Position numbers and translations under genes: made by a program
Assembly: GCA_021802555.1 (NCBI GenBank)
Contig: JAJZRU010000001.1
Coordinates: 124,001-188,000, forward strand
DNA from: Pseudomonadota bacterium
GTDB taxonomy: Bacteria > Pseudomonadota > Gammaproteobacteria > Burkholderiales > Thiobacillaceae
Direction of reading: 5' to 3'
DNA: 64,000 nucleotides
The notes under the pieces: generated by a model
What the model saw: only the letters and a program-made list of their open reading frames with translations
Databases searched by the model: none
Told to the model about the DNA's origin: nothing
Part shown: in pieces, positions 1 through 64,000 of the stretch
Numbering within the stretch: the stretch's first letter is position 1
Layout of the letters: each line of letters begins with the position of its first letter

Positions 1-2212
1 GGACTATCGGGGCGCTGGGCTTGAGCGCCAGTGCCTGCCGGTAGGCGGCGATGGCGGCGGCGTAGTCCTTGCGCGCAAAGGCGACGTCGCCGCTGAGGAA
101 GGCGGCCAAGCCGTATGCCGAGTGCGGCAGCGCGGCGATCACGCTGCGCGCGTCGTCGTAGCGCTGCATCTTGATGTACTGTTCCACCAGCGCGGCTTGC
201 AGCACCGGAGCCTGATTGCTCAGGGTGACCGCCTGCTGCAGGTGCTTGAGCGTTTCATTCTGGTCGCCGTTGGCATCGTAGGCGCGTGCCACGAGCATCT
301 GCACCTCGGTCGATTTGGGCAGCAGATCGCCGAGCTTGCGGAACGAATCCAGGGCGTTGGCTTTTTCGCCGGCAGCGAGTTGGGCTTCGCCCAGCAATTC
401 CAGCGCCGCCGGGTTGGAAGGCTGCAGGTCATGGGCGGCGCGCGCATGCACCAGGGCTTCGGCGCTGTTGCCTTGCTTGAGGTAATAGGCGGCCTTGAGC
501 ATGCGCGGCTGCGGCGCATTGGGGTGCGCGGCCGCAGCCTTGTCCAGCCAGCCCAGATAAATTGCATCCTGTTTCTGCGCCAGCGCCAGCTGCGCCAAGG
601 CGAGCATGGCCGGCAGGCTGGTCGGGTCGGCCTTGAGCAGGGATTCGAATTGCGCGTGCGCCGCCTGGGGCTGGTTTTGCGCCAGATCCATCTGCGCCAG
701 ATTGGCGGCGGCGGGGAAATATTTCGCGTCCCGGAGCAAGGCCTGCTGGAAGCTCCGGCGCGCCGCCAGGTAATCCTTTTTGCCAAGATAGGCCGAACCT
801 TGCAGGTTCCAGGCCGCGGGGTCGCGGGGCTGTTTTTTCAGCCAGACGGCGACGGCATTCAAGGCTTGGTCGTATAGTCCGCGCTGCAGATAACTCAGTG
901 CCAGCAGCATGTCGGGCCGGGTCGCGTTCTTGTCCAGCTGCGCCGCGCTTTGCAGATCCGCCAGGCCGGCATCGTTGCCCGCACCCAGGCGCGCCATGCC
1001 CAGGTCGACCAGCACGCCGGCGTTGTCGGGCGCGAGCTTGCTGGCCTGCTGGAAATAACCTACGGCCTCCTCCGGCTTGCGGCGCGCCAGGGCGATTTCG
1101 CCCGCCAGGGTGAGCACCGCCGGGTCCCGGCTGGTTTGCGGATCGAGCGGCGCAAGCGTGCTGCGGGCGTCGTCGACTTCGCCCAGGCGCAGCTGCGTGG
1201 CCGCCAGCAGGCGGCGCGCGAACGCGTCGTCGGGGCGCGCGGCAAGCGCCTTGCCCACCTGCGTCTGTGCCTGCTGCAGATTGTCCAGGCGAAATTCCAC
1301 CGCGCCGGAGAGCAGCAGGGCGGGCGGAAAATCCGGCGCGCTTTTCAGCACCGCCGCCAGGGCGTCGCGCGCCGGCTTGATTGCGCCCCGCTGATAATCG
1401 ATCAAGGCCAGCGTATAGCGCGCCAGCAGGTTGCCCGGGCTGTCTTTCAACACCTGCTCGGCCAGGCTGCGCGCCTGCGCCGGCTGGCCTTGCGCCAGGG
1501 CCAGGCGCGCGAGCGCCAAACGTGCGCCGTAGTGATGCGGATTGATTGCGAGCACGGCTTCATAAGCCTGCCGCGCGGCTGGCATCTGCCCCTGGGCGCG
1601 CAGCAGGTCCGCCTTCAGCAGCAGGGCGTCGATCATTCGGGGATCTCGCGCCAGCGCCAGATCGATCTGCTGCATGGCCTCGGCGGCCTTGCCGGCCAGC
1701 AGCAGGACGCGCGCACGGGCCACATTGAGCACGGCGCTGTCGGGCCGGGCGGCCTGGGCCTGATCGAGCAGCTCGCCGGCTTCTATGCTCTTGCCTTGCG
1801 CCAGGTAGGCCTCGGCGCGGGCTGCCGCCAGGGCCGCGTAGTCCGGGTCCTGCCGATCCGGTGCGGGCTCGTCCAGAATGCGTTGGAATTCTCCCGACCC
1901 CAGCCAGGCGCGCAGCAGCAGCGGCGTGACCGCCCGACGATCGTAGCCGAGGTCGCGCGCGCGTTCCAGTTCCTTGGCTGCGGCGGCGAAGTTCGAGGTG
2001 TCGAAATCGATCTTGCCGAGCAGAAAACGCGCGGCGGGGTTTTTGGGCTGCTGCTGGAGCAGGTTCTTGAGCTGGATGACGGCGCCGTTGTAGTCGCCCT
2101 TCCGCTGCATGGCCTGGGCCTGCGCGAGCAGCACCTGTGGGGATTCGTGGCGGCCGCACGCGCCCAGGGCGAGGGCGAGCAGCAGAATCAGGATGCGGCG
2201 CGGCGGCATCAT
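1..2212 (-). CDS. prsT: PEP-CTERM system TPR-repeat lipoprotein PrsT (3' end outside window)
   Basis: The minus-strand frame is open from position 2212 to the window edge and gives about 737 residues. The protein starts MMPPRRILILLL and has a lipoprotein signal ending in LALGAC, with the lipidated Cys at residue 19. The rest is almost entirely TPR-like helical repeats rich in Ala and Leu. The start overlaps the prsR stop in an ATGA, so the two are translationally coupled. The order kinase, regulator, TPR lipoprotein is the known prsK-prsR-prsT arrangement of XrtA/PEP-CTERM genomes. PrsT proteins are usually about 900 residues, so roughly the last 150-200 are missing here. The inferred role is an envelope scaffold in exopolysaccharide or PEP-CTERM protein export; the exact function is not known. 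Confidence 0.88.
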   Translation of the reverse strand, partial: MMPPRRILILLLALALGACGRHESPQVLLAQAQAMQRKGDYNGAVIQLKNLLQQQPKNPAARFLLGKIDFDTSNFAAAAKELERARDLGYDRRAVTPLLLRAWLGSGEFQRILDEPAPDRQDPDYAALAAARAEAYLAQGKSIEAGELLDQAQAARPDSAVLNVARARVLLLAGKAAEAMQQIDLALARDPRMIDALLLKADLLRAQGQMPAARQAYEAVLAINPHHYGARLALARLALAQGQPAQARSLAEQVLKDSPGNLLARYTLALIDYQRGAIKPARDALAAVLKSAPDFPPALLLSGAVEFRLDNLQQAQTQVGKALAARPDDAFARRLLAATQLRLGEVDDARSTLAPLDPQTSRDPAVLTLAGEIALARRKPEEAVGYFQQASKLAPDNAGVLVDLGMARLGAGNDAGLADLQSAAQLDKNATRPDMLLALSYLQRGLYDQALNAVAVWLKKQPRDPAAWNLQGSAYLGKKDYLAARRSFQQALLRDAKYFPAAANLAQMDLAQNQPQAAHAQFESLLKADPTSLPAMLALAQLALAQKQDAIYLGWLDKAAAAHPNAPQPRMLKAAYYLKQGNSAEALVHARAAHDLQPSNPAALELLGEAQLAAGEKANALDSFRKLGDLLPKSTEVQMLVARAYDANGDQNETLKHLQQAVTLSNQAPVLQAALVEQYIKMQRYDDARSVIAALPHSAYGLAAFLSGDVAFARKDYAAAIAAYRQALALKPSAPIV

Positions 2213-3564
2213 TTCAGTCCGTAGCGGTTCATGAGGTCGTATAGCGTGGGGCGGGACACGCCCAGCAGCTCGGCGGTCTGCGCGATGTTGTTCTGGGTGC
2301 GCGCGAGGGCGCGCACGATGGCGCGCCGCTCGGCTTCTTCGCGCACCTGGCGCAGGTTGAAGGGCAGATTGTCCTTTATCGCGGCCTGCTCCAGCCCCAG
2401 ATCCTGGACGGAAATCATGGGGCCGTCGCTCATGATGACGGCGCGCCGCAGCAGGTTTTCCATTTCCCGAACGTTGCCGGGCCAGCTGTGGGCCTCCAGC
2501 GCATGCAGGGCATCCGCCGAGAAGCCTTTGATGCTGCGCTTCTCCGCGCGCGCCAGGCGTTCCAGGAAGGCGTGCGCCAGCAGGCTGGCGTCGCCCGGGC
2601 GTTCGCGCAGCGGCGGGATGTCGATGACGATTTCCGACAGACGGTAATAGAGGTCTTCGCGGAACCGGCCCTCCTGGATCATGGTGCGCAAATCCTGGTG
2701 CGTGGCGCACACCACGCGCACGTCCACGGGGATTTCGCTGCGCCCGCCCAACCGCTCGATGACACGCTCCTGCAGGAAGCGCAGCAGCTTGGCCTGCAGC
2801 GGCAGGGGCAGGTCGCCGATTTCGTCCAGGAACAGAGTGCCTTCGTGCGCGGTTTCGATTTTTCCTATGGTCTGCTTGGCGGCGCCGGTGAAGGCGCCTT
2901 TTTCATAGCCGAACAGCTCCGACTCGAGCAGGTTTTCCGGAATGGCCGCGCAGTTGATGGCGACGAAGCGCTTGGCGGCGCGCGGGCTCAGCGTGTGCAG
3001 GGCGCGCGCCAGCACTTCCTTGCCGGTGCCCGATTCGCCCAGGATCAGCACCGTCGCCGCCGAAGGCGCCACTTTCTCCACCGTGCGGCAGACCTTGAGC
3101 ATGGCCGGATCGCCGGTGATGAGTCCGTCCAGCGGCGACTGGCCGCGGGTTTGCTGGTAATGGCGGTTTTCTGCCTCCAGGGCGTGCACGTGAAAGGCGC
3201 GCGCCACCTGCACGGCGAGCACCTCGGGATCGAAGGGTTTCTGGAAGAAATCATGTGCGCCCATGGCGATGGCCTTGAGCGCGTTGCTGCGGTCCTGGTT
3301 GCCGGTGACCACGATGACCTTGGTGGCGGGGGCGAGCGAGGAGATGTTTTCCAGCACTGCGAGCCCTTCGCTGGCGCCGTCGGCGTCCGGCGGCAGGCCC
3401 AGGTCCAGGAGCACGACGGCCGGCTGCACGCGCCGGATCTGAGCGAGCGCGCTGTCGCGGTCTTCGGCCAGGGCGACGTCATAGTTTTCCAGCGTCCAGC
3501 GTATCTGCTTTTGCAGGCCGGGGTCGTCCTCCACCACCAGCAGGGCAGGTTTGTTCTCGCTCAT
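2209..3564 (-). CDS. prsR: PEP-CTERM-box sigma-54 response regulator PrsR
   Basis: This 451-residue protein is an NtrC/AtoC-type enhancer-binding regulator. The receiver domain (about 5-120) has acidic residues E12, D13 and D14 and the phospho-acceptor D54. The AAA+ domain has a Walker A motif GESGTGKE at 176-183 and the sigma-54 contact loop GAFTGA at 223-228. A Fis-type helix-turn-helix occupies about the last 45 residues (AELLGVSRPTLYDLMNRYG). The start overlaps the prsK stop by ATGA and the stop overlaps the prsT start by ATGA. It should activate sigma-54 promoters of PEP-CTERM and EPS genes after phosphorylation by PrsK. Candidate targets in this window are the promoters near 7070, 23025 and 24205. 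Confidence 0.95.
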   Translation of the reverse strand: MSENKPALLVVEDDPGLQKQIRWTLENYDVALAEDRDSALAQIRRVQPAVVLLDLGLPPDADGASEGLAVLENISSLAPATKVIVVTGNQDRSNALKAIAMGAHDFFQKPFDPEVLAVQVARAFHVHALEAENRHYQQTRGQSPLDGLITGDPAMLKVCRTVEKVAPSAATVLILGESGTGKEVLARALHTLSPRAAKRFVAINCAAIPENLLESELFGYEKGAFTGAAKQTIGKIETAHEGTLFLDEIGDLPLPLQAKLLRFLQERVIERLGGRSEIPVDVRVVCATHQDLRTMIQEGRFREDLYYRLSEIVIDIPPLRERPGDASLLAHAFLERLARAEKRSIKGFSADALHALEAHSWPGNVREMENLLRRAVIMSDGPMISVQDLGLEQAAIKDNLPFNLRQVREEAERRAIVRALARTQNNIAQTAELLGVSRPTLYDLMNRYGLK

Positions 3565-5621
3565 GCGGCCACTCCCAAGTCGTTATTGCGCCGCGCCAGG
3601 GGCAGCAGGATGCGAAAGCGGGTGCCCTGGCCGGGGGCGCTTTCGACTTCCACGCGGCCGCCCAGCTCGCGCACGTATTCGCGGCATTCGTAGGCGCCTA
3701 TGCCCATGCCCGCGCCCTTGGTTGAATCGAAAGGGCGGAACAGGCGCGTACGGATGAATTCGGCGTCCATGCCGGTGCCGGTGTCGCTGATTTCCAGGCG
3801 CGCCATGCCGCCGGTCTCGTTCAGCGCCATTATCACGCGTCCGTCCTCGGGTGTCGCCTCGAGCGCATTTTGCAGCACGTGGCCGATGGCGCGCGCAAGC
3901 TGGGCGGCGTCCGCCAGCACCGCGCAGGGCGTGCAGGCCACGCGCAATTCCGGCTTCAGGCGAAATCCGCCCTTGCTGGCCGCGATATCCGGCAGTAGCG
4001 CGTCCAGCTCAATGGCGGCGCGGCCGCTGGAACCGGCGCTGCGCCGCAGCTGGGCGAGGATTTTGTTCATGCGGCTGATGGAGCTTTCGACGGTGAGCAG
4101 CATGTCCTGCTGGAACTCCGGATTGTCGCGGTGCTTCTTGGCGTTGCTCAGGAGCAGGGACAGTTGCGCCACCAGATTCTTGAGGTCATGGATGACGAAA
4201 GTGGTGGCGCGGTTGTAGGACTCGAACTGGCGCGCCACGATGAGATCGTTGGCCGCTTTCATCTGCGCCAGATGCGTGGCGGCCTGGCGCGCGGCGGTCT
4301 TGATCAGGTCGCCCACTTCCCAGTTGAGCCGCACATGGGCCAGGGAGCGCTTGAGCGCCACCACGCCGATGGCCTGTTCCTGCACCAGCAGCGGGATGAT
4401 CAGCCAGAGGTCGGCGGCGGCGTGCAGCCCGGCGGGCAGCGCCAAACCTTCGTAGCGCGCTGGCTCGCGGCGGTATTCGTCGGCGTCGATCACCCATTGC
4501 TTCTGCTCCAGCCAGGCGACGAAGGCGTCGGCGTCGCCTGGCAGCTCCGGGGCATCGGACATGTTCCAGTGGCCGGCGCGCACCAGACCGCCTTCCTCGC
4601 GCAGCCAGAGGGCTCCGCCCGGACTTTCCACCAGGCCGGCGAGCGCTTCCACGGCACGCTCGCACAGCACCCCGCCCGGCGCGCCTTGCGAGAGCGCGCG
4701 CGTGAAGCGCAGCCATTCCTCGCGGTAGTCGTAGTGGTAGCTGAACAGATGCTTGCTCAAGAGCACGCGCAGGCGCGCGCGCAGCGTGCCCGAGAACACC
4801 ACCACCATGAGCAGCAAGAGGGTGGCGAAAAGGAACAGCGTCTGCAGCACGCCGCCCCAGTCGCCGCCGAACAGGCGGATGTAGTAGCCGACCGCGGCCA
4901 TGAGCAGCAGATAGGTGCCTGCCCCCAGCAGGGTGGCGGTGTGAAAGACCAAATGGCGCGAGATGCGCATCTGCGCGTCGCTCTGGCGCGCCAGCGAGAT
5001 GGCCAGCAGAGGCATGAGCAGGGCGTTGGCGTAGCCGCGCGCCGACCACAGTCCCCAGTCCAGGCCGCCCAGCAGCATGGCCTTCGTGTACAGATAGAAG
5101 TCGTAGGTGAACAACGCGCCCAGGCCCACGGCGAGGAATTTCAGCGCCCAGCGATCCTCCTTGCGCGTGCTGCGGTAGACCTGCTCCACCAGAACCAGGC
5201 CGATCAGGGTCAACCCCATCATGCCGGCGAAGAAGGGCAGGCCGCCGCCCGGCGCCGGGGTGGACGAATAACCCCAGAACAGCAGGCCGGCCAGCAGCAG
5301 CGCCGCCAGCACCACGGGCAGGCTCACCAGCAGGCGGAGGAAGCCGGGACGCGGGGCGCCGGCCCGGCGCGCGTCGAGCAGGCGCGCCAGGTAGGCGATC
5401 CAGCCGGCGTCGCGCACCACTTCCAGAGCGCCCAGCACATAGGGAAAGGTGGGGTGCAAGGTGGCTGCGCCGGCCCACAGGAAGCTCAGGAAGGATGCCG
5501 CGGCGAGCCAGCGATGATGCGGCCGCTCGCGCCAGAGGGTGAGGGCGAGCACGGCGAGCAGCCCGGACGCCAGGGTGGCGAAGCTGTAGCCGAGGGAGGC
5601 GATGAGCGGGTTGTAGGGCAT
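3561..5621 (-). CDS. prsK: XrtA/PEP-CTERM system membrane histidine kinase PrsK
   Basis: The protein has 686 residues. The N-terminal ~290 residues contain a series of hydrophobic segments, consistent with a multi-pass membrane sensor. A GAF-like region follows (about 310-455). The dimerisation/phospho-acceptor helix contains IHDLKN with His at about residue 478. The C-terminal ATPase domain shows an N-box (LQNALEA), a G1 box (ISDTGTGMD) and a G2 box (GAGMGIGAYECREY). The architecture and linkage to prsR and prsT match the TIGR02916 family. The signal it senses is unknown. It starts 7 bases after the stop of the upstream sugar transferase gene, in the same operon. Confidence 0.93.
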   Translation of the reverse strand: MPYNPLIASLGYSFATLASGLLAVLALTLWRERPHHRWLAAASFLSFLWAGAATLHPTFPYVLGALEVVRDAGWIAYLARLLDARRAGAPRPGFLRLLVSLPVVLAALLLAGLLFWGYSSTPAPGGGLPFFAGMMGLTLIGLVLVEQVYRSTRKEDRWALKFLAVGLGALFTYDFYLYTKAMLLGGLDWGLWSARGYANALLMPLLAISLARQSDAQMRISRHLVFHTATLLGAGTYLLLMAAVGYYIRLFGGDWGGVLQTLFLFATLLLLMVVVFSGTLRARLRVLLSKHLFSYHYDYREEWLRFTRALSQGAPGGVLCERAVEALAGLVESPGGALWLREEGGLVRAGHWNMSDAPELPGDADAFVAWLEQKQWVIDADEYRREPARYEGLALPAGLHAAADLWLIIPLLVQEQAIGVVALKRSLAHVRLNWEVGDLIKTAARQAATHLAQMKAANDLIVARQFESYNRATTFVIHDLKNLVAQLSLLLSNAKKHRDNPEFQQDMLLTVESSISRMNKILAQLRRSAGSSGRAAIELDALLPDIAASKGGFRLKPELRVACTPCAVLADAAQLARAIGHVLQNALEATPEDGRVIMALNETGGMARLEISDTGTGMDAEFIRTRLFRPFDSTKGAGMGIGAYECREYVRELGGRVEVESAPGQGTRFRILLPLARRNNDLGVAA

Positions 5622-5628
5622 GGCAGGG

Positions 5629-7026
5629 CTAGCGCGCGCCCTTGCCCCAGAGGACCACCTGCACGGTCTGTAGCAGGATCATGAGGTCCAGGAACAGGCT
5701 GTGGTTCTTGACGTAATACAGGTCGTACTGGAGTTTTTCCAAGGCGTCCTCCCTGCTGGCGCCATAACTGTAGCGCACTTGCGCCCAGCCGGTGATGCCG
5801 GGTTTGACGTTGTGGCGCGCGGCGTAGTAGGGGATGTCCTTCTTCAGCTCGGAAACGAAATAGGGGCGTTCCGGGCGCGGGCCGACGAAGCTCATGTCGC
5901 CCATGAAGACGTTGAAGATCTGCGGCAGCTCGTCGATGCGGGTGCGCCGGATGAAGCGCCCCACGCGCGTGGTGCGGTCGTCGTTCCGGCGCGCCCATTG
6001 CGGCTTGCCGTCCTTTTCCGCGTCCTGGCGCATGCTGCGGAATTTGAAGATGGTGAACGGCCGGCCGTACTGGCCGATGCGCATTTGGCGGTAGAGCACC
6101 GGGCCGGGGCTTTCCAGGCGGACGGCGAGCGCGGCGACCAGCATCACGGGAGCGGTGGCCGTCAGCAGCAGGGCGCTGAAAACCAGGTCGAACATGCGCT
6201 TCATGGTATCGCGCAGCACGCCCTGATCGAAGCCGTCGCCCAGGATCATCCAGCTGGCGTTCAGGGAGTCGAGCTGCAAATGGCCGTTCTCGCGCTCGAA
6301 GAAGCTGGAAAGCTCCAGTACCTTGATGCCGCGCAGGCGGCACTCCAGAAGCTCGGGCACGGGCATGCCGCCGCCGCGCCGGTCGCGCACGGCGAGCACG
6401 ATTTCCTGCACCTGCAGGCGCTGCACCAGGTTCATGAGCGGTTCATCGTCCGCGCAGACACGGTCGGCGGGGACGAAGTGATGCACGCCGCCCACGGGAT
6501 GGTAGCCGAGCACCTGGATGTTGGCGGCGCTGCCGCGCTTTTGCAGCATCTCTTCGATTTTCGCCGCGCGGCTGCCGGTGCCCAGCACGAGCACGCGCGT
6601 CTTGAGGGCGGCGATGTCGGTCCAGCGGTAGAAAGCCAGGCGCAGCAGGAAAATGCTGCCCAGGGCAAGGCCCAGGGCCAGCAGGAAGACGCCGCGGCCG
6701 ACGAACAGCAGCTCCGGGAAAACGTAGAACAGCAGGCCCATGACCATGAAGCCCAGGCCGAAGCTCAGGCCCAGGCGCAGCAGCAGGGATTTCACGTTCA
6801 GGCGCCATTCCCAGCCGTACAGGCCGAAGGCCGTCATGATGAGCAGCATGACGAGGGCGAACACCAGGGCCCTGGGCAGCAGCGGGGTGAGCGACTTGGG
6901 CAGCGGTTCGAGCCCGCCGAAGCGCACGTCGATGCCGAAATACAGCGCGGCGACGATGAGCAGCCCCTCGGCGGCGAAGAGCAGCACGATGCCGCTGGGA
7001 ATGTAGTGGCGGAAAAAGCGGATCAC
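5629..7026 (-). CDS. EpsB-type undecaprenyl-phosphate sugar transferase of XrtA/PEP-CTERM systems
   Basis: The protein has 465 residues and the polyisoprenyl-phosphate hexose-1-phosphate transferase fold. About four hydrophobic helices lie in the first ~125 residues, followed by a CoA-binding-like Rossmann region. A fifth membrane segment near 270-295 precedes the bacterial sugar transferase catalytic domain (GPVLYRQMRIGQYGRPFTIFK, then FRSM, RIDELPQ, VGPRPERP and KPGITGWAQ motifs). It should load the first sugar onto undecaprenyl phosphate for exopolysaccharide synthesis at the inner membrane. It resembles the TIGR03013 family found with XrtA. The start is GTG at 7026 and no strong Shine-Dalgarno is visible. 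It is the first gene of the prsKRT operon, behind a sigma-54-like promoter. Confidence 0.9.
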   Translation of the reverse strand: MIRFFRHYIPSGIVLLFAAEGLLIVAALYFGIDVRFGGLEPLPKSLTPLLPRALVFALVMLLIMTAFGLYGWEWRLNVKSLLLRLGLSFGLGFMVMGLLFYVFPELLFVGRGVFLLALGLALGSIFLLRLAFYRWTDIAALKTRVLVLGTGSRAAKIEEMLQKRGSAANIQVLGYHPVGGVHHFVPADRVCADDEPLMNLVQRLQVQEIVLAVRDRRGGGMPVPELLECRLRGIKVLELSSFFERENGHLQLDSLNASWMILGDGFDQGVLRDTMKRMFDLVFSALLLTATAPVMLVAALAVRLESPGPVLYRQMRIGQYGRPFTIFKFRSMRQDAEKDGKPQWARRNDDRTTRVGRFIRRTRIDELPQIFNVFMGDMSFVGPRPERPYFVSELKKDIPYYAARHNVKPGITGWAQVRYSYGASREDALEKLQYDLYYVKNHSLFLDLMILLQTVQVVLWGKGAR

Positions 7027-7062
7027 GTTGGCGGTGGGATGCCCGGTATTTTTGGCGTTTCC

Positions 7063-7078
7063 AGCAGAATTTATGCCA
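7063..7078 (-). promoter_or_regulatory. sigma-54 (-24/-12) promoter for the sugar transferase-prsKRT operon
   Basis: On the minus strand the site reads TGGCATAAATTCTGCT. It has GG and GC separated by exactly 10 bases, as required for sigma-54. The predicted transcription start is near 7053, about 27 bases upstream of the GTG start. A sigma-54 promoter here means PrsR could regulate its own operon. No PEP-CTERM box like those near 23100 and 24285 was found at the equivalent distance. Confidence 0.65.
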
Positions 7079-7131
7079 GACCCCGGCGCCGCCCTATTCC
7101 ACTATCGGCAAATTGACAAAGCGAACGTAAT

Positions 7132-7737
7132 TCAGGAGACGGCGCCGGGGGCCGGTTCCCCCCCGGCCGCCAGCAGCTGCGCCAGCTGCGCGCGGCGAAC
7201 ACGGCTGGGCTGGCCGTTGGGCAGAGTGCGGCGCAGTTGACGCAATTCCGACAGCGGATAAAGCACGAGATCGACCACGGCGCGCGGGTCGCTGACCCGG
7301 TAGCGCGGAAAGACCGCCGCACCCAGGCGGTTTTCGCCGCGCACGACCGGCTGCCTCAGCCCCAGCAGAAAGAATTCCAGCTCCTTGGAATTGTCGGCGA
7401 AGAGCTGCAGGTTGATGTCGGAATGGCGGCCGGCCGTGCCTTGCAGCACCGAGCCCGTGAGATGGGGGTCGAATTCCGCCAGCCGGGCCATGTATTCCAG
7501 GGCCACCTCGCGCAGCAGGGCGAGGTGGCCGCTTTGCTCCTCGGCCTGGTAAAGCGCCTGATAGCTGCGCAGGGCGGTTTCGATTTCCTGGTTGTCGGGC
7601 AGCGCGCGGCTGTCGGGCGCGCCCAGCGCGCGCGCCGCCTTGCGCTTGGCGGCGCCGTAATCGAGGCTGCCATCCAGGGCGATGAGGCGCGCCGCCTCGT
7701 GGGCGATCAGGCGGCGCATGTCGCCGCGGTGCTTCAT
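7132..7737 (-). CDS. nucleotidyltransferase-like conserved protein
   Basis: The 201-residue protein begins MKHRGDMRRLIAHEAARLI. A first helical part is followed by a minimal nucleotidyltransferase-like signature (GTAGRHSDINLQLFADN, with a D..L acidic strand) and a second acidic strand (RAVVDLVLYPLSELR). The family is widespread in Betaproteobacteria as an uncharacterised nucleotidyltransferase-domain protein. Its start overlaps the mrcA stop in an ATGA, so it is the promoter-distal gene of the mrcA transcript. The substrate is not known. Confidence 0.75.
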   Translation of the reverse strand: MKHRGDMRRLIAHEAARLIALDGSLDYGAAKRKAARALGAPDSRALPDNQEIETALRSYQALYQAEEQSGHLALLREVALEYMARLAEFDPHLTGSVLQGTAGRHSDINLQLFADNSKELEFFLLGLRQPVVRGENRLGAAVFPRYRVSDPRAVVDLVLYPLSELRQLRRTLPNGQPSRVRRAQLAQLLAAGGEPAPGAVS

Positions 7738-10088
7738 AGCGGCGCGCCGGAACCCTGGGGCGGCGGCGCGGGCGCGGTTGGGATGTCGCCGGCGGGGGGT
7801 CCCCAGGGGCTGTTCTCGCCCGGCGGCGCAATCGGCGTGGGCGCGTTCTCCTGATAGAAGTATTCCGTGCGCGCACCCGCCGTGCCCGCGGCCACGGGCT
7901 GTCCGGTGGCGGGGTCGATGGGTTCGCTGACGATGCCCGGCGGCTCCGGCCAGGGCTGGTTGGGATATTTGGGCAAAACCCTGGCCATGAAGCTCATCCA
8001 GATGGGCAGCGCGGCGCGCGCGCCCACCTCTCCGCGCCCCAACGTCCTGGGCTGGTCGTAGCCCATCCAGGCCACGCCCACCACATAAGGATCGTAGCCG
8101 CAGAACCAGGCGTCTTTCATGTCGTTGGTGGTGCCGGTCTTGCCGGCGATGTCGACACGGCCCAGGCTGGCCGCCGCGGCCGCAGTGCCGCTGCGCGTCG
8201 TGCTTTCCATCATGCTGGTCATGAGGAAGGCGTTGCGCGGGTCGAGCACGCGCGGGGCGTTGACTCCAGCCACCCGCGGCCTGGCCTGCATCACCAACTG
8301 GCCCTGCCCGTTGTACACGCGCTCCAGCAGATAGGGCTCCACGGCGTAGCCGCCATTGGCGAACACGGCGTAACCCTGCGCCATCTGCAGCGGCGTCACC
8401 GTGCCGGCGCCCAACGCCATGGTGAGATAAGGCGGCTGGTTGGCGGGATCCAGGCCGAAGCGCTTGATGTAGTCCCGCGCATAGCCGATGCCTATGGCCT
8501 GCAGGATGCGAATGCTCGCCAGGTTGATGGAATTCGCCAGGGCATAGCGCATGGTCACCGGCCCGGTGAAGTTGTCCTCGTAATTCTTGGGCTGCCATTC
8601 CACGCCGCCGGCCTGATCCGCGGGTATGGTGAAGGGGCTGTTGTCGATCAGAGTGGCGGGCGTGAAGCCTTTTTCCAGCGCAGCCGAGTATATGAAAGGC
8701 TTGAAGCTGGAGCCGGGCTGGCGATAGGCCTGGGTGACGTGGTTGTACTGGTTCAGGTCATAGCTGAAGCCGCCTACCAGGGCGGTGATGGCGCCGTCCT
8801 TGGGGTTGAGCGCAACGAAGGCCGCTTCCACCGAGGGCAGTTCGCTGACTTCCCAGGTGTTGCCGGTCTTCACCAGACGGATGACGTCGCCCACCTTCAG
8901 ATGGCGTTCGGCCGGCGGTTTGCGGTACCAGGTGGCGACGAATTTCTGCGCCGCAGGCGGCAATTCGACGGTCCTGCCGGTGTCCGTATAGACCTCCAGG
9001 GTCTTGCCATGCTCGGCGACGACCACGGCCGGGACGAGATTGTGCACGGGGTACAGGTCACTCAGCGCGTCCTTGGCCGCCTTCAGGCGGGCGTCCGGAT
9101 CTTCCGGCAGGTTCAGGTGCTTTTCCGGGCCGCTGTAGCCGTGGCGCTGGTCATAGGCCATCACGCCTTTCCACAGGGCCTGGTCGGCCGCCTCCTGCTG
9201 GCTTTTCACCAGGGTGGTGTAGGCGCGGTAGCCGGTGGTGTAGATGGTGTCGCCGTATTGATCGTAGAGCGTTTGGCGCACCATTTCCGCCGCGTAGTTG
9301 GCCCACACGTCCACCCAGGGATGGTTGTGGCGCACCACGATCTTTTCCTTCATCGCCCGCCGGTACTGTTCGGGCGTGATGAATTTGAGCGCCAGCATGC
9401 GGCCCAGCACGTATTCCTGGCGAATCTTGGCCCGCGTCATGCTGGCGATGGGGTTGTAGATGGAGGGGCCCTTGGGCAGGCCCGCGAGCATGGCGAATTC
9501 CGCCAGGTCCAGCTTGCCCAGGGGCTTGCCGAAGTAGGTGCGCGCCGCGGCCTCGAAGCCGTAGGCGCGCTGACCCAGGTAGATCTGGTTTATGTACAGC
9601 TCGAGCACCTTGTCCTTGGACAGCTCGCGGTTGATCTTGATGGCGAGCAGCGCCTCGGACAGCTTGCGCGTGTAGGTTTTCTCGGACGAGAGATAGAAGT
9701 TGCGCGCCACCTGCATAGTCAGCGTGCTGGCGCCTTCGCGCTTGCCGCCCGAAACCAGGTTGGCCAGCGCCGCGCGGAAGATGCCCAGCACGTCGATGCC
9801 GCCGTGTTCGTAGAAGCGCTCGTCTTCCGCGGCGATGATGGCCTGTTTCATGAGCAGGGGGACCTTGTCTATGGGGACGAAGGTGCGGCGCTGCTCGCCG
9901 AATTCGCCGATCAGGGCGCCGTCCGCCGTATAGATGCGCAGGGGCAGCTTGGGCTTGTAGTCCCGCAGGGCTTCCAGGGGGGGGAGGTTGGGGTAGATGA
10001 GGGCCGCCGCCAGCCCCGCCAGGCCGGCGCCGGCTATTCCCAAGGCCAGAAAGAACGCCGCAGGGTAGTGCCACCACTTGGAAAACAT
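7734..10088 (-). CDS. mrcA: bifunctional penicillin-binding protein 1A
   Basis: Taking ATG 10088 gives 784 residues starting MFSKWWHYPAAFF. A single N-terminal membrane anchor (about 7-35) precedes the glycosyltransferase family 51 domain with the catalytic EDERFYEHGG motif. An OB-like insertion follows, then the transpeptidase domain with SSFK (active serine), SIN-like ANSINLA and KTGTTND boxes. The C-terminal tail is Pro- and Gly-rich. It polymerises and cross-links peptidoglycan at the inner membrane. The reading frame is open further upstream, but those residues would run into the divergent pilM promoter region and lack family similarity. mrcA diverging from pilMNOPQ is a common arrangement in beta- and gammaproteobacteria. 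Confidence 0.95.
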   Translation of the reverse strand: MFSKWWHYPAAFFLALGIAGAGLAGLAAALIYPNLPPLEALRDYKPKLPLRIYTADGALIGEFGEQRRTFVPIDKVPLLMKQAIIAAEDERFYEHGGIDVLGIFRAALANLVSGGKREGASTLTMQVARNFYLSSEKTYTRKLSEALLAIKINRELSKDKVLELYINQIYLGQRAYGFEAAARTYFGKPLGKLDLAEFAMLAGLPKGPSIYNPIASMTRAKIRQEYVLGRMLALKFITPEQYRRAMKEKIVVRHNHPWVDVWANYAAEMVRQTLYDQYGDTIYTTGYRAYTTLVKSQQEAADQALWKGVMAYDQRHGYSGPEKHLNLPEDPDARLKAAKDALSDLYPVHNLVPAVVVAEHGKTLEVYTDTGRTVELPPAAQKFVATWYRKPPAERHLKVGDVIRLVKTGNTWEVSELPSVEAAFVALNPKDGAITALVGGFSYDLNQYNHVTQAYRQPGSSFKPFIYSAALEKGFTPATLIDNSPFTIPADQAGGVEWQPKNYEDNFTGPVTMRYALANSINLASIRILQAIGIGYARDYIKRFGLDPANQPPYLTMALGAGTVTPLQMAQGYAVFANGGYAVEPYLLERVYNGQGQLVMQARPRVAGVNAPRVLDPRNAFLMTSMMESTTRSGTAAAAASLGRVDIAGKTGTTNDMKDAWFCGYDPYVVGVAWMGYDQPRTLGRGEVGARAALPIWMSFMARVLPKYPNQPWPEPPGIVSEPIDPATGQPVAAGTAGARTEYFYQENAPTPIAPPGENSPWGPPAGDIPTAPAPPPQGSGAPL

Positions 10089-10116
10089 GCCTGATGACTC
10101 TCTAAAGTTTCGCAGG

Positions 10117-10122
10117 ATTATA
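10117..10122 (-). promoter_or_regulatory. mrcA: candidate -10 box of mrcA
   Basis: A perfect TATAAT lies on the minus strand 28 bases upstream of the chosen mrcA start. The -35 region is poor. Transcription would begin near 10110, giving a leader of about 22 bases with an AGAGAG-like ribosome-binding site. Confidence 0.45.
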
Positions 10123-10254
10123 GGCGTTATGAGTGTCGGAAATCGAACGGCGCCGACGAAATGCCCGACCGGGCAGGGCGGCGCAAGTACCGCAACCCGC
10201 TTGTCGGCGTCCTTTGGGGAGGGCCGACGATAGGCATGACATGCGAGGTGACCC

Positions 10255-11343
10255 TTGCGCTTCGAACTCAATCTGGATGTCTTCACCACCAAGACGCCGC
10301 CCATGCTGGGGCTGGACGTGAGCACCACGTCGGTCAAGCTGGTGGAACTGGCGGATGCCGGCAAAGGCACGTACCGCCTGGAGCGCTATGCCGTCGTACC
10401 CTTGCCCAAGGATGCCGTCGCCGACGGCAACATCGCCAATATGGATCAGGTGGTTGAAGCGGTGAAAGCCGCGTGGCGCGACCTGGGTTCGCGCGTGCGC
10501 CACGTGGTCATGGCGCTGCCCGCCTCCGCGGTGATCACCAAAAAGATCATGACGCCGGCCGGATTGGGAGAGATCGAGCTGGAAAACCAGGTGGAGGCGG
10601 AGGCCAACCAAGCCATTCCCTTCTCGCTGGACGAAGTCAACCTCGATTTCCAGGTGCTGGGGCCGGTGCCCAACAGCCCCAACGACGTCCAGGTGCTGCT
10701 GGTGGCGGCGCGCAAGGAAAAGGTCGAGGATCGCGTCGCCGTGGCGGAAGGGGCGGGGCTCAGGCCGCTGGTGATGGACGTCGAATCCTATGCCACGGTC
10801 ACGGCCTACCAACTCATCGCCAATCTGCTGCCCAACCGCGGCGCCGGGCAGACCGTGGCCATCCTGGACATCGGCGCCAACAATATGCACATCAATGTGC
10901 TGTACGACAATGAACCGGTATACCTGCGCGAGCACGGCTTCGGCGCCCAGCAGCTCAATCAGGAAATCGCGCGCCGCTACGGCATGACCAGCGAGGAGGC
11001 GGACCAGGCCAAGCGCCGCGGCAGTCTGCCCGACAGCTATGAGACCGAGGTGTTGCAGCCTTATGCGGAAACGCTGGCCATGGAGATCGCCCGCGCGCTC
11101 CAACTGTTCACGACTTCTACCCAGTTCCATAAGGTGGACCAGATCCTGCTGGCCGGCGGCGGTGCGGCCATCCCCGCCCTCGACGAAGTCGTGGCCAACC
11201 GCACCGGGGTTCCCACCATCATCGTCAACCCGTTTTCCAACATGGCCCTGGGCGGCAAGGTGAAGCCCCAGGAGCTGACTCGCGACGCGCCGGCTCTGTT
11301 CGTGGCCTGCGGCCTTGCCATGCGGAGGTTTGACCCCCAATGA
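10255..11343 (+). CDS. pilM: type IV pilus assembly ATPase-fold protein PilM
   Basis: The protein has 362 residues and an actin/FtsA-like fold. It has the first phosphate loop GLDVSTTSVKLVEL and the later motifs AILDIGANNMHINVL and LLAGGGAAIPALDE. PilM is the cytoplasmic partner that binds the N-terminus of PilN in the pilus alignment complex. The start is taken as TTG 10255, which has GAGGTG just upstream and supplies the short N-terminal extension seen in other PilM proteins. ATG 10303, beginning directly at MLGLDVS, is the alternative. The stop overlaps pilN in ATGA. Confidence 0.93.
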   Translation: MRFELNLDVFTTKTPPMLGLDVSTTSVKLVELADAGKGTYRLERYAVVPLPKDAVADGNIANMDQVVEAVKAAWRDLGSRVRHVVMALPASAVITKKIMTPAGLGEIELENQVEAEANQAIPFSLDEVNLDFQVLGPVPNSPNDVQVLLVAARKEKVEDRVAVAEGAGLRPLVMDVESYATVTAYQLIANLLPNRGAGQTVAILDIGANNMHINVLYDNEPVYLREHGFGAQQLNQEIARRYGMTSEEADQAKRRGSLPDSYETEVLQPYAETLAMEIARALQLFTTSTQFHKVDQILLAGGGAAIPALDEVVANRTGVPTIIVNPFSNMALGGKVKPQELTRDAPALFVACGLAMRRFDPQ

Positions 11344-11915
11344 CGATACGCATCAACCTGCTCCCGCACAGGGAGATCAAGCGTGCCGCGCGGCGCCGCC
11401 AGCTCAACGTGCTGCTGGCCGCCGCGGCCGTCGCCGGGGTGGCTACGGTGGTGCTGGGCCACACCATCATCGCTGCGCGCCTCGATAATCAACAGGCGCG
11501 CAATCAATACCTCACCGAGCAGATCGCCAAGCTGGACAGCCAGATCGGGCAGATCAGCAAGATCAAGGAAGAGACGCATGCCCTGCTGGAGCGCAAGCGC
11601 GTGGTCGAAACCCTGCAGGACAACCGCACCGAGGTGGTGCACTTGTTCGACCAGCTCATCAAGCTGCTGCCCGAAGGCATGTATCTGTCTTCCATCAAGG
11701 AAACCGGCAACGTCCTGACCATCAACGGCTACGCCCAGTCGAGCGCGCGGGTGTCCACGCTCATGCGCAGCCTGGAGGGGTCGCAGTGGTTCAAGAAGCC
11801 CAGCCTGGTGGAAATCAAGGCAGCCACGGTGAACAACCTGAGGGCCAATGAGTTCACCCTCAACGTGCAGCTTACCCACATGGCTGATACGGATGGCAAG
11901 AAGGCGAAATCATGA
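11340..11915 (+). CDS. pilN: type IV pilus inner-membrane protein PilN
   Basis: The protein has 191 residues. The cytoplasmic N-terminus begins MTIRINLLPHRE; the INLLP motif is the conserved PilM-binding sequence. One membrane helix lies at about 20-42, then a coiled coil (about 45-95), then a ferredoxin-like periplasmic domain. It forms a heterodimer with PilO and links PilM to the secretin complex. It overlaps pilM and pilO by 4 bases each. Confidence 0.94.
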   Translation: MTIRINLLPHREIKRAARRRQLNVLLAAAAVAGVATVVLGHTIIAARLDNQQARNQYLTEQIAKLDSQIGQISKIKEETHALLERKRVVETLQDNRTEVVHLFDQLIKLLPEGMYLSSIKETGNVLTINGYAQSSARVSTLMRSLEGSQWFKKPSLVEIKAATVNNLRANEFTLNVQLTHMADTDGKKAKS

Positions 11916-12529
11916 ACCTCAACGACATCAACAATCTGGACCTGAAGACCGTCGCGGACTGGCCCATGCCGGCCAAGTTCGGTCTGTTGGGCGTGCTGTT
12001 CGTCGTGATCGTGCTGGCCGGATGGTGGTTCGACTGGCGCGGCAATCTGGCGACCCTGGGCAGCGAGCAGGCCAAGGAGCAGGATCTGCGCCAGACCTTT
12101 CTGGCCAAGAAGGCCCAGGCCGTGAATCTCGACGCCTATACGAAGCAGCTGGCGGATATCAAGCAGTCCTTCGGCGCGCTGCTCAAGCAGCTGCCCAATC
12201 GCCAGGAAATGGACGCCCTCATCACCGACATCAACCAGGCCGGCCTGGGCCGCGGCCTGCAGTTCGATCTGTTCAAGCCGGGCACCGAGCAGGACACCGA
12301 ATTCTATGCCGTGCTGCCCATACAGGTCCGCGTCACCGGTGGCTATCACGATCTCGCAGCCTTCGCCAGCGACGTCGCCAAGCTGCCGCGCATCGTCACC
12401 CTGGATAACATATCCATCACGCCCAACAAGGACGGCAGCCTGACCATGGATGCCACGGCCCAGACCTATCGCTATCTGGACGAAAATACCTCGGCCTCCG
12501 GCAAGAAAGCCAAAGGGAAAAAATCATGA
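11912..12529 (+). CDS. pilO: type IV pilus inner-membrane protein PilO
   Basis: The 205-residue protein has a short cytoplasmic N-terminus, one membrane helix (about 27-47), a coiled-coil stretch and a periplasmic ferredoxin-like domain (FYAVLPIQVRVTGGYHDLA). It pairs with PilN and contacts PilP in the periplasm. It overlaps its neighbours by 4 bases on each side, consistent with fixed subunit ratios. The C-terminal Lys-rich tail is short. Confidence 0.93.
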   Translation: MNLNDINNLDLKTVADWPMPAKFGLLGVLFVVIVLAGWWFDWRGNLATLGSEQAKEQDLRQTFLAKKAQAVNLDAYTKQLADIKQSFGALLKQLPNRQEMDALITDINQAGLGRGLQFDLFKPGTEQDTEFYAVLPIQVRVTGGYHDLAAFASDVAKLPRIVTLDNISITPNKDGSLTMDATAQTYRYLDENTSASGKKAKGKKS

Positions 12530-13026
12530 AGCGACTCGTTTTCCTGCTTCCGGTGCTTCTGGCCGGCTGCGGCCACGGCGGCATGTCCGACCTCAAGCAG
12601 TTCGTGGCGGATTCCGGCAAGGGCCTGCAGGGGAAAGTCGAGCCGCTGCCCCAGGTCAAGCCCTACGAGCCGTTCACCTACAACGACTTCAACCTGCCCG
12701 ACCCGTTCAAGCCGCGCAAGCTCGCGCCGGCCGGCGGAGGCGGGCTGCAGCCCGATTTCAACCGGCCGAAGGAGCCGCTGGAGGCCTATTCCCTGGAAAC
12801 CCTCAAGATGGTCGGCACCCTCAAAAAGCATGGTGACATGGAGGCGCTCATCAAAACTCCCGACAACGCCGTCTACCACGTGCATGTCGGCAACTACATG
12901 GGGCAGGATTTCGGCCGCATCACGAGCATAGGCAACAACGAGGTTACCCTGCGGGAGACCGTGCAGGACAGCAGCGGCGACTGGGTGCACCGCACCAGCA
13001 CATTGAATTTGCAGGAAACCCCCTGA
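12526..13026 (+). CDS. pilP: type IV pilus assembly lipoprotein PilP
   Basis: The 166-residue lipoprotein has the signal MKRLVFLLPVLLAGC, with the lipobox Cys at residue 15. A flexible Pro-rich linker (about 35-85) precedes the beta-sandwich domain (SLETLKMVGTL; VHVGNYMGQDFGRI). It connects the PilNO inner-membrane complex to the secretin PilQ. It is separated from pilQ by 23 bases containing a GAGAGAACCGAGG ribosome-binding region. Confidence 0.94.
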   Translation: MKRLVFLLPVLLAGCGHGGMSDLKQFVADSGKGLQGKVEPLPQVKPYEPFTYNDFNLPDPFKPRKLAPAGGGGLQPDFNRPKEPLEAYSLETLKMVGTLKKHGDMEALIKTPDNAVYHVHVGNYMGQDFGRITSIGNNEVTLRETVQDSSGDWVHRTSTLNLQETP

Positions 13027-13049
13027 ATACCGAGAGAACCGAGGCAGAC

Positions 13050-15323
13050 ATGAAAAACACCGTTCACGCCGCTTGCAAGTTTTCCTGGCCCTGGCTCGTC
13101 AGCCTCGCGGCCCTGCTATTGTTCGGCGCCGCGCTGAAGGCGCGCGCCGCAGACTCTGCCCCCGCCGGGAATGCCGTGCTGTCGGTCGAGCCGGCCACGC
13201 TGCCGGGCGGGCGCCTGGTGGTGCGCATCGGCCTCAAGGAGCCGCTCAAGGCCAGCCCTTTCAGCTTTTCCGTGGGCAACCCGCCGCGCATCGCCATGGA
13301 TCTGCCAGACACCGCGAACGCCCTGGGCAAAAACACCGTCAGCGTCAATCAGGGCCCGTTGGGCAGCATCAACGTAGTGCAGGCGGGCAATCGCACGCGC
13401 CTGGTGTTCAACCTCAACCAGGCCGCCAAGTACGATACCCAACTGCAGGGCAAATACCTGCTGGTCGGCCTCGGCGCCACCGCGACGGAAACCGCCGGTG
13501 CGGGCAGCGAACACTTTGCCGAGCCCGTCGCCGCAGGCGCGCATCACGCCATCCGCAGCATAGATTTCCAGCGCGGCGCGGACGGTGGCGCGCGCATCGT
13601 CACCACTCTGTCCGACAGCCAGGCCGGCGTCAACATCCGCGAGGATTCCAAGGGCGTGGTGGTGGATTTCATCAACACCGAACTGCCCAAGAGCCTGCAG
13701 CGCAAGGCCGACGTGTCCAGCTTCGGCACCCCGGTGCAGTACGTCGAAAGCTACGCCCTGGGCGACAACACGCGCATGTTCATCCATCCCACCGGCAATT
13801 GGGATTATTCCGCCTACCAGATGGACAACCAGTTCGTGGTCGACGTGAAGCCCGTCAAGACCGGCCAGAACATGTCCGGCAAGCCCAAGTACACGGGCGA
13901 AAAACTGTCGCTCAACTTCCAGAATGTGGACGTGCGTTCGGTGCTGCAGGTGATCGCCGACTTCACCGGCCTCAACATCGTCGCCAGCGACTCTGTCACC
14001 GGCTCGCTCACCCTGCGCCTGAAGGACGTGCCCTGGGATCAGGCCCTGCACATCATCCTGGAAGCCAAGGGCCTGGGCATGCAGAAATCCGGCAATGTCA
14101 TCTGGGTGGCGCCCAAGGAGGAGATCCTGGCGCGCGAGAAGCAGGAACTGGCCGGCAAGGAGGCTGTGGAAGCCCTGGAGCCGCTGGTGACGGAATACAT
14201 CCCGCTCAACTACCTGCGCGCCGACGACGCCCAGAGCATCCTCTACGGCTATGCCGCAGGCGCCGCGCGCAACTCCGCCAACAATTCGGTGGACTGCTCG
14301 ACCCAGGCGCAGGGCATCACCGCGTCGACCACCACGAACACGATGCCGCAGCAAACCGCGGCGCAGCAGGGCGGCGGGACTTCAGGCAGCCAGAAGATAC
14401 TGTCCAAGCGCGGCCGCGCCACCTACGATCTCAAGACCAACACCCTGATCGTCACCGACACGCCGCAGAAGATCCAGCAGGTCCGCCAGCTGCTGGCCAA
14501 GCTGGACGTGCCGACGCGCCAGGTCATGATCGAGGCGCGCGTGGTGCTGGCCACTTCCAACTGGTCGCGTGAACTGGGCGCCCGCCTGGGTATTGGAGCC
14601 GGCGGCCAGCTTCCCGGCGCCAACAGGGTGGGCATAGGCGGCGATTTGGGCTCTTCCGCGACCAACGCCAATCTCGCGCCCGGATCCACGGCCTCGTTCG
14701 GTGCCCTCGGCAGCAACGTGAACCTGCCGGCGCCCGACCTGACGTCCTCCATCGGCTTCTCCCTGCTCAACACCGTGACCGGCAATCTGCTGAGCCTGGA
14801 GCTCTCGGCCATGGAGGCCAACGACGAGGGCAAGGTGATCTCCAGCCCGCGGGTGGTGACTTCCAACCAGCGTCCGGCAGTCATCATCCAGGGTACGCAG
14901 ATTCCCTATGTGACGGTGCAGGCTTCCGCGGGCACGGCGCCGGTCTACACGGTGGCCTTCAAGGACGTCAACCTCTGCCTGCTGGTGGATCCGCAGATAC
15001 TCAACAACAACAACGTGATCCTCAACGTCGAAATACAGAAGGATTCGGTGGGCCAGCTGGTCGCCCTGCCGGGCAGCGGCTCCGTGCCTTCCATCGACAC
15101 CCGCCGGGTGAAGACCCAGGTTCGGGTCGCCAACGGCGAGACGGCGGTGATCGGCGGCATCTACGAGCAGACCATCAGCAACAATATCGGCAAGGTGCCG
15201 CTGCTCGGCGACATGCCTTTCCTCGGCCATCTGTTCAAGAACACGGTGAAGCAGGATCAGAAGGTGGAGCTGCTGGTGTTTCTCACGCCGCGCATCCTGA
15301 GCAGCCAGGTAGCCTTGCATTAA
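13050..15323 (+). CDS. pilQ: type IV pilus outer-membrane secretin PilQ
   Basis: The 757-residue protein has a signal peptide ending near residue 34. Two AMIN peptidoglycan-binding domains follow (about 45-125 and 170-270). An STN/N0 domain (about 290-365), a NolW-type N1 domain (about 390-500) with a Gln/Thr/Gly-rich insertion, and the secretin channel domain (about 565-750; VISSPRVVTSNQRPA, VPLLGDMPFLGHLFK) complete it. It is the multimeric pore through which the pilus exits. The C-terminus LVFLTPRIL is typical. A strong terminator follows. Confidence 0.96.
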   Translation: MKNTVHAACKFSWPWLVSLAALLLFGAALKARAADSAPAGNAVLSVEPATLPGGRLVVRIGLKEPLKASPFSFSVGNPPRIAMDLPDTANALGKNTVSVNQGPLGSINVVQAGNRTRLVFNLNQAAKYDTQLQGKYLLVGLGATATETAGAGSEHFAEPVAAGAHHAIRSIDFQRGADGGARIVTTLSDSQAGVNIREDSKGVVVDFINTELPKSLQRKADVSSFGTPVQYVESYALGDNTRMFIHPTGNWDYSAYQMDNQFVVDVKPVKTGQNMSGKPKYTGEKLSLNFQNVDVRSVLQVIADFTGLNIVASDSVTGSLTLRLKDVPWDQALHIILEAKGLGMQKSGNVIWVAPKEEILAREKQELAGKEAVEALEPLVTEYIPLNYLRADDAQSILYGYAAGAARNSANNSVDCSTQAQGITASTTTNTMPQQTAAQQGGGTSGSQKILSKRGRATYDLKTNTLIVTDTPQKIQQVRQLLAKLDVPTRQVMIEARVVLATSNWSRELGARLGIGAGGQLPGANRVGIGGDLGSSATNANLAPGSTASFGALGSNVNLPAPDLTSSIGFSLLNTVTGNLLSLELSAMEANDEGKVISSPRVVTSNQRPAVIIQGTQIPYVTVQASAGTAPVYTVAFKDVNLCLLVDPQILNNNNVILNVEIQKDSVGQLVALPGSGSVPSIDTRRVKTQVRVANGETAVIGGIYEQTISNNIGKVPLLGDMPFLGHLFKNTVKQDQKVELLVFLTPRILSSQVALH

Positions 15324-15350
15324 CCCGAGCGTCGCGCAGCGACATTGCCC

Positions 15351-15383
15351 GCCCCCGGCTGTGCAGCCGGGGGCTTTGTTTTT
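15351..15383 (+). terminator. intrinsic terminator of the pilMNOPQ operon
   Basis: A perfect 9-bp stem GCCCCCGGC/GCCGGGGGC with a 6-base loop is followed by TTTGTTTTT. It lies 27 bases after the pilQ stop and just before aroK. Confidence 0.9.
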
Positions 15384-15401
15384 GCGCCCGGCCGCCTCCG
15401 C

Positions 15402-15407
15402 TACAAT
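15402..15407 (+). promoter_or_regulatory. aroK: candidate -10 box giving a near-leaderless aroK mRNA
   Basis: TACAAT ends 5 bases before the aroK ATG. Because the pil terminator lies just upstream, aroK needs its own promoter. Transcription from this box would begin at or beside the A of the start codon. No Shine-Dalgarno sequence is visible. The -35 is not obvious. Confidence 0.4.
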
Positions 15408-15412
15408 GGCGC

Positions 15413-15961
15413 ATGGCCAAGCGCGACAACATTTTCCTCGTCGGACTCATGGGGGCGGGCAAGACTACCGTCGGGCGCCAGCTTGCCAGGCAGTTGAATC
15501 TGGTGTTCCACGACGCCGATCAGGAGCTGGAAGAACGCACCGGCGTTCGCATCCCGGTGATTTTCGACATCGAAGGCGAGGCCGGCTTCCGCGCGCGGGA
15601 GGAGGCCGTCATCCACGAACTGTGCAGGCTCGAAGGCATCGTGCTGGCGACCGGCGGCGGTGCCGTGCTGTCGGCCGCCAATCGTGCCGCCTTGAAGAAC
15701 AACGGCGTGGTGGTCTATCTGCGCGGCAGCCCGGAGCAGCTCTACGAACGCACGCGCCACGACCGCAACCGCCCCCTGCTGCAAACGGCCGATCCGCTGG
15801 CCCGGCTGCGCGAGCTGTATGCCCAGCGCGATCTCTACTATCGCGAAGTCGCGGATGTGGTCGTCGACACCGGACGCCAGAGCGCGGTGCATCTCACGCG
15901 CGTGCTGCGCGAAAAGCTCGACGCCCTGGATTCCGCGGCGGCCGGCTCGGCGCAGGGCTGA
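15413..15961 (+). CDS. aroK: shikimate kinase
   Basis: The 182-residue enzyme phosphorylates shikimate at the 3-hydroxyl in aromatic amino acid synthesis. The P-loop GLMGAGKTT is at 11-19. The shikimate-binding Asp and Arg lie in FHDADQELEERTG and FRAREEAVI, followed by the ATGGGAV loop and the lid Arg in RTRHDRNRPLL. In many relatives aroB follows aroK; here the next gene is on the opposite strand and no aroB is present. Confidence 0.96.
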   Translation: MAKRDNIFLVGLMGAGKTTVGRQLARQLNLVFHDADQELEERTGVRIPVIFDIEGEAGFRAREEAVIHELCRLEGIVLATGGGAVLSAANRAALKNNGVVVYLRGSPEQLYERTRHDRNRPLLQTADPLARLRELYAQRDLYYREVADVVVDTGRQSAVHLTRVLREKLDALDSAAAGSAQG

Positions 15962-15976
15962 AATATCGGCCCGGCC

Positions 15977-18900
15977 TCAGCTTTCGAAGCGTTGCGCCAG
16001 CCAGTCGCCGACGCCCTGCCACCACGATTGCGGCACGGGCGACGGCGCGGGGCTGCGCAAATCCACGCGCCGGCCGCTGCCGGGCAGCTCCACGATCACG
16101 CCGGGCAGGTCGGCCGCGAACTGCCAGCGCACGGTACGCCGCGGTCCGCGGATTTCCACGCCTGTTTCTCCGAGGGCGACGACCTGGGGAGCGGCGGCGT
16201 CGCCCTCGAGCAGGCGCGGCGTGAGCACGACCAGAAAGCGGTCGGCCCGGCGGGCGGCGCCGGGGGCGAGTTCCAGGCGGCCGATGCCGGGTTCGATGAG
16301 CGGATCGATGCGCGCCATCTGCGCATGGATTTTTCCGTCTTCGTTGTAGTCGGTGCCGTCCACCCAGAATTCCCGACCCGGCCCCCCCACCCAGTTCCAT
16401 TGTCCGTCCGCGGGCAGGATGAACTCGCCGAACAGACGCCCGCCCGACTGCTTGCGGCCCGGGTCGGGCGGCAGTTCCAGGCTGAAACTGCGCCCGGCGA
16501 TGTCGGGCGCCGCCTGAGTGTGCAGCAGCCAGCGTTTGGCAAAGCGGGCGCGCGTGGCGACGACCTGATCGTGGACGACCACGACATCGTTGGCGCGGTC
16601 GTAGGCGATGGTGCGCCACAAGCGCTCGACCCGGCGCGTGCGGGCGGAAAACTCGCCGGGGCCGGAGCGGGCGTTGGTGTAGGCCGGCGTGATGTCGGCC
16701 ACCGAGACCACCAGGTCGTCGCCGCTGTAATGGCGCAACAGGGTGCCCGTGTGGTAGGTCTCGCGCTCGGCCAGCCACTCGCCCAAATCTATGGGCGCCG
16801 AGACGCCCCAGCCCGACCCCACGCGGCGCTGGCCGCCGTCGTTGGCGATGCGGCGCGCCGTCTTGCCGGCCATGGGCGCCGTGTCGCCGGGATCGGTGAC
16901 GGTGACGACGTTGTGCGCGACGCTCTGGTACTGGTAGTTGAAGTGCTCTTCCGAGCCGTAATGGGGGCCGTAGAAGCCGCTGTCGATGGCGAGCGCCCCG
17001 CCTTTGTATAGCGTGAAGGCGCCTTGGTCCAGGTGGCTGTGCGACCAGTAGTTGTCGCCCGCCTTGAAGGTGAAGTAGGTCGCGTCCCGGCCCCAGTCGC
17101 TGCGGGCAATCAGCATGCCGAGGCCGTCCAGGTGCTTGTCCAGCGGCCGCGCGCCCAAAGCCTGGGGATTGAGCAGCGCGGGGTCGGTGAGCGGCCCCCA
17201 GGGCCAGGCGCTCGGCTCGGGCGGGCGCGGGCCGGGGCGCACCAGGGTGTAGGCCCCAGCATCGCGGTAGCGCACGGCGAGCGGCAGCACGTCGGATACC
17301 ATGCGCTTGAAGAACGCGCCGTCGCCCCAGCGCATGTCGGTGCCGTCCGGGCGGGTGCGATAGACGGCGAAATCCAGAAATCCGCGTATGCCCGGCTCAC
17401 GTGCAAACAGATCCTCTCCCGTCGCCGCAAGCCACATGGCAGGCACTTGATAGACCGCTTGCCCGATGCCTACGCCGACATATTCATTGCCCTCGTGCCA
17501 GCCGCCCTGTCTACCCATGATCTGGCGCCACACAGGCAGTACGCGGTTTTTCCACAAGTCGTAGGTAAAGCGCATGGTCATGTCGCCGCGTGCGCTGTCG
17601 CGATACAGCGCCAGGTTGGCGGCCACCAGCGCTTGCAGCGGACTGTTGTAGAGGAAGACGTTGTAAGGCGACAGGCGCTCCCTGCGGATGACGTTGACGA
17701 GAAAATCCAGACCCTCGGCGAGCTTGTCGCGCAGGGCGGCGCGCTGGGCCTCGCTCCATTGGTCGTGCAGCCAGTCATAGGCCAGGGTGATGGGTTTGGC
17801 CTGGTCATTGCCGCGATAGCTGTATTCGAGCGCCATGAGGCGCCGGAAAAGCAGGCCGAGGTCTACGCTGCCGGGAACGAGATAGGCCTGCGTGACTGCG
17901 GCATCCAGATGTCCCCGCCCGCCGCCCGCCAGGTGCGCCATGGTCTGCAGCCAGTCGCGGTTCTCGCGCCGCAGCAGATCGATGTCCGCGGCGCTGGGAT
18001 GGGGCAGGCGCGGGTGCGCGGCGCGGAAGCCGGGCAGGTCGGGTGCGGGCAGACTCTCGGGCTCGGGCAGCAGGTTGCGTCCGTGCTCGTCCGTCTCCAT
18101 CAGTTCCCGGCTGCCCTCGCGCCAGCCGGCCAGGGCGATGCTGCCGGCCACCGCGGCCAATGCCAGCAGCACCCAGCGGCGTGAAAACATGGGCGGCGGC
18201 ACCGGAGTCTGGGGAGGCGCTTGGGCCGCCGGCAAGGGGCGCTCGCGCACGGCCCAGCCCGCCCACCAGGCGACGAGCCCGACCAGCGGGTCGGTGATGT
18301 CGGGCACCCGTCCGGGAACGGATTGCTGATGCCATTCCAGGGCGAACCAGACACCGAACAGCATTCCGCCGCCGCCCAAGCTCGCCCAGGAACGCAGGCG
18401 CCAGCCGGTGATCATGCGCGCCAGCACGGCCAGCCCCAGTGCCGGCCATAGCGTGTTCAGCAGATCGTCGATGCCGGCCAGGCTGCCAACCTGCGCGGCG
18501 AAGGGTATCCAGTTGAAGTGATAAAAGCCGGGCAGCCTGCCCGGACGCAATTCATCCGCGACCCTGGAGAGAACGATGGCGGCGATGCCCAGCCAGGCCA
18601 TGCCGCGCAGGCTCTGCCACGTCAAGAGCGACAGGCAGGCGAGCGCCGTCAGGGCGGCGAGGAAAAATTCCAGCGACAGCGTCTGGCCCACGATCATGAT
18701 CTTGAGCAGGGTCACGCCCATGACGAAGGGCAGCAGCAGAGGCATCACCGGCTCGCGCGTGACGATGCGCGCCAGCACGCCCACGGCCAGGATGGCGCCG
18801 AAATCGGCAAGCGCCTTGGGGAGATTGAACAGGCTGGGGTGGCGCAGCGTGTTGGCCAACGGCCGCAGCCCGGCCTTGAGGGTGCTCACGTCCAGCGAGG

Positions 18901-19435
18901 GCGCGAAGGGCGCCAGTTCGGTCGCCGCCCACAGGACGAGCACCAGGAGGGCGAGATTGGGCAAGGTGCCCGGGGCGAAGCGCCGCGCGCGCCAATGCGC
19001 CAAATGCGCGCCGGCAAAGCTCTGGGGCGAGAGGCCCAGGGCCAGCAGGGCGCCGGCCGCCGTGCCCAGGGTGTTGTTGAAGACATCCTGCACCGAGGAG
19101 ACGCGGCTGGGCAGCGCTTCCTGCAGGAACTCCATGCTGAAGCTCAGGGCAAAGCCGGCGGCCAGCGCCAGGACGAACGCCGCAGCGCGGCCGGCGCGCC
19201 GCCAGATCAGGCTCAGGAGCAGGCCCAGCGGCAGGTAGGCCAGCAGGTTTACGAGGATGTCGGCGCGCGAGTCATGGGCCGGCCAGGGGCTCGTGATAGG
19301 ATTGCTCCACGAGGGGGGCGCATGCCAGTGGGTGAGAGGAAACAGGCTGCCGTAAACGATCAGCAGGACGTAAAAGAAACCCAGCCACTTCAGTCCGCTG
19401 GAAGCGCGGGGGACGGCAGGACGACGCATAGGCAT
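15977..19435 (-). CDS. VanZ-domain/heparinase II-III-like fusion protein
   Basis: One open frame of 1152 residues from ATG 19435 (or ATG 19429). Residues ~15-145 form a VanZ-like membrane domain (SRADILVNLLAYLPLG; SMEFLQEALPSRVSSVQDVF). More hydrophobic segments continue to about 415. A second segment (MFSRRWVLLALAAVAG, from residue 416) could anchor the remainder, which is a heparinase II/III-like polysaccharide lyase. Its conserved core is near 790-840 (NYWSHSHLDQGAFTLYKGG, then SVAHNVVTV). VanZ proteins and heparinase-like proteins both occur in XrtA/EPS clusters, so the likely role is processing of the exopolysaccharide; substrate unknown. The frame runs continuously across the junction and the internal ATG at 18190 lacks a ribosome-binding site, supporting a genuine fusion. 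Confidence 0.8.
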   Translation of the reverse strand: MPMRRPAVPRASSGLKWLGFFYVLLIVYGSLFPLTHWHAPPSWSNPITSPWPAHDSRADILVNLLAYLPLGLLLSLIWRRAGRAAAFVLALAAGFALSFSMEFLQEALPSRVSSVQDVFNNTLGTAAGALLALGLSPQSFAGAHLAHWRARRFAPGTLPNLALLVLVLWAATELAPFAPSLDVSTLKAGLRPLANTLRHPSLFNLPKALADFGAILAVGVLARIVTREPVMPLLLPFVMGVTLLKIMIVGQTLSLEFFLAALTALACLSLLTWQSLRGMAWLGIAAIVLSRVADELRPGRLPGFYHFNWIPFAAQVGSLAGIDDLLNTLWPALGLAVLARMITGWRLRSWASLGGGGMLFGVWFALEWHQQSVPGRVPDITDPLVGLVAWWAGWAVRERPLPAAQAPPQTPVPPPMFSRRWVLLALAAVAGSIALAGWREGSRELMETDEHGRNLLPEPESLPAPDLPGFRAAHPRLPHPSAADIDLLRRENRDWLQTMAHLAGGGRGHLDAAVTQAYLVPGSVDLGLLFRRLMALEYSYRGNDQAKPITLAYDWLHDQWSEAQRAALRDKLAEGLDFLVNVIRRERLSPYNVFLYNSPLQALVAANLALYRDSARGDMTMRFTYDLWKNRVLPVWRQIMGRQGGWHEGNEYVGVGIGQAVYQVPAMWLAATGEDLFAREPGIRGFLDFAVYRTRPDGTDMRWGDGAFFKRMVSDVLPLAVRYRDAGAYTLVRPGPRPPEPSAWPWGPLTDPALLNPQALGARPLDKHLDGLGMLIARSDWGRDATYFTFKAGDNYWSHSHLDQGAFTLYKGGALAIDSGFYGPHYGSEEHFNYQYQSVAHNVVTVTDPGDTAPMAGKTARRIANDGGQRRVGSGWGVSAPIDLGEWLAERETYHTGTLLRHYSGDDLVVSVADITPAYTNARSGPGEFSARTRRVERLWRTIAYDRANDVVVVHDQVVATRARFAKRWLLHTQAAPDIAGRSFSLELPPDPGRKQSGGRLFGEFILPADGQWNWVGGPGREFWVDGTDYNEDGKIHAQMARIDPLIEPGIGRLELAPGAARRADRFLVVLTPRLLEGDAAAPQVVALGETGVEIRGPRRTVRWQFAADLPGVIVELPGSGRRVDLRSPAPSPVPQSWWQGVGDWLAQRFES

Positions 19436-19466
19436 GGGCACAAGTGTATCCCGCAAGCTCTGCAGC

Positions 19467-20420
19467 ATGAACCATATCGACGTTTTCAACGGTGACGCCG
19501 ACGGACTGTGCGCCTTGCACCAGCTGCGCCTGGCGCAGCCGGCCGCGAGCGAACTCATTACCGGCCCCAAGCGCGAGATCGCCTTGGTGCGCCGCGTGCG
19601 CGCCGCGGCCGGCGACTGCGTCACTGTGCTGGACGTGGCGCTGGAGAAAAATGTCGCGGCGGTGCTGGCATTGCTCGATGCCGGGGTGCGCGTGCGCTAC
19701 TTCGACCACCACCGCAGCGGCGAGCTGCCGCGCCATGAGGCCTTCGAGGCGCACATCGACACGCGCCCCGAGATCTGCACCGGCCTGCTGGTGAACGACT
19801 ATCTGCAAGGGCGCCATTTGCCCTGGGCGGTGACGGCGGCGTTCGGCGACAATCTCGCAGACTCGGCGCGCCGCGCCGCGCTGCCCCTGGGCCTGCCGGA
19901 ACACCGGCTGCAACAACTGCGCGAACTGGGCGAGGCGCTCAATTACAACGGCTATGGCGAGAGCCTGGAGGATTTGCATTTCGCCCCAGACGAGTTGTAT
20001 CGGCGCATGCAGCCGTTTGCCGACCCTTACGCTTTCATGGCTGAAGACGACGCCTTCGCCATTCTGCGCAGCGGCTATGCCGAGGACATGGCTTTGGCGC
20101 GCACCATGCAGCCCGCAGAAGCGCGCCCCATGGGGCGTATCTATATCCTGCCGGCGCAAAAATGGGCGCGCCGCATCAGCGGCGTCTTCGCTAATCTGCT
20201 GGCCAACGAGGCGCCGCAGCAGGCCCATGCCGTGCTTACCGTGCGCGCAGGGGGCTATGTCGTGAGCGTGCGCGCGCCGCTGGCCAATCGCAGGGGCGCC
20301 GACGAATTGTGCGCGCGCTTTCCCACCGGCGGCGGCCGGCAAGGCGCGGCAGGCATCAACCATCTCGCCGAAGGCGATCTTGTCTCCTTCGCGGCGGCTT
20401 TCTTCGCCACCTTTTCCTGA
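19467..20420 (+). CDS. DHH family phosphoesterase
   Basis: The 317-residue protein has the DHH superfamily motifs NGDADGLCALHQL (metal-binding Asp residues), LDVALEKN, and FDHHRSGE. A C-terminal DHHA1-like motif reads FPTGGGRQGAAGINHL. Members hydrolyse phosphodiester bonds in short oligonucleotides or cyclic dinucleotides; which substrate applies here cannot be told. ATG 19467 is chosen because it begins at the conserved strand; an upstream ATG at 19434 would overlap the divergent VanZ-heparinase start. Only 31 bases separate the two divergent genes. The stop is 10 bases before the APS kinase gene, suggesting co-transcription. Confidence 0.82.
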   Translation: MNHIDVFNGDADGLCALHQLRLAQPAASELITGPKREIALVRRVRAAAGDCVTVLDVALEKNVAAVLALLDAGVRVRYFDHHRSGELPRHEAFEAHIDTRPEICTGLLVNDYLQGRHLPWAVTAAFGDNLADSARRAALPLGLPEHRLQQLRELGEALNYNGYGESLEDLHFAPDELYRRMQPFADPYAFMAEDDAFAILRSGYAEDMALARTMQPAEARPMGRIYILPAQKWARRISGVFANLLANEAPQQAHAVLTVRAGGYVVSVRAPLANRRGADELCARFPTGGGRQGAAGINHLAEGDLVSFAAAFFATFS

Positions 20421-20430
20421 GGAGCGCATC

Positions 20431-22068
20431 GTGCATGCCCCGCTTGCGCCCTACGGCGGTACGCTCAAACCTCTGCTCGTGGACGGCGAGGCTGCCGTCG
20501 GCCTGCGCCGCGTGGCGCTGGGGCTGCCTTCCATCGAGCTCGACTGGCGCCAGACGGCGGAGCTGGAAATGCTGCTCAACGGCGCTTACTCGCCGCTTTC
20601 CGGCTACATGGGGCAGGCCGAGGTGCGTTCCGTGCAGGAGAATTTCCGGCTCGCCGACGGCATGACCTTCTGGCCGGCGCCGGTGACTCTAAAGGTCAAG
20701 GAAAAAACCGCAGTGGGGCTGGCCGTCGGCGGGCGCGTGGCGCTGCGCGATGCCGAGGGCTACATGCTGGCCGTGCTGGAGCTGAGCGACCTGTGGGCGG
20801 CGCAGGATGGCTGGGTTCATCTGGGGGGGGCGCTGGCGGGCGTGGATCTGCCGCCGCGCCATGATTTCCGCGAGCTGCGCCTGAGCCCGGCGGAGCTGCG
20901 CGCCCTGTTTGCGCGCCGGGGCTGGCATCGAGTGGCGGCTTACCAGGCACGCCACGCCATGCACCGCGCGCAATACGAGTTCTGCCTGCGCACCGCCATC
21001 GCCGAGGAGGCCAATCTGCTGCTGCATCCCTGGGCCGGCGGCGACATGGTCGAATCGGGCGATTACTTCGGCCTGGTGCGCAGCTACCAGGCCGTGCTCA
21101 AGCGCTTTCCCGCGGCGACCACGCAGCTCGCCCTGCTGCCTGGCCTGCCGCCCCCGGCCTCGGCGCGCGACGTGCTGCTGCGTGCCATCGTGGCGCGCAA
21201 TCATGGCTGCTCGGTGCTCATCATCGGCGGGGAGTTCCAGCCCGAGGGCGGGTGCCGGCGCGGCGAGGACATCGTCCGGCCCCAGGAAGATTTCGATCCG
21301 GCGGCGCAGGCCCTGGCTTTGGGGGTCAAGCTCATCCCTTTCCCGCGCCTGGTCTACAGCGAGGACCGGGGCGAATTCCTTCCCGCCAGCGAAGCGCCGC
21401 CCGGCGCGCGCGTGCGGGCCCTGGCGGGAGGCGAATTCCTGCAGCGCCTGCGCCGGGGGCAGAAAATTCCAGACTGGTACAGCTTCCCGGAAGTCATCGC
21501 CGAATTGCAGAAAGCCTGCCCCCCGCCCGAGAAACAAGGTTTCACGGTGTTTTTCACCGGTCTGTCCGGGGCGGGCAAATCGACGCTGGCGCGGGCCCTC
21601 GCGGCGCGCCTCATGGAGATCGGCAGCCGGCCCGTGACCCTGCTGGACGGCGATATCGTGCGCCGCCACCTGTCCTCGGAGCTGGGTTTCTCACGCGAAC
21701 ACCGCGACATCAACGTGCGCCGCATCGGTTTCGTGGCGAGCGAGATCACCAAGAATCGCGGCGTGGCCATCTGCGCGCCCATCGCGCCTTACCGGCAGAC
21801 GCGCCGCGACGTGCGCGCCATGATCGAGGCCGTGGGCGGCTTCGTCGAGGTGCATGTGGCGACGCCCATCGAAACCTGCGAGGCGCGCGACCGCAAAGGG
21901 CTTTATGCCAAGGCGCGTGCGGGCCTCATCCCGGAGTTCACCGGCGTGTCCGACCCCTACGAAGCTCCGGAGCGGGCGGAGCTGGCCCTGGATACTTCCG
22001 CGCTGGCGGTGGACGAGGCGGTACAGCGCATCCTGCTCAAGCTGGAGCACGAAGGCTATTTGCGCTGA
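20431..22068 (+). CDS. cysC: two-domain APS kinase with inactive-looking ATP sulfurylase-like domain
   Basis: The 545-residue protein starts at GTG 20431 behind GAGGAG. Residues ~1-360 match ATP sulfurylase (NGAYSPLSGYMGQAE; RLADGMTFWPAPVTL). The catalytic motif QTRNPMHRAH is altered to QARHAMHRAQ at 172-181, and the GRDHAGPG motif is replaced by GGEFQPEGG from about 266. Residues ~370-545 are a normal APS kinase with P-loop GLSGAGKST at 377-385, then DGDIVRRHLSSELGF and APYRQTRRDVR. Thiobacillus denitrificans has a two-domain APS kinase lacking sulfurylase activity for this reason. It should therefore make PAPS from APS but not APS itself. No other cys gene is adjacent; the upstream DHH gene is likely co-transcribed. 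Confidence 0.88.
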   Translation: MHAPLAPYGGTLKPLLVDGEAAVGLRRVALGLPSIELDWRQTAELEMLLNGAYSPLSGYMGQAEVRSVQENFRLADGMTFWPAPVTLKVKEKTAVGLAVGGRVALRDAEGYMLAVLELSDLWAAQDGWVHLGGALAGVDLPPRHDFRELRLSPAELRALFARRGWHRVAAYQARHAMHRAQYEFCLRTAIAEEANLLLHPWAGGDMVESGDYFGLVRSYQAVLKRFPAATTQLALLPGLPPPASARDVLLRAIVARNHGCSVLIIGGEFQPEGGCRRGEDIVRPQEDFDPAAQALALGVKLIPFPRLVYSEDRGEFLPASEAPPGARVRALAGGEFLQRLRRGQKIPDWYSFPEVIAELQKACPPPEKQGFTVFFTGLSGAGKSTLARALAARLMEIGSRPVTLLDGDIVRRHLSSELGFSREHRDINVRRIGFVASEITKNRGVAICAPIAPYRQTRRDVRAMIEAVGGFVEVHVATPIETCEARDRKGLYAKARAGLIPEFTGVSDPYEAPERAELALDTSALAVDEAVQRILLKLEHEGYLR

Positions 22069-22074
22069 GCGCGC

Positions 22075-22101
22075 AAAAAAACGGCGGCATCGAGCCGCCG
22101 T
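22075..22101 (-). terminator. intrinsic terminator of the first PEP-CTERM gene
   Basis: An 8-bp stem (ACGGCGGC at 22081-22088 with GCCGCCGT at 22094-22101) is followed on the minus strand by a run of seven Ts. It lies 35 bases after the stop codon at 22137, and may also stop transcripts of the convergent APS kinase gene. A close copy is at 23240-23265. Confidence 0.88.
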
Positions 22102-22136
22102 CGTGGGATTTTGAACTCTGGCCGTTTCGATCGGCT

Positions 22137-22964
22137 TCAGCGCAGGGATTTGCGCCGCGCCCAGCCCATGCCGGCCAGACCCAGGCCGATCAGGGCCAGG
22201 GAGGCCGGTTCGGGTACAGGGTTGGTCACTGAACCTTTCGGGACGGAGGCAAAGCGGAGGGTGCCCCCGGCGACCAGGTATTCGCCGAATCCGTCGCCGA
22301 AGAAAGTCACCTTGGAAAAGAATCCCGTGTCGTCGATGGCGCCGATGAAGTTGGTGTAGCTTTGCTGGGCGACAATACCCGGGTTGTCGCTGGAACTGAG
22401 CGCGTTGGCGGGCAGGGTGGCCGCGCCGCCGTCGAAGGCGATCCACAGGCCCGAACCTTGGGCCGGGACGCCGTAAGTGGTTTGAATGGTCGACGGGCGG
22501 GTGTGGTTGTAGCAGCAAGTTGCCCAGTCGCCGATCTCGAAGCCGAACGCGTTCACCGGGGAGGAAAAGGTGAAGGTCAGCCCGGAATTGAAGCCTGGGA
22601 TGGGGTCGCTTGTGTTGGCCTGGGGGCTGATATTCCAGACCGACCCCGAGAGGGAAACCCCACCGCTGGAATATCCGCCCGACGGGCTTGCGGCGCTGCC
22701 GTTCGGGCGGGTGACCGTGACAGTCGCGGGGTTGTTGTTCTTATCGATGTAGTTGTAGACGCTTTGGCCGCTCACCACTGGGGCGGTTACGACGGTTGCG
22801 CCGGCGTTCGTGATGACATTGTCGAACTTGGTCGATATTTGATTGAGCGACGTGTTGACGATGTAGGGGACGGCGTAAGCGCTGGTCGCGCAGGACAACG
22901 TCAAAACTGCGGCCGCGCTTATCGCAACGGCCAGGCGGGCGTGGTTCCGGACTTCGGTTTTCAT
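22137..22964 (-). CDS. PEP-CTERM sorting-domain exported protein 1
   Basis: The 275-residue protein has an N-terminal signal peptide (MKTEVRNHARLAVAIS..., cleavage after SAYA). The mature region is Ser/Thr/Asn/Gly-rich and beta-strand-like, with a Cys pair in ATCCYN. The C-terminal sorting signal is VPEPASLALIGLGLAG followed by MGWARRKS. It should be exported, cleaved at the PEP motif by exosortase XrtA (not in this window) and associated with the exopolysaccharide matrix. ATG 22964 is chosen because AAGGAGAG lies just upstream. A sigma-54 promoter and upstream box indicate PrsR control. The function of the mature domain is unknown. Confidence 0.92.
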   Translation of the reverse strand: MKTEVRNHARLAVAISAAAVLTLSCATSAYAVPYIVNTSLNQISTKFDNVITNAGATVVTAPVVSGQSVYNYIDKNNNPATVTVTRPNGSAASPSGGYSSGGVSLSGSVWNISPQANTSDPIPGFNSGLTFTFSSPVNAFGFEIGDWATCCYNHTRPSTIQTTYGVPAQGSGLWIAFDGGAATLPANALSSSDNPGIVAQQSYTNFIGAIDDTGFFSKVTFFGDGFGEYLVAGGTLRFASVPKGSVTNPVPEPASLALIGLGLAGMGWARRKSLR

Positions 22965-23015
22965 GGGGCTCTCCTTGTTCAAGACAAACGGAAGTTCTGT
23001 CGTCTCGTGATTTCA

Positions 23016-23031
23016 AGCATCACACGTGCCA
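23016..23031 (-). promoter_or_regulatory. sigma-54 promoter of PEP-CTERM gene 1
   Basis: The minus strand reads TGGCACGTGTGATGCT, a near-consensus -24/-12 element with GG and GC exactly 10 bases apart. The predicted start is near 23005, about 41 bases upstream of the ATG. It lies 65 bases downstream of the shared box at 23096-23112. Confidence 0.85.
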
Positions 23032-23095
23032 ATAATTAAATGACAATTAAACACAATAACTTGCTGCCGGAGGCCGGGAATGGAAAATTGAAAAA

Positions 23096-23112
23096 CGTAA
23101 AAAATCCCGACA
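23096..23112 (-). promoter_or_regulatory. candidate PEP-CTERM box (PrsR site), copy 1
   Basis: On the minus strand this reads TGTCGGGATTTTTTACG. It matches the element at 24277-24293 in 15 of 17 bases, in the same orientation and at almost the same distance from the -12 GC (79 versus 78 bases). Upstream enhancer placement fits a sigma-54 activator. A weak CCCG/CGGG hairpin overlaps it, so a terminator remnant is an alternative reading. Confidence 0.6.
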
Positions 23113-23239
23113 CCGGGCCATGGGATCCTCCTCAAGGCGAGTGCATGACGTGCACGGGATGGCCGCGCGTTGCTGTCTCGCGCCTGAATGGCTGCAAGTG
23201 GTGTGACGGCGTCAGAGTTGCTTGTGCGGCGTGCCGGAC

Positions 23240-23265
23240 AAAAAACGGCGGCATGCGCCGCCGTT
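23240..23265 (-). terminator. intrinsic terminator of the second PEP-CTERM gene
   Basis: A perfect 9-bp stem (23244-23252 with 23257-23265, loop ATGC) is followed on the minus strand by six Ts. It is 33 bases after the stop codon and nearly identical to the terminator at 22075-22101. The remaining bases of the 22965-23298 gap hold the promoter and box of the first PEP-CTERM gene; no other gene is seen there. Confidence 0.88.
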
Positions 23266-23298
23266 GGGGATTTTGAATGCCTGTCGTTTCGATCAGCT

Positions 23299-24102
23299 TC
23301 AGCGCAGGGATTTGCGCCGCGCCCAGCCCATGCCGGCCAGACCCAGGCCCAGTAGCGCCAGGGAGGCGGGTTCGGGCACCGTTCCCCCGCCGATCGGCTG
23401 CCCGCCGACGGTAATGCCGTCGAACGCCATGCCCGTCTGGTAGGCGGTATCGAGCCAGTTCGCGGCACCGAATTCCAGATAATAATTGCCGGTGGAGGCG
23501 ATGGTGTAGTCCGACTGCACCCAGCCGGAGTAGCCGCAGCCGGTGCTATAGCAGGCACCGGACGACCCCCCCAGCGGCGACCAAACCGGCCCCCCCGGGA
23601 CAATGGTCACGGTGGCAGGGGTGATCGTCGCGGCGATCGCCGGCATGCCGAACCCCGGGACGCTGTTGCCGCTCGGCGTCGTCCGCGCGGTGAACAGCAG
23701 CGCTACTTTGTTGAGGGAAGAATCCAGCAACCGCGCCCAACCATAGTCGGCGAAGCCGGCGCCGTCGGAAGTCACAAAGTTGAAATGGAATTGCAGGTCG
23801 TCGCCGGCGCTTGCCGAGAACAGCGATGAGCGCAGCGTCGATCCGTTTTTGTCGCTGCCGAGATGAAGCGTGTTGTTGGATACCCCGCCGGCGGTCGATA
23901 CCCAGCCGTATTGGCTGCCGCCCGAAGGCGCCAGGGTCACCACGCCGTTGGCGCCCAGGGTGCCGCAGTTCCCGGTGCAGGACCAGCCCGCTGGGATGCC
24001 CGAATCAAAAATGCCGGCCGCCATTGCCTGGTTGGAAAACGCGGGAACCGAAAGCAACGCAAACAGGCCCAGATAAATTGCCGCTGGTTTGGTAGTAGCC
24101 AT
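23299..24102 (-). CDS. PEP-CTERM sorting-domain exported protein 2
   Basis: The 267-residue protein starts at ATG 24102 behind GGAGG. The signal peptide is MATTKPAAIYLGLFALLSVP with cleavage near NQAMAA. The mature part is rich in Gly, Ser and Thr and carries cysteine pairs in GWSCTGNCG and GACYSTGCG. The sorting tail VPEPASLALLGLGLAG plus MGWARRKSLR is almost the same as in its neighbour. The likely fate is export, exosortase cleavage and EPS association. The mature regions of the two proteins are not alike, although their 3' ends and terminators are. Confidence 0.92.
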   Translation of the reverse strand: MATTKPAAIYLGLFALLSVPAFSNQAMAAGIFDSGIPAGWSCTGNCGTLGANGVVTLAPSGGSQYGWVSTAGGVSNNTLHLGSDKNGSTLRSSLFSASAGDDLQFHFNFVTSDGAGFADYGWARLLDSSLNKVALLFTARTTPSGNSVPGFGMPAIAATITPATVTIVPGGPVWSPLGGSSGACYSTGCGYSGWVQSDYTIASTGNYYLEFGAANWLDTAYQTGMAFDGITVGGQPIGGGTVPEPASLALLGLGLAGMGWARRKSLR

Positions 24103-24197
24103 TTTTGTACCTCCATAGCCTTGGGATGAAAAATCTGCGGGGGCAGGGAGGGTATATTCCGCAGCCCGCTCGCACCTCGTGTGTCTTTGGGAAAACA

Positions 24198-24213
24198 AGC
24201 AAGAGTCAGGCTA
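24198..24213 (-). promoter_or_regulatory. weak sigma-54-like promoter of PEP-CTERM gene 2
   Basis: The minus strand reads TAGCCTGACTCTTGCT. The -12 half (TTGCT) is perfect but the invariant GG of the -24 half is AG. Its position relative to the box at 24277-24293 matches the first PEP-CTERM gene to within one base, which is the main reason to believe it. The leader would be about 85 bases. Confidence 0.45.
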
Positions 24214-24276
24214 GTTAATTATTAATTAATTAATACAATTGGTTGGAAAACGGGTACCCAAAAAAATCACAAAATA

Positions 24277-24293
24277 TGTAAAAAAGCCCGACA
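24277..24293 (-). promoter_or_regulatory. candidate PEP-CTERM box (PrsR site), copy 2
   Basis: The minus strand reads TGTCGGGCTTTTTTACA, with TGT and ACA at its ends. It matches the element at 23096-23112 in 15 of 17 bases. It lies 33 bases after the hemY stop, so with upstream CCGGC it could also serve as a weak terminator for the hem operon. Confidence 0.6.
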
Positions 24294-24325
24294 TCCGCCG
24301 GTATTGCCCGGACGAGGCAGCAGCT

Positions 24326-25501
24326 TCAGGATTCCTTGCGTAGGCAGAGCTTTAGCGCTTGCTTGAGGTGCTCGCAGGCGGCGGCATGGCGCCCCGATTT
24401 TTCCTCCAGTTGCGCGAGTGCGCGCAGGCCTTCCGCGTCGGGCGCGAGGGCGAGGCTTGCTTCCAGATAGCTTTGCGCCTTGCCCCACAGCCCGGCGGCG
24501 GCGCACAGCCGGGCCAGCGACAGCAGCAGGCCGGCATCGCGCGCATGGATGCCGAGCCAGGCTTCCGCCACTTCGATCTGGCGCGGCAGGTTGTCGCTGG
24601 CGATGGTGCCGTAAAACCGCACCAAATTCTCGTGCCACGCCGTGTTCAGCGCGTTTTCGACGATGCGGGCAGCGAAGGCCGGTTGGCCCAGAGCAAGAAA
24701 GGTTTCGGCCCCGGCGCGCGCAAGCAGGGGATCCTGTCGTTCAGCATCGGGGAGTTGGCTCCAGAAATTTTGCAGCGCCTGATGGCCCATGGCGTTTTGG
24801 CGCAGCAGCCCGAGCAGGGCGCTCAGACGCATCTGGCGCGCTTGGTCCGCGTCCAGGCCGCCGCCGCGCTTCAAGGCGTCGACCAACCCCAGTGCTTCGT
24901 GCCATTGGCCGCTTTTCAGCAAGGCCTGCACTCTGAGAGCCTGCAAGGCGCTGGCCTTGGGCGCCAGCGCCAAGGCCTGATCCAGCGCGGCGAGCGCACC
25001 GGGCACGTCGCCGCTTTCGAGAGACAATTGGGCCGCAAAGTAATGGGCCGCGAGCGGGGCGTATTCCTTGGCGACCGCCAGATGGGTGTCGCGGCGGGGG
25101 AAGGCGCGCATGGCATGGGCAGCGCGCGCGGCGAGCAGACGCGCCAGGCCGAGCGTGGCGTCATCGGCATGGTAGCGTGCGCCCAGGCGCTCGGCCTCTT
25201 GGTGGCGCCCCTCCAGCCAGGCGGCGAGGATGGCATGGTAAAGGGCCAGTTGCTCTTCGTGTTCGCGCCGCGCGCGCGCTTCGCGCACCAGTCGCGGCAG
25301 GTGCAGCGTGGTCGCGGCCACGCGCATGAACATCAGCGTCGCGCCTAGCAGCGCGGCAAGCAGGAACACGAAAGCCAGGCTGGAGAGTTCCACCCGCCAG
25401 GGCGGAAACACCAGGACGACATAGCCCGGCGCATAGCGTCCGGCCAGCGCCAGCGCCACCGCCAGCACGGCAAACAGAAGGAAGGAGAGCAGCCAGCGCA
25501 T
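24326..25501 (-). CDS. hemY: HemY-like TPR membrane protein of the hem cluster
   Basis: The 391-residue protein has two N-terminal membrane helices (about 3-22 and 40-62) and a TPR-rich domain (about 90-390; LESGDVPGALAALDQALALAP). It matches the proteobacterial HemY family that sits after hemX in hemCDXY operons. It is not the Bacillus protoporphyrinogen oxidase of the same name. Its role in tetrapyrrole synthesis is indirect and not fully defined. It starts one base after the hemX stop. Confidence 0.9.
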   Translation of the reverse strand: MRWLLSFLLFAVLAVALALAGRYAPGYVVLVFPPWRVELSSLAFVFLLAALLGATLMFMRVAATTLHLPRLVREARARREHEEQLALYHAILAAWLEGRHQEAERLGARYHADDATLGLARLLAARAAHAMRAFPRRDTHLAVAKEYAPLAAHYFAAQLSLESGDVPGALAALDQALALAPKASALQALRVQALLKSGQWHEALGLVDALKRGGGLDADQARQMRLSALLGLLRQNAMGHQALQNFWSQLPDAERQDPLLARAGAETFLALGQPAFAARIVENALNTAWHENLVRFYGTIASDNLPRQIEVAEAWLGIHARDAGLLLSLARLCAAAGLWGKAQSYLEASLALAPDAEGLRALAQLEEKSGRHAAACEHLKQALKLCLRKES

Positions 25502-25502
25502 T

Positions 25503-26462
25503 TCAGCGGGGCGGCGGGCTCAGGGCCTGCAAAGCGCCCAGCGTCGCATCCAGGCTCGGGATCGGCGGCGCCGCGTTCAGGCGCGCCAGGCGCCTTAGGG
25601 TCTGCAGCCCGCCTGCCACTGCAGCATCGCGATCGTTGAAATAACGCTGCGTGAGCAGGAGCGCTGCGGCAATGTCCTGGTGAAATGCGGTCTGGTCGCG
25701 CGCGAGCAGCCCGAGGCGTGCGGACAGCAGACGCAGGCGCAGATTGTCGCGCAGGTATTGGCCTTGCTGCGGCGTCAGGAGCACGGGTTCCTCGGTGCCC
25801 AGGCGGTGGATCTGCACCAGCTGCCGGAAATCGGCAAGCAGGCGGTCGAGCATACCGGCCGGCGCTTTATTGGCCTGGGCCGGCGCCGCCCAGCGGCTGG
25901 CGCTGCTCACCAGAGGCCAGGCAGACACTTCCTGCGCCAGTTGGCCAAGCTGCAGGCTCACCACGGGGATGTCCGGCTGCGCCACGCCGCGCAGGGCGGC
26001 CAGATCCTGGTTGAGCGCGGCGCGCAGCCGGAGCAGACGGGGGTCGTTCTGCAGCGCCAAGCGCCGGTTGGCGATCTCCAGGGCCAGAATCGCGCCGCGC
26101 ACGTTGCCCGTGGTCTGCAACTGGTCGTTGGCGGCATAAAGCATGTGCTCGATTTCTGCGAGCTTCCATTCCCGGCGGTCGCGCAGCAGGTCGCGCTGCA
26201 AGGTCTGCAGCGTCGCCTGTTGCGCCTGCGCCGCCGCCTGCTGGTGTTCCAGGGCGGCAACCCGGCCGTCGAGCACCTGCACCCGGCTGGCGGCAGCCTG
26301 CGCCGCCGCCTGGGCCTGCTGCACGGCGCTCTGGAATTGCGCCAGACGACCGCCCAGTTCGGCGCGCATTTGCGTCTCTTGCGCGTGCTGGTAGAGCAGG
26401 CCTGCGCCCGTGCCGGCGAGAGCGAGCAGCGCGAGCAGCAGGGAGAACGAAGGGCGGCTCAT
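25503..26462 (-). CDS. hemX: HemX-like membrane protein of the hem cluster
   Basis: The 319-residue protein has an N-terminal membrane helix (SFSLLLALLALAGTGAGLLY), a long Ala/Gln-rich coiled coil (about 28-90) and a helical domain (about 95-300; ANDQLQTTGNVRGAILALE; RYFNDRDAAVAGGLQTL). This is the HemX family, sometimes annotated as uroporphyrinogen-III C-methyltransferase, but no methyltransferase motif is visible. ATG 26462 overlaps the hemD stop in ATGA. Confidence 0.9.
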   Translation of the reverse strand: MSRPSFSLLLALLALAGTGAGLLYQHAQETQMRAELGGRLAQFQSAVQQAQAAAQAAASRVQVLDGRVAALEHQQAAAQAQQATLQTLQRDLLRDRREWKLAEIEHMLYAANDQLQTTGNVRGAILALEIANRRLALQNDPRLLRLRAALNQDLAALRGVAQPDIPVVSLQLGQLAQEVSAWPLVSSASRWAAPAQANKAPAGMLDRLLADFRQLVQIHRLGTEEPVLLTPQQGQYLRDNLRLRLLSARLGLLARDQTAFHQDIAAALLLTQRYFNDRDAAVAGGLQTLRRLARLNAAPPIPSLDATLGALQALSPPPR

Positions 26463-27238
26463 GGGCGGGAGAACCAGGCGGCCAGGCCGGTGACGAGCCC
26501 TTCGTCGCCCTGCTCGGTGACGACGACGGTCTGCACACCCAACTGGCGGGCGACGTCGGCGATATGCGGATGGGGCGCAAACAACGGCGTCGTCTTCAGC
26601 CACTGGCAGCCGAGCTTGCCCAGCATGTCATACAGGTTGCGCAGGCTTTCGGCGCTGGTTACCGTGACCGCGGCGATTTCGCCGCGCGACCAGCGCCGCA
26701 GCAGGTCGCCGGTGGCGGACTGCGGGCGTGCGCGCCGGTAGCACTCGGCGTATTCCACGCGCGCACCACGCTGGGTAAGCACGTCGCCCAGCAGTTCGCG
26801 TCCGCCTTCGCCGCGAAATATGACGACAAATTTGCCCGCCAGCGCGCGCAGGGCGGGGAGTTCCAGCAAAGCCTCGCTGTCGAAGCGCCCTGCCGGGGCG
26901 AGCACTTCGGCGATGCCGTGGCGCTTGAGCTCGCGCGCGCTGCCGCGGCCGATGGCGGCGACGGCCAGGCGGGCGGGCAGGCCACCGCGCGCTTCTTGAA
27001 TAAGATTCATGGCTTTGGCCACGGCGTTGGGGCTGATGAAGACGGCCAGGTCGAAGCTGTCCAGGCGGCCGATGAGAGCGTTGAGCGCCCCCTGGTCGGC
27101 GACGTCCCGGATTTCCAGCGCGGGAAAAGCGATCGGCTCGCCGCCGGCCGCACGCACCAGATCGATGAGGGGCTGGGCCTGATGGGCGGCGCGCGTGATG
27201 AGGATGCCGCGCCCCGACAGCGGTCCCGGCTCAGCCAT
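26459..27238 (-). CDS. hemD: uroporphyrinogen-III synthase
   Basis: The 259-residue enzyme closes hydroxymethylbilane with inversion of ring D to form uroporphyrinogen III. Two Rossmann-like lobes are visible ([34 protein letters not shown]). ATG 27238 overlaps the 3' end of hemC by 8 bases, indicating translational coupling. Sequence conservation in HemD is generally low, so the operon position supports the call. Confidence 0.93.
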
Positions 27239-28166
27239 GGGCCAGGCGTTCCAGGATGGCCCCGGCGCCGCGCGCAAGCAGTTTTTCGGCCAGGGATACG
27301 CCCAGGGCTTCGGGGGCGTGGGCGGGCCCCGCCGCGGCTTCCTCAATGAATTCGCGCCCATCGGGGCTGGCCACGAAGCCGCGCATCTGCAGCTCGCTGT
27401 CGCGCAGCACGGCATGGGCGCCCAGCGGCACTTGGCAAGAGCCGCCCAGGGCCCGGCTCGCGGCGCGCTCCGCGCGCACGCATAGCGCCGTGGCGTCGTG
27501 GTTCAGGGACGCCAGGAGTTTTTGCAGATCGTCGCGCGCGCTGCGTATTTCCAGGCCTATCGCGCCCTGGCCCGCGGCGGGAAGGCTTTGTTCCGGCGGG
27601 AGGTAGGCGCTGATGCGATGTTCAAGCTCCAGGCGCTTGAGGCCGGCGGCCGCCAGCAGGATGGCGTCGAACTGCCCTTCGTCCAGCCGGCGCAGGCGGG
27701 TGCCGACATTGCCGCGCAGGGGCGCCACGCGCAGATGCGGGTAGCGTGCCCGCAGCTGCGATTCGCGTCTCAGGCTGGACGTGCCCACCAGCGCGCCGGG
27801 CGGCAGTTCGGGCAGATTCCGATAGCGATTGGAGACGAACGCGTCGCGCGGATCCTCGCGCTCGAGCATGGCCGCCAGAGAAAAACCGGGGGGCAGATCC
27901 ATGGGAACATCTTTCATGGAATGCACCGCGAGGTCGGCGCGGCCATCCTCCAGGGCCAGTTCCAGTTCCTTCACGAACAGCCCCTTGCCGCCGATTTTGC
28001 TCAGGCTGGCGTCGAGCACCTGGTCGCCGCGCGTAGTCATGCCCAGCAGTCGCACGTCGAGGCCGGGGTGGGCGGCGCTGAGCAGGGCGCTGACATGCTT
28101 GGCCTGCCAAAGCGCCAGCGCGCTTTCCCGGGTGGCGATGACAAGCGTGGCCGGTGGGTGGGGCAT
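27231..28166 (-). CDS. hemC: porphobilinogen deaminase (hydroxymethylbilane synthase)
   Basis: The 311-residue enzyme assembles four porphobilinogens into hydroxymethylbilane. Recognisable motifs are [16 protein letters not shown] at the start, [35 protein letters not shown] and the dipyrromethane-cofactor cysteine in [15 protein letters not shown] 28166 gives the family-typical length; the frame extends upstream but without similarity. It is first in hemCDXY and diverges from the thioredoxin-like gene at 28253. Confidence 0.96.
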
Positions 28167-28252
28167 GGGTAGTAGAGTGGTGCTATTTTTTTGGGCCGCA
28201 GAGCCCGGCATCTTCGGGAAATGAGCAACTTCCCAACTCAAGGAGTATTACC

Positions 28253-28780
28253 GTGAGATTCTGGCTGGCAATGTGCATCTTAACATGGGCCGCGTGCCTC
28301 GCCGGCGGCGCTCGCGCGGCCGGCGTTCCCATGAGCACGGACCTGCAGGCCGAAAGCGCGCGCGCGGCGGTGCTGAACGTTCCCTTAATCATCATCTTCA
28401 CTTCGCCGACCTGCCATTATTGCGAAATAGTCAAGCGTGATTACCTTCTGCCCATGATGCGGCATCCGCAGGCGGGCGAGGCCGTGATGGTGCGTCAGAT
28501 CGTCACCGGCTCTCCCGCCAGGCTGAAGGATTTTAGCGGCCGCATGACGACGCAGGCCGCGTTCGCGCGCGTCCAGGGCGTGGCGCTTACCCCTACGGTG
28601 GCGTTCTTCGACGCGCGTGGCCGGGAGGTGGCGAAACCCATCGTCGGCTTGCTCAATCCAGACTACTATTATGGCTATCTGGAAGACGCCATCGCCCAGG
28701 CAAGAAAGCAAATCGCCGCAGAGCGCTCCGGCGGAACTCGGGTTGCCGTCATACATACGGTAGCCAGCGCGATGCCGTGA
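28253..28780 (+). CDS. periplasmic thioredoxin-fold protein
   Basis: The 175-residue protein starts at GTG 28253, seven bases after AAGGAG. A signal peptide covers about residues 1-23 (MRFWLAMCILTW...). The thioredoxin fold has a C-H-Y-C active site at 54-57 (TSPTCHYCEIVKRD) and the cis-Pro segment VALTPTVAFFD. It resembles SoxW-like or DsbE-type periplasmic thiol proteins. Its partner is unknown. It sits between hemC and the atp operon and is probably transcribed alone; a CCGCCC/GGGCGG hairpin follows at 28785-28799. Confidence 0.8.
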   Translation: MRFWLAMCILTWAACLAGGARAAGVPMSTDLQAESARAAVLNVPLIIIFTSPTCHYCEIVKRDYLLPMMRHPQAGEAVMVRQIVTGSPARLKDFSGRMTTQAAFARVQGVALTPTVAFFDARGREVAKPIVGLLNPDYYYGYLEDAIAQARKQIAAERSGGTRVAVIHTVASAMP

Positions 28781-28784
28781 TGCG

Positions 28785-28810
28785 CCGCCCGCCGGGCGGG
28801 GAGCTTTATT
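28785..28810 (+). terminator. possible terminator after the thioredoxin-like gene
   Basis: CCGCCC (28785-28790) and GGGCGG (28794-28799) form a stem with a 3-base loop. The following sequence GGAGCTTTATT is only partly T-rich, so termination strength is uncertain. Confidence 0.5.
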
Positions 28811-28848
28811 GGCGCTTAATAATTTTTAGCATCAAGCGCCTTGATGCT
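28811..28848 (+). promoter_or_regulatory. overlapping inverted repeats upstream of the atp operon
   Basis: A perfect 9-bp inverted repeat AGCATCAAG (28828-28836) / CTTGATGCT (28840-28848) overlaps another pair, GGCGCTT (28811-28817) / AAGCGCC (28834-28840). The two foldings exclude each other. The 9-bp repeat abuts the candidate -35 box of atpI, so it could be an operator; a transcript-level role would require an upstream promoter. Confidence 0.5.
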
Positions 28849-28877
28849 TGCATTAGAAGCGCTAATTCAAGTATCAT
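28848..28877 (+). promoter_or_regulatory. candidate sigma-70 promoter of the atp operon
   Basis: TTGCAT (28848-28853) and TATCAT (28872-28877) are separated by 18 bases. Transcription would start near 28884, only about three bases before the atpI ATG, so the atpI message would be nearly leaderless. No Shine-Dalgarno sequence is seen. Confidence 0.4.
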
Positions 28878-28886
28878 AAAAAGCTA

Positions 28887-30175
<1,289 letters not shown>

Positions 30176-30221
30176 GCGCCGGATTTGCCCCGCTTTTATT
30201 GACTTCAACTTGGATATTTAG

Positions 30222-30470
<249 letters not shown>

Positions 30471-30481
30471 ACGACGGGCCT

Positions 30482-30498
30482 GCCTCCCGGCGGGAGGC
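30482..30498 (+). promoter_or_regulatory. intercistronic hairpin after atpE
   Basis: GCCTCCC (30482-30488) pairs with GGGAGGC (30492-30498) across a 3-base loop, 11 bases after the atpE stop. With no T-run it is unlikely to terminate. Such a stem could protect the atpE message or reduce downstream translation so that subunit c is made in excess. Confidence 0.6.
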
Positions 30499-30515
30499 TT
30501 GCCACAGAGACGTCT

Positions 30516-30986
30516 ATGAATATCAATCTGACCCTCATCGGGCAGTCCATCACGTTCCTCGTGTTCGTGTGGTTCTGCATGAAATTCATCTGGCCGCCCC
30601 TCGTCGCGGCCCTGGAAAAACGCCGCCTGCAGATCGCCGACGGCCTGGCCGCGGCAGACCGCGGCAAGCACGAGCTCGAACTGGCCGCGCGCAAGGCGGC
30701 CGACAGCCTGAAAGACGCCAAGGCGCAAGCGGCGGAAATCGTGGCGCAGGCGGAAAAGCGTGCCGGCCAGATCATCGAGGAGGCCAAGCAGGCCGCCCAT
30801 GCGGAAGGCGAGCGCCAGTTGGCGGCGGCGCAGGCGGAAATCGAGCAGGAGGCCAACCGGGCGCGCGAGGCGCTGCGTGCGCAGGTGGCGGCACTGGCGG
30901 TGGCCGGGGCGGAAAAAATCCTGCGCCGCGAGATCAGCCCGCAAACCCACGCCGATCTGCTGAATCAGCTGAAAGCCGAGCTCTGA
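30516..30986 (+). CDS. atpF: F1Fo ATP synthase subunit b
   Basis: The 156-residue protein has one N-terminal membrane helix ([20 protein letters not shown]) and a long Ala/Glu/Lys/Gln-rich helix that dimerises as the peripheral stalk. Its C-terminus ([21 protein letters not shown]) binds subunit delta. It lies between the atpE hairpin and atpH with a 3-base gap to atpH. Confidence 0.97.
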
Positions 30987-30989
30987 ATC

Positions 30990-31529
30990 ATGGCGGAACT
31001 CTCTACCCTGGCGCGCCCTTATGCCGAGGCCGTGTTTCGCCTGGCGCGCGAAGGCAAGGACATGGACGGCTGGGGGGGACGCCTGGATCTGCTGTCGCAG
31101 GTCGTGGCCGACGCCGGTATGGCGGCCTATCTGGCCGATCCTGCGGTGGGCGCGGAACGCGCGGCGCAAAGCGTGATCGCAGTGGCGGGCGAAGAAGGAT
31201 TGGGCAAGCTTGGCGCGAATCTGGTGCACGTGCTGGCGGCCGGCCGGCGCCTGCCGCTGCTGGCTGAAATCCGCGCCCAGTTCCAGGCGCTCAAGGACGA
31301 CGCGGAAGGTGTGCTGGAAGCGGACATCGTCAGCGCCCTGCCGCTCGAGCAGGGGCAGATCGACGCGCTGGTGGCTGCCCTGAAGAGCCGCTTCGGCCGC
31401 GACGTGCATGCGCGCGTGGCCGTCGATGCCGATCTCATCGGCGGCGTGGTCGTGCGCGTGGGCGACCGCATCATGGACGGTTCGGTCAGGGGGCGGCTGA
31501 AACAGATGGCTTACGCCCTCAGGGGCTGA
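30990..31529 (+). CDS. atpH: F1Fo ATP synthase subunit delta
   Basis: The 179-residue protein has the six-helix N-terminal domain (STLARPYAEAVFRLAREG) and the C-terminal beta strand region (ADLIGGVVVRVGDRIMDGSV). It joins the peripheral stalk to the top of F1. Confidence 0.97.
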   Translation: MAELSTLARPYAEAVFRLAREGKDMDGWGGRLDLLSQVVADAGMAAYLADPAVGAERAAQSVIAVAGEEGLGKLGANLVHVLAAGRRLPLLAEIRAQFQALKDDAEGVLEADIVSALPLEQGQIDALVAALKSRFGRDVHARVAVDADLIGGVVVRVGDRIMDGSVRGRLKQMAYALRG

Positions 31530-31537
31530 AGATTTTG

Positions 31538-31554
31538 CGGGGCGATGCGCCCCG
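31538..31554 (+). promoter_or_regulatory. intercistronic hairpin between atpH and atpA
   Basis: CGGGGCG (31538-31544) and CGCCCCG (31548-31554) form a perfect 7-bp stem with loop ATG. It is 8 bases after the atpH stop. T-richness resumes only after a gap, so an RNA-processing or stability element is more likely than a terminator. Confidence 0.5.
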
Positions 31555-31599
31555 ACGATCCGATTTTTAGATTGAGGACCGACTCCGTCGGAAACCAAC

Positions 31600-33141
31600 A
31601 TGCAATTGAACCCAAGCGAAATCAGCGAACTGATCAAGGCCAAGATCGAGAATCTCGCCTCCGGCTCCGAGCTGCGCACCCAGGGCACGGTGGTGTCGGT
31701 GACCGACGGCATCGTGCGCATCCACGGCTTGTCCGACGTGATGTCAGGCGAGATGATCGAACTGCCGGACAACACCTTCGGCGTGGCCTTGAACCTGGAA
31801 CGCGATTCCGTCGGCGCCGTGGTGCTGGGCGACTACGAGCACATCAAGGAAGGCGACACGGCCAAATGCACCGGACGCATCCTGGAAGTGCCCATCGGCC
31901 CTGAGCTGCTGGGCCGCGTGGTGAACTCCCTGGGGCAGCCCATCGACGGCAAGGGCCCCATCGCCGCCAAGCAGACTTCGCCCATCGAGAAAATCGCCCC
32001 CGGCGTGATTGCGCGCCAGTCCGTGTCCCAGCCCATGATGACCGGGCTCAAGGCCGTGGACTCCATGGTGCCCATCGGCCGCGGCCAGCGCGAACTCATC
32101 ATCGGCGACCGCCAGACCGGCAAGAGCGCGGTGGCCATCGACGCCATCATCAACCAGAAGGGCACCGGCGTTAAGTGCATCTATGTGGCGGTGGGCCAAA
32201 AGGCCTCCTCCGTCGCCAACGTGGTGCGCAAGCTGGAGGAGCATGGCGCCATGGAATACACCGTGGTGGTGGCCGCCCCTTCCGCCGAATCCGCCGCCAT
32301 GCAATACATCGCGCCCTACGCGGGCTGCACCATGGGCGAATATTTCCGCGACAGCGGCGAGGACGCCCTCATCGTCTATGACGACCTGACCAAGCAGGCC
32401 TGGGCCTACCGCCAGGTTTCCCTGCTGCTGCGCCGGCCTCCGGGCCGCGAGGCCTATCCCGGCGACGTGTTCTACCTGCACTCCCGCCTGCTGGAGCGCG
32501 CCGCCCGCATCAATGCGGCGGACGTGGAAAAGCGCACCAACGGCGCGGTCAAGGGCAAGACCGGTTCCCTCACCGCTCTGCCCATCATCGAAACCCAGGC
32601 CGGCGACGTGTCCGCCTTCGTGCCGACCAACGTGATTTCCATCACCGACGGGCAGATCTTCCTGGAAACCGATTTGTTCAACGCCGGCGTGCGCCCCGCC
32701 ATCAACGCGGGCTTGTCGGTCTCTCGTGTGGGCGGCGCGGCGCAGACCAAGGTCATCAAAAAGTTGGGCGGCGGCATTCGCCTGGCGCTGGCCCAATATC
32801 GCGAACTGGCGGCCTTTGCCCAGTTTGCCTCCGACCTGGACGACGCCACCCGCAAGCAGTTGGAACGCGGCAAGCTGGTCACCGAACTCATGAAGCAGCC
32901 GCAGTACTCGCCCATGGGCGTCGCGGAAATGGCGGTGTCGCTGTTCGCCGTGAACAAGGGCTACATGGACGGCCTGGAAGTGAAGAAGGTGCTGGCATTC
33001 GAAGCCGCCCTGCAGGCCTATATGCGCGACAAGGGCGGCGCCATCATGGAAAAGATCCGCGCCAGCAATGATCTCGATGCCGAGACGGAAAAGGAACTCG
33101 CCGCCGCGCTGGAAAGCTTCAAGCAAAGCGCGGTGTTCTGA
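31600..33141 (+). CDS. atpA: F1Fo ATP synthase subunit alpha
   Basis: The 513-residue protein is the non-catalytic nucleotide-binding subunit of F1. The P-loop is GDRQTGKS (about 169-176), with the signature [17 protein letters not shown] and the catalytic-site Arg region within it. The N-terminal beta barrel, central ATPase domain and C-terminal helical bundle are complete. Confidence 0.98.
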
Positions 33142-33151
33142 GGGCATACCC

Positions 33152-34024
33152 ATGGCTGCCGGCAAGGAAATCCGCAACAAGATCAAGAGCGTCGAAAGCA
33201 CGCGCAAGATCACCAAGGCCATGGAGATGGTGGCCGCCTCGAAAATGCGCAAGGCTCAGGAACGCATGAAGGCGTCCCGCCCTTATGCGGAGAAGATCGC
33301 CAATGTAGCCACCCACATGGCGTATGCGCACCCGGAGTACAAGCATCCCTTCATCCTGCCGCGTTCCAACCCCAAGCGCGTGGGCGTGATCGCGGTGACC
33401 TCCGACAAGGGGCTGTGCGGCGGCCTCAACACCAACGCCCTGCGCCTGCTGGTGACCCAGATGAAGACCTGGGAGGCGAGCGGCATCCGGATCGACGTCA
33501 CCGCGCTGGGCAACAAGGGCTTTGGCTTCCTGCAGCGCATGGGTGCGAATACGGTCTCGCACCTCGTGGGGATGGGCGACACGCCGCACATGGAACAACT
33601 CATCGGCCCTGTGAAAGTCATGTTGGACGCCTACACGGAAGGCCGCATAGACGCCCTCTACCTGGTGTACAACCGCTTCCTGAACACCATGAAACAGGAG
33701 CCCCAGATCAAGCAGCTGCTGCCTTTGGAGCAGGCCGCCGGCGCTGACGAAGACAAGCTCAAGCACCACTGGGACTACATCTACGAGCCGGAAGCCAAGG
33801 TCGTGGTCGATGGGCTGCTGACCCGCTACATCGAATCGCTGGTTTACCAGGGCGTGGTGGAGAACATCGCCTGCGAGCAATCGGCCCGCATGGTGGCCAT
33901 GAAATCCGCCTCTGACAACGCCAAGAACGTCATCGACGAGCTGAAGCTGATCTACAACAAGACCCGCCAAGCCGCCATCACCAAGGAATTGTCGGAAATC
34001 GTGGCCGGGGCGGCGGCAGTATGA
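33152..34024 (+). CDS. atpG: F1Fo ATP synthase subunit gamma
   Basis: The 290-residue rotor shaft begins [20 protein letters not shown] and ends [18 protein letters not shown], the two helices that form the coiled coil. A central Rossmann-like domain lies between. ATG 33152 is chosen from the family; the frame extends back into atpA. The last 22 bases of the gene are part of the first copy of the 89-bp tandem repeat that follows. Confidence 0.97.
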
Positions 34025-34280
34025 CGCCGGCCCGCAGATTGGGCGAGGCTAATGTGAGCGAAGCGAACGTTACGACGAGACCAGAATCGCAGGCCGGGGC
34101 GGCGGCAGTATGACGCCGGCCCGCAGATTGGGCGAGGCTAATGTGAGCGAAGCGAACGTTACGACGAGACCAGAATCGCAGGCCGGGGCGGCGGCAGTAT
34201 GACGCCGGCCGGCAGATTGGGCGAGGCTAACGTGAGTGAAGCGAACGTTACGACGAGACCAGAATCGAGGGCCGGGGCGG
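34003..34280 (+). repeat. 89-bp tandem repeat (three copies plus a partial fourth) between atpG and atpD
   Basis: Copies begin at 34003, 34092 and 34181, with 11 matching bases of a fourth at 34270. Copies 1 and 2 appear identical; copy 3 differs at a few bases. Each unit starts with the sequence encoding the atpG C-terminus and its TGA. It also contains a TAA(C/T)GT...ACGTTA inverted repeat and an in-frame GTG micro-ORF of 19 codons that ends on the TGA of the next copy. The unit length is not a multiple of three. It fills most of the 308-base gap before atpD; no further gene is seen there. Confidence 0.92.
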
Positions 34281-34323
34281 TAGCGTGGCCGGCCGGACGG
34301 AACGGAATTTGATTGAAATCTAG

Positions 34324-35712
<1,389 letters not shown>

Positions 35713-35761
35713 GGCTTCAGGCGCCGCCGCCTTTTCTCCCTCACGCCACCGGGTTTACACT

Positions 35762-36187
35762 ATGGCAATGACTTTGCGTGTCGATATCGTCAGCGCGGAA
35801 CAGTCCCTCTACTCGGGGACGGCGGAATCTGTTTCCGTGCCCGGCGAAATGGGCGAACTGGGAATTTATCCCCGTCACACTCCCTTGCTTACCCGCTTGC
35901 GCCCGGGTTCGGTGCGCATCAAGCTGCCGGATGAGGCGGAAGAAGAGCTCATTTACGTTAATGGCGGCATACTGGAAATTCAGCCCTTTGTCGTGACCAT
36001 CCTTTCGGACACGGCCATCCGGGGTGCGGATTTGGACGAGGCCAAGGCTCTGGAGGCCAAGCGTGCGGCCGAGGACGCCATGAAGGACCGCTCTTCGGCC
36101 ATGGACTATGCCCGCGCCCAGGCCGAGCTGGCCGAGGCCATGGCGCAGCTCGCGGCCATCCAGAAGCTGCGCAAAAAGCACGGCTGA
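35762..36187 (+). CDS. atpC: F1Fo ATP synthase subunit epsilon
   Basis: The 141-residue protein has the N-terminal beta sandwich ([32 protein letters not shown]) and the C-terminal helical hairpin that can inhibit hydrolysis. It is the last gene of the atp operon. Confidence 0.96.
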
Positions 36188-36204
36188 GCCGCGCGCTTGC
36201 GCAG

Positions 36205-36246
36205 GGAAACGAAACGAGGGCGCCTTGCCGCCCTCGTTTCGTTTCC
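36205..36246 (+). terminator. strong hairpin ending the atp operon
   Basis: A perfect 18-bp inverted repeat (36205-36222 with 36229-36246) with a 6-base loop lies 17 bases after the atpC stop. The arms end in A-rich and T-rich halves, but no separate T-run follows. It is the most stable-looking hairpin in the window and presumably terminates or protects the atp mRNA. The next gene starts 24 bases later. Confidence 0.75.
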
Positions 36247-36270
36247 TGGTCGCGACTTGGCGGGACAACC

Positions 36271-36960
36271 ATGGACGCACGCATCGCCAACCTGCTGGAG
36301 TACAAGGCCGAAGCGCTGCTGGCGCGCTTCGATCCCGTATTGCTGGAAGCGCCTCAGGCCACGCCTCTGGGCCGCTTGTGCAAATGGCTGGGGAGCGAAT
36401 ACGGGGCGCGCTTCGGCGGCCGTGAATCGCTGGGCAGCGACGAAAGCGGGCGATGCCTGGCGCGCATGGGCGTGGAAAGCGGACTGGTCCGCTTCGATCC
36501 CTGCCTGGAACCGGACGGCCCGCTGTTCCGCTTTCTCCTTGCCCGCATGGTGGCGCACTGGGCACTGCATCGTAAGCTTGCGCGCAGCCTTTTTGGGGGT
36601 GCGTTTTCTGTCCACCGGCGCGACCTGACCTTGATGCGGCGGGCGCCGCAAACTGCGCGCCAGACCATGAACGACGAGGCCAACCGTTTTGCCGCGGCTT
36701 TATTGCTGCCGCGGCTGAGTCTGTCCATGGCCATTGCCGTTTCCCAGGGCCGGCTGGGTGGAACGCGGCGGCCCGGAGCGCTCTTTCTCGACATGCAGCC
36801 GGAAAACGTGCGCCTGTTCCGCGGTGTGCTGCATCAGCTGCGTGTAACCTACGGCGTGTCGCGCAGCCTGATATTATGGCGCCTGCGCGAACTGGGCTGG
36901 CTCATCGAGCACCGCCATTTCCGACCCGGCGAGCTTCTGCGCACCTATCTGCATGAATAG
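36271..36960 (+). CDS. ImmA/IrrE-like protein with degenerate metallopeptidase motif
   Basis: The 229-residue protein resembles the ImmA/IrrE (DUF955) family. Residues 136-147 (EANRFAAALLLP) match the conserved EANxFAAxLLMP segment. The expected zinc motif HExxH corresponds to residues 92-96 (R-M-V-A-H), so the first His and the catalytic Glu are replaced, although H96 and H100 remain. It is therefore probably not an active peptidase of the usual type. No helix-turn-helix partner or toxin gene is adjacent. The ribosome-binding site is weak. The family assignment rests on short motifs. Confidence 0.6.
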   Translation: MDARIANLLEYKAEALLARFDPVLLEAPQATPLGRLCKWLGSEYGARFGGRESLGSDESGRCLARMGVESGLVRFDPCLEPDGPLFRFLLARMVAHWALHRKLARSLFGGAFSVHRRDLTLMRRAPQTARQTMNDEANRFAAALLLPRLSLSMAIAVSQGRLGGTRRPGALFLDMQPENVRLFRGVLHQLRVTYGVSRSLILWRLRELGWLIEHRHFRPGELLRTYLHE

Positions 36961-36981
36961 GCGTATGAGTGTGAATACGCC

Positions 36982-37863
36982 CTAAACCAAGGCGCGGCCA
37001 AGCATCTTCTCCAATACGCCCAAAGGCGAGCGGCCGGGATCGCGCAAGGCGGCCACCGGCAGAAGCAGCGTTTGCTCCAGCAGATACTGGCCGCCCATGG
37101 CCGCGTGCAATACCTGATCGGAAAAACAGATCCAAGTGCTGCCCGCCGGGAAGGGCATGGCCATCTGGGGCGCGTTCTTCTGGTAGTCGGCGTCGGCTTT
37201 CTGGGCATCGTGCAGGTGCAGCATGATGTGATCGTATTCGCTGCGCCGGCGCTTGGTGATCCCCAGCTTGTGCATGGCCGTCGCGAGCCAGGGGCGGTAT
37301 CGCGGCAGTCGCGGCAGAAAGCGGCGCGCCATGTCTGGGAAGGGCTCGCCCACGCGCCACTGGCGCGGCCGCCCCTCGGGGTTGAGGTTGCAGAAAACGC
37401 GCAGAATGCGCCTGCCATGGGTAGGTTTGGACGGAAAGGCGTCAGTGTGCAGGCGGCTGTCGTCGTGGCGCCAGGACTGCGCCCGGCCGGCCGCCTCCAC
37501 GGGGCGGAAGCTGGTGTTGGAGGATTCCAGGGATGCCTTGTAGGCGGGCAGCAGTTCGTTCAGCAAATGCCGCGCTTCGGCGGCGTAGCGCTCGATCAGG
37601 GCCGCAAGCGCCAGAGCATCGTCCTCGCTTCCGGCGAAACCGCGCAGGTTGCGCTCCTTGCCGCGCAAATAAATATTTTTCGACTTGCCGTCCGACCAGG
37701 TAGGGGCGAGAAAGCGCAGTTCTTCCTCCCGCAATTCGAAGCCCAGGCGGGGAAAATACAGCACCCCGCCGCTTTCGATGGTTTCCAGCGCCTGCTCCCG
37801 CAACGCCGCTTCGACGGAAGCCAGCCAGGAGCTAACCGGAAATTCGACGATAGGCGGGTGCAT
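36982..37863 (-). CDS. Kdo hydroxylase (KdoO-like Fe(II)/2-oxoglutarate dioxygenase)
   Basis: The 293-residue protein matches the Kdo2-lipid A 3-hydroxylase family, which converts Kdo to Ko in the LPS inner core. The iron-binding H-x-D is in SRLHTDAFPSKPTHG, with the downstream arginines RRILRVFCNLNP. A later His is in SDQVLHAAMGG. The C-terminal LLLPVAALRDPGRSPLGVLE is typical. It is a single-gene unit on the minus strand, convergent with the ImmA-like gene. Confidence 0.85.
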   Translation of the reverse strand: MHPPIVEFPVSSWLASVEAALREQALETIESGGVLYFPRLGFELREEELRFLAPTWSDGKSKNIYLRGKERNLRGFAGSEDDALALAALIERYAAEARHLLNELLPAYKASLESSNTSFRPVEAAGRAQSWRHDDSRLHTDAFPSKPTHGRRILRVFCNLNPEGRPRQWRVGEPFPDMARRFLPRLPRYRPWLATAMHKLGITKRRRSEYDHIMLHLHDAQKADADYQKNAPQMAMPFPAGSTWICFSDQVLHAAMGGQYLLEQTLLLPVAALRDPGRSPLGVLEKMLGRALV

Positions 37864-38180
37864 GACGGGAGGCGGCGCAGAGCTGGTTTCGACTTCCCAC
37901 TTGCCCTGGTACGCCGACCCACGAGCTTGCGTTCATGCCAAGACCCGCACCCGGGCGCCGAGTGCGCGAAGTGAACCGCAGCCATGTCGAGGATGAGCGG
38001 CAAAACAATCGGCGATGCGGGGCGTGTCGAACATGGCGAGTTATGGGGCGGTGTACTAGTCTAAAGCAAAGCGGCCGGAAGGGTCAGCGTCGGAGCCGGG
38101 CATCTGCTGAAGCGACGTTGCGGAACTATGTGGCGCTGAAGGGGTGGTTGCGTCCGTCAGCCGAGCGGTGAAATGCTTAT
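37864..38180. other. 317-base stretch without a recognisable gene
   Basis: An open frame of 78 codons exists here but has no ribosome-binding site and resembles nothing I know. No tRNA-like fold, insertion-sequence end or terminator was recognised. It may hold the kdoO promoter region or decayed sequence. Confidence 0.4.
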
Positions 38181-38588
38181 CTATTGCTTAATCTCTACGA
38201 TAAGGCGGGGATCGAGGTGCCAGGCGCGGGCGATGGCGCGGGCGCGCGCGCTGTATTCTTCCCCCACGAATACGAGCAGTTCGGCGCGGTGATCCTCGGC
38301 CCAGCGCCACAGCGCCTGCCAACGCCGGCCGCAGGCTTCATCTCCCAGATTGCTCGCCACTTCCACCAAGCCCAAGGTGCGACAGGCGCCGCTCGTGTCG
38401 GTCGCCTCCAGGTCGGCGCGCATGGCGACGTTGAGCACGGGGATGAGGTGATCGGGGGGCTCTTCGTAGCCCGCGAGATCGTGGACGCGCAGGCTGGGCA
38501 GGCCGCGCTCCTTGAGGAAGCGCGCGCTGTTCTTCAACAAGCCCTCGCGCTCCCGCTGCACCGCCCCCGGCAGAGAACTTTGGTACAT
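38181..38588 (-). CDS. hypothetical protein
   Basis: The 135-residue protein begins MYQSSLPGAVQRER. It appears soluble and mixed alpha/beta, with a hydrophobic strand AELLVFVGEEYSAR near the C-terminus, as in a small Rossmann-like fold. I do not recognise the family. A GGAAG lies upstream of the ATG at a long distance. Neighbouring genes do not suggest a role. Confidence 0.55.
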   Translation of the reverse strand: MYQSSLPGAVQREREGLLKNSARFLKERGLPSLRVHDLAGYEEPPDHLIPVLNVAMRADLEATDTSGACRTLGLVEVASNLGDEACGRRWQALWRWAEDHRAELLVFVGEEYSARARAIARAWHLDPRLIVEIKQ

Positions 38589-38670
38589 GGCTGGTCGCTT
38601 CCAATAAACGCGCTTTCTTTATAGCCGACGGATATGGCCTATACCCATAAAAGTGAGGAGGTAGTCAGAG

Positions 38671-38994
38671 ATGCGTATTTGCAATTTGCTGGAGCGGTGG
38701 GGCGTCGCACGCGGCGCCATGACGCCCAGCCACGCCGTGAGCCTGCATTTGCCGCCGCGCGATGTGGCCAGGCTGAAGGCATTGGCGACGCTTTATCCGG
38801 CTCAGCCGGCCCAGGACATTTTGGCGGATCTGGTCCATGCCGCTCTGGACGAACTGGAAGCGGCCATGCCTTACGTGCCGGGGAAAAAAATTCTGGCCTT
38901 GGACGACCAGGGGGATCCGATTTATGAAGACCTCGGACCCACGCCCCAGTACTATCTGTTGAGCCACGATTTTTTGCGCCAGCTGCGGCGCTGA
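38671..38994 (+). CDS. small conserved protein of the family labelled type 1 pili tip component
   Basis: The 107-residue protein starts behind a strong GAGGAGGT. It resembles a short soluble family in Pseudomonas and relatives that some genomes label a type 1 pili tip component. Shared features are the opening ICNLLERW, the central ILADLVHAALDELEAAMPYVPG and the motif DDQGDPIYEDLGPTP. There is no signal peptide, so the pilus name is doubtful. Function unknown. Confidence 0.7.
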   Translation: MRICNLLERWGVARGAMTPSHAVSLHLPPRDVARLKALATLYPAQPAQDILADLVHAALDELEAAMPYVPGKKILALDDQGDPIYEDLGPTPQYYLLSHDFLRQLRR

Positions 38995-39131
38995 ACTGTC
39001 GGGAAAATTTACACTGGCGTGCCGTTTCTCCGGCGCGGGACAGAGGGCGCAGGCGCCTGAGGCGCGCGTTTCCGGTTTTGGCGCGCCGCTTGCTTGGGGT
39101 TTCTGGGTTGCCTGCCGCAAACGCCTCGACC

Positions 39132-39374
39132 ATGTACCTTGCCATCGCCGCACTCTTCTTCGCATTTGCCGGCTTTTTCTACGTTCCGGGATTTCTTGAT
39201 ATCCCCATTGGCATGCTGACCCTACGCCAGCTCGCTTGCGAGTTGCTGTGCACCTTATTTGCGTTTCTTGCCCTTGCGGCCCTGGCCAGATCCGTCGAAC
39301 TCGACGCCTTGTGGCCGTGGCGCGCGGGATTCCGCCGCGCGCTTGCGGCCATCTTGGGCACGCGCCGGCCGTAG
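39132..39374 (+). CDS. small two-helix membrane protein
   Basis: The 80-residue protein has two hydrophobic segments (YLAIAALFFAFAGFFYVPGF and LLCTLFAFLALAALA) and a basic C-terminus. The family is not recognised. No clear ribosome-binding site precedes ATG 39132, and the frame is open upstream. It ends 48 bases before argJ. Confidence 0.5.
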   Translation: MYLAIAALFFAFAGFFYVPGFLDIPIGMLTLRQLACELLCTLFAFLALAALARSVELDALWPWRAGFRRALAAILGTRRP

Positions 39375-39422
39375 CCGGCAGGCTGGACGTAGAATACCGG
39401 TTTTATCCGCCCGCCGCCTGCC

Positions 39423-40652
39423 ATGGCCGTCAAGCTGCGTTCCCCCGATCCGACCCACCTTCTCCCCGTTCCCGGCCTGAGGCTGGGCGTTGCCGCGGCA
39501 GGCATAAAAAAACCCGGCCGCAGGGATTTGGCCTTGATCGAGGTCGCCGCAGGCGCGCAGGTCGCCGCGGTATTCACGCAAAATCGCTTTTGCGCTGCGC
39601 CGGTGACGCTGTGCAAGGCGCACCTCGCGCGCGGTGCCGGCATACGCGCACTCGTCATCAATACCGGCAATGCCAACGCGGGCACCGGCGCGGACGGCCT
39701 GGCGCGCGCACAGCAGACTTGCGAGGCGGCAGCGGGGCTGTTGGGCTGCGCCCCGGAGCAGGTTTTGCCATTTTCCACCGGAGTCATTCTGGAGCCGCTG
39801 CCGGCGGAGAAGATAGTTGCCGCCCTGCCGGCCGCGCAGGTCGATCTGCGCGAAGACAACTGGCATGCGGCGGCCCATGCCATCATGACCACGGATACCG
39901 TGGCCAAGGCGGTTTCGCGGCGGGTCGAGCTTGGCGGCCATACCGCCACCATCACCGGCATGGCCAAAGGCTCGGGCATGATCCATCCCAACATGGCCAC
40001 CATGCTGGCATTTTTGGCCACCGATGCGGCCGTCGCGCCGGCCCTGATGCAGAGCCTCGTGCAGGAAGTGGCCGACCAGTCGTTCAATTGCGTGACGGTG
40101 GACGGCGACACCTCCACCAACGACAGCTTCGTCCTCATCGCCACCGCGCAGGCGGGCAACGCCGAAATCGGCGATGCGAGCGGTGCCGACTACGACGCGC
40201 TTAAGGAGACGCTCGCCGCCGTCGCCATCGAACTGGCGCAGGCCATGGCGCGCGACGGCGAAGGAGCGACCAAGTTCATGACCATCGCCGTCGAAGGCGG
40301 GCGCGATCGCGCCGGGTGCAAGCAGATCGCCTACGCCATCGCGCGCTCACCGCTGGTGAAAACCGCTTTCTTCGCCTCCGACCCCAACCTCGGCCGCATC
40401 CTGGCCGCCATCGGCTATGCCGGCGTCATGGACCTGGACGTGGCCCGCGTCAAAGTCTGGCTGGGCGATGTGCTGGTCGCGGAAAACGGCGGCCGCGCCG
40501 CGAACTACACCGAGGCCGCCGGCGCGGCGGTGATGCGGGAGGCCGAAATCACCGTGCGCGTCGCGCTCGGCCGCGGCGGCGCTTCGGCGACGGTGTGGAC
40601 CTGCGACTTCTCTTATGATTATGTGAAGATCAACGCGGAATACCGTACCTGA
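39423..40652 (+). CDS. argJ: bifunctional glutamate N-acetyltransferase/amino-acid acetyltransferase
   Basis: The 409-residue enzyme transfers acetyl groups in the cyclic arginine pathway. It self-cleaves before the Thr in [15 protein letters not shown] to give alpha and beta chains; that Thr is the nucleophile. Other marks are NTGNANAGTG, the oxyanion-region STGVI, and the C-terminal [16 protein letters not shown]. It is a full-length, normal member. Confidence 0.96.
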
Positions 40653-40794
40653 GCCCATGGCGCCATCCGACGGAACCGGGCGCGGCAACCGCTTGCGCGT
40701 GGCGCGCAGCTGAAAACCCAGTCCGGCGCCTGGGCCAGTTCCTGAATTTCCGCCTCCGTCCGCGCCAGAAATTTCCTCGGCGCGCAGCACCCCG

Positions 40795-40800
40795 TAAAAT
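40795..40800 (+). promoter_or_regulatory. candidate -10 box for the DUF815 gene
   Basis: TAAAAT ends 6 bases before the ATG at 40807. As with aroK, this would give an essentially leaderless message. The rest of the argJ-DUF815 gap shows nothing clear. Confidence 0.3.
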
Positions 40801-40806
40801 GCCGCC

Positions 40807-41667
40807 ATGTCCGCCACGCCTTTCGATCGCCTGCTGGCGCGCGCCGAAAGCCTGCTCGCGCGCCTGGAGGCGCGCCTGCCCGCCGCTGCGCTGCCGCCCG
40901 ACTGGAAACGGGCGCGTGCCGCCCGCTGGCTGCCGGAAACGCGCGAGCTGCGGCCCATAGCGCATCCGCATCGGATATTTGCCGGCCAGTTGCTGGGCAT
41001 CGAGAAACAGAAACGGAAGATCGACGCCAACACACGCCAATTCGTGCTGGGCCTGCCGGCCAACAACGTGCTGCTCACCGGCAGCCGTGGCACGGGCAAA
41101 TCCTCGCTCGTCAAGGCCATGCTGGCGAAATACGGCGCCAAGGGCTTGCGTCTGATCGAAGTGGACAAGAGTGGGCTGGGGCAACTCCCCGAGATCTATG
41201 ACCGGGTGGCGACGGAGCCCTTCCGTTTCATCCTTTTTTGCGACGACCTCTCTTTCGCCGCAGACGAGCCCGGCTACCCGGCGCTCAAGGCGGCGCTGGA
41301 CGGCTCGCTCGCGGCGGCCTCCGACAACGTGCTCATCTACGCGACCTCGAACCGGCGTCATCTCATGCCGGAATTTTTCGCGGAAAACGAGCAGACGCGC
41401 CATGTGGGCGAAGAAGTGCATCCGGCCGAGGCGATCGAGGAAAAAGTATCCCTGTCCGATCGTTTCGGCCTTTGGGTGAGCTTCCATCCCATGGACCAGG
41501 AAGCCTATCTGGCCATCGCCCGCCATTGGGCGGCGACGCTGGGCGCACCGCCCGCGGAGGGCTTCGAGCGCCAGGCTTTGCAGTGGGCGCTGGCGCGCGG
41601 CAGCCGCTCCGGGCGCACCGCCTGGCAGTTTGCGCGCGATTGGGCGGGACGCAAGGCGCCGGAATAA
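40807..41667 (+). CDS. DUF815 AAA-family ATPase
   Basis: The 286-residue protein has the P-loop GSRGTGKSS, Walker B FILFCDDLSFA and sensor 1 YATSNRRHLMP, followed by a C-terminal helical lid. This is the DUF815 family of single-domain AAA ATPases, often near argJ or a nudix gene in beta- and gammaproteobacteria. Its physiological role is unknown. Confidence 0.87.
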   Translation: MSATPFDRLLARAESLLARLEARLPAAALPPDWKRARAARWLPETRELRPIAHPHRIFAGQLLGIEKQKRKIDANTRQFVLGLPANNVLLTGSRGTGKSSLVKAMLAKYGAKGLRLIEVDKSGLGQLPEIYDRVATEPFRFILFCDDLSFAADEPGYPALKAALDGSLAAASDNVLIYATSNRRHLMPEFFAENEQTRHVGEEVHPAEAIEEKVSLSDRFGLWVSFHPMDQEAYLAIARHWAATLGAPPAEGFERQALQWALARGSRSGRTAWQFARDWAGRKAPE

Positions 41668-41764
41668 ATCCGGGGCGGCATCATTGGGGCTATTGACAGG
41701 TTCGCGCGTAATAATCCACCATGTGCCTATTAGCAGGCTAACGACCTGGAGCGACTTGGAAGCC

Positions 41765-43285
41765 GTGGCAACCTCCTCGGAAAAATCCTTGAGCATAGCC
41801 GCGGCCTGCAGCCTGGCGCTATCAGCCTGCGCACTCAGTCCGCCCTACCATGCGCCCGCGCCGCCCGCTGTGCAACGATATACGGCCGCCACGCCGCTGG
41901 CGAGGACGGCGGCGGCGCCCGGGACAGGGGGGGCGGCACAGGATTTCGCCTACGGCCAGGAAACGCCGGCGCCATGGTGGCAGTTGTACGATTCGGCGGA
42001 GCTCGATCGCCTGGTCGCACTGGCCTTCCGGCAAAGCCCCACCCTCGCCGCCGCGACGGCCAAGCTGCGCCAGGCGCAGGCCATCACCCGGGCCAACGAA
42101 GGCATTTTTTATCCCCAGGTCAACGGCAATCTTTCGGCGACGCGGCAGAAAAATTCGACGGCGTCCTACAGCGGCCGCAACCCCGGCAACATTTTCTCCG
42201 TGTACAACGGCAATATCTCGGTCACGTACTATCCGGACTTCTTCGGCGTCAATCGGCTGATTTACCAGGGCAGCCTGGCGCAGCAGGATTTCCAGCGCTA
42301 TGAACTGCAGGCGGCACGCCTCACTTTGGCGGGCAATGTCGTCAGCGCCTACCTGGGCGCGGCCGCGGCGGAGGCGCAAATCGCGGCGACGCGGGCCATC
42401 GTGCAAGGCCAGCAGAATCTGCTGGATCTCGTGCGCACCCAGTACCAAGTGGGGGCCGCGCCTTATCTGAACGTGGTCAACCAGGAAGCGCAACTGGCGT
42501 CCGCCCAGGCTACCCTGCCGCCGCTGGAGCAGAGCCTGAGTGTCTATCGGCACCAGTTGGCCGTGCTGGCGGGAGAGTTTCCCGCCGATTTCGCGCTTAG
42601 GCCCGACGATCTCGACAAGCTGAAGCTGCCGATGCGTATTCCCGTGAGTCTGCCATCCGAGCTGGTGCGGCAGCGGCCGGACATCCGCGCCGCGGAGGCG
42701 CAGTTGCGCTATGCCAACGCCCAGGTCGGCGTAGCCGTGGCGCAGATGTATCCGACCCTGGGCCTGACCGGCACCTTCGGGCAGAACAGCTTGTCGGTGA
42801 GCAGATTCCTCGATTCCACCAGCAATATCTGGAGCCTGGCGGCCAACCTGGCCGCGCCCATCTTCCGCGGCGGCACCCTGGAGGCGGAAAAGCAGGCAGC
42901 CAAGGCGGCGTACGACGCGACCCTGGCGCAGTACCAGCAGACCGTACTGGGGGCCTTCCAGCAGGTGGCCGACGCCTTGCGTGCGTTGGAACACGATGCC
43001 CAGACCTTGAGCGCGCAGGCGCGCGCCCTACAAGCGGCGCAGCAGGCTTTGGACCTGGCGCAGACGAGCTATCGGGCGGGCGCGCTCGATTATCTGTCGC
43101 TGCTCACTGCGCAAGTGCAATACCAGACGGCGCGCATCGCCTATGTGCGGGCCCAGGCGCAACGCTATCAGGATACTTCGGCGCTGTTTCTGGCCCTGGG
43201 CGGCGATTGGCGCGAGCCGGCCGCGGTGCCGACGACTGTCGCCGCCGGACGTGAGCAGCGCGCGCAGACACAGGAGGCAAAATGA
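41765..43285 (+). CDS. RND efflux outer-membrane factor (NodT/OprM family lipoprotein)
   Basis: Taken from GTG 41765 the protein has 506 residues. The signal ends with lipobox LSAC, Cys22. The two TolC-type repeats are rich in coiled coil (LAAATAKLRQAQAITRANEG; SLPSELVRQRPDIRAAEAQL). It would form the outer-membrane channel of the efflux pump encoded downstream. The start codon is inferred from the signal peptide; TTG 41789 is also possible. It overlaps the adaptor gene by 4 bases. Confidence 0.88.
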   Translation: MATSSEKSLSIAAACSLALSACALSPPYHAPAPPAVQRYTAATPLARTAAAPGTGGAAQDFAYGQETPAPWWQLYDSAELDRLVALAFRQSPTLAAATAKLRQAQAITRANEGIFYPQVNGNLSATRQKNSTASYSGRNPGNIFSVYNGNISVTYYPDFFGVNRLIYQGSLAQQDFQRYELQAARLTLAGNVVSAYLGAAAAEAQIAATRAIVQGQQNLLDLVRTQYQVGAAPYLNVVNQEAQLASAQATLPPLEQSLSVYRHQLAVLAGEFPADFALRPDDLDKLKLPMRIPVSLPSELVRQRPDIRAAEAQLRYANAQVGVAVAQMYPTLGLTGTFGQNSLSVSRFLDSTSNIWSLAANLAAPIFRGGTLEAEKQAAKAAYDATLAQYQQTVLGAFQQVADALRALEHDAQTLSAQARALQAAQQALDLAQTSYRAGALDYLSLLTAQVQYQTARIAYVRAQAQRYQDTSALFLALGGDWREPAAVPTTVAAGREQRAQTQEAK

Positions 43286-44361
43286 AAAAACGCATGGCTG
43301 TCATGGTCCTACTGCTCGTGGCCGTGTTCGGTGCGGTGTTCGGCTGGAAGGCTTTCGTCGGCTACAAGATGGGGCAGGCCATGGCGCATGCGCCCAAACC
43401 CAAGGTCACCATCACCACGGCCTTGGTGCAGGCGCGGCAATGGCGCGCCGAACTCGATGCCGTAGGCAGCCTGGCGGCGATACAGGGCGTGATCCTGGCG
43501 CCGCAGCTGCCGGGCAAAGTTACCCGTATCCTGTTCCATTCCGGGCAGGCGGTGCCGGCCGGGGCTTTGCTCGTGCAGCAGGACGACAGCAATCAGCGCG
43601 CCCAGCTTGCCCTCGATTTGGCGCAGGAAGCCTTGGCGCGCAGCAATCTCGCGCGCACGCGTGAGCTTTACGCCAAGAATGCCGCCAGCCGCGCGCAGTT
43701 GGACCAGGCCGAGGCGACGCAGCGCAGCACCCGGGCCCAGGTGGCCAATGATCGCGCCACGCTCGCCAAGCTGGCCCTGCGCGCGCCCTTCGCCGGCGTG
43801 CTGGGCATACGCCAGGTCAATCTGGGCCAGTATCTGGCGCCCGGCGCTCCGGTGGTGAGCCTGCAGAACATGGATCCCCTGTACGTGAACTTTTCCCTGC
43901 CGCAGCAGGATCTGGGCCGCCTGCACCTGGGCCAGATGGTGCGCGTGAGCGTGGATGCCTATGGCGGCAAGGCCTTCGATGCGCGCATCAATGCGCTGAA
44001 TTCCCAAGTGAGCGCGGCCACGCGCAATATCGACGTGCAGGCGCGCCTGCCCAATCCCGGCCGCTTGCTGCGTCCCGGCATGTACGCGCGCATCAAAGTG
44101 ATCGGCACGGAAGAACGCCGGGTGCTGACGTTGCCTATCTCGGCCATCACCTACAACACCTATGGCTCCTATGTCTATGTCGTGACGCAGCAGCACGGCG
44201 AGCAGATGGCCCAGCAGCGCGTGGTCAAGACGGGCGAGCAGCGCGGCAACGAGGTCGTCGTGCTGGAGGGCCTGAAGGCCGGCGAGCAGGTGGTGAGCAG
44301 CGGCCAGAACAAGCTGCGCAACGACACCCCGGTGGTGGTGAACAACAGCGTGGCGCCCTGA
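43282..44361 (+). CDS. RND efflux periplasmic adaptor subunit
   Basis: The 359-residue membrane fusion protein has an N-terminal anchor (MAVMVLLLVAVFGAVFGW). A split lipoyl domain (LAPQLPGKVTRILFHSGQAV ... LRAPFAGVLGIRQVNLGQYL), an alpha hairpin (about 100-150), a beta barrel and a membrane-proximal domain follow. It bridges the permease and the outer-membrane factor. The permease ATG lies one base after its stop. Confidence 0.93.
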   Translation: MKKRMAVMVLLLVAVFGAVFGWKAFVGYKMGQAMAHAPKPKVTITTALVQARQWRAELDAVGSLAAIQGVILAPQLPGKVTRILFHSGQAVPAGALLVQQDDSNQRAQLALDLAQEALARSNLARTRELYAKNAASRAQLDQAEATQRSTRAQVANDRATLAKLALRAPFAGVLGIRQVNLGQYLAPGAPVVSLQNMDPLYVNFSLPQQDLGRLHLGQMVRVSVDAYGGKAFDARINALNSQVSAATRNIDVQARLPNPGRLLRPGMYARIKVIGTEERRVLTLPISAITYNTYGSYVYVVTQQHGEQMAQQRVVKTGEQRGNEVVVLEGLKAGEQVVSSGQNKLRNDTPVVVNNSVAP

Positions 44362-44362
44362 G

Positions 44363-47300
44363 ATGGCCTTTACCGACACCTTCGTCCGCCGGCCGGTGCT
44401 GTCCATCGCCCTGAGCCTGGTCATTTTCCTGCTCGGGCTGCGCGCCTACACGGAAATGACGGTGCGCGAATATCCCCAGCTCACCAATGCGGTGGTCACG
44501 GTCACGACCGCGTACCCCGGCGCGAGCCCGGGAACCGTGCAGGGCTTCATCACCACGCGCCTGGAGCGGGTGATCGCCAGCGCGCCGGGCATCGACTACA
44601 TGACCTCGATCAGCTCGGAGGGCGTGTCCAGCATCACCGTGTACATGCAACTGAACTACAGCCCTGACGCGGCCGTGGCCAACATCCAGTCCAAGGTGCA
44701 GCAGGTGGTGAACGAGCTGCCGACCGGCAGCCAGTTGCCGGTGATCAATGTCACCGTGGGGGATGCCACCGCCCTCATGTACATCGCGTTCTACAGCGAG
44801 ACGCTCAACCAGCAGCAGATCACCGATTATCTATTGCGGGTGGTGCAGCCCAAGCTCTTCGCCGTGCCGGGGGTGGGCGCCGCCAACATCCTGCCGCCGG
44901 GCTCGGGCAACGGCAACACTTATTCCATGCGGGTGTGGCTGAACCCGGCCAAGCTGGCGGCCTACGACATCACGCCCGCCCAGGTGGCGCAGGCGCTGGC
45001 TGCCAACAACTACATCTCCGCCATCGGCAGCACCCGAGGGAAGGCCGTGGGCGTGATCATCAAGGCGACCACCAATCTTCACAACGTCGAAGAATTCAAG
45101 AATCTGGTGGTCAAATCTGACGGCACATCGCTGGTGCGCTTGTCGGATCTCGGCGAGGTGGGCCTGGGTGCGGAAAACTACAACTCCAACGCCTTCTTCA
45201 TGGGCAAGCCGGCCGCGTTCATCGGCGTCCAGCCCACGCCCACCGCCAATTCCATCGATGTCGCGCGCGGCGTGCACAAGGCGATAGCCGAACTCAAAGA
45301 GGATCTGCCGCCGGGCATCCAGGTGCGCATCCCCTATGATGCCAGCGCCTACATCAACGCCTCCATCCACGAGGTGCTGCTTACCATAGGCATCACGCTC
45401 GGGGTCGTGATCCTGGTCATCTTCCTGTTCCTGGGGTCGTTCCGTTCGGTGCTTATTCCTGCCGTCGCCATTCCGCTGTCCATCGTGGGCGGTGCGTTCA
45501 TCATGTGGCTCATGGGCTTTACCGTCAACCTGCTGACCTTGCTGGCCATCGTGCTGGCCATCGGCCTGGTGGTGGACGATGCCATCGTGGTGGTGGAGAA
45601 CGTGCATCGCCATATCGAAGAGGGGATGTCGCCCTTCGACGCCGCACTGCGCACCGGGCGCGAGCTGGCCAGCCCCATCATCGTCATGTCCACTACGCTG
45701 ATCGCGGTGTTTGCGCCCATCGGCTTCATCGGCGGACTCACCGGCAGCCTGTTCTTCGAGTTCGCCTTCACGCTGGTGGCCGCGGTCATGGTGTCCATGG
45801 TCGTTGCGCTCACGCTGTCGCCCATGATGAGTGGCAAGATTCTGCGTCCGAGCGCAGGACACAAGCTGGCCGTGGCGCTGGATCACGGCTTCGAACGCTT
45901 GCGCGCGCGCTACGACCGCATCCTGCACGCCACCCTCAACTACCGGCCGGTGACGCTGGTGTTCGCAACCGCCATGCTGGTGAGCATCTATTTTCTCTTC
46001 ATCACCACGCCGACGGAACTCGCACCCCAGGAAGACCAGGGCATACTCTTCTCCATCGGCACGGCGCCGCCCACCGCCACCCCGCAGTATCTGCAGAGCT
46101 ACGGCCATGCCATCCTCGCGGATTTCGAAAAGTTCCCCGAATACGCCATGAGCTTCATGGTCACCGGCGTGTCCTTCGGCGGCGGCGGCACCAACAGCCT
46201 CATTGCCGGCATGCGCCTGAAGCCCTGGGATCAGCGCACGCGCTCGACCATGCAATTGCAGCCGCTGGTACAGCATGCGGTGAGCAACGTCGCCGGCCTG
46301 CAGGTCGGGGTCTTCCAGCGTCCTTCCCTGCCGGGTTCGGCGGGCGGCTTCCCGGTGCAGTTCGTGGTGCAGAGCAGCGGCGACTACGACAAGCTTGACG
46401 CCGTAGTGAACGAACTCATGGCGCGCGCCCAGAAAAGCGGCAAGTTCGTGTTCCTCACCAAGGATTTGCGCATCGACAACCCCGAGCTGGTGCTCAAGAT
46501 CGACAAGGCCAAGGCGGCCAGCCTGGGGCTGACCATGCAGCAGATCACCGCCGATCTGCAGCCGCTATTGGGCGGCGGCTATGTCAACCGCTTCGATTTG
46601 CAAGGCCGCAGCTACCAGGTGATTCCGCAGGTGCCGGACCGCTTCCGTACCGATCCGCAGCAGCTTCTCAATTACTACATTCCCACGGCCTCCGGGCAGT
46701 TGGTTCCGTTGTCCACGGTGGCGCGCCTGGAGCAGGAAGTGCAGCCGGAATATCTGCCGCAATTCCAGCAGCAGAATTCCGCCACCATCCAGGGGGTGCC
46801 GCGGCCGGGTACCACCCTGGGCGAAGCCATCCAGTACCTGCAGCAGACCGCCAAGGAGATATTCCCGCCGGGATTCACTGCCAACTACGCCGGCCAGTCG
46901 CGCCAGTTCGTGCAGGAATCGGGCGGCCTCATCTTCACCTTCGTGCTGGCCATCGTCATGATCTATCTGCTCCTGGCGGCGCAGTTCGAGAGCTTCAGGG
47001 ATCCCTTCATCGTGCTCGCCACGGTGCCGATGTCCATCAGCGGCGCATTGATTTTCATGAGCCTGGGGTTTGCCACCATCAATATCTATACCGAGGTCGG
47101 GCTCATTACGTTGATCGGCCTGATCGCCAAACAGGGCATCCTCATCGTGCAGTTCGCCAATCAGGTGCAGAAGCAGGAAGGACTGAGCAAGCGTGAGGCC
47201 GTGGAGAAGGCATCCAGCATCCGGTTGCGTCCCATCCTCATGACTACGGGGGCCATGGTGTTCGGCGTGCTGCCGCTGATCCTGTCCGGCGGGCCGGGGG

Positions 47301-47461
47301 CCGTGAGCCGCTTCGACATGGGCCTGGTAATCTTCACCGGGCTGGGCATAGGCTCGCTGTTCTCGCTCTTCGTCGTTCCGGCCATGTACATGGTTCTGGC
47401 CGAGGACCTCAATGCCGAGCCGGCCGTCGCTGCGGCAAAGCCCGAGGGGGCAGCTCCCTGA
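44363..47461 (+). CDS. RND efflux permease (HAE1 family)
   Basis: The 1032-residue protein has the 12-helix RND architecture with two large periplasmic loops. The proton-relay Asp pair is in GLVVDDAIVVVENV, and the C-terminal half carries GLIAKQGILIVQFAN. It should export hydrophobic or amphipathic compounds driven by the proton gradient; similarity is to MexI/MexK-like pumps rather than AcrB itself. No regulator gene is adjacent. Gene order is outer-membrane factor, adaptor, permease, which differs from the usual adaptor, permease, outer-membrane factor order. Confidence 0.94.
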   Translation: MAFTDTFVRRPVLSIALSLVIFLLGLRAYTEMTVREYPQLTNAVVTVTTAYPGASPGTVQGFITTRLERVIASAPGIDYMTSISSEGVSSITVYMQLNYSPDAAVANIQSKVQQVVNELPTGSQLPVINVTVGDATALMYIAFYSETLNQQQITDYLLRVVQPKLFAVPGVGAANILPPGSGNGNTYSMRVWLNPAKLAAYDITPAQVAQALAANNYISAIGSTRGKAVGVIIKATTNLHNVEEFKNLVVKSDGTSLVRLSDLGEVGLGAENYNSNAFFMGKPAAFIGVQPTPTANSIDVARGVHKAIAELKEDLPPGIQVRIPYDASAYINASIHEVLLTIGITLGVVILVIFLFLGSFRSVLIPAVAIPLSIVGGAFIMWLMGFTVNLLTLLAIVLAIGLVVDDAIVVVENVHRHIEEGMSPFDAALRTGRELASPIIVMSTTLIAVFAPIGFIGGLTGSLFFEFAFTLVAAVMVSMVVALTLSPMMSGKILRPSAGHKLAVALDHGFERLRARYDRILHATLNYRPVTLVFATAMLVSIYFLFITTPTELAPQEDQGILFSIGTAPPTATPQYLQSYGHAILADFEKFPEYAMSFMVTGVSFGGGGTNSLIAGMRLKPWDQRTRSTMQLQPLVQHAVSNVAGLQVGVFQRPSLPGSAGGFPVQFVVQSSGDYDKLDAVVNELMARAQKSGKFVFLTKDLRIDNPELVLKIDKAKAASLGLTMQQITADLQPLLGGGYVNRFDLQGRSYQVIPQVPDRFRTDPQQLLNYYIPTASGQLVPLSTVARLEQEVQPEYLPQFQQQNSATIQGVPRPGTTLGEAIQYLQQTAKEIFPPGFTANYAGQSRQFVQESGGLIFTFVLAIVMIYLLLAAQFESFRDPFIVLATVPMSISGALIFMSLGFATINIYTEVGLITLIGLIAKQGILIVQFANQVQKQEGLSKREAVEKASSIRLRPILMTTGAMVFGVLPLILSGGPGAVSRFDMGLVIFTGLGIGSLFSLFVVPAMYMVLAEDLNAEPAVAAAKPEGAAP

Positions 47462-47467
47462 ACCGCT

Positions 47468-47845
47468 TCAGTTGAACAATTCCCTGCCCAGGTAAGCGAT
47501 GAGGAAGATGCCCATGATGGCGACGATCACGCCGAGGGCGAGGTTGGGGAGGGCGCTCCCCAGGCCTTGCTTGTCTGCCGCGTCGATCAGGCGCCGGTTG
47601 CGCAGAAAGCTCCAGGCGGCGAGCAGGTTCATGACCAGGCCGACGCCGATGAGGGTCATGCCGACCCCCACTGCATGGGCGCTCTGAATCTTGATGCCGG
47701 CCAGTCCCTTGGCTTCGCCAAGGTAGCGAAGAAACAAGTCGAACTTTTCGATCACGAAGCCGAAGGCCATCAAGGCCACCGAGGTGCGCACCCAGGCGAG
47801 GTAGGTGCGCTCGTTGGCGGCGTGGTCGCGGAAATTTTCTATCAT
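47468..47845 (-). CDS. DUF202 membrane protein
   Basis: The 125-residue protein starts MIENFRDHAANERTYLAWVRTSVALMAFGF, carrying the DUF202 signature NERTYLAWVRT. Three membrane helices are visible. It is translationally coupled to the upstream universal stress gene through an ATGA overlap. Function unknown. Confidence 0.88.
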   Translation of the reverse strand: MIENFRDHAANERTYLAWVRTSVALMAFGFVIEKFDLFLRYLGEAKGLAGIKIQSAHAVGVGMTLIGVGLVMNLLAAWSFLRNRRLIDAADKQGLGSALPNLALGVIVAIMGIFLIAYLGRELFN

Positions 47846-48324
47846 GGCGCCGCCTTGGCCGTCCCCGCTTCTCCCGCCGGCACTACCAGGATGGGCAGGT
47901 TGCCCCAACGCACGAGGGTTTCCGCCATGCTGCCCAGTACCAGGCGCGTGAGTCCGTGGCGGCCGTGCGTGGACACCACCAGCAGATCCGCGGGCCAGGC
48001 GTTGGCAGCGGTGATGATGGCGCGGCCGACGTGGCCCTCGGGGGCTTCAATCAATTCGGTTTCGACCTTAAGCCCGGCAGCCCGGGCGTGGTCTGCGGCC
48101 CGCTCCAGCACCTGGCGCGCGCCTTCCAGAAGATTGTTGCGCAGCGTGGTCGGATCGATCCAGGCGAGTTCGCCGCCCATGTAGCTGCCGATGGCTTCAT
48201 CGACCACCGTGACGAGCTTGAGCTGCGCGCCCTGGTCGGCGGCCAGCGCTTCGGCGTGGGCCAGCGTCACCGCGGTGCCAGGGCTGCCGTCGGTGGCCAT
48301 GAGAATGCGTCGGTAAATTGCCAT
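47842..48324 (-). CDS. universal stress protein (UspA family)
   Basis: The 160-residue protein begins MAIYRRILMATDGSPGTAV. The nucleotide-binding motif is STHGRHGLTRLVLGSMAETL, i.e. G-2x-G-9x-G(S) type, so ATP binding is likely. ATG 48324 follows GGGAG; further upstream codons are not conserved. It is divergent from cydD. With the DUF202 gene it forms a two-gene stress-type operon. Confidence 0.9.
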   Translation of the reverse strand: MAIYRRILMATDGSPGTAVTLAHAEALAADQGAQLKLVTVVDEAIGSYMGGELAWIDPTTLRNNLLEGARQVLERAADHARAAGLKVETELIEAPEGHVGRAIITAANAWPADLLVVSTHGRHGLTRLVLGSMAETLVRWGNLPILVVPAGEAGTAKAAP

Positions 48325-48376
48325 GCTGAGGACTCCCTTGGTGCGGACTGGCGTGGTGGCCATAGAGCCAAACCTG

Positions 48377-48382
48377 TAAAAT
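48377..48382 (+). promoter_or_regulatory. candidate -10 box of cydDC
   Basis: TAAAAT lies 47 bases upstream of the cydD ATG in the 104-base divergent region. No clear -35 box and no FNR/ANR site (TTGAT-N4-ATCAA) were found. Confidence 0.25.
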
Positions 48383-48428
48383 AACATTACCTGTCTTCCT
48401 CGCCCAATGCCGCGCTAATCGGCGGCGC

Positions 48429-50168
48429 ATGCATCCCTTGAATCCCGTCGAAGCCTGGCTGAAAGCGCAACGGTCGCGTCTGCGCGGGCAACTCAACCAG
48501 GCATTGGCGCTTGGGATGGCCAATGGCAGCTTGCTCATCCTCCAGGCCTGGCTGCTTGCCCGGGCGATCGATCTGGTAGCCATCAAGCACCAGGCGCTTC
48601 CTGCCGCGCTGCCCTGGCTGTGGGTCTTGCTGCCGATTTTCCTGCTGCGTTTCCTGCTCGTGCGCGCCGCGGAAAGAGTGGCTTTCGATGCCGGGGCGCA
48701 GATACAGGGCGAATTGCGCGCCGAGCTGTACGGCCGCCTGCAGACGCTGGGCCCGCTGTGGCTGGCCTCACGCGCCAGCGGCGACCTGGCCAACCGCGTG
48801 GCCGCCGGCATCGAGGCCTTGCAGGGCTACTATGCACGCTGGCTGCCCAATCGTGCCTTGAGCGCTCTGCTGCCCATCGCCATCCTGGTGGCGGTCTTCC
48901 CCGCCGACTGGGTGTCCGGGTTGGTGCTGGTGCTGACCGCGCCGCTGATCCCGCTGTTCATGATCTTGGTGGGCAAGGGGGCGGAGGACCTCAATCAGCG
49001 GCAATGGCGCCAGTTGGCGCGCATGAGCGCGCGCTTCCTCGATTCCCTGCAAGGCATCGCCACGCTCAAGCTGTTTGGCGCCAGCCGGCGCGAGGCGCGG
49101 GTGGTGGAGGAAATCTCCCAGGCCTATCGGCGCAGCACGATGAAGGTACTGCGCGTGGCCTTTCTCTCTTCCGTGATTTTGGAATTCCTCTCCACCGTGA
49201 GCATTGCCGTGGTGGCCGTCTTGATCGGCTTCCGCCTGCTGTGGGGCGACATGGCGTTCTTGCCCGGTTTCTTCGTGCTGCTGCTGGCGCCGGAATATTA
49301 CCTTCCCTTGCGCTCCCTGGGCGGCCATTACCATGCCCGCATGGAAGCGATCGGTGCGGCCGAAGGCATGTTGGAGATTTTCGAGATGCCCGTGCCGCAA
49401 CAAGCGGCGCGGGCGGACGCGTTGCCGCTGCCGCGGGCGCCGCTGGGCGTGGAGTTCCGGGGTGTGGGGTTTGCCTACGAGAGTGGCCGCCCCGCTTTGC
49501 AGGACGCCTCGTTCCAGGCGGAGCCGGGGCGCATCACTGCCCTGGTCGGCGCGAGCGGCGCGGGCAAAAGCACAGTGCTGCAATTGCTGCTGGCATTCGC
49601 GCGGCCGCAGGCGGGCAGCATACGAGTGAATGGGCAGGATTTGTCCGCCCTGGACGAGGGTGCCTGGCTGGCGCAGGTGGCCTGGGTGCCGCAGCGCCCC
49701 CATGTGTTCGCCATGAGCGTGCTCGACAACATCCGCCTGGCGCGCCCCGGCGCGAGCCCGGAGGAGGTCGAGGCGGCCGCCCGTGCAGCCCGAGCGCATG
49801 ATTTCATCGCCGCTCTGCCTCAGGGGTATCACACTCTGGTCGGAGAACGTGGGGCGGGTCTGTCCGGCGGCCAGATGCAGCGCCTGGCGCTGGCGCGGGC
49901 TTTCCTGAAGGATGCTTCCCTGGTGTTGCTCGACGAGGCTACCGCTCACTTGGATGGGCAAACGCAGGCCGCGGTGATGGAAGCGATCGGACAGCTCGCC
50001 CGCGGACGCACCCTCATCATGGCGGCGCATCGGCTGGGCACGCTCGCGCTCGCCGATCGGGTCGTGGTGCTGGAACAGGGGCGCGTGGTCGAGGCGGGCG
50101 GGCGCGCGGAACTGCTCGCGCGCGGAGGCGCATACGCGCAACTGGCGCGCGCGGAGGCGGGCGCATGA
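48429..50168 (+). CDS. cydD: thiol reductant ABC exporter subunit CydD
   Basis: The 579-residue half-transporter has six membrane helices (about 30-300) and an ATPase domain with Walker A GASGAGKS, signature LSGGQMQRLALARA and Walker B LVLLDEAT. With CydC it exports glutathione and cysteine and is needed for assembly of cytochrome bd oxidase. It overlaps cydC by ATGA and converges on the cydAB-X operon. Confidence 0.94.
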   Translation: MHPLNPVEAWLKAQRSRLRGQLNQALALGMANGSLLILQAWLLARAIDLVAIKHQALPAALPWLWVLLPIFLLRFLLVRAAERVAFDAGAQIQGELRAELYGRLQTLGPLWLASRASGDLANRVAAGIEALQGYYARWLPNRALSALLPIAILVAVFPADWVSGLVLVLTAPLIPLFMILVGKGAEDLNQRQWRQLARMSARFLDSLQGIATLKLFGASRREARVVEEISQAYRRSTMKVLRVAFLSSVILEFLSTVSIAVVAVLIGFRLLWGDMAFLPGFFVLLLAPEYYLPLRSLGGHYHARMEAIGAAEGMLEIFEMPVPQQAARADALPLPRAPLGVEFRGVGFAYESGRPALQDASFQAEPGRITALVGASGAGKSTVLQLLLAFARPQAGSIRVNGQDLSALDEGAWLAQVAWVPQRPHVFAMSVLDNIRLARPGASPEEVEAAARAARAHDFIAALPQGYHTLVGERGAGLSGGQMQRLALARAFLKDASLVLLDEATAHLDGQTQAAVMEAIGQLARGRTLIMAAHRLGTLALADRVVVLEQGRVVEAGGRAELLARGGAYAQLARAEAGA

Positions 50169-51925
50169 ACGGCGCGCGGGAAAATCAGGAACGCGCCGAT
50201 TTCCGCCGCGTGGTGCGGCTCATGAGTCCCTACAAGGGCTGGCTTGGGGCCGGCATGGTTCTGGCGTTGGCGACGCTGCTGGCCAATGTCGGGCTGATGG
50301 CGGTTTCGGGATGGTTCATCGCAGCCATGGCGCTGGTCGGCCTGGCCAGTGCCGTCATGAACTATTTCACGCCGGCGGCGTTGATCCGCTTGTTTGCCAT
50401 CGTGCGCACCGGCGGGCGCTATGTGGAGCGGCTGGTCACGCACGAGGCGACTTTCCGCCTGCTTGCCCGTTTGCGCGTCTGGTTTTACGAGCATGTCGAG
50501 CCCTTGGCGCCAGCGCGGCTCATGCAATACCGCAGCGCCGACCTGGCGAACCGCATCCAGGCCGACATCGATACGCTGGATCATGTCTACCTGCGTTTTC
50601 TCGTCCCGCTGGGCGTGGCTGGGCTCGGCGTGTTGGCCATCCTGGCTGTCATGGCGGTCTTCAGCCCTGCCGTTGCGTTTGCCACCGGGGGTTTTCTGCT
50701 GCTCGGCGGCGTCGCCTTGCCGCTTTATCTGTGGCGACGCGGGCACGGGCCGGGGCGGCGTGTGGTGGAGAGCCGGGCGGCATTGCGCGCCGCCGTGGCG
50801 GATGGTCTGCAAGGGCTGGCGGAACTGCGTGTTTATGGCGCTCTCGACCGGCAGGAGGAACTCGTGCGGAGGCTGTCGCGCGAGCACATTCGGGCACAAC
50901 GCGAGTTGAACCGCCTGACGGCCTTCGCCCAGGGTAGCTTGGGGCTGTTGGCCAACCTGGCGCTCTGGTGCGCCGTGCTTCTGGCCATCCCATTGGTGGG
51001 CAGAGGGGCGTTGCGGGCGCCGGATATCCCCATGCTGGCGCTTTTCGCCTTGGCCAGTTTCGAGGCGGTGCTGCCGTTGCCGCAGGCGTTCCAAAGCTTG
51101 GGCGAAGTGTTGGCCGCAGCCCGCCGGCTGTTCGAAATCGTCGACGCCGCGCCGGCCGTGGCGGAGGCGGCGCAGCCCGTCCCCTTGCCCCAGGAAACCG
51201 GCTTGCAGATACGCGGCCTGAAATTCCGCTATGCCCAGAGCGGCCCATGGATACTCGACGGCCTGGATCTGGATTTGCGCGCCGGCAGCCGCCTTGCCCT
51301 GGTCGGTGCGAGCGGCGCGGGGAAAAGCAGCCTGGTGCAGGTGTTGGCGCGCTTCTGGGAATATCAGGAAGGCGACATACGCATAGGTGGGCAGGATTTG
51401 CGGGCGTTGCGGCCCGAAGGCTTGCGCAGCCTCATCGCCGTGGTGTCCCAGGATGCCTATCTGTTCAACGCCACGGTGCGCGAAAACCTGCTGTTGGCGC
51501 GGCCGCAGGCCAGCGAAGATGAACTTCGGGAAGCCTGCCGGACGGCGCAAATCCACGACTTCCTGGCCGGCCTGCCGCAGGGCTACGACAGCGAACTGGG
51601 TGAGGCCGGGACGCTGCTCTCCGGAGGGCAGGCGCGGCGCATCGCCATTGCCCGCGCGCTGCTGAGGAATGCTCCCATCCTGATTCTGGACGAACCCACC
51701 GAGGGTCTGGATCGCGCCACCGAACGCGATCTGCTGCAGGCGCTCGGCAGATTGATGGAAGGCCGCAGCGTGCTGCTCATCAGCCATCACCTGGATGCGC
51801 TCGCGCATCTGGTGGGCGAGGTGGCGGTGCTGGAACAGGGGCGCGTCGCCGAGCGCGGCACGGTTGCCCAACTGTCGCAATCGGACAGCCTCTTCAAGCG
51901 CATGCAAGACGCTGTCGCGCGCTGA
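50165..51925 (+). CDS. cydC: thiol reductant ABC exporter subunit CydC
   Basis: The 586-residue half-transporter has six membrane helices and an ATPase domain (Walker A GASGAGKS; signature LLSGGQARRIAIARAL; Walker B ILILDEPTEGLD). The TLLSGG signature is the typical CydC variant. It pairs with CydD; both are needed for mature bd oxidase. Confidence 0.94.
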   Translation: MNGARENQERADFRRVVRLMSPYKGWLGAGMVLALATLLANVGLMAVSGWFIAAMALVGLASAVMNYFTPAALIRLFAIVRTGGRYVERLVTHEATFRLLARLRVWFYEHVEPLAPARLMQYRSADLANRIQADIDTLDHVYLRFLVPLGVAGLGVLAILAVMAVFSPAVAFATGGFLLLGGVALPLYLWRRGHGPGRRVVESRAALRAAVADGLQGLAELRVYGALDRQEELVRRLSREHIRAQRELNRLTAFAQGSLGLLANLALWCAVLLAIPLVGRGALRAPDIPMLALFALASFEAVLPLPQAFQSLGEVLAAARRLFEIVDAAPAVAEAAQPVPLPQETGLQIRGLKFRYAQSGPWILDGLDLDLRAGSRLALVGASGAGKSSLVQVLARFWEYQEGDIRIGGQDLRALRPEGLRSLIAVVSQDAYLFNATVRENLLLARPQASEDELREACRTAQIHDFLAGLPQGYDSELGEAGTLLSGGQARRIAIARALLRNAPILILDEPTEGLDRATERDLLQALGRLMEGRSVLLISHHLDALAHLVGEVAVLEQGRVAERGTVAQLSQSDSLFKRMQDAVAR

Positions 51926-51934
51926 TCCCAAGGT

Positions 51935-51957
51935 AAAAAAACCGGGGCAAGCCCCGG
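51935..51957 (-). terminator. intrinsic terminator of the cydAB-X operon
   Basis: CCGGGGC (51942-51948) pairs with GCCCCGG (51951-51957). On the minus strand the stem is followed by seven Ts. It also lies 16 bases after the convergent cydC stop and may act in both directions. Confidence 0.88.
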
Positions 51958-51975
51958 CAAAGGAGAGTGGGGAGC

Positions 51976-52167
51976 TCAGCCGGCCTTGTTCTTCTCTTCC
52001 TCCTGGGTATCCAGGAGAGCGCCTCCGGCGGCCGAGATCAGGACGATCATCACCGTCCCGACCAGCCAGGCGAAGTACCAGGAGGCAGCGTCTCCTAGAA
52101 TGATGCCCAGTACGATGACCACGACGGCGATCAGCAGGTAGATGAGGAATTGGATCAGGGTTTTCAT
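51976..52167 (-). CDS. two-helix CydX-like small subunit of cytochrome bd oxidase
   Basis: The 63-residue protein starts behind AAGGAGATACGC. Its second half contains WYFAWLVGT at 30-38, close to the opening MWYFAWILGT of E. coli CydX, followed by one membrane helix and an acidic tail. Unlike CydX (about 37 residues, one helix), it has an extra N-terminal helix (TLIQFLIYLLIAVVVIVLG). It lies 10 bases after cydB, the usual cydX position. It probably stabilises the haems of CydAB; the purpose of the extra helix is unknown. Confidence 0.75.
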   Translation of the reverse strand: MKTLIQFLIYLLIAVVVIVLGIILGDAASWYFAWLVGTVMIVLISAAGGALLDTQEEEKNKAG

Positions 52168-52177
52168 GCGTATCTCC

Positions 52178-53311
52178 TTAGTAAGCGTGGTCGTCGGCTT
52201 CCACGGCTTCGCCTTTGACCTTGCCGCGCATGACGTAGAACGCCCAGCTCGTATACCAGAGGATGAGGGGCACGAAGACGATGGCCCAGCCCGTCATCCA
52301 TGACAAGGTCAGTTCGCTGGAGATGGAGTTCCATACCGTCAGGCTTTGCGACGGATTGCTGCTGGAAGGCATCATGAAGGGGAAGAGCGCGGTACCCGCA
52401 GTGCCGATCACGCCGATCCATGCCAAAGCGCCTAGCCACCATGCCAGGGTCGGCTTGTGGGTGCGCGCCGCGAGCACGCCGAGCACCATGCCAGCGTAGC
52501 CCAACGCCGGCACCAGCCACAGGATGGCATGGCTGCGGAAGTTGCCGAGCCAGGCGCCATCGGCCAGGGTCACCGTCTGCTGCAGCGGCGTCTGCGCCGT
52601 TCCCGGGTCGGGCGCAGTAACTATCTGGTAGCCCTGCATGTTGGCCACCCACACACCGCCTATGGTGAACAACACCACGGCGACGCCGCCGCCGAACGCC
52701 ACCGCGCTGCGGGCTCGCTCATAGAGCGCGCCTTCGCTGCGGCCCATGAGCATGGCACCTCCCATGTAGATCGAGAGGGAAAGGGAAAGCAGGCCGGTGA
52801 GTATGGCAAACGGGTTGAACAGCGAGATGAAGCTGCCTGTGTAGTAGGAGGTCATGTCCCAGCTGAAGTGGAAGGGCACGCCCCTGAACATGTTGCCGAT
52901 GGCGGCGCCGTAGATGACCATGGGCAGGAAGCCGCTGATGAACAGGGTCCAGTCCCAGGCATTGCGCCAGCCCGCAGAGGGCAGCTTGCTGCGGTACTCA
53001 AAGCCCAGGGGCCGCACGATCATGCTCCACAGCAGCAGGAGCATGACCACGTACAGGCCAGAGAACGCCGTGCCATAGATGAGCGGGAAGGCCGCGAAGA
53101 TGGCGCCGCCGCCGAGGATGAACCACACCTGGTTGCCGTCCCAATGCGGGCCGATGATGTTGAGCGCGACGCGGCGCTCGGTGTCGGTGCGGCCGACGTA
53201 GCGCAACAGGGTGCCCACGCCCATGTCCATGCCTACCATGATGGCCAGTCCCATGAGCAGCACGCCCAACAGCAGCCACCACAACACTTTCAGAATCAAA
53301 TAGGCTTCCAT
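52178..53311 (-). CDS. cydB: cytochrome bd ubiquinol oxidase subunit II
   Basis: The 377-residue membrane protein has about eight or nine helices and the typical N-terminal GIMVGMDMGVGTLLRYVGRT-like and GPHWDGNQVW segments. It pairs with CydA to reduce O2 to water with high affinity. It starts one base after the cydA stop. Confidence 0.96.
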   Translation of the reverse strand: MEAYLILKVLWWLLLGVLLMGLAIMVGMDMGVGTLLRYVGRTDTERRVALNIIGPHWDGNQVWFILGGGAIFAAFPLIYGTAFSGLYVVMLLLLWSMIVRPLGFEYRSKLPSAGWRNAWDWTLFISGFLPMVIYGAAIGNMFRGVPFHFSWDMTSYYTGSFISLFNPFAILTGLLSLSLSIYMGGAMLMGRSEGALYERARSAVAFGGGVAVVLFTIGGVWVANMQGYQIVTAPDPGTAQTPLQQTVTLADGAWLGNFRSHAILWLVPALGYAGMVLGVLAARTHKPTLAWWLGALAWIGVIGTAGTALFPFMMPSSSNPSQSLTVWNSISSELTLSWMTGWAIVFVPLILWYTSWAFYVMRGKVKGEAVEADDHAY

Positions 53312-53312
53312 A

Positions 53313-54920
53313 TTAGTTCTCCTCGCGTTTCATCATGACGCCGGCGGGGGCGTAGGCACCGCCTGAGCCGGTTTGGGGCTGGGCGGGGGCGTGCGGATGT
53401 TCGTCCGGGCCCTGGCGGATGAATTTCACCATCAGATACATTTCCACCGCGATGAAGACGGAATACAGCAGTACGAAGCCGGTGAGTGAGAACACCATGT
53501 ACCCCACGCTGTGCGAGGACGCGGACATCCAGGTCGGCAGCATCTCGTAGACCGTCCACGGCTGGCGCCCCAGCTCGGCGACCAGCCAGCCCGTCTCGCA
53601 GGCGAGGAAAGGGACGGGGATCATCCAGGGCGCGATCTTGAGGAACCAGCGCTGATTCTGGACGTTGTTGCGCAGCGTGTAGATCACCGCCAGGATGAAA
53701 TAGGCCAGCATGATGAGGCCCAGAGCGACCATGATGCGGAAAGTCCAGAAAATGGCGGCCACTTCCGGAATGGTGTCCTTGGCGGCCTTGGCGATGTCCG
53801 CGTCGGTGGCCAGGGAGACGTCCTGGTTGGCGGCGTAGCGCTTCACCAGGAAGCCATAGCCCAGGTCTTTTTCATGTGCCTTGAACTGGGCCAGGGCTTG
53901 GGCGTTGGTCGGGTCGGAGCTCAGCACCTTGAGCGCCTCGACGGCCGGAATGCCGTTCTTGATGCGTTGCGCGGCCTGGGCTTCGATTTCCTGGATGCCC
54001 GGCACTTCCTTGGTCAGGGTATGGGTCAGGAGCGGCGTCAGCACATAGGGTATCTGCAGCGCCCAGGTGTTGCGCTGCTCGCTCTGCGAGGGCCAGGCGG
54101 CGACGTTGAAAGGCGCAGGGGCCGGCTCGGTCTGCCACATCGCCTCCATGGCGGCCAACTTGCTGGGCTGTGCATTACCGCCGACGAAGCCGAGGGCGTC
54201 GCCCAGGGTGATGACGCCTGCCGTGGCCAGTACGCCGAAGAGCGCGGCCATGCGGAAGGAGCGCTTGGCCAGTTCTATGTGCTTGCCGCGCAGCATGTAC
54301 CAGGCGCTGATGCCGGCGACGAAGATCGCCGCCGTCACATAGCCGGCGATGCTGGTATGGACAAATTTGGCTTGCGCATCATGGCTGAAGATAAGGGCGG
54401 CGAAGTTGGTCAGTTCCATGCGCATGGTGACCGGATTGAAGCTTGCCCCCTGAGGGTCCTGCATGAAGCCGTTGGCCACCAGGATCCAGAGCGCCGACAG
54501 GTTGGAGCCCAGCGCCACGAGGTAGGTGACGATGAGATGCTGGCCCTTGGAAAGCCGCTGCCAGCCGAAGGCCATGAGGCCGACGAAGGTCGATTCCATG
54601 AAGAAGGCCATCAGCCCCTCGATCGCCAGCGGCGCGCCGAAGATGTCGCCGACGAAGCTGGAATAAAACGACCAGTTGGTGCCGAACTCGAATTCCATGG
54701 TGAGGCCGGTGGCCACGCCGAGGGCGAAGTTGATGAGAAAAAGTTTTCCCCAGAACATCGTCATGTCCCGGTAGATCTTCTTGCCGGTGGTGACGTACAC
54801 TGTCTCCATGGCGGCCAGCATAAAGCTTAATCCTAGAGTAAGCGGAACGAAGAGAAAGTGATACAGGGCGGTAGCCGCAAACTGCCAGCGTGACAGTTCA
54901 ACGACGGTATCGTTGATCAT
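53313..54920 (-). CDS. cydA: cytochrome bd ubiquinol oxidase subunit I
   Basis: The 535-residue subunit binds haems b558, b595 and d. The quinol-binding Q-loop is of the long type (KDLGYGFLVKRY; DTIPEVAAIFWTFRIMV). The conserved ELGRQPWTVYEMLPT motif is present. ATG 54920 follows AAGGAGCGCC. The long Q-loop and CydX-like partner suggest a bd-I-type oxidase. Confidence 0.97.
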   Translation of the reverse strand: MINDTVVELSRWQFAATALYHFLFVPLTLGLSFMLAAMETVYVTTGKKIYRDMTMFWGKLFLINFALGVATGLTMEFEFGTNWSFYSSFVGDIFGAPLAIEGLMAFFMESTFVGLMAFGWQRLSKGQHLIVTYLVALGSNLSALWILVANGFMQDPQGASFNPVTMRMELTNFAALIFSHDAQAKFVHTSIAGYVTAAIFVAGISAWYMLRGKHIELAKRSFRMAALFGVLATAGVITLGDALGFVGGNAQPSKLAAMEAMWQTEPAPAPFNVAAWPSQSEQRNTWALQIPYVLTPLLTHTLTKEVPGIQEIEAQAAQRIKNGIPAVEALKVLSSDPTNAQALAQFKAHEKDLGYGFLVKRYAANQDVSLATDADIAKAAKDTIPEVAAIFWTFRIMVALGLIMLAYFILAVIYTLRNNVQNQRWFLKIAPWMIPVPFLACETGWLVAELGRQPWTVYEMLPTWMSASSHSVGYMVFSLTGFVLLYSVFIAVEMYLMVKFIRQGPDEHPHAPAQPQTGSGGAYAPAGVMMKREEN

Positions 54921-55012
54921 GAGGCGCTCCTTCTCGTTGACATTGTTTATAAATTAGGAAATCGAACGGTATTTCGCCAACACTGTTCCCGGCAAGTGCG
55001 CAAGGCGTTTTT

Positions 55013-55049
55013 ACCCGGAGTCAGCGTGTGTTAAGTTGCCTGACCGGGT
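55013..55049. promoter_or_regulatory. inverted repeat in the cydA upstream region
   Basis: ACCCGG-AG-TCAG (55013-55024) is inversely repeated as CTGACCGGGT (55040-55049). It lies about 95-130 bases upstream of cydA, in the 225-base AT-rich gap before the GGDEF-EAL gene. It could be an operator or the terminator stem of a transcript; no T-run adjoins it. Confidence 0.35.
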
Positions 55050-55145
55050 TAAATTAGGCAAATAGAATATCTTTATCCTAAATTAAAGAAATAATTTCCC
55101 CGCCCCGGTCGAGGAACGTCCGACGGACGGGCTATCCTCCGCGGC

Positions 55146-57392
55146 TCAGGCGATCGCTCCCAGGCTGGCGAGGGATTCGCCCGCTTCGCGTAGCAGGCGG
55201 ACGGCCTCCCAGCCGGGCACCGGCGCGCCGAACAGGTAACCCTGCATTTCCGAGCACCCCAGGGCGGTGAGGGCTTCCTGTTGCGCCGCGATTTCCACCC
55301 CTTCGGCGACGACATTGAGCTTCAGGCCCTGCGCCATGCCGATGATGGCGCTGACGATGGGTGAGGGCCGGTTCGGGCTCAATTCCTGCACGAAGGATTG
55401 GTCGATCTTGAGCGTGTGGATGGGAAACTTGGATAGATATTTGAAAGAGCTGTAGCCGGTGCCGAAGTCGTCGATGGCGATCTGCACGCCGGCGGCGGCG
55501 AGGCGGGAAAGCTTCACGGCGTTGCTTTCCATGTCGCGCATGAGCAGGGATTCGGTGATTTCCAGTTCCAGACACTGGCAGTCCAGCGCGTGCAGCTCGA
55601 CAGAGTGCAGCACGCTTTCCACGAAATCCGCGCTTTCCAGCTGGCGCGCGGAAATATTGACGGACAGCCGCACGGCGGGCAACCCAGCCTTGCGCCATTC
55701 GGCGAGCTGTTCGGAAGCTTGGCGCAGCACCCACTCGCCGATGGGCACGATGACCCCGGTATCCTCCGCCACGGCGATGAAATCGGCCGGGCTGAGCATG
55801 CCGCGTTCGGGATGCCACCAGCGCAGCAGGACCTCTAAGCCGTTGATGCGCAGGCTGGCGCAATCGATGAGCGGCTGGAAGAAGAGCACGAATTCGTTGT
55901 GCGCCAGCGCGCGCCGCAGTTCGGCCTCCAGCTGAATGCGCGCCGAATAAGGCGCCTGCATGCCCGCCTGCCAGAATTGCAGGCGGCTGCGGCCCTGGGT
56001 CTTGGCCTGGTACATGGCGATTTCCGCCTGGCGGATCAGGGTGTCGACCATGTCGCCGTCATCCGGTGACGAGCAGGCGCCGATGCTGACGGACACATAG
56101 ACTTCCTGGTCGCGTATCTGCATGGGGCGGCTTAAGGCGTCGATTATTTTGCGCGCGATGTGCTCGATATCCTTGCGCATCGGCAGGGCCGGCAGCAGCA
56201 CGGCGAATTCGTCCCCGCCCAGGCGCGCCAGCGTGTCGCCCTCGCGCAGGCATTGGCGCAGGCGGGCGCCGACGTTGAGGAGCAGTTCGTCTCCGGAACC
56301 GTGCCCCAGCGAGTCGTTGATGACCTTGAAGTGGTCGAGATCCAGGATCAGCACCGCGAGGCTCTGGCCGTTGCGCTTGCACTGCGCCAGCGCGAGGCCC
56401 AGGTGGTCGCGGAACAGGGCGCGGTTGGGCAGGCCAGTGAGCAGATCGTGATAGGTCTGGTAGTGGATCATCTCCTCGGCCTGCTTGCGCTCGGAAATGT
56501 CCTTGGCTACGCCGTAGCTGCCGATGAAGCGCGTCTCGAAACGGTTGCCGCTGTCTTCGTACATGCCCGTCGCCTTCAGTTCGAAGGTGCGGTAGCGCAC
56601 GTTCATGGCACGCGGGCGGCGCTGCCCCGGATTGCATTTCAGGCGCAGCTCGATCTGCTTGTGCTGGCGCGCATTGGTGCGCCTTTCGTTGAAGATGTGC
56701 GCCGCCTCGGCGAGATCCTCCTCATGGATTAGTACGGTGTAGGGTTGGCCCAGCAGCTCCTCCTTGCTCCAGCCGAGCAGGTCGCCGACGCGGTCGTTGA
56801 GGAAGGTGAAGCGCCCTTCCGCATCCAGGGTATAGATGAGATCCGGTGAGCTGTTGACGAGGAAGCGGTGCCATTTTTCCGATTGCTGCAAGCGTTGCAG
56901 GATGAGGCCGTTTTCCTTTTCCAGCCGCCGCCGCGCGAGCGTGTGGTCGATGCGCCTAAGCAGCTCTTCCGGCTCGTAGGGCTTGCGCACGAAGTCTGTG
57001 GCGCCGCCGCGCAGGGCCTCGATGGCGGCGTCGATGGAGGCATTCCCGGAAACGACGATGACGGGCGTGTCGACTTCGCGTTCGTTGAGAAAGGCCAGCA
57101 CGTCGGCGCCGTCGACGTCCGGCATCGCCAGGTCGAGCAGGATGATGTCGAACTGCTGCCTGCCGATGGCGACAAGCGCTTCGCGCCCGCCCTGCGCCGT
57201 CACGATGTCGTAGCCGCGCCCCTCCAGAAGGCGGAGCAAGCCCTCCAGGATGAGTGGATCGTCGTCCACCAGCAGCACATGCGGTTGGGGGAACAAATGG
57301 TTGAATTCCGTATTGCCTCGGCCGTGTGTCAGCATCTGGACATTCTCCGCGTGGGGCGAGCCGCTGGGGCGGCATGCGATTCCATAAGTCAT
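55146..57392 (-). CDS. REC-PAS-GGDEF-EAL response regulator
   Basis: From ATG 57392 the protein has 748 residues. The receiver domain (about 37-150) has VDDDP and a phospho-Asp in IILLDLAMPDVDG. A PAS domain (about 175-290) is followed by a GGDEF domain with intact LARLGGDEFAVLL and an RxxD inhibitory site (REGD) five residues before it. The EAL domain (about 490-735) has EVLLRW, RLSVNISARQL, EITESLL, DDFGTGYSS and KIDQSF, so the phosphodiesterase residues are present. It probably adjusts c-di-GMP in response to phosphorylation. The ATGA overlap with the upstream kinase gene supports a cognate pair. Confidence 0.92.
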   Translation of the reverse strand: MTYGIACRPSGSPHAENVQMLTHGRGNTEFNHLFPQPHVLLVDDDPLILEGLLRLLEGRGYDIVTAQGGREALVAIGRQQFDIILLDLAMPDVDGADVLAFLNEREVDTPVIVVSGNASIDAAIEALRGGATDFVRKPYEPEELLRRIDHTLARRRLEKENGLILQRLQQSEKWHRFLVNSSPDLIYTLDAEGRFTFLNDRVGDLLGWSKEELLGQPYTVLIHEEDLAEAAHIFNERRTNARQHKQIELRLKCNPGQRRPRAMNVRYRTFELKATGMYEDSGNRFETRFIGSYGVAKDISERKQAEEMIHYQTYHDLLTGLPNRALFRDHLGLALAQCKRNGQSLAVLILDLDHFKVINDSLGHGSGDELLLNVGARLRQCLREGDTLARLGGDEFAVLLPALPMRKDIEHIARKIIDALSRPMQIRDQEVYVSVSIGACSSPDDGDMVDTLIRQAEIAMYQAKTQGRSRLQFWQAGMQAPYSARIQLEAELRRALAHNEFVLFFQPLIDCASLRINGLEVLLRWWHPERGMLSPADFIAVAEDTGVIVPIGEWVLRQASEQLAEWRKAGLPAVRLSVNISARQLESADFVESVLHSVELHALDCQCLELEITESLLMRDMESNAVKLSRLAAAGVQIAIDDFGTGYSSFKYLSKFPIHTLKIDQSFVQELSPNRPSPIVSAIIGMAQGLKLNVVAEGVEIAAQQEALTALGCSEMQGYLFGAPVPGWEAVRLLREAGESLASLGAIA

Positions 57393-59350
57393 CCGGGGGC
57401 GGCTGCCTTGCCTTGGAACAATTGCGCGCCTACCGGCAGCAATATCGTAAAGACCGTGCCGGCCGAACTGCTCTGGCACTGGATGTCACCCTCCAGGGCG
57501 CGCGCCAGGCCGCGGCTGATGGATAGGCCCAGGCCGGCGTGCTCACCGCCCTTGGTAGACGGCTGGGGCTCGAACAGCCGCTTTTTCACCTCGTCGGGCA
57601 GGCCGGGCCCGCTGTCCTGAACGTGGATGGCGACGCGCGAGTCGGTGTCGCCCACCAGCAGGCGGGTGCTGAATACCAGCCGGCCGCCGTGGGGCATGGC
57701 TTCAACGGCATTTTTGGTGAGGTTGAGGAGGATTTGCTTGAGCTTGTCGCGGTTCAGGGGCAAGGGCGGAATGCTCGGATCGAAGTCGATCTGCACGTTG
57801 ATGCGGTTGGGCGCGAACAGCGTGCCCAGCGCTATGCGCACGATTTCCGACACCGTTTGGTTGATGCCCACGGGCTCGACGTTTTCGCTTTGCGTGCCGT
57901 TGCGGGAAGGCGGCGGCGCCGGGGAAAGGCTGCGCAATATGGCGGTGGCCCGCTCGATTTCCTCGCTGATGATTTTCAGGTCGCGCTGCGCCGAGAGGTC
58001 ATTCCCCAGCCGGCTGGACAGCAGGCTGACGTAATTGCGCATGATGGTGAGCGGGTTGGCGGCTTCATGCACCACGTGGCGGACCTGTTCCAGCGGAATT
58101 GACTGAGCGCCTGGGGCAGAGGTGTCGCTTGCTGTGCCGCGCGTCCACTCGGACAGCAGGGTGCCTGCGCAGATGTCGGCTTGCGCGTCGGCGCGTGGAT
58201 TGGCCGCTACCGCGATGAGCGCCGGTTCGCCGGGTATGGCAATGGCGAGCAGGCTTTCGGCGCCGAGCAGGCGCGCCAGTTGCGCATCGGCGACGGAAAA
58301 TTCCTCGGTGCGTGCCGCGTGCCAATGGGCCGGCGTGCCCGTACGCGCCTGGCAAAGCAGGCTTTGCGCATCGTCGAGGCGGAAGGGGAGTTCGGCCAGG
58401 CGCGGCGGGGCGAGGCCGGGCAGGGCTTCGAGCGTGCCGGCTTCCGGGTTGGCCCGCAGCAACGCGATTCCGCTGGCGCCCAGCACCAATGCCAGTGCCG
58501 AGGCGAGTCTTTTCAGGCCTTCGTCGCGCTCGCCGGCTGCGTCGAAGAGATGGCGCACCTGGGTGGCCATGGCATGCCGTGCATAGATGTCCAGCAACTC
58601 TTCGTGGGCGCGCGGCAGGGCTCCTGCCAGGGCGGCGTCGCCGCCATAGCGCAGCAGGGCTTCCTGGGCGTAGAGCTCGGCGGCCTGCACCAGGCGGGCG
58701 CCCTCGCCGGCGTCCAGCCCCAGGCTCGCAAGGGCGGCGCGTACGTCCACATGGTCGTAGCCCTGCTCGCGGGTGCCCAGCGCGGTGGCTGCCTGGGTCA
58801 AGCGTATCAGCGGGTGGGCGGATTTCAGGCGCGCCAGCGGTGCGCGGCAGTGCTTGATCGCATCGGCCAGGAAGCCGGTCGCGTCCAAGGCATCGAGCGC
58901 CGGTATGGGCACGTCGCTCAAAACCGCGTACTCCGCAAGATTGTGGAACAGCCCGGCAAACCAAGCGGCTTCGCTTTGAGAATAACGGGTTTTCTCGGCC
59001 AGTTGCCTGGCCAGGTGCGCCACGCGCAGGCTGTCGCGCCACAAGTCCAGGTGCAGAGCGGTGAGGTGGGCGGGCACGCGCGGCGTGGTGAGCACGGCCA
59101 GCGCGATCAGGCGGGGGCCCAATTGCTGCAGCAGCGCAGGAATCTGCAGCAGGCGGCCTTGGCCCTGCGGCGCCAGCAGCAGGGTCAGGGCCAGCCCGGG
59201 CTCGTGGCGGAAATGGACAGCGGCCTCGTTTTCCAGGGCGGAAGGGCGGTCGATCAGAGAGGCAAGCGCAGCCAGCGCTCCGGCGGCTGCGGGCAGCCTT
59301 TTCCCGGTTATCGGATTTTTCTTGAGTAAAATATTTGAATCCTCTCCCAT
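57389..59350 (-). CDS. HDOD-like sensor histidine kinase
   Basis: The 653-residue soluble protein has an HDOD-like helical domain (about 15-215; ALFHNLAEYAVLSD). A GAF-like region (about 270-400) and a kinase core follow. The H-box is VVHEAANPLTIMRNYVSLL with His near residue 426. The ATPase has LNLTKNAVEAMPHG (N-box), VQDSGPGLP (G1) and GLGLSISRGLA (G2). No membrane segment is seen, so the signal is cytoplasmic. It is first in a two-gene operon with the REC-PAS-GGDEF-EAL protein. HDOD-kinase fusions are uncommon compared with stand-alone HDOD proteins. Confidence 0.85.
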   Translation of the reverse strand: MGEDSNILLKKNPITGKRLPAAAGALAALASLIDRPSALENEAAVHFRHEPGLALTLLLAPQGQGRLLQIPALLQQLGPRLIALAVLTTPRVPAHLTALHLDLWRDSLRVAHLARQLAEKTRYSQSEAAWFAGLFHNLAEYAVLSDVPIPALDALDATGFLADAIKHCRAPLARLKSAHPLIRLTQAATALGTREQGYDHVDVRAALASLGLDAGEGARLVQAAELYAQEALLRYGGDAALAGALPRAHEELLDIYARHAMATQVRHLFDAAGERDEGLKRLASALALVLGASGIALLRANPEAGTLEALPGLAPPRLAELPFRLDDAQSLLCQARTGTPAHWHAARTEEFSVADAQLARLLGAESLLAIAIPGEPALIAVAANPRADAQADICAGTLLSEWTRGTASDTSAPGAQSIPLEQVRHVVHEAANPLTIMRNYVSLLSSRLGNDLSAQRDLKIISEEIERATAILRSLSPAPPPSRNGTQSENVEPVGINQTVSEIVRIALGTLFAPNRINVQIDFDPSIPPLPLNRDKLKQILLNLTKNAVEAMPHGGRLVFSTRLLVGDTDSRVAIHVQDSGPGLPDEVKKRLFEPQPSTKGGEHAGLGLSISRGLARALEGDIQCQSSSAGTVFTILLPVGAQLFQGKAAAPG

Positions 59351-59357
59351 GTCGTTC

Positions 59358-59386
59358 TATATAAAATGAATTTTATCCATAGTCAA
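59358..59386 (-). promoter_or_regulatory. sigma-70 promoter of the kinase/c-di-GMP operon with an internal palindrome
   Basis: On the minus strand TTGACT (59386-59381) and TATATA (59363-59358) are exactly 17 bases apart. Transcription would begin at about 59351, next to the A of the ATG at 59350, so the message is probably leaderless. An inverted repeat ATAAAAT-GA-ATTTTAT (59361-59376) occupies the spacer and touches the -10 box, a position suited to a repressor. Confidence 0.65.
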
Positions 59387-59494
59387 CAACTTGACGACTT
59401 TGTGCGTTAATTGGACAACCTAATTTCAAGTTAGTCGGGTTTTGGCCGCTTTAAATAGCCCCCCGTCGGCATCATTTAGAGGGAGTATTTCGTC

Positions 59495-60403
59495 ATGAAG
59501 CGCGTTTCGCTGCTGGCCCTCGGTCTATTGTCCGTCTTGGTGCTGCCCGTACGGGCGGGGGAAGTCTCGGCTCGTCCGCAGCAGGTGACCTACGCGGCGC
59601 GCGACCCGGTGCGTCTGAGCTCCATGGCCGGCATGGTGTTCGACCAGGACACCGGCCAGGTGCTGTTCACCAAGAATGCCGAGATCGAAACTCCAATCGC
59701 CTCCATCACCAAGCTCATGACGGCCATGGTCTTCCTCGACCGTCACCCGGATATGAACGAGCGCATACGCGTCACCGGGGCGGATGTCGATCGCCTCAAG
59801 CACAGCAGTTCGCACCTTCCGGTGGGGGCGGTGCTCACTCGCAAGCAGATGCTCAACCTGGCGCTCGTGGCCTCGGAGAACCGAGCCGCTTCGGCGCTGG
59901 GGCGCACGACTATGGAAGGTGGCACGGCGGCCTTTGTTGCCGCCATGAACGGAAAGGCACAAGCACTAGGCATGGTGCGGACGCATTTCGTCGATCCTAC
60001 CGGGCTCAATCCCGAAAACGTCTCCACGGCCGCCGATCTGGCGAAAATGGTGAGCTACGCTTATGAGCATTATCCCGAGATCCGCAAGGTGGCTTCCCAA
60101 GGCTATTACGACATGGGCAGACGCCGGGTGGTGCTGAAAAAACGCCATCAGCGCCGCCATGTGGCCTATGTTCCGGTGCAATTCCGCAATACCAATGTGC
60201 TTACCCGCGAGCACGATTGGGACATCGGGCTGTCCAAGACGGGCTTCATCAACGAAGCCGGGCATTGCGTCGTGATGCAGACGCGCATCGCCGAGCGCAA
60301 TGTGGTGATGGTGCTGCTGGACGCTCCCAACAACTGGGATCGCATGCGCGATGCCGACCACCTGCGCGACTGGGTGGAGAGCTATTTCGCCAAGCGTACG
60401 TAG
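59495..60403 (+). CDS. pbpG: D-alanyl-D-alanine endopeptidase (PBP7/8 type)
   Basis: The 302-residue penicillin-binding protein has a signal peptide (MKRVSLLALGLLSVLVLPVRAG). The three active-site boxes are SITK, SEN (ALVASENRAASAL) and KTG (LSKTGFINEAGHC). It should cleave peptide cross-links in the periplasm. It has a GAGGGAG ribosome-binding site and no C-terminal anchoring domain, matching PbpG rather than DacA. Confidence 0.92.
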   Translation: MKRVSLLALGLLSVLVLPVRAGEVSARPQQVTYAARDPVRLSSMAGMVFDQDTGQVLFTKNAEIETPIASITKLMTAMVFLDRHPDMNERIRVTGADVDRLKHSSSHLPVGAVLTRKQMLNLALVASENRAASALGRTTMEGGTAAFVAAMNGKAQALGMVRTHFVDPTGLNPENVSTAADLAKMVSYAYEHYPEIRKVASQGYYDMGRRRVVLKKRHQRRHVAYVPVQFRNTNVLTREHDWDIGLSKTGFINEAGHCVVMQTRIAERNVVMVLLDAPNNWDRMRDADHLRDWVESYFAKRT

Positions 60404-60480
60404 CTTGGGAGCGCGGTGCCGGTGTTGACTTTGCCCGGCAGGGCCCGCATTCTCGGGCCGATTGGATGGCGGAGTTGGCG

Positions 60481-60702
60481 ATGCGCATTGGATTCGCAGG
60501 CGCCGGGCTGATGGGGCGGCCGCCGGCTCAACGGCTCGTTGCGGCGGGACATCAACTGTTCGTGCGGGGGCGCCGGTATGACACGGTGGAGCCCCTGCCG
60601 GCGCTCGGCGCGGCGGGCAAGGCCAGCCCTGCCGGGGTGGCCGACGTCGGGGAAGCGCCGGTTGGCGGCCAGGGGGCGCTGCAGCGCGTGGTGCAGACAT
60701 GA
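60481..60702 (+). pseudogene. remnant of a beta-hydroxyacid dehydrogenase-like gene
   Basis: A 73-codon frame begins MRIGFAGAGLMGRPPAQRLV, the N-terminal Rossmann motif (GxGxxG) of 3-hydroxyisobutyrate/tartronate semialdehyde reductases. After about 50 residues it jumps to EAPVGGQGAL, resembling the later APVSGG substrate motif, then stops. About 60 expected residues between these motifs and the whole C-terminal domain are absent. It is therefore an internally deleted remnant. Its TGA overlaps the next ATG, so it may still be translated and couple to that gene. Confidence 0.7.
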
Positions 60703-61367
60703 CGCAACGCAGCGCCGAACAGGCCTTGGAAGCGCCTGCCGCCGAGGCCTTGCTGCTGATCGCGCCGGGCTGTCCGCATTGCCCGGCCATGCTGGAGATA
60801 CTCGGGCGCATGGTGAAAGCCGGCGAAATTGCCGAGCTGCGCGTAGCGAATGTCGCCGCCAAACCTGCGCTGGCGGCGCGGCTGGGTGTGCGTTCCGTGC
60901 CGTGGCTCAAGCTCGGGCCTTACGAGCTGACGGGCGCCAGAAGCTACGCGGAGATCAAGGAGTGGCTTTCACGGCTGTCGGCAGCGGGTGGCATGGCCGA
61001 CTATCTGCACCTGCTGCTCAAGGAGGGGCGGCTCGATGCCGCCCAAGGGTTGCTGCAGAACGGCGCCGCCCTTTGGGCCGATCTGCTGCCCATCCTTGCC
61101 AATCCGGAGGCCGCCATGAACGTGCGCCTGGGCGCCAACGCACTGTTGGAAGGCCAGGCCGCCAGCGCCGCATTGGCGGGCCTGCTGCCGCAATTTCGGC
61201 AACTGGCGCGCCACGCCGACGCGCGCGTGCGTGCGGATGCCTGCTATTTTCTGGGCTTGAGTGCGCGTCCGGAGGCGCAGCCCGCCCTCGCCGCTGCGCT
61301 GCACGATGCCGACGCAGAAGTGCGCGACATCGCCGCCGAGGCTCTGGCCAGGATGCGGCAGGAGTGA
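60699..61367 (+). CDS. thioredoxin-fold/HEAT-repeat protein
   Basis: The 222-residue cytoplasmic protein has an N-terminal thioredoxin-like domain with C-P-H-C at 25-28 and VRSVPWLKLG containing the cis-Pro. The C-terminal half (about 100-220) has HEAT-like helices (ARHADARVRADACYFLGLSA; LHDADAEVRDIAAEALARM). No signal peptide is present. Such combinations may tie redox sensing to protein binding; the partner is unknown. The start overlaps the dehydrogenase remnant stop in ATGA. Confidence 0.75.
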   Translation: MTQRSAEQALEAPAAEALLLIAPGCPHCPAMLEILGRMVKAGEIAELRVANVAAKPALAARLGVRSVPWLKLGPYELTGARSYAEIKEWLSRLSAAGGMADYLHLLLKEGRLDAAQGLLQNGAALWADLLPILANPEAAMNVRLGANALLEGQAASAALAGLLPQFRQLARHADARVRADACYFLGLSARPEAQPALAAALHDADAEVRDIAAEALARMRQE

Positions 61368-61385
61368 GCAATCCCTTACTGCAGG

Positions 61386-61391
61386 TATAAT
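61386..61391 (+). promoter_or_regulatory. slmA: -10 box of slmA
   Basis: A perfect TATAAT lies 42 bases upstream of the slmA ATG, with a weak GTGAGC -35 at 17 bases. The leader contains an imperfect TGCG-CTGCG/CGCAG-A-CGCA hairpin and an AAGGACAAG ribosome-binding region. Confidence 0.55.
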
Positions 61392-61433
61392 GCGCTGCGT
61401 ATTTTTGCCGCAGACGCAAGGACAAGAGCAACA

Positions 61434-62021
61434 ATGGGAGGAACAACCCGCAAGCCGGGGGAGAGGCGCCTGCAGATCCTGCAGACCCTGGCCGCGATGC
61501 TGGAGGAGCCGCGTCCGGAGAAGATCACTACGGCGGCCCTGGCGGCGCGTCTTGATGTTTCGGAAGCGGCACTGTACCGGCACTTCGCCAGCAAGGCACA
61601 GATGTTCGAAGGCCTCATCGAATTCATCGAACAGACGCTCTTCGGCCTCATTCACAAGATTCAGCAGGAGCAGCCGGAGCCTTTGGCGCAGACGGAGGGG
61701 GTCGTCTCCCTGTTGCTTGCTTTCGCGCGCAAAAACCGGGGCATGACGCGGGTGCTGGTGGGTGAGGCGCTGGTAAACGAGGATGCGCGCCTGCAAAAAC
61801 GCATCAACCAACTGCATGATCGTCTGGAAGCGCAGTTGCGCCAATGTCTGCGTTTCGCCGGCATGGGCGGAGGGGATGAGGCAGTGTTGGCGAACCTGTT
61901 GTTGTGCTTCGTCGTGGGGCGCTGGCAGCAGTTTGCCAAAAGCGGCTTCGAGCGGGACCCGACGGCGGATTTGCCGCGCATCTGGGCGTTTTGCGCCGCC
62001 GGCCTCAAGCAGCCGGCCTGA
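61434..62021 (+). CDS. slmA: nucleoid occlusion factor SlmA
   Basis: The 195-residue TetR-fold protein begins MGGTTRKPGERRLQILQTLA, with the helix-turn-helix VSEAALYRHFASKAQMFEGL. SlmA binds DNA sites over the chromosome and blocks FtsZ ring formation there. The length and the motif EFIEQTLFGLIHKI match. The 3' end overlaps the convergent MoeB-like gene by 17 bases. Confidence 0.92.
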   Translation: MGGTTRKPGERRLQILQTLAAMLEEPRPEKITTAALAARLDVSEAALYRHFASKAQMFEGLIEFIEQTLFGLIHKIQQEQPEPLAQTEGVVSLLLAFARKNRGMTRVLVGEALVNEDARLQKRINQLHDRLEAQLRQCLRFAGMGGGDEAVLANLLLCFVVGRWQQFAKSGFERDPTADLPRIWAFCAAGLKQPA

Positions 62022-62754
62022 ACGGGCCGCACACCGGACAGGCCGGATCGCGCGGCACGCGGATTTCGCGCCAGCTTGCCGCGAGGGCATCGAAAAGCAG
62101 CAGCCGTCCCGTCAGGGGCTGGCCGACGCTCATGAGCAGTTTCAGGGCTTCTGCCGCCTGGGCCGCGCCCATGATGCCTACCAGCGGCCCGAACACCCCG
62201 GCCTCGCTGCAGCGAGGCGCGGCCTCGGCGCCGTCACCGAACAGGCAGCGGTAGCACGGGCCCGCGCCGCCGAACACCGCGAGCTGGCCGGCAAACCCCA
62301 GCGCCGCGCCGCTCACCAGCGGCTTGCCCGAGGCCACGCAGGCGCGGTTGACGGCATGGCGGGTGGCGAAATTGTCCGAGCAGTCAAGCACCACGTCGGC
62401 CTGGGCCACGGCGGCATGCAGGGCCTCGCCTTCCAGGCGAAGCGCGAGGGCGTCGACGATGATTCCGGGGTTGTTTTCCAACACCCGCTGGGCGAGCGCT
62501 TGAGCCTTGTTGGCGCCGATGTCATGATGGCGAAACCCCACTTGGCGCTGCAAATTGGCAAGATCCACCGCGTCACCGTCGGCGATGACCAAGCGCCCCG
62601 TGCCTGCCGCGCCCAGATAAAGCGCCGCCGGACAGCCGAGGCCGCCGGCGCCGATCACCAGCGCGCTGGCCTGGACGGCGCGCGCCTGCCCCTCCAGCCC
62701 GATTTCGGGCAACAGGATGTGGCGGCTGTAGCGCAACAGATCGTTGTCGTTCAA
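62005..62754 (-). CDS. MoeB/HesA/ThiF family adenylyltransferase
   Basis: From TTG 62754 the protein has 249 residues and begins with NDNDLLRYSRHILLPEIG, the normal MoeB opening. The ATP motif is VIGAGGLGCPAALYL. The catalytic segment DCSDNFATRHAVN, two zinc Cys pairs (CYRC and CPVC) and a Cys in RCSEAG are present. It would adenylate the C-terminus of a ubiquitin-like sulfur carrier (MoaD or ThiS type). The TTG start is inferred from the family; no nearby ATG exists. Which carrier it serves is not clear. Confidence 0.85.
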   Translation of the reverse strand: MNDNDLLRYSRHILLPEIGLEGQARAVQASALVIGAGGLGCPAALYLGAAGTGRLVIADGDAVDLANLQRQVGFRHHDIGANKAQALAQRVLENNPGIIVDALALRLEGEALHAAVAQADVVLDCSDNFATRHAVNRACVASGKPLVSGAALGFAGQLAVFGGAGPCYRCLFGDGAEAAPRCSEAGVFGPLVGIMGAAQAAEALKLLMSVGQPLTGRLLLFDALAASWREIRVPRDPACPVCGPFRPAA

Positions 62755-62803
62755 TCCCGTGATCCGGAGAATGCGGTCGGAGCAGCCGGCGCCGCCGCTA
62801 TTC

Positions 62804-63196
62804 CTATTTGTAGGCGCGCCATTCCTTGGGCGTGGCGTCGCCGTCGCCGTGCAGATGGAGCCCGTACTGGCGCACATATATCTCGCGGGTTTTCAGTTCG
62901 GGGTTCTGCGCGACGAGATTTTCCCGCTGCACTTCCTCGCTGTAATGGGCCAGCGCCCGCAGCAGCTTCTGCAGCAGGCTGCCGTCCAGATGGAAGCCGC
63001 TGCGCGCAAGATAGTCCTCCAGGCCGCCGAGGGTGTACTCGCGCAGGTCGTAGCGCACGCGCAGCAGGCGCGGTGTGCGCTGTTCCACCTGCACGCCGGG
63101 CAGACTGGCAAGCAAGAGGATCGCCCGCGCCGTCTGCCCGGGCGGCAGAGCGTGGAACAGGATGTCGCGCTGCTTATGGAGTTCGTCTTCCGCCAT
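62804..63196 (-). CDS. hypothetical protein
   Basis: The 130-residue protein from ATG 63196 begins MAEDELHKQRDILFHALPPG. A ferredoxin-like stretch (GVQVEQRTPRLLRVRYDLRE) is followed by a helix and the charged tail TPKEWRAYK. It appears to belong to an uncharacterised family near moeB and ctp genes in betaproteobacteria. No membrane segment or signal peptide. ATG 63220 is an alternative start, but AGGGA lies before 63196. Confidence 0.65.
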   Translation of the reverse strand: MAEDELHKQRDILFHALPPGQTARAILLLASLPGVQVEQRTPRLLRVRYDLREYTLGGLEDYLARSGFHLDGSLLQKLLRALAHYSEEVQRENLVAQNPELKTREIYVRQYGLHLHGDGDATPKEWRAYK

Positions 63197-63240
63197 GGTG
63201 CCTGATTCCCTGTGCTCCATGCCAGTATCGTTCGCCGGCG

Positions 63241-63288
63241 CCCGAGGCGCAAGGGCGCCTTTTGCCCGAGGCGCAAGGGCGCCTTTTG
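63241..63288. repeat. two tandem 24-bp hairpin-forming repeats
   Basis: Two identical 24-base units (63241-63264 and 63265-63288) are followed by a partial third. Each contains AGGCGC-AAGG-GCGCCT followed by TTTTG, which looks like an intrinsic terminator on the plus strand. All flanking genes are on the minus strand, so any terminator role would oppose antisense transcription. The unit is a multiple of 3 but lies outside genes. Confidence 0.75.
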
Positions 63289-63337
63289 CCCGCGGCGGCG
63301 GGCGCAGCGCTGCCGCTCCATCCCAGAGTGCAGGCGT

Positions 63338-64000
63338 TCAGCGGCTTTGGATGAGTTGCACCCCCTTGAGGAGGTTGAGCGCCTGGCTGACGAAGAAATC
63401 GTTTTTCGACACTACCTGTCCCGGTGCCAGGGGCCGTTCGGGCGCCGGGGATTTTTCCAGCGGCACCTTGATGATTTCCTCGGGCTTGGCCTGAGGTGTC
63501 TGGTCCTCGCCGTTGGGGTTCTTCAGGTGATGCTCCAGATTGGATTCGCGCACTCCCAGCATGTCGGAGCGCACATTGGGGTCTTCGATCTCGATGTCGG
63601 GCATGATGCCCTTGGCCTGTATGGAACGGCCGCTGGGGGTGAAGTACTGCGCCGTGGTGAGGCGGATGGCCGTGCCGTTGTCGAGCGGCAATATGGTCTG
63701 CACCGAGCCTTTGCCGAAGGTGCGGGCGCCCATGATGACGGCGCGCTTCTGGTCCTTGAGCGCCCCGGAAACGATTTCCGAGGCCGACGCGGAGCCGCCA
63801 TTCACCAGCACGACCATGGGCACCGTCTTAACCCAGGCAGGCAGGCCCGCCAAGTAATCGCTTTCGCCGGGGCGCAGGTAGTCCTGCGGCGTGGCGGTGA
63901 GGCGCATGTCGGAGTCGGGCGCGCGCCCCTTGGTGTAGACGACCAGGGCACCCGGTTTCAGGAAAGCGCTCGCGACGCCGACGGCGCTGTTCAAAAGCCC
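63338..64000 (-). CDS. S41-family C-terminal processing protease (5' end outside window)
   Basis: The last 220 codons of a minus-strand gene are present and the frame is open to the window edge. The catalytic Ser is in VNGGSASASEIVSGAL and the Lys in ARTFGKGSVQTIL. TAQYFTPSGRSIQAKGIMP is the conserved block after the active site. This is a CtpA/Prc-type periplasmic protease that trims protein C-termini. The N-terminal PDZ domain is outside the window. The C-terminal tail is Pro/Glu-rich. Confidence 0.92.
   Translation of the reverse strand, partial: GLLNSAVGVASAFLKPGALVVYTKGRAPDSDMRLTATPQDYLRPGESDYLAGLPAWVKTVPMVVLVNGGSASASEIVSGALKDQKRAVIMGARTFGKGSVQTILPLDNGTAIRLTTAQYFTPSGRSIQAKGIMPDIEIEDPNVRSDMLGVRESNLEHHLKNPNGEDQTPQAKPEEIIKVPLEKSPAPERPLAPGQVVSKNDFFVSQALNLLKGVQLIQSR

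Follow-up and report, generated by a model that had tools for sequence, protein, structure and literature searches.

A gene joining a VanZ-type membrane module to a heparinase II-like domain in a single polypeptide is present in the stretch of DNA analyzed here (64,000 nucleotides from a member of the Thiobacillaceae, hereafter called the window). The encoded protein combines known domains in a new way, and its function is inferred. The best reading is a periplasm-facing lyase of uronic-acid-containing exopolysaccharide (EPS) that is tied to a VanZ module, and we favor, with some reservation, a role for the protein as a membrane-tethered enzyme of EPS maturation. A text search of the literature yielded no paper joining VanZ with exosortase, none joining PEP-CTERM with heparinase, and none combining VanZ, heparinase, and exosortase; papers that mention both VanZ and heparinase are unrelated by title, and widening the search likewise yielded none. 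Because most subscription papers lie outside the reach of this search, it is weak evidence that the fusion is undescribed.

A VanZ–Heparinase II-like Fusion in One Reading Frame

The fusion gene occupies positions 15977–19435 on the minus strand, with its ATG at 19435 and its stop codon ending at 15977. It comprises 1152 codons with no internal stop, and thus the uninterrupted frame described in an initial annotation of this DNA is borne out. Translation of the plus strand over the same interval gives three stops in the frame of the fusion gene. Three Pfam families score above their cut-offs on the protein, namely VanZ (71.7 bits versus 30.1, in two stretches), DUF4962 (42.6 bits versus 28.7), and Hepar_II_III_C (36.8 bits versus 24). 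The gene is the single match in the window genome.

Methyloversatilis, Thauera, and Motilimonas carry single-chain relatives, as do further genomes of the class, and eight relatives that are full length were aligned with the window protein. Both VanZ and Hepar_II_III_C exceed their cut-offs in all nine fusion proteins scanned (L008, L010, L040, L043, L044, the second copy of L045, L046, L049, and L051). Because single-chain relatives occur in several genera, a frame artifact confined to this locus does not explain the fusion. Among the 398 genomes of a phylum sample, the fusion is present in the window genome only, and the sole other match (G323) is lyase-like only. No match to the fusion was found in plasmid records.

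The Membrane Half

Residues 1–443 contain two VanZ units and approximately 13 predicted membrane helices. The loops assigned to the inside carry 12 K/R and 2 D/E residues, compared to 8 K/R and 7 D/E in the outside loops. In this topology the C-terminal domain is predicted to lie outside, which fits the inference in the initial annotation that this domain is tethered to the membrane where EPS emerges. The last predicted helix (residues 419–443; 18107–18181, minus strand) joins the membrane half to the outside domain.

VanZ unit 1 (residues 13–134; 19034–19399, minus strand) includes the Pfam VanZ match at residues 21–133 and has four helices in the predicted models. Residues D59, N63, E102, Q105, and D117 are located on the predicted periplasmic side, and each is kept in 25 of 25 alignment rows that include the VanZ half (23 distinct rows; L011 and L012 repeat L051 and L050). 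Two rows without the VanZ half have His in column 63. The unit carries part of the VanZ-1 signature, as N63, E102xxQ105, and D117xxxN121; N121 is kept in 15 of the 25 rows (15 of the 23 distinct ones), and the initial two Asp residues of the published VanZ-1 helix-4 motif DxDDxxxN are missing. The ExxQ of helix 3, the Asn of helix 2, and the Asp of helix 4 are shared with VanZ-1 lipocone proteins (PMC12419801). That paper describes duplicated VanZ-1 proteins of betaproteobacteria with an inactive C-terminal copy, as well as associations with EPS genes, and it predicts an enzymatic action of VanZ-1 on the lipid head group. Its main text contains none of the words “lyase,” “heparin,” or “exosortase,” and its supplements may list the fusion.

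A second VanZ-like unit (approximately residues 319–395; 18251–18481, minus strand) was recognized by comparison with unit 1 using hhalign (residues 8–140 versus 298–400; probability 96.9, E 2e-10, 72 columns) and is probably degenerate. A third unit at residues 200–300 is unsupported by the same program (E 0.11 and 0.07) and was rejected. By eye, the Thauera-type rows do appear to have a third VanZ unit, and the L049 protein has three Pfam VanZ stretches. The model of residues 1–455, compared with known structures in view of the four-helix cone of VanZ-1 lipocones, has a mean pLDDT of 68.7; it gave no Foldseek match under E 0.001, and its best VIA match has a Z score of 5.3.

Outside the window clade, VanZ halves of fusions are only 19–40% identical to that of the window protein, versus 48–58% for the lyase halves, which suggests weaker or shifting constraint on the membrane half. 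Seven rows with a different type of VanZ form one group in the VanZ tree (100/100) that the lyase tree does not recover. Exchange of the membrane half is therefore a possibility, on which we place little weight because support is weak at many forks and rates are high in these trees. The window protein itself clusters in the VanZ tree with stand-alone VanZ proteins of L013, L052, and L053 (98/97), and fission or renewed fusion in its history is therefore a possibility.

Gene Neighborhoods and Co-occurrence with Exosortase

In 17 of the 21 loci examined, the fusion gene has a neighbor belonging to a glycosyltransferase cluster or to the flippase cluster, consistent with the earlier proposal of a tie to EPS genes. 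Pfam confirms one or more of these neighbors in 16 of the 17 loci, the exception being L051, a sister of L050. The annotated neighbors are mostly biosynthetic and include glycosyltransferases, a flippase, an exporter, and deacetylases. In L050 and L051, one gene separates the fusion from an exosortase gene.

The exosortase XrtA scores above its cut-off in 11 of 13 class genomes that carry the fusion versus 61 of 356 that do not (Fisher p 4.5e-7, with genomes counted as independent despite their kinship). XrtA is encoded 26–50 kb from the fusion on the same contig in four genomes (G081, G309, G338, and G242) and on another contig in some others. An EpsH-type exosortase match is also present in 12 of 12 genomes holding L002–L013, two of which belong to the class sample as well, and exceeds the cut-off in 11. 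Restriction of hits to XrtA genomes, which the initial annotation proposed as a check, holds for most genomes but not all, since G052 carries the fusion and has no exosortase match. The same annotation had noted that heparinase-like genes occur separately in XrtA/EPS loci, and this is the case for L055, which lies beside the exosortase-A-associated genes TIGR03098, TIGR03099, and TIGR03100, and L056 adjoins members of the same clusters. These two stand-alone genes differ from the fusion in that their products (816–830 amino acids) have no VanZ half, are 27% identical to the lyase half, and have partly different active-site stretches.

In the window genome, the fusion gene is not adjacent to EPS synthesis genes and has probably been displaced. 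It converges on aroK, encoding shikimate kinase (15413–15961, plus strand; NCBIfam PRK05057, 196.4 bits versus a cut-off of 195), with 15 bases between the two genes. The second gene on its divergent side encodes a fused ATP sulfurylase–APS kinase for sulfate activation (20380–22068, plus strand; Pfam APS_kinase 194.5 bits, ATP-sulfurylase 135.4 bits), and a PEP-CTERM protein is encoded at 22137–22982 on the minus strand (Pfam PEP-CTERM 34.7 bits, residues 255–277). The suggestion that the fusion replaces an aroB gene expected after aroK was not upheld. The aroB gene is located on another contig, next to exporter genes; in a relative, these exporter genes neighbor the fusion. This arrangement suggests that an inversion, involving the junctions aroK|aroB and fusion|ABC permease, separated aroB from aroK, and the separation is probably due to rearrangement.

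A match of contig ends to a 10.5-kb stretch from a relative (L059) accounts for the apparent absence of exosortase from the window genome. The end of contig C45 matches this stretch up to position 4916 and the end of contig C6 matches from position 8437, whereas the exosortase domain of L059 lies between them at 7141–7851. Thus, the exosortase of the window genome falls in the gap between the two contigs, and we reject this genome as a counterexample that lacks exosortase.

Fold and Active Site of the Heparinase II-like Half

Fold and sequence matches assign residues 460–1131 (16043–18058, minus strand) to a toroid plus beta-sandwich region like that of heparinase II. The matches include 2fuq (phmmer, E 3.4e-37), 2fut (Foldseek, E 8.2e-21), and 3e7j (VIA-align, Z 25.9, rmsd 6.0, 566 residues aligned, using a modest-confidence model). 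The mean pLDDT of the fusion-protein model is 64.8, with values below 50 around Tyr652 (643–655) and His799 (795–802). The protein scores 131.2 bits against the HepB equivalog NF045571, far under the cut-off of 600.

Single-sequence and profile alignments identify Tyr652 (17480–17482, minus strand) and His799 (17039–17041, minus strand) as the counterparts of Tyr257 and His406 of heparinase II (Table 4 of PMC12088678 gives the residue roles). Of the 23 distinct fusion rows spanning this domain, a count made after removing two repeated contigs, 21 keep both residues, and the window protein is among them. Less certain is the assignment of Asn597 (17645–17647, minus strand), kept in 19 of these 23 rows, to the neutralizer position occupied by Arg314 in alginate lyase Atu3025. 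This assignment comes from one profile alignment (u40393), through which the protein is compared with the Asn-Tyr-His lyases (as in PL12, PL17, PL35, and PL39), which combine an Asn neutralizer with Tyr and His. The window protein has no His within residues 588–601, the stretch aligned with His202, the residue that serves heparinase II as a second base; only the L050/L051 type has a His there (H598).

The Pedobacter heparinus enzyme (PL21) therefore shares its fold and two active-site residues with the fusion at 21% identity in the structural alignment. It differs from the fusion in having His202, in lacking a membrane half, and in that the relatives of the fusion sit among EPS synthesis genes. 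Oligo-alginate lyase Atu3025 (PL15, 3a0o) has the same fold (Z 24.4), and its sequence matches in two main blocks. However, the fusion has Phe594 and Asn597 where this enzyme has His311 and Arg314, and the solved chain has no VanZ half.

We consider it unlikely that the C-terminal domain is instead a uronosyl C5-epimerase of EPS resembling human dermatan sulfate epimerase 1 (DS-epi1). This enzyme is among the best fold matches (6hzn; Z 21.7, rmsd 6.0, 549 residues aligned), although those to heparinase II and alginate lyase are stronger. A biosynthetic setting is common to both proteins, as is DUF4962, a family described as limited to mammalian DS epimerases and Gram-negative lyases (PMC8006597). 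That paper assigns DS-epi1 catalysis to His205, Tyr261, and Tyr473. When these residues are judged via heparinase II, the Tyr counterparts are present in the fusion, but the position of His205 is not His and its counterpart is apparently wanting. Y826, which aligns with the published position 436 of heparinase II, is kept as Tyr in 24 of 27 covering rows, as would suit an epimerase. DS-epi1 also differs from the fusion in its 12% identity and in having no VanZ domain.

The sulfate-activation gene near the fusion in the window and the sulfotransferases often found near the fusion (PF13469, in 15 of 16 fusion genomes) would likewise suit an epimerase. However, sulfotransferases are no more common in fusion genomes than in other XrtA genomes, being present in 35 of 40 genomes picked from the 61 that have XrtA without the fusion and in 5 of 6 further fusion genomes. 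We therefore rejected the idea that sulfation distinguishes the fusion; sulfotransferases are widespread among XrtA genomes and are not specific to the fusion gene.

It is similarly doubtful that the heparinase-like half serves mainly as a non-catalytic scaffold that binds EPS and retains it at the membrane as the chain emerges. Asn597, Tyr652, and His799 are all replaced in the L049 protein and in one L045 protein, the second of a tandem pair, while the conserved positions H801, D818, and H841 are kept, and such a triad-lost form is the only match in G242. These variants suggest that the lyase-like domain can persist without catalysis. Against a scaffold as the general role stands the retention of Tyr and His in nearly all distinct rows noted above.

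Far less probable is a scavenging function, in which the enzyme would break down foreign polysaccharides as a food source, with the VanZ helices as an anchor only. Heparinase II and oligo-alginate lyase, the closest named proteins in sequence, are known as catabolic enzymes, but the annotated neighbors of the fusion are mostly biosynthetic; a catabolic gene may be present among the many neighbor clusters that carry no annotation.

Least credible, and largely refuted, is the existence of two separate proteins, whether from an error in the frame or from additional initiation at Met416 (codon at 18190): The hydrophobic helix after this residue resembles a signal or anchor and stand-alone VanZ proteins are known, but the frame has no internal stop, several genera carry single-chain relatives, Met416 is replaced by Val in L003 and by other residues or gaps in the A1 alignment, and inspection by eye revealed no ribosome-binding site upstream. 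L003 is itself split into two frames, and because the break adjoins unknown bases it looks like an assembly flaw. Met416 had been taken as the beginning of the lyase-like domain; it does immediately precede the last membrane helix, whereas the fold starts at approximately residue 460.

Proposed Function

According to the lyase reading that we favor, the C-terminal domain would stand in the periplasm and would cleave uronic-acid-containing EPS by beta-elimination as the chain leaves the membrane. Such putative EPS processing could trim chain length or clear polymer stuck in the periplasm, by analogy with AlgL, which is thought to act in this manner in alginate export. More tentatively, unit 1, in which the Asn, ExxQ, and Asp of VanZ-1 lipocones are kept, might act on the undecaprenyl-linked chain or its carrier, as proposed for VanZ-1 by Burroughs et al. 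(2025). Carrier release and chain cutting might then be coupled in one molecule. Several observations weigh against the favored reading, namely the replaced triads in L049 and L045, the missing second base, the modest model confidence around Tyr652 and His799, the looser conservation of the membrane half, the position of the window gene away from EPS synthesis genes, the lack of an exosortase match in G052, and the unspecific link to sulfation. The presence of uronic acid in the target EPS is plausible because the EPS of Thauera aminoaromatica MZ1T contains galacturonic acid (PMC4784049) and the lyase half also occurs in strain S2 of this species, where it lies at the edge of a contig (L009).

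A more ambitious proposal, which we regard as improbable, is that the fusion is a single-chain EPS terminator, wherein the VanZ lipocone would release the completed chain from undecaprenyl diphosphate and the heparinase-fold domain would cut or epimerize the polymer. It is just as speculative that the polymer would be a uronic-acid polysaccharide, possibly sulfated, and that one molecule would set both carrier recycling and chain length. If true, this would be a bacterial counterpart, in logic, to the animal enzymes that modify glycosaminoglycans.

The means by which chains of XrtA-linked EPS are terminated and set free appears to be an open question. The enzymatic role of VanZ appears to be another (PMC12419801). 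The occurrence of VanZ and a polysaccharide-cleaving fold in one chain puts both questions in one place: If the lyase half acts on EPS, then that chain or its carrier is probably also encountered by the VanZ half. The triad-lost variants provide a natural control for binding versus cutting. Moreover, Thauera and some other hosts form activated-sludge flocs, which would give control of chain length practical weight.

A Recurrent Single-Chain Fusion of VanZ and Heparinase-Like Domains

The fusion gene runs on the minus strand from position 19435 to 15977 as a single stop-free frame of 1152 codons. It has one match within the window genome, and its third-position GC content (0.86) is similar to that of its neighbors. 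Pfam places VanZ at residues 21–133 (71.7 bits), DUF4962 at residues 549–730 (42.6 bits), and Hepar_II_III_C at residues 770–975 (36.8 bits), all above cut-off; among proteins of solved structure, heparinase II (E 3.4e-37) and an oligo-alginate lyase come closest in sequence.

Scanning a single genome from each species returned 14 loci (stretches around matches), comprising 13 strong matches and a distant one, L015. Eight full-length relatives align with the window fusion at 39–50% identity: L005 and L010 (Methyloversatilis), L004 (a betaproteobacterial MAG), L006 (Thauera sp. 28), L007, L011, and L012 (two gammaproteobacterial MAGs and one proteobacterial MAG), and L008 (Motilimonas pumila, with an additional N-terminal stretch). 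Both VanZ and heparinase-like domains exceed the Pfam cut-offs in all nine fusion proteins scanned. Thus, the single-chain fusion proposed in the initial annotation is real. As for the second start feared there at Met416, this position is Val in the closest relative and lacks conservation.

Of 369 genomes sampled from the class, 19 have a match at E ≤ 1e-30. Reading of open frames assigned the fusion to 13 of these, namely the window genome and 12 others, including G206, in which a contig end cuts the gene and leaves the lyase half alone visible. The VanZ half occurs alone in G151, G286, and G358, and the lyase-like half alone in G064, G197, and G323. Among 398 genomes sampled across the phylum, the fusion was found nowhere outside the window genome.

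The Membrane Half

Modeling of the entire protein with AlphaFold2 reached modest confidence (mean pLDDT 64.8), and a separate model of residues 1–455 gives the same helices (mean pLDDT 68.7), of which 13 are compatible with a membrane. Because the loops predicted inside carry 12 K/R and 2 D/E residues, compared to 8 K/R and 7 D/E outside, we place the C-terminal domain outside the membrane.

The VanZ half contains two units, as judged by profile comparison of residues 8–140 with residues 298–400 (probability 96.9, E 2e-10). Residues D59, N63, E102, Q105, and D117 of unit 1 are retained in all 25 rows that include the VanZ half (23 distinct). Unit 1 mostly fits the VanZ-1 signature described by Burroughs et al. 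2025 (PMC12419801), but its helix-4 motif is incomplete; the VanZ-1 proposal is itself a prediction in that paper. Stand-alone tandem VanZ proteins (L052 7847–9097, L053 7446–8765, and L013 1891–3093) share 51–64% identity with the membrane half of the window protein, and glycosyltransferase and flippase clusters are absent around those of L052 and L053.

The Heparinase-Like Half

The best fold match to residues 460–1131 is heparinase II (3e7j; Z 25.9, rmsd 6.0, 566 aligned residues; Foldseek E 8.2e-21 to 2fut), followed by alginate lyase Atu3025 (Z 24.4), with heparinase III and human dermatan sulfate epimerase 1 next at Z 21.7 each. That this half is itself an epimerase is unlikely in our estimation. 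In sequence alignment, Tyr652 falls on Tyr257 and His799 on His406 of heparinase II, where the 2fuq chain numbers were taken as the published numbers minus 25, judged by the His202–Glu205 spacing. Residue roles follow Table 4 of PMC12088678, and the same three heparinase II residues are named in PMC7904915. Asn597 aligns with Arg314 of Atu3025, the charge-neutralizing position. No His that could correspond to His202, the second base of heparinase II, lies among residues 588–601.

Among the 23 distinct fusion rows covering this domain, Tyr and His are kept in 21 and Asn in 19; Ala-His replaces Asn-Ser in the L050/L051 type. All three residues are lost in L049 and in the second copy of a tandem pair of fusions in L045 (6273–10022 and 10052–13585). 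A role for the half as a binding scaffold is, like the epimerase, doubtful.

Association with the XrtA System

The exosortase A (XrtA) family TIGR03109 scores above cut-off in 72 of the 369 class genomes: 11 of the 13 fusion genomes versus 61 of the 356 others (Fisher p 4.5e-7, uncorrected for kinship). Among the 13, G052 and the window genome are the exceptions. An EpsH-type exosortase match is also present in all 12 genomes holding L002–L013 (11 above cut-off), a set that includes two fusion genomes of the class sample, G070 (its contig identical to that of L012) and G200 (likewise for L011), and L013, which shows the VanZ half only. On some contigs (G081, G309, G338, and G242), XrtA lies 26–50 kb from the fusion.

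The exception presented by the window genome is best explained by an assembly gap. In the close relative G369, XrtA (327 bits) lies on a 10.5-kb stretch whose first part, up to position 4916, matches the end of window-genome contig C45 and whose last part, from 8437, matches the end of contig C6. Because the exosortase domain of this stretch (7141–7851) falls between these two parts, the gene would have been lost between contigs. The window also encodes two predicted proteins with PEP-CTERM tails (PF07589), at 22137–22982 (minus strand, 34.7 bits) and 23299–24198 (minus strand, 33.7 bits), as expected for an exosortase genome.

A heparinase II/III-like gene also lies no more than about 2 kb from exosortases scoring below the XrtA cut-off (G036:C120, G159:C15, G342:C36, G368:C5, and G239:C13), so the exosortase–heparinase pairing extends beyond XrtA.

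Gene Neighborhoods

Predicted proteins around the gene were clustered for 26 loci and part of the window. A member of a glycosyltransferase or flippase cluster occurs in 17 of 21 fusion loci, window included, and Pfam confirmed one or more of these genes in 16 of these loci (the other, L051, relies on its sister L050). No such cluster member occurs in L003 or the window (one clade), in L009 (at a contig edge), or in L046. Annotation of neighbors covers part of the clusters; families confirmed on representatives are ABC-2 permease, Wzt-like ATPase, polysaccharide deacetylase, asparagine-synthase-like amidotransferase, and sulfotransferases, together with the XrtA-system families TIGR03013 (sugar transferase) and TIGR03098/TIGR03099. 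Cluster 1 is mixed, with methyltransferase domains among its members. The gene order in L050 and L051 is exosortase, amidotransferase, fusion.

A trypsin-like protease cluster is represented in L040, L041, L042, L043, L044, L046, and L049 (Trypsin_2 in L040, the one scanned), and in five of these seven loci the protease gene adjoins the fusion divergently. In L040, L041, L044, and L046, a cluster of HprK-related kinase A is also represented, as is a short, conserved gene with no NCBIfam match. In the window, the divergent neighbor (19434–20420, plus strand), kept beside the fusion in L003, encodes a product with no Pfam match at E 0.001; its VFNGDADG start is presumably DHH-phosphoesterase-like. 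A Kdo hydroxylase (PF11004, 380.5 bits) is encoded at 36982–37863 on the minus strand.

The initial annotation had the fusion replacing the aroB expected after aroK. The two window genes, aroK and the fusion, are in fact convergent and 15 bases apart, and aroB (406 bits) is present with dgt near the end of contig C46. Next to aroB and pointing away from it are genes, checked with Pfam, for an ABC-2 permease, then an ATPase, a methyltransferase-like protein, and glycosyltransferases, with an amidotransferase and a sulfotransferase-like gene farther off. In G310 (L042), the same series directly follows the fusion in the same order (identities to C46: permease 75%, ATPase 69%, methyltransferase-like 51%, glycosyltransferase 40%). 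These gene orders would be most simply explained by an inversion, with one end separating aroK from aroB and the other separating the fusion from the permease, on contigs that are not joined in the assembly; we assume that aroK and aroB were adjacent in the ancestor. Such an inversion would explain both the lone position of the window's fusion gene and the “missing” aroB.

Possible Function

A sat-APS kinase gene (sulfate activation) lies two genes from the fusion and, with the sulfotransferases, had suggested a sulfated polymer as a fusion-specific mark. The control was negative for specificity, as a sulfotransferase occurs in 35 of 40 fusion-free XrtA genomes versus 15/16 and 5/6 in two sets of fusion genomes.

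The exopolysaccharide (EPS) of Thauera aminoaromatica MZ1T, considered here for its composition only, is described in PMC4784049 as containing rhamnose, galacturonic acid, GlcNAc, and N-acetylfucosamine. Given that a uronic acid is documented in such an EPS, we lean toward a tethered lyase that works on the organism's own EPS. A bolder reading, in which VanZ couples the lyase to carrier release, seems improbable.

VanZ and heparinase-like domains are each known, and separate genes of both kinds exist. No text on their combination was found in the open-access library searched, which covers few subscription papers. What is new is the specific, recurrent pairing of known domains, and this pairing makes the VanZ prediction testable.
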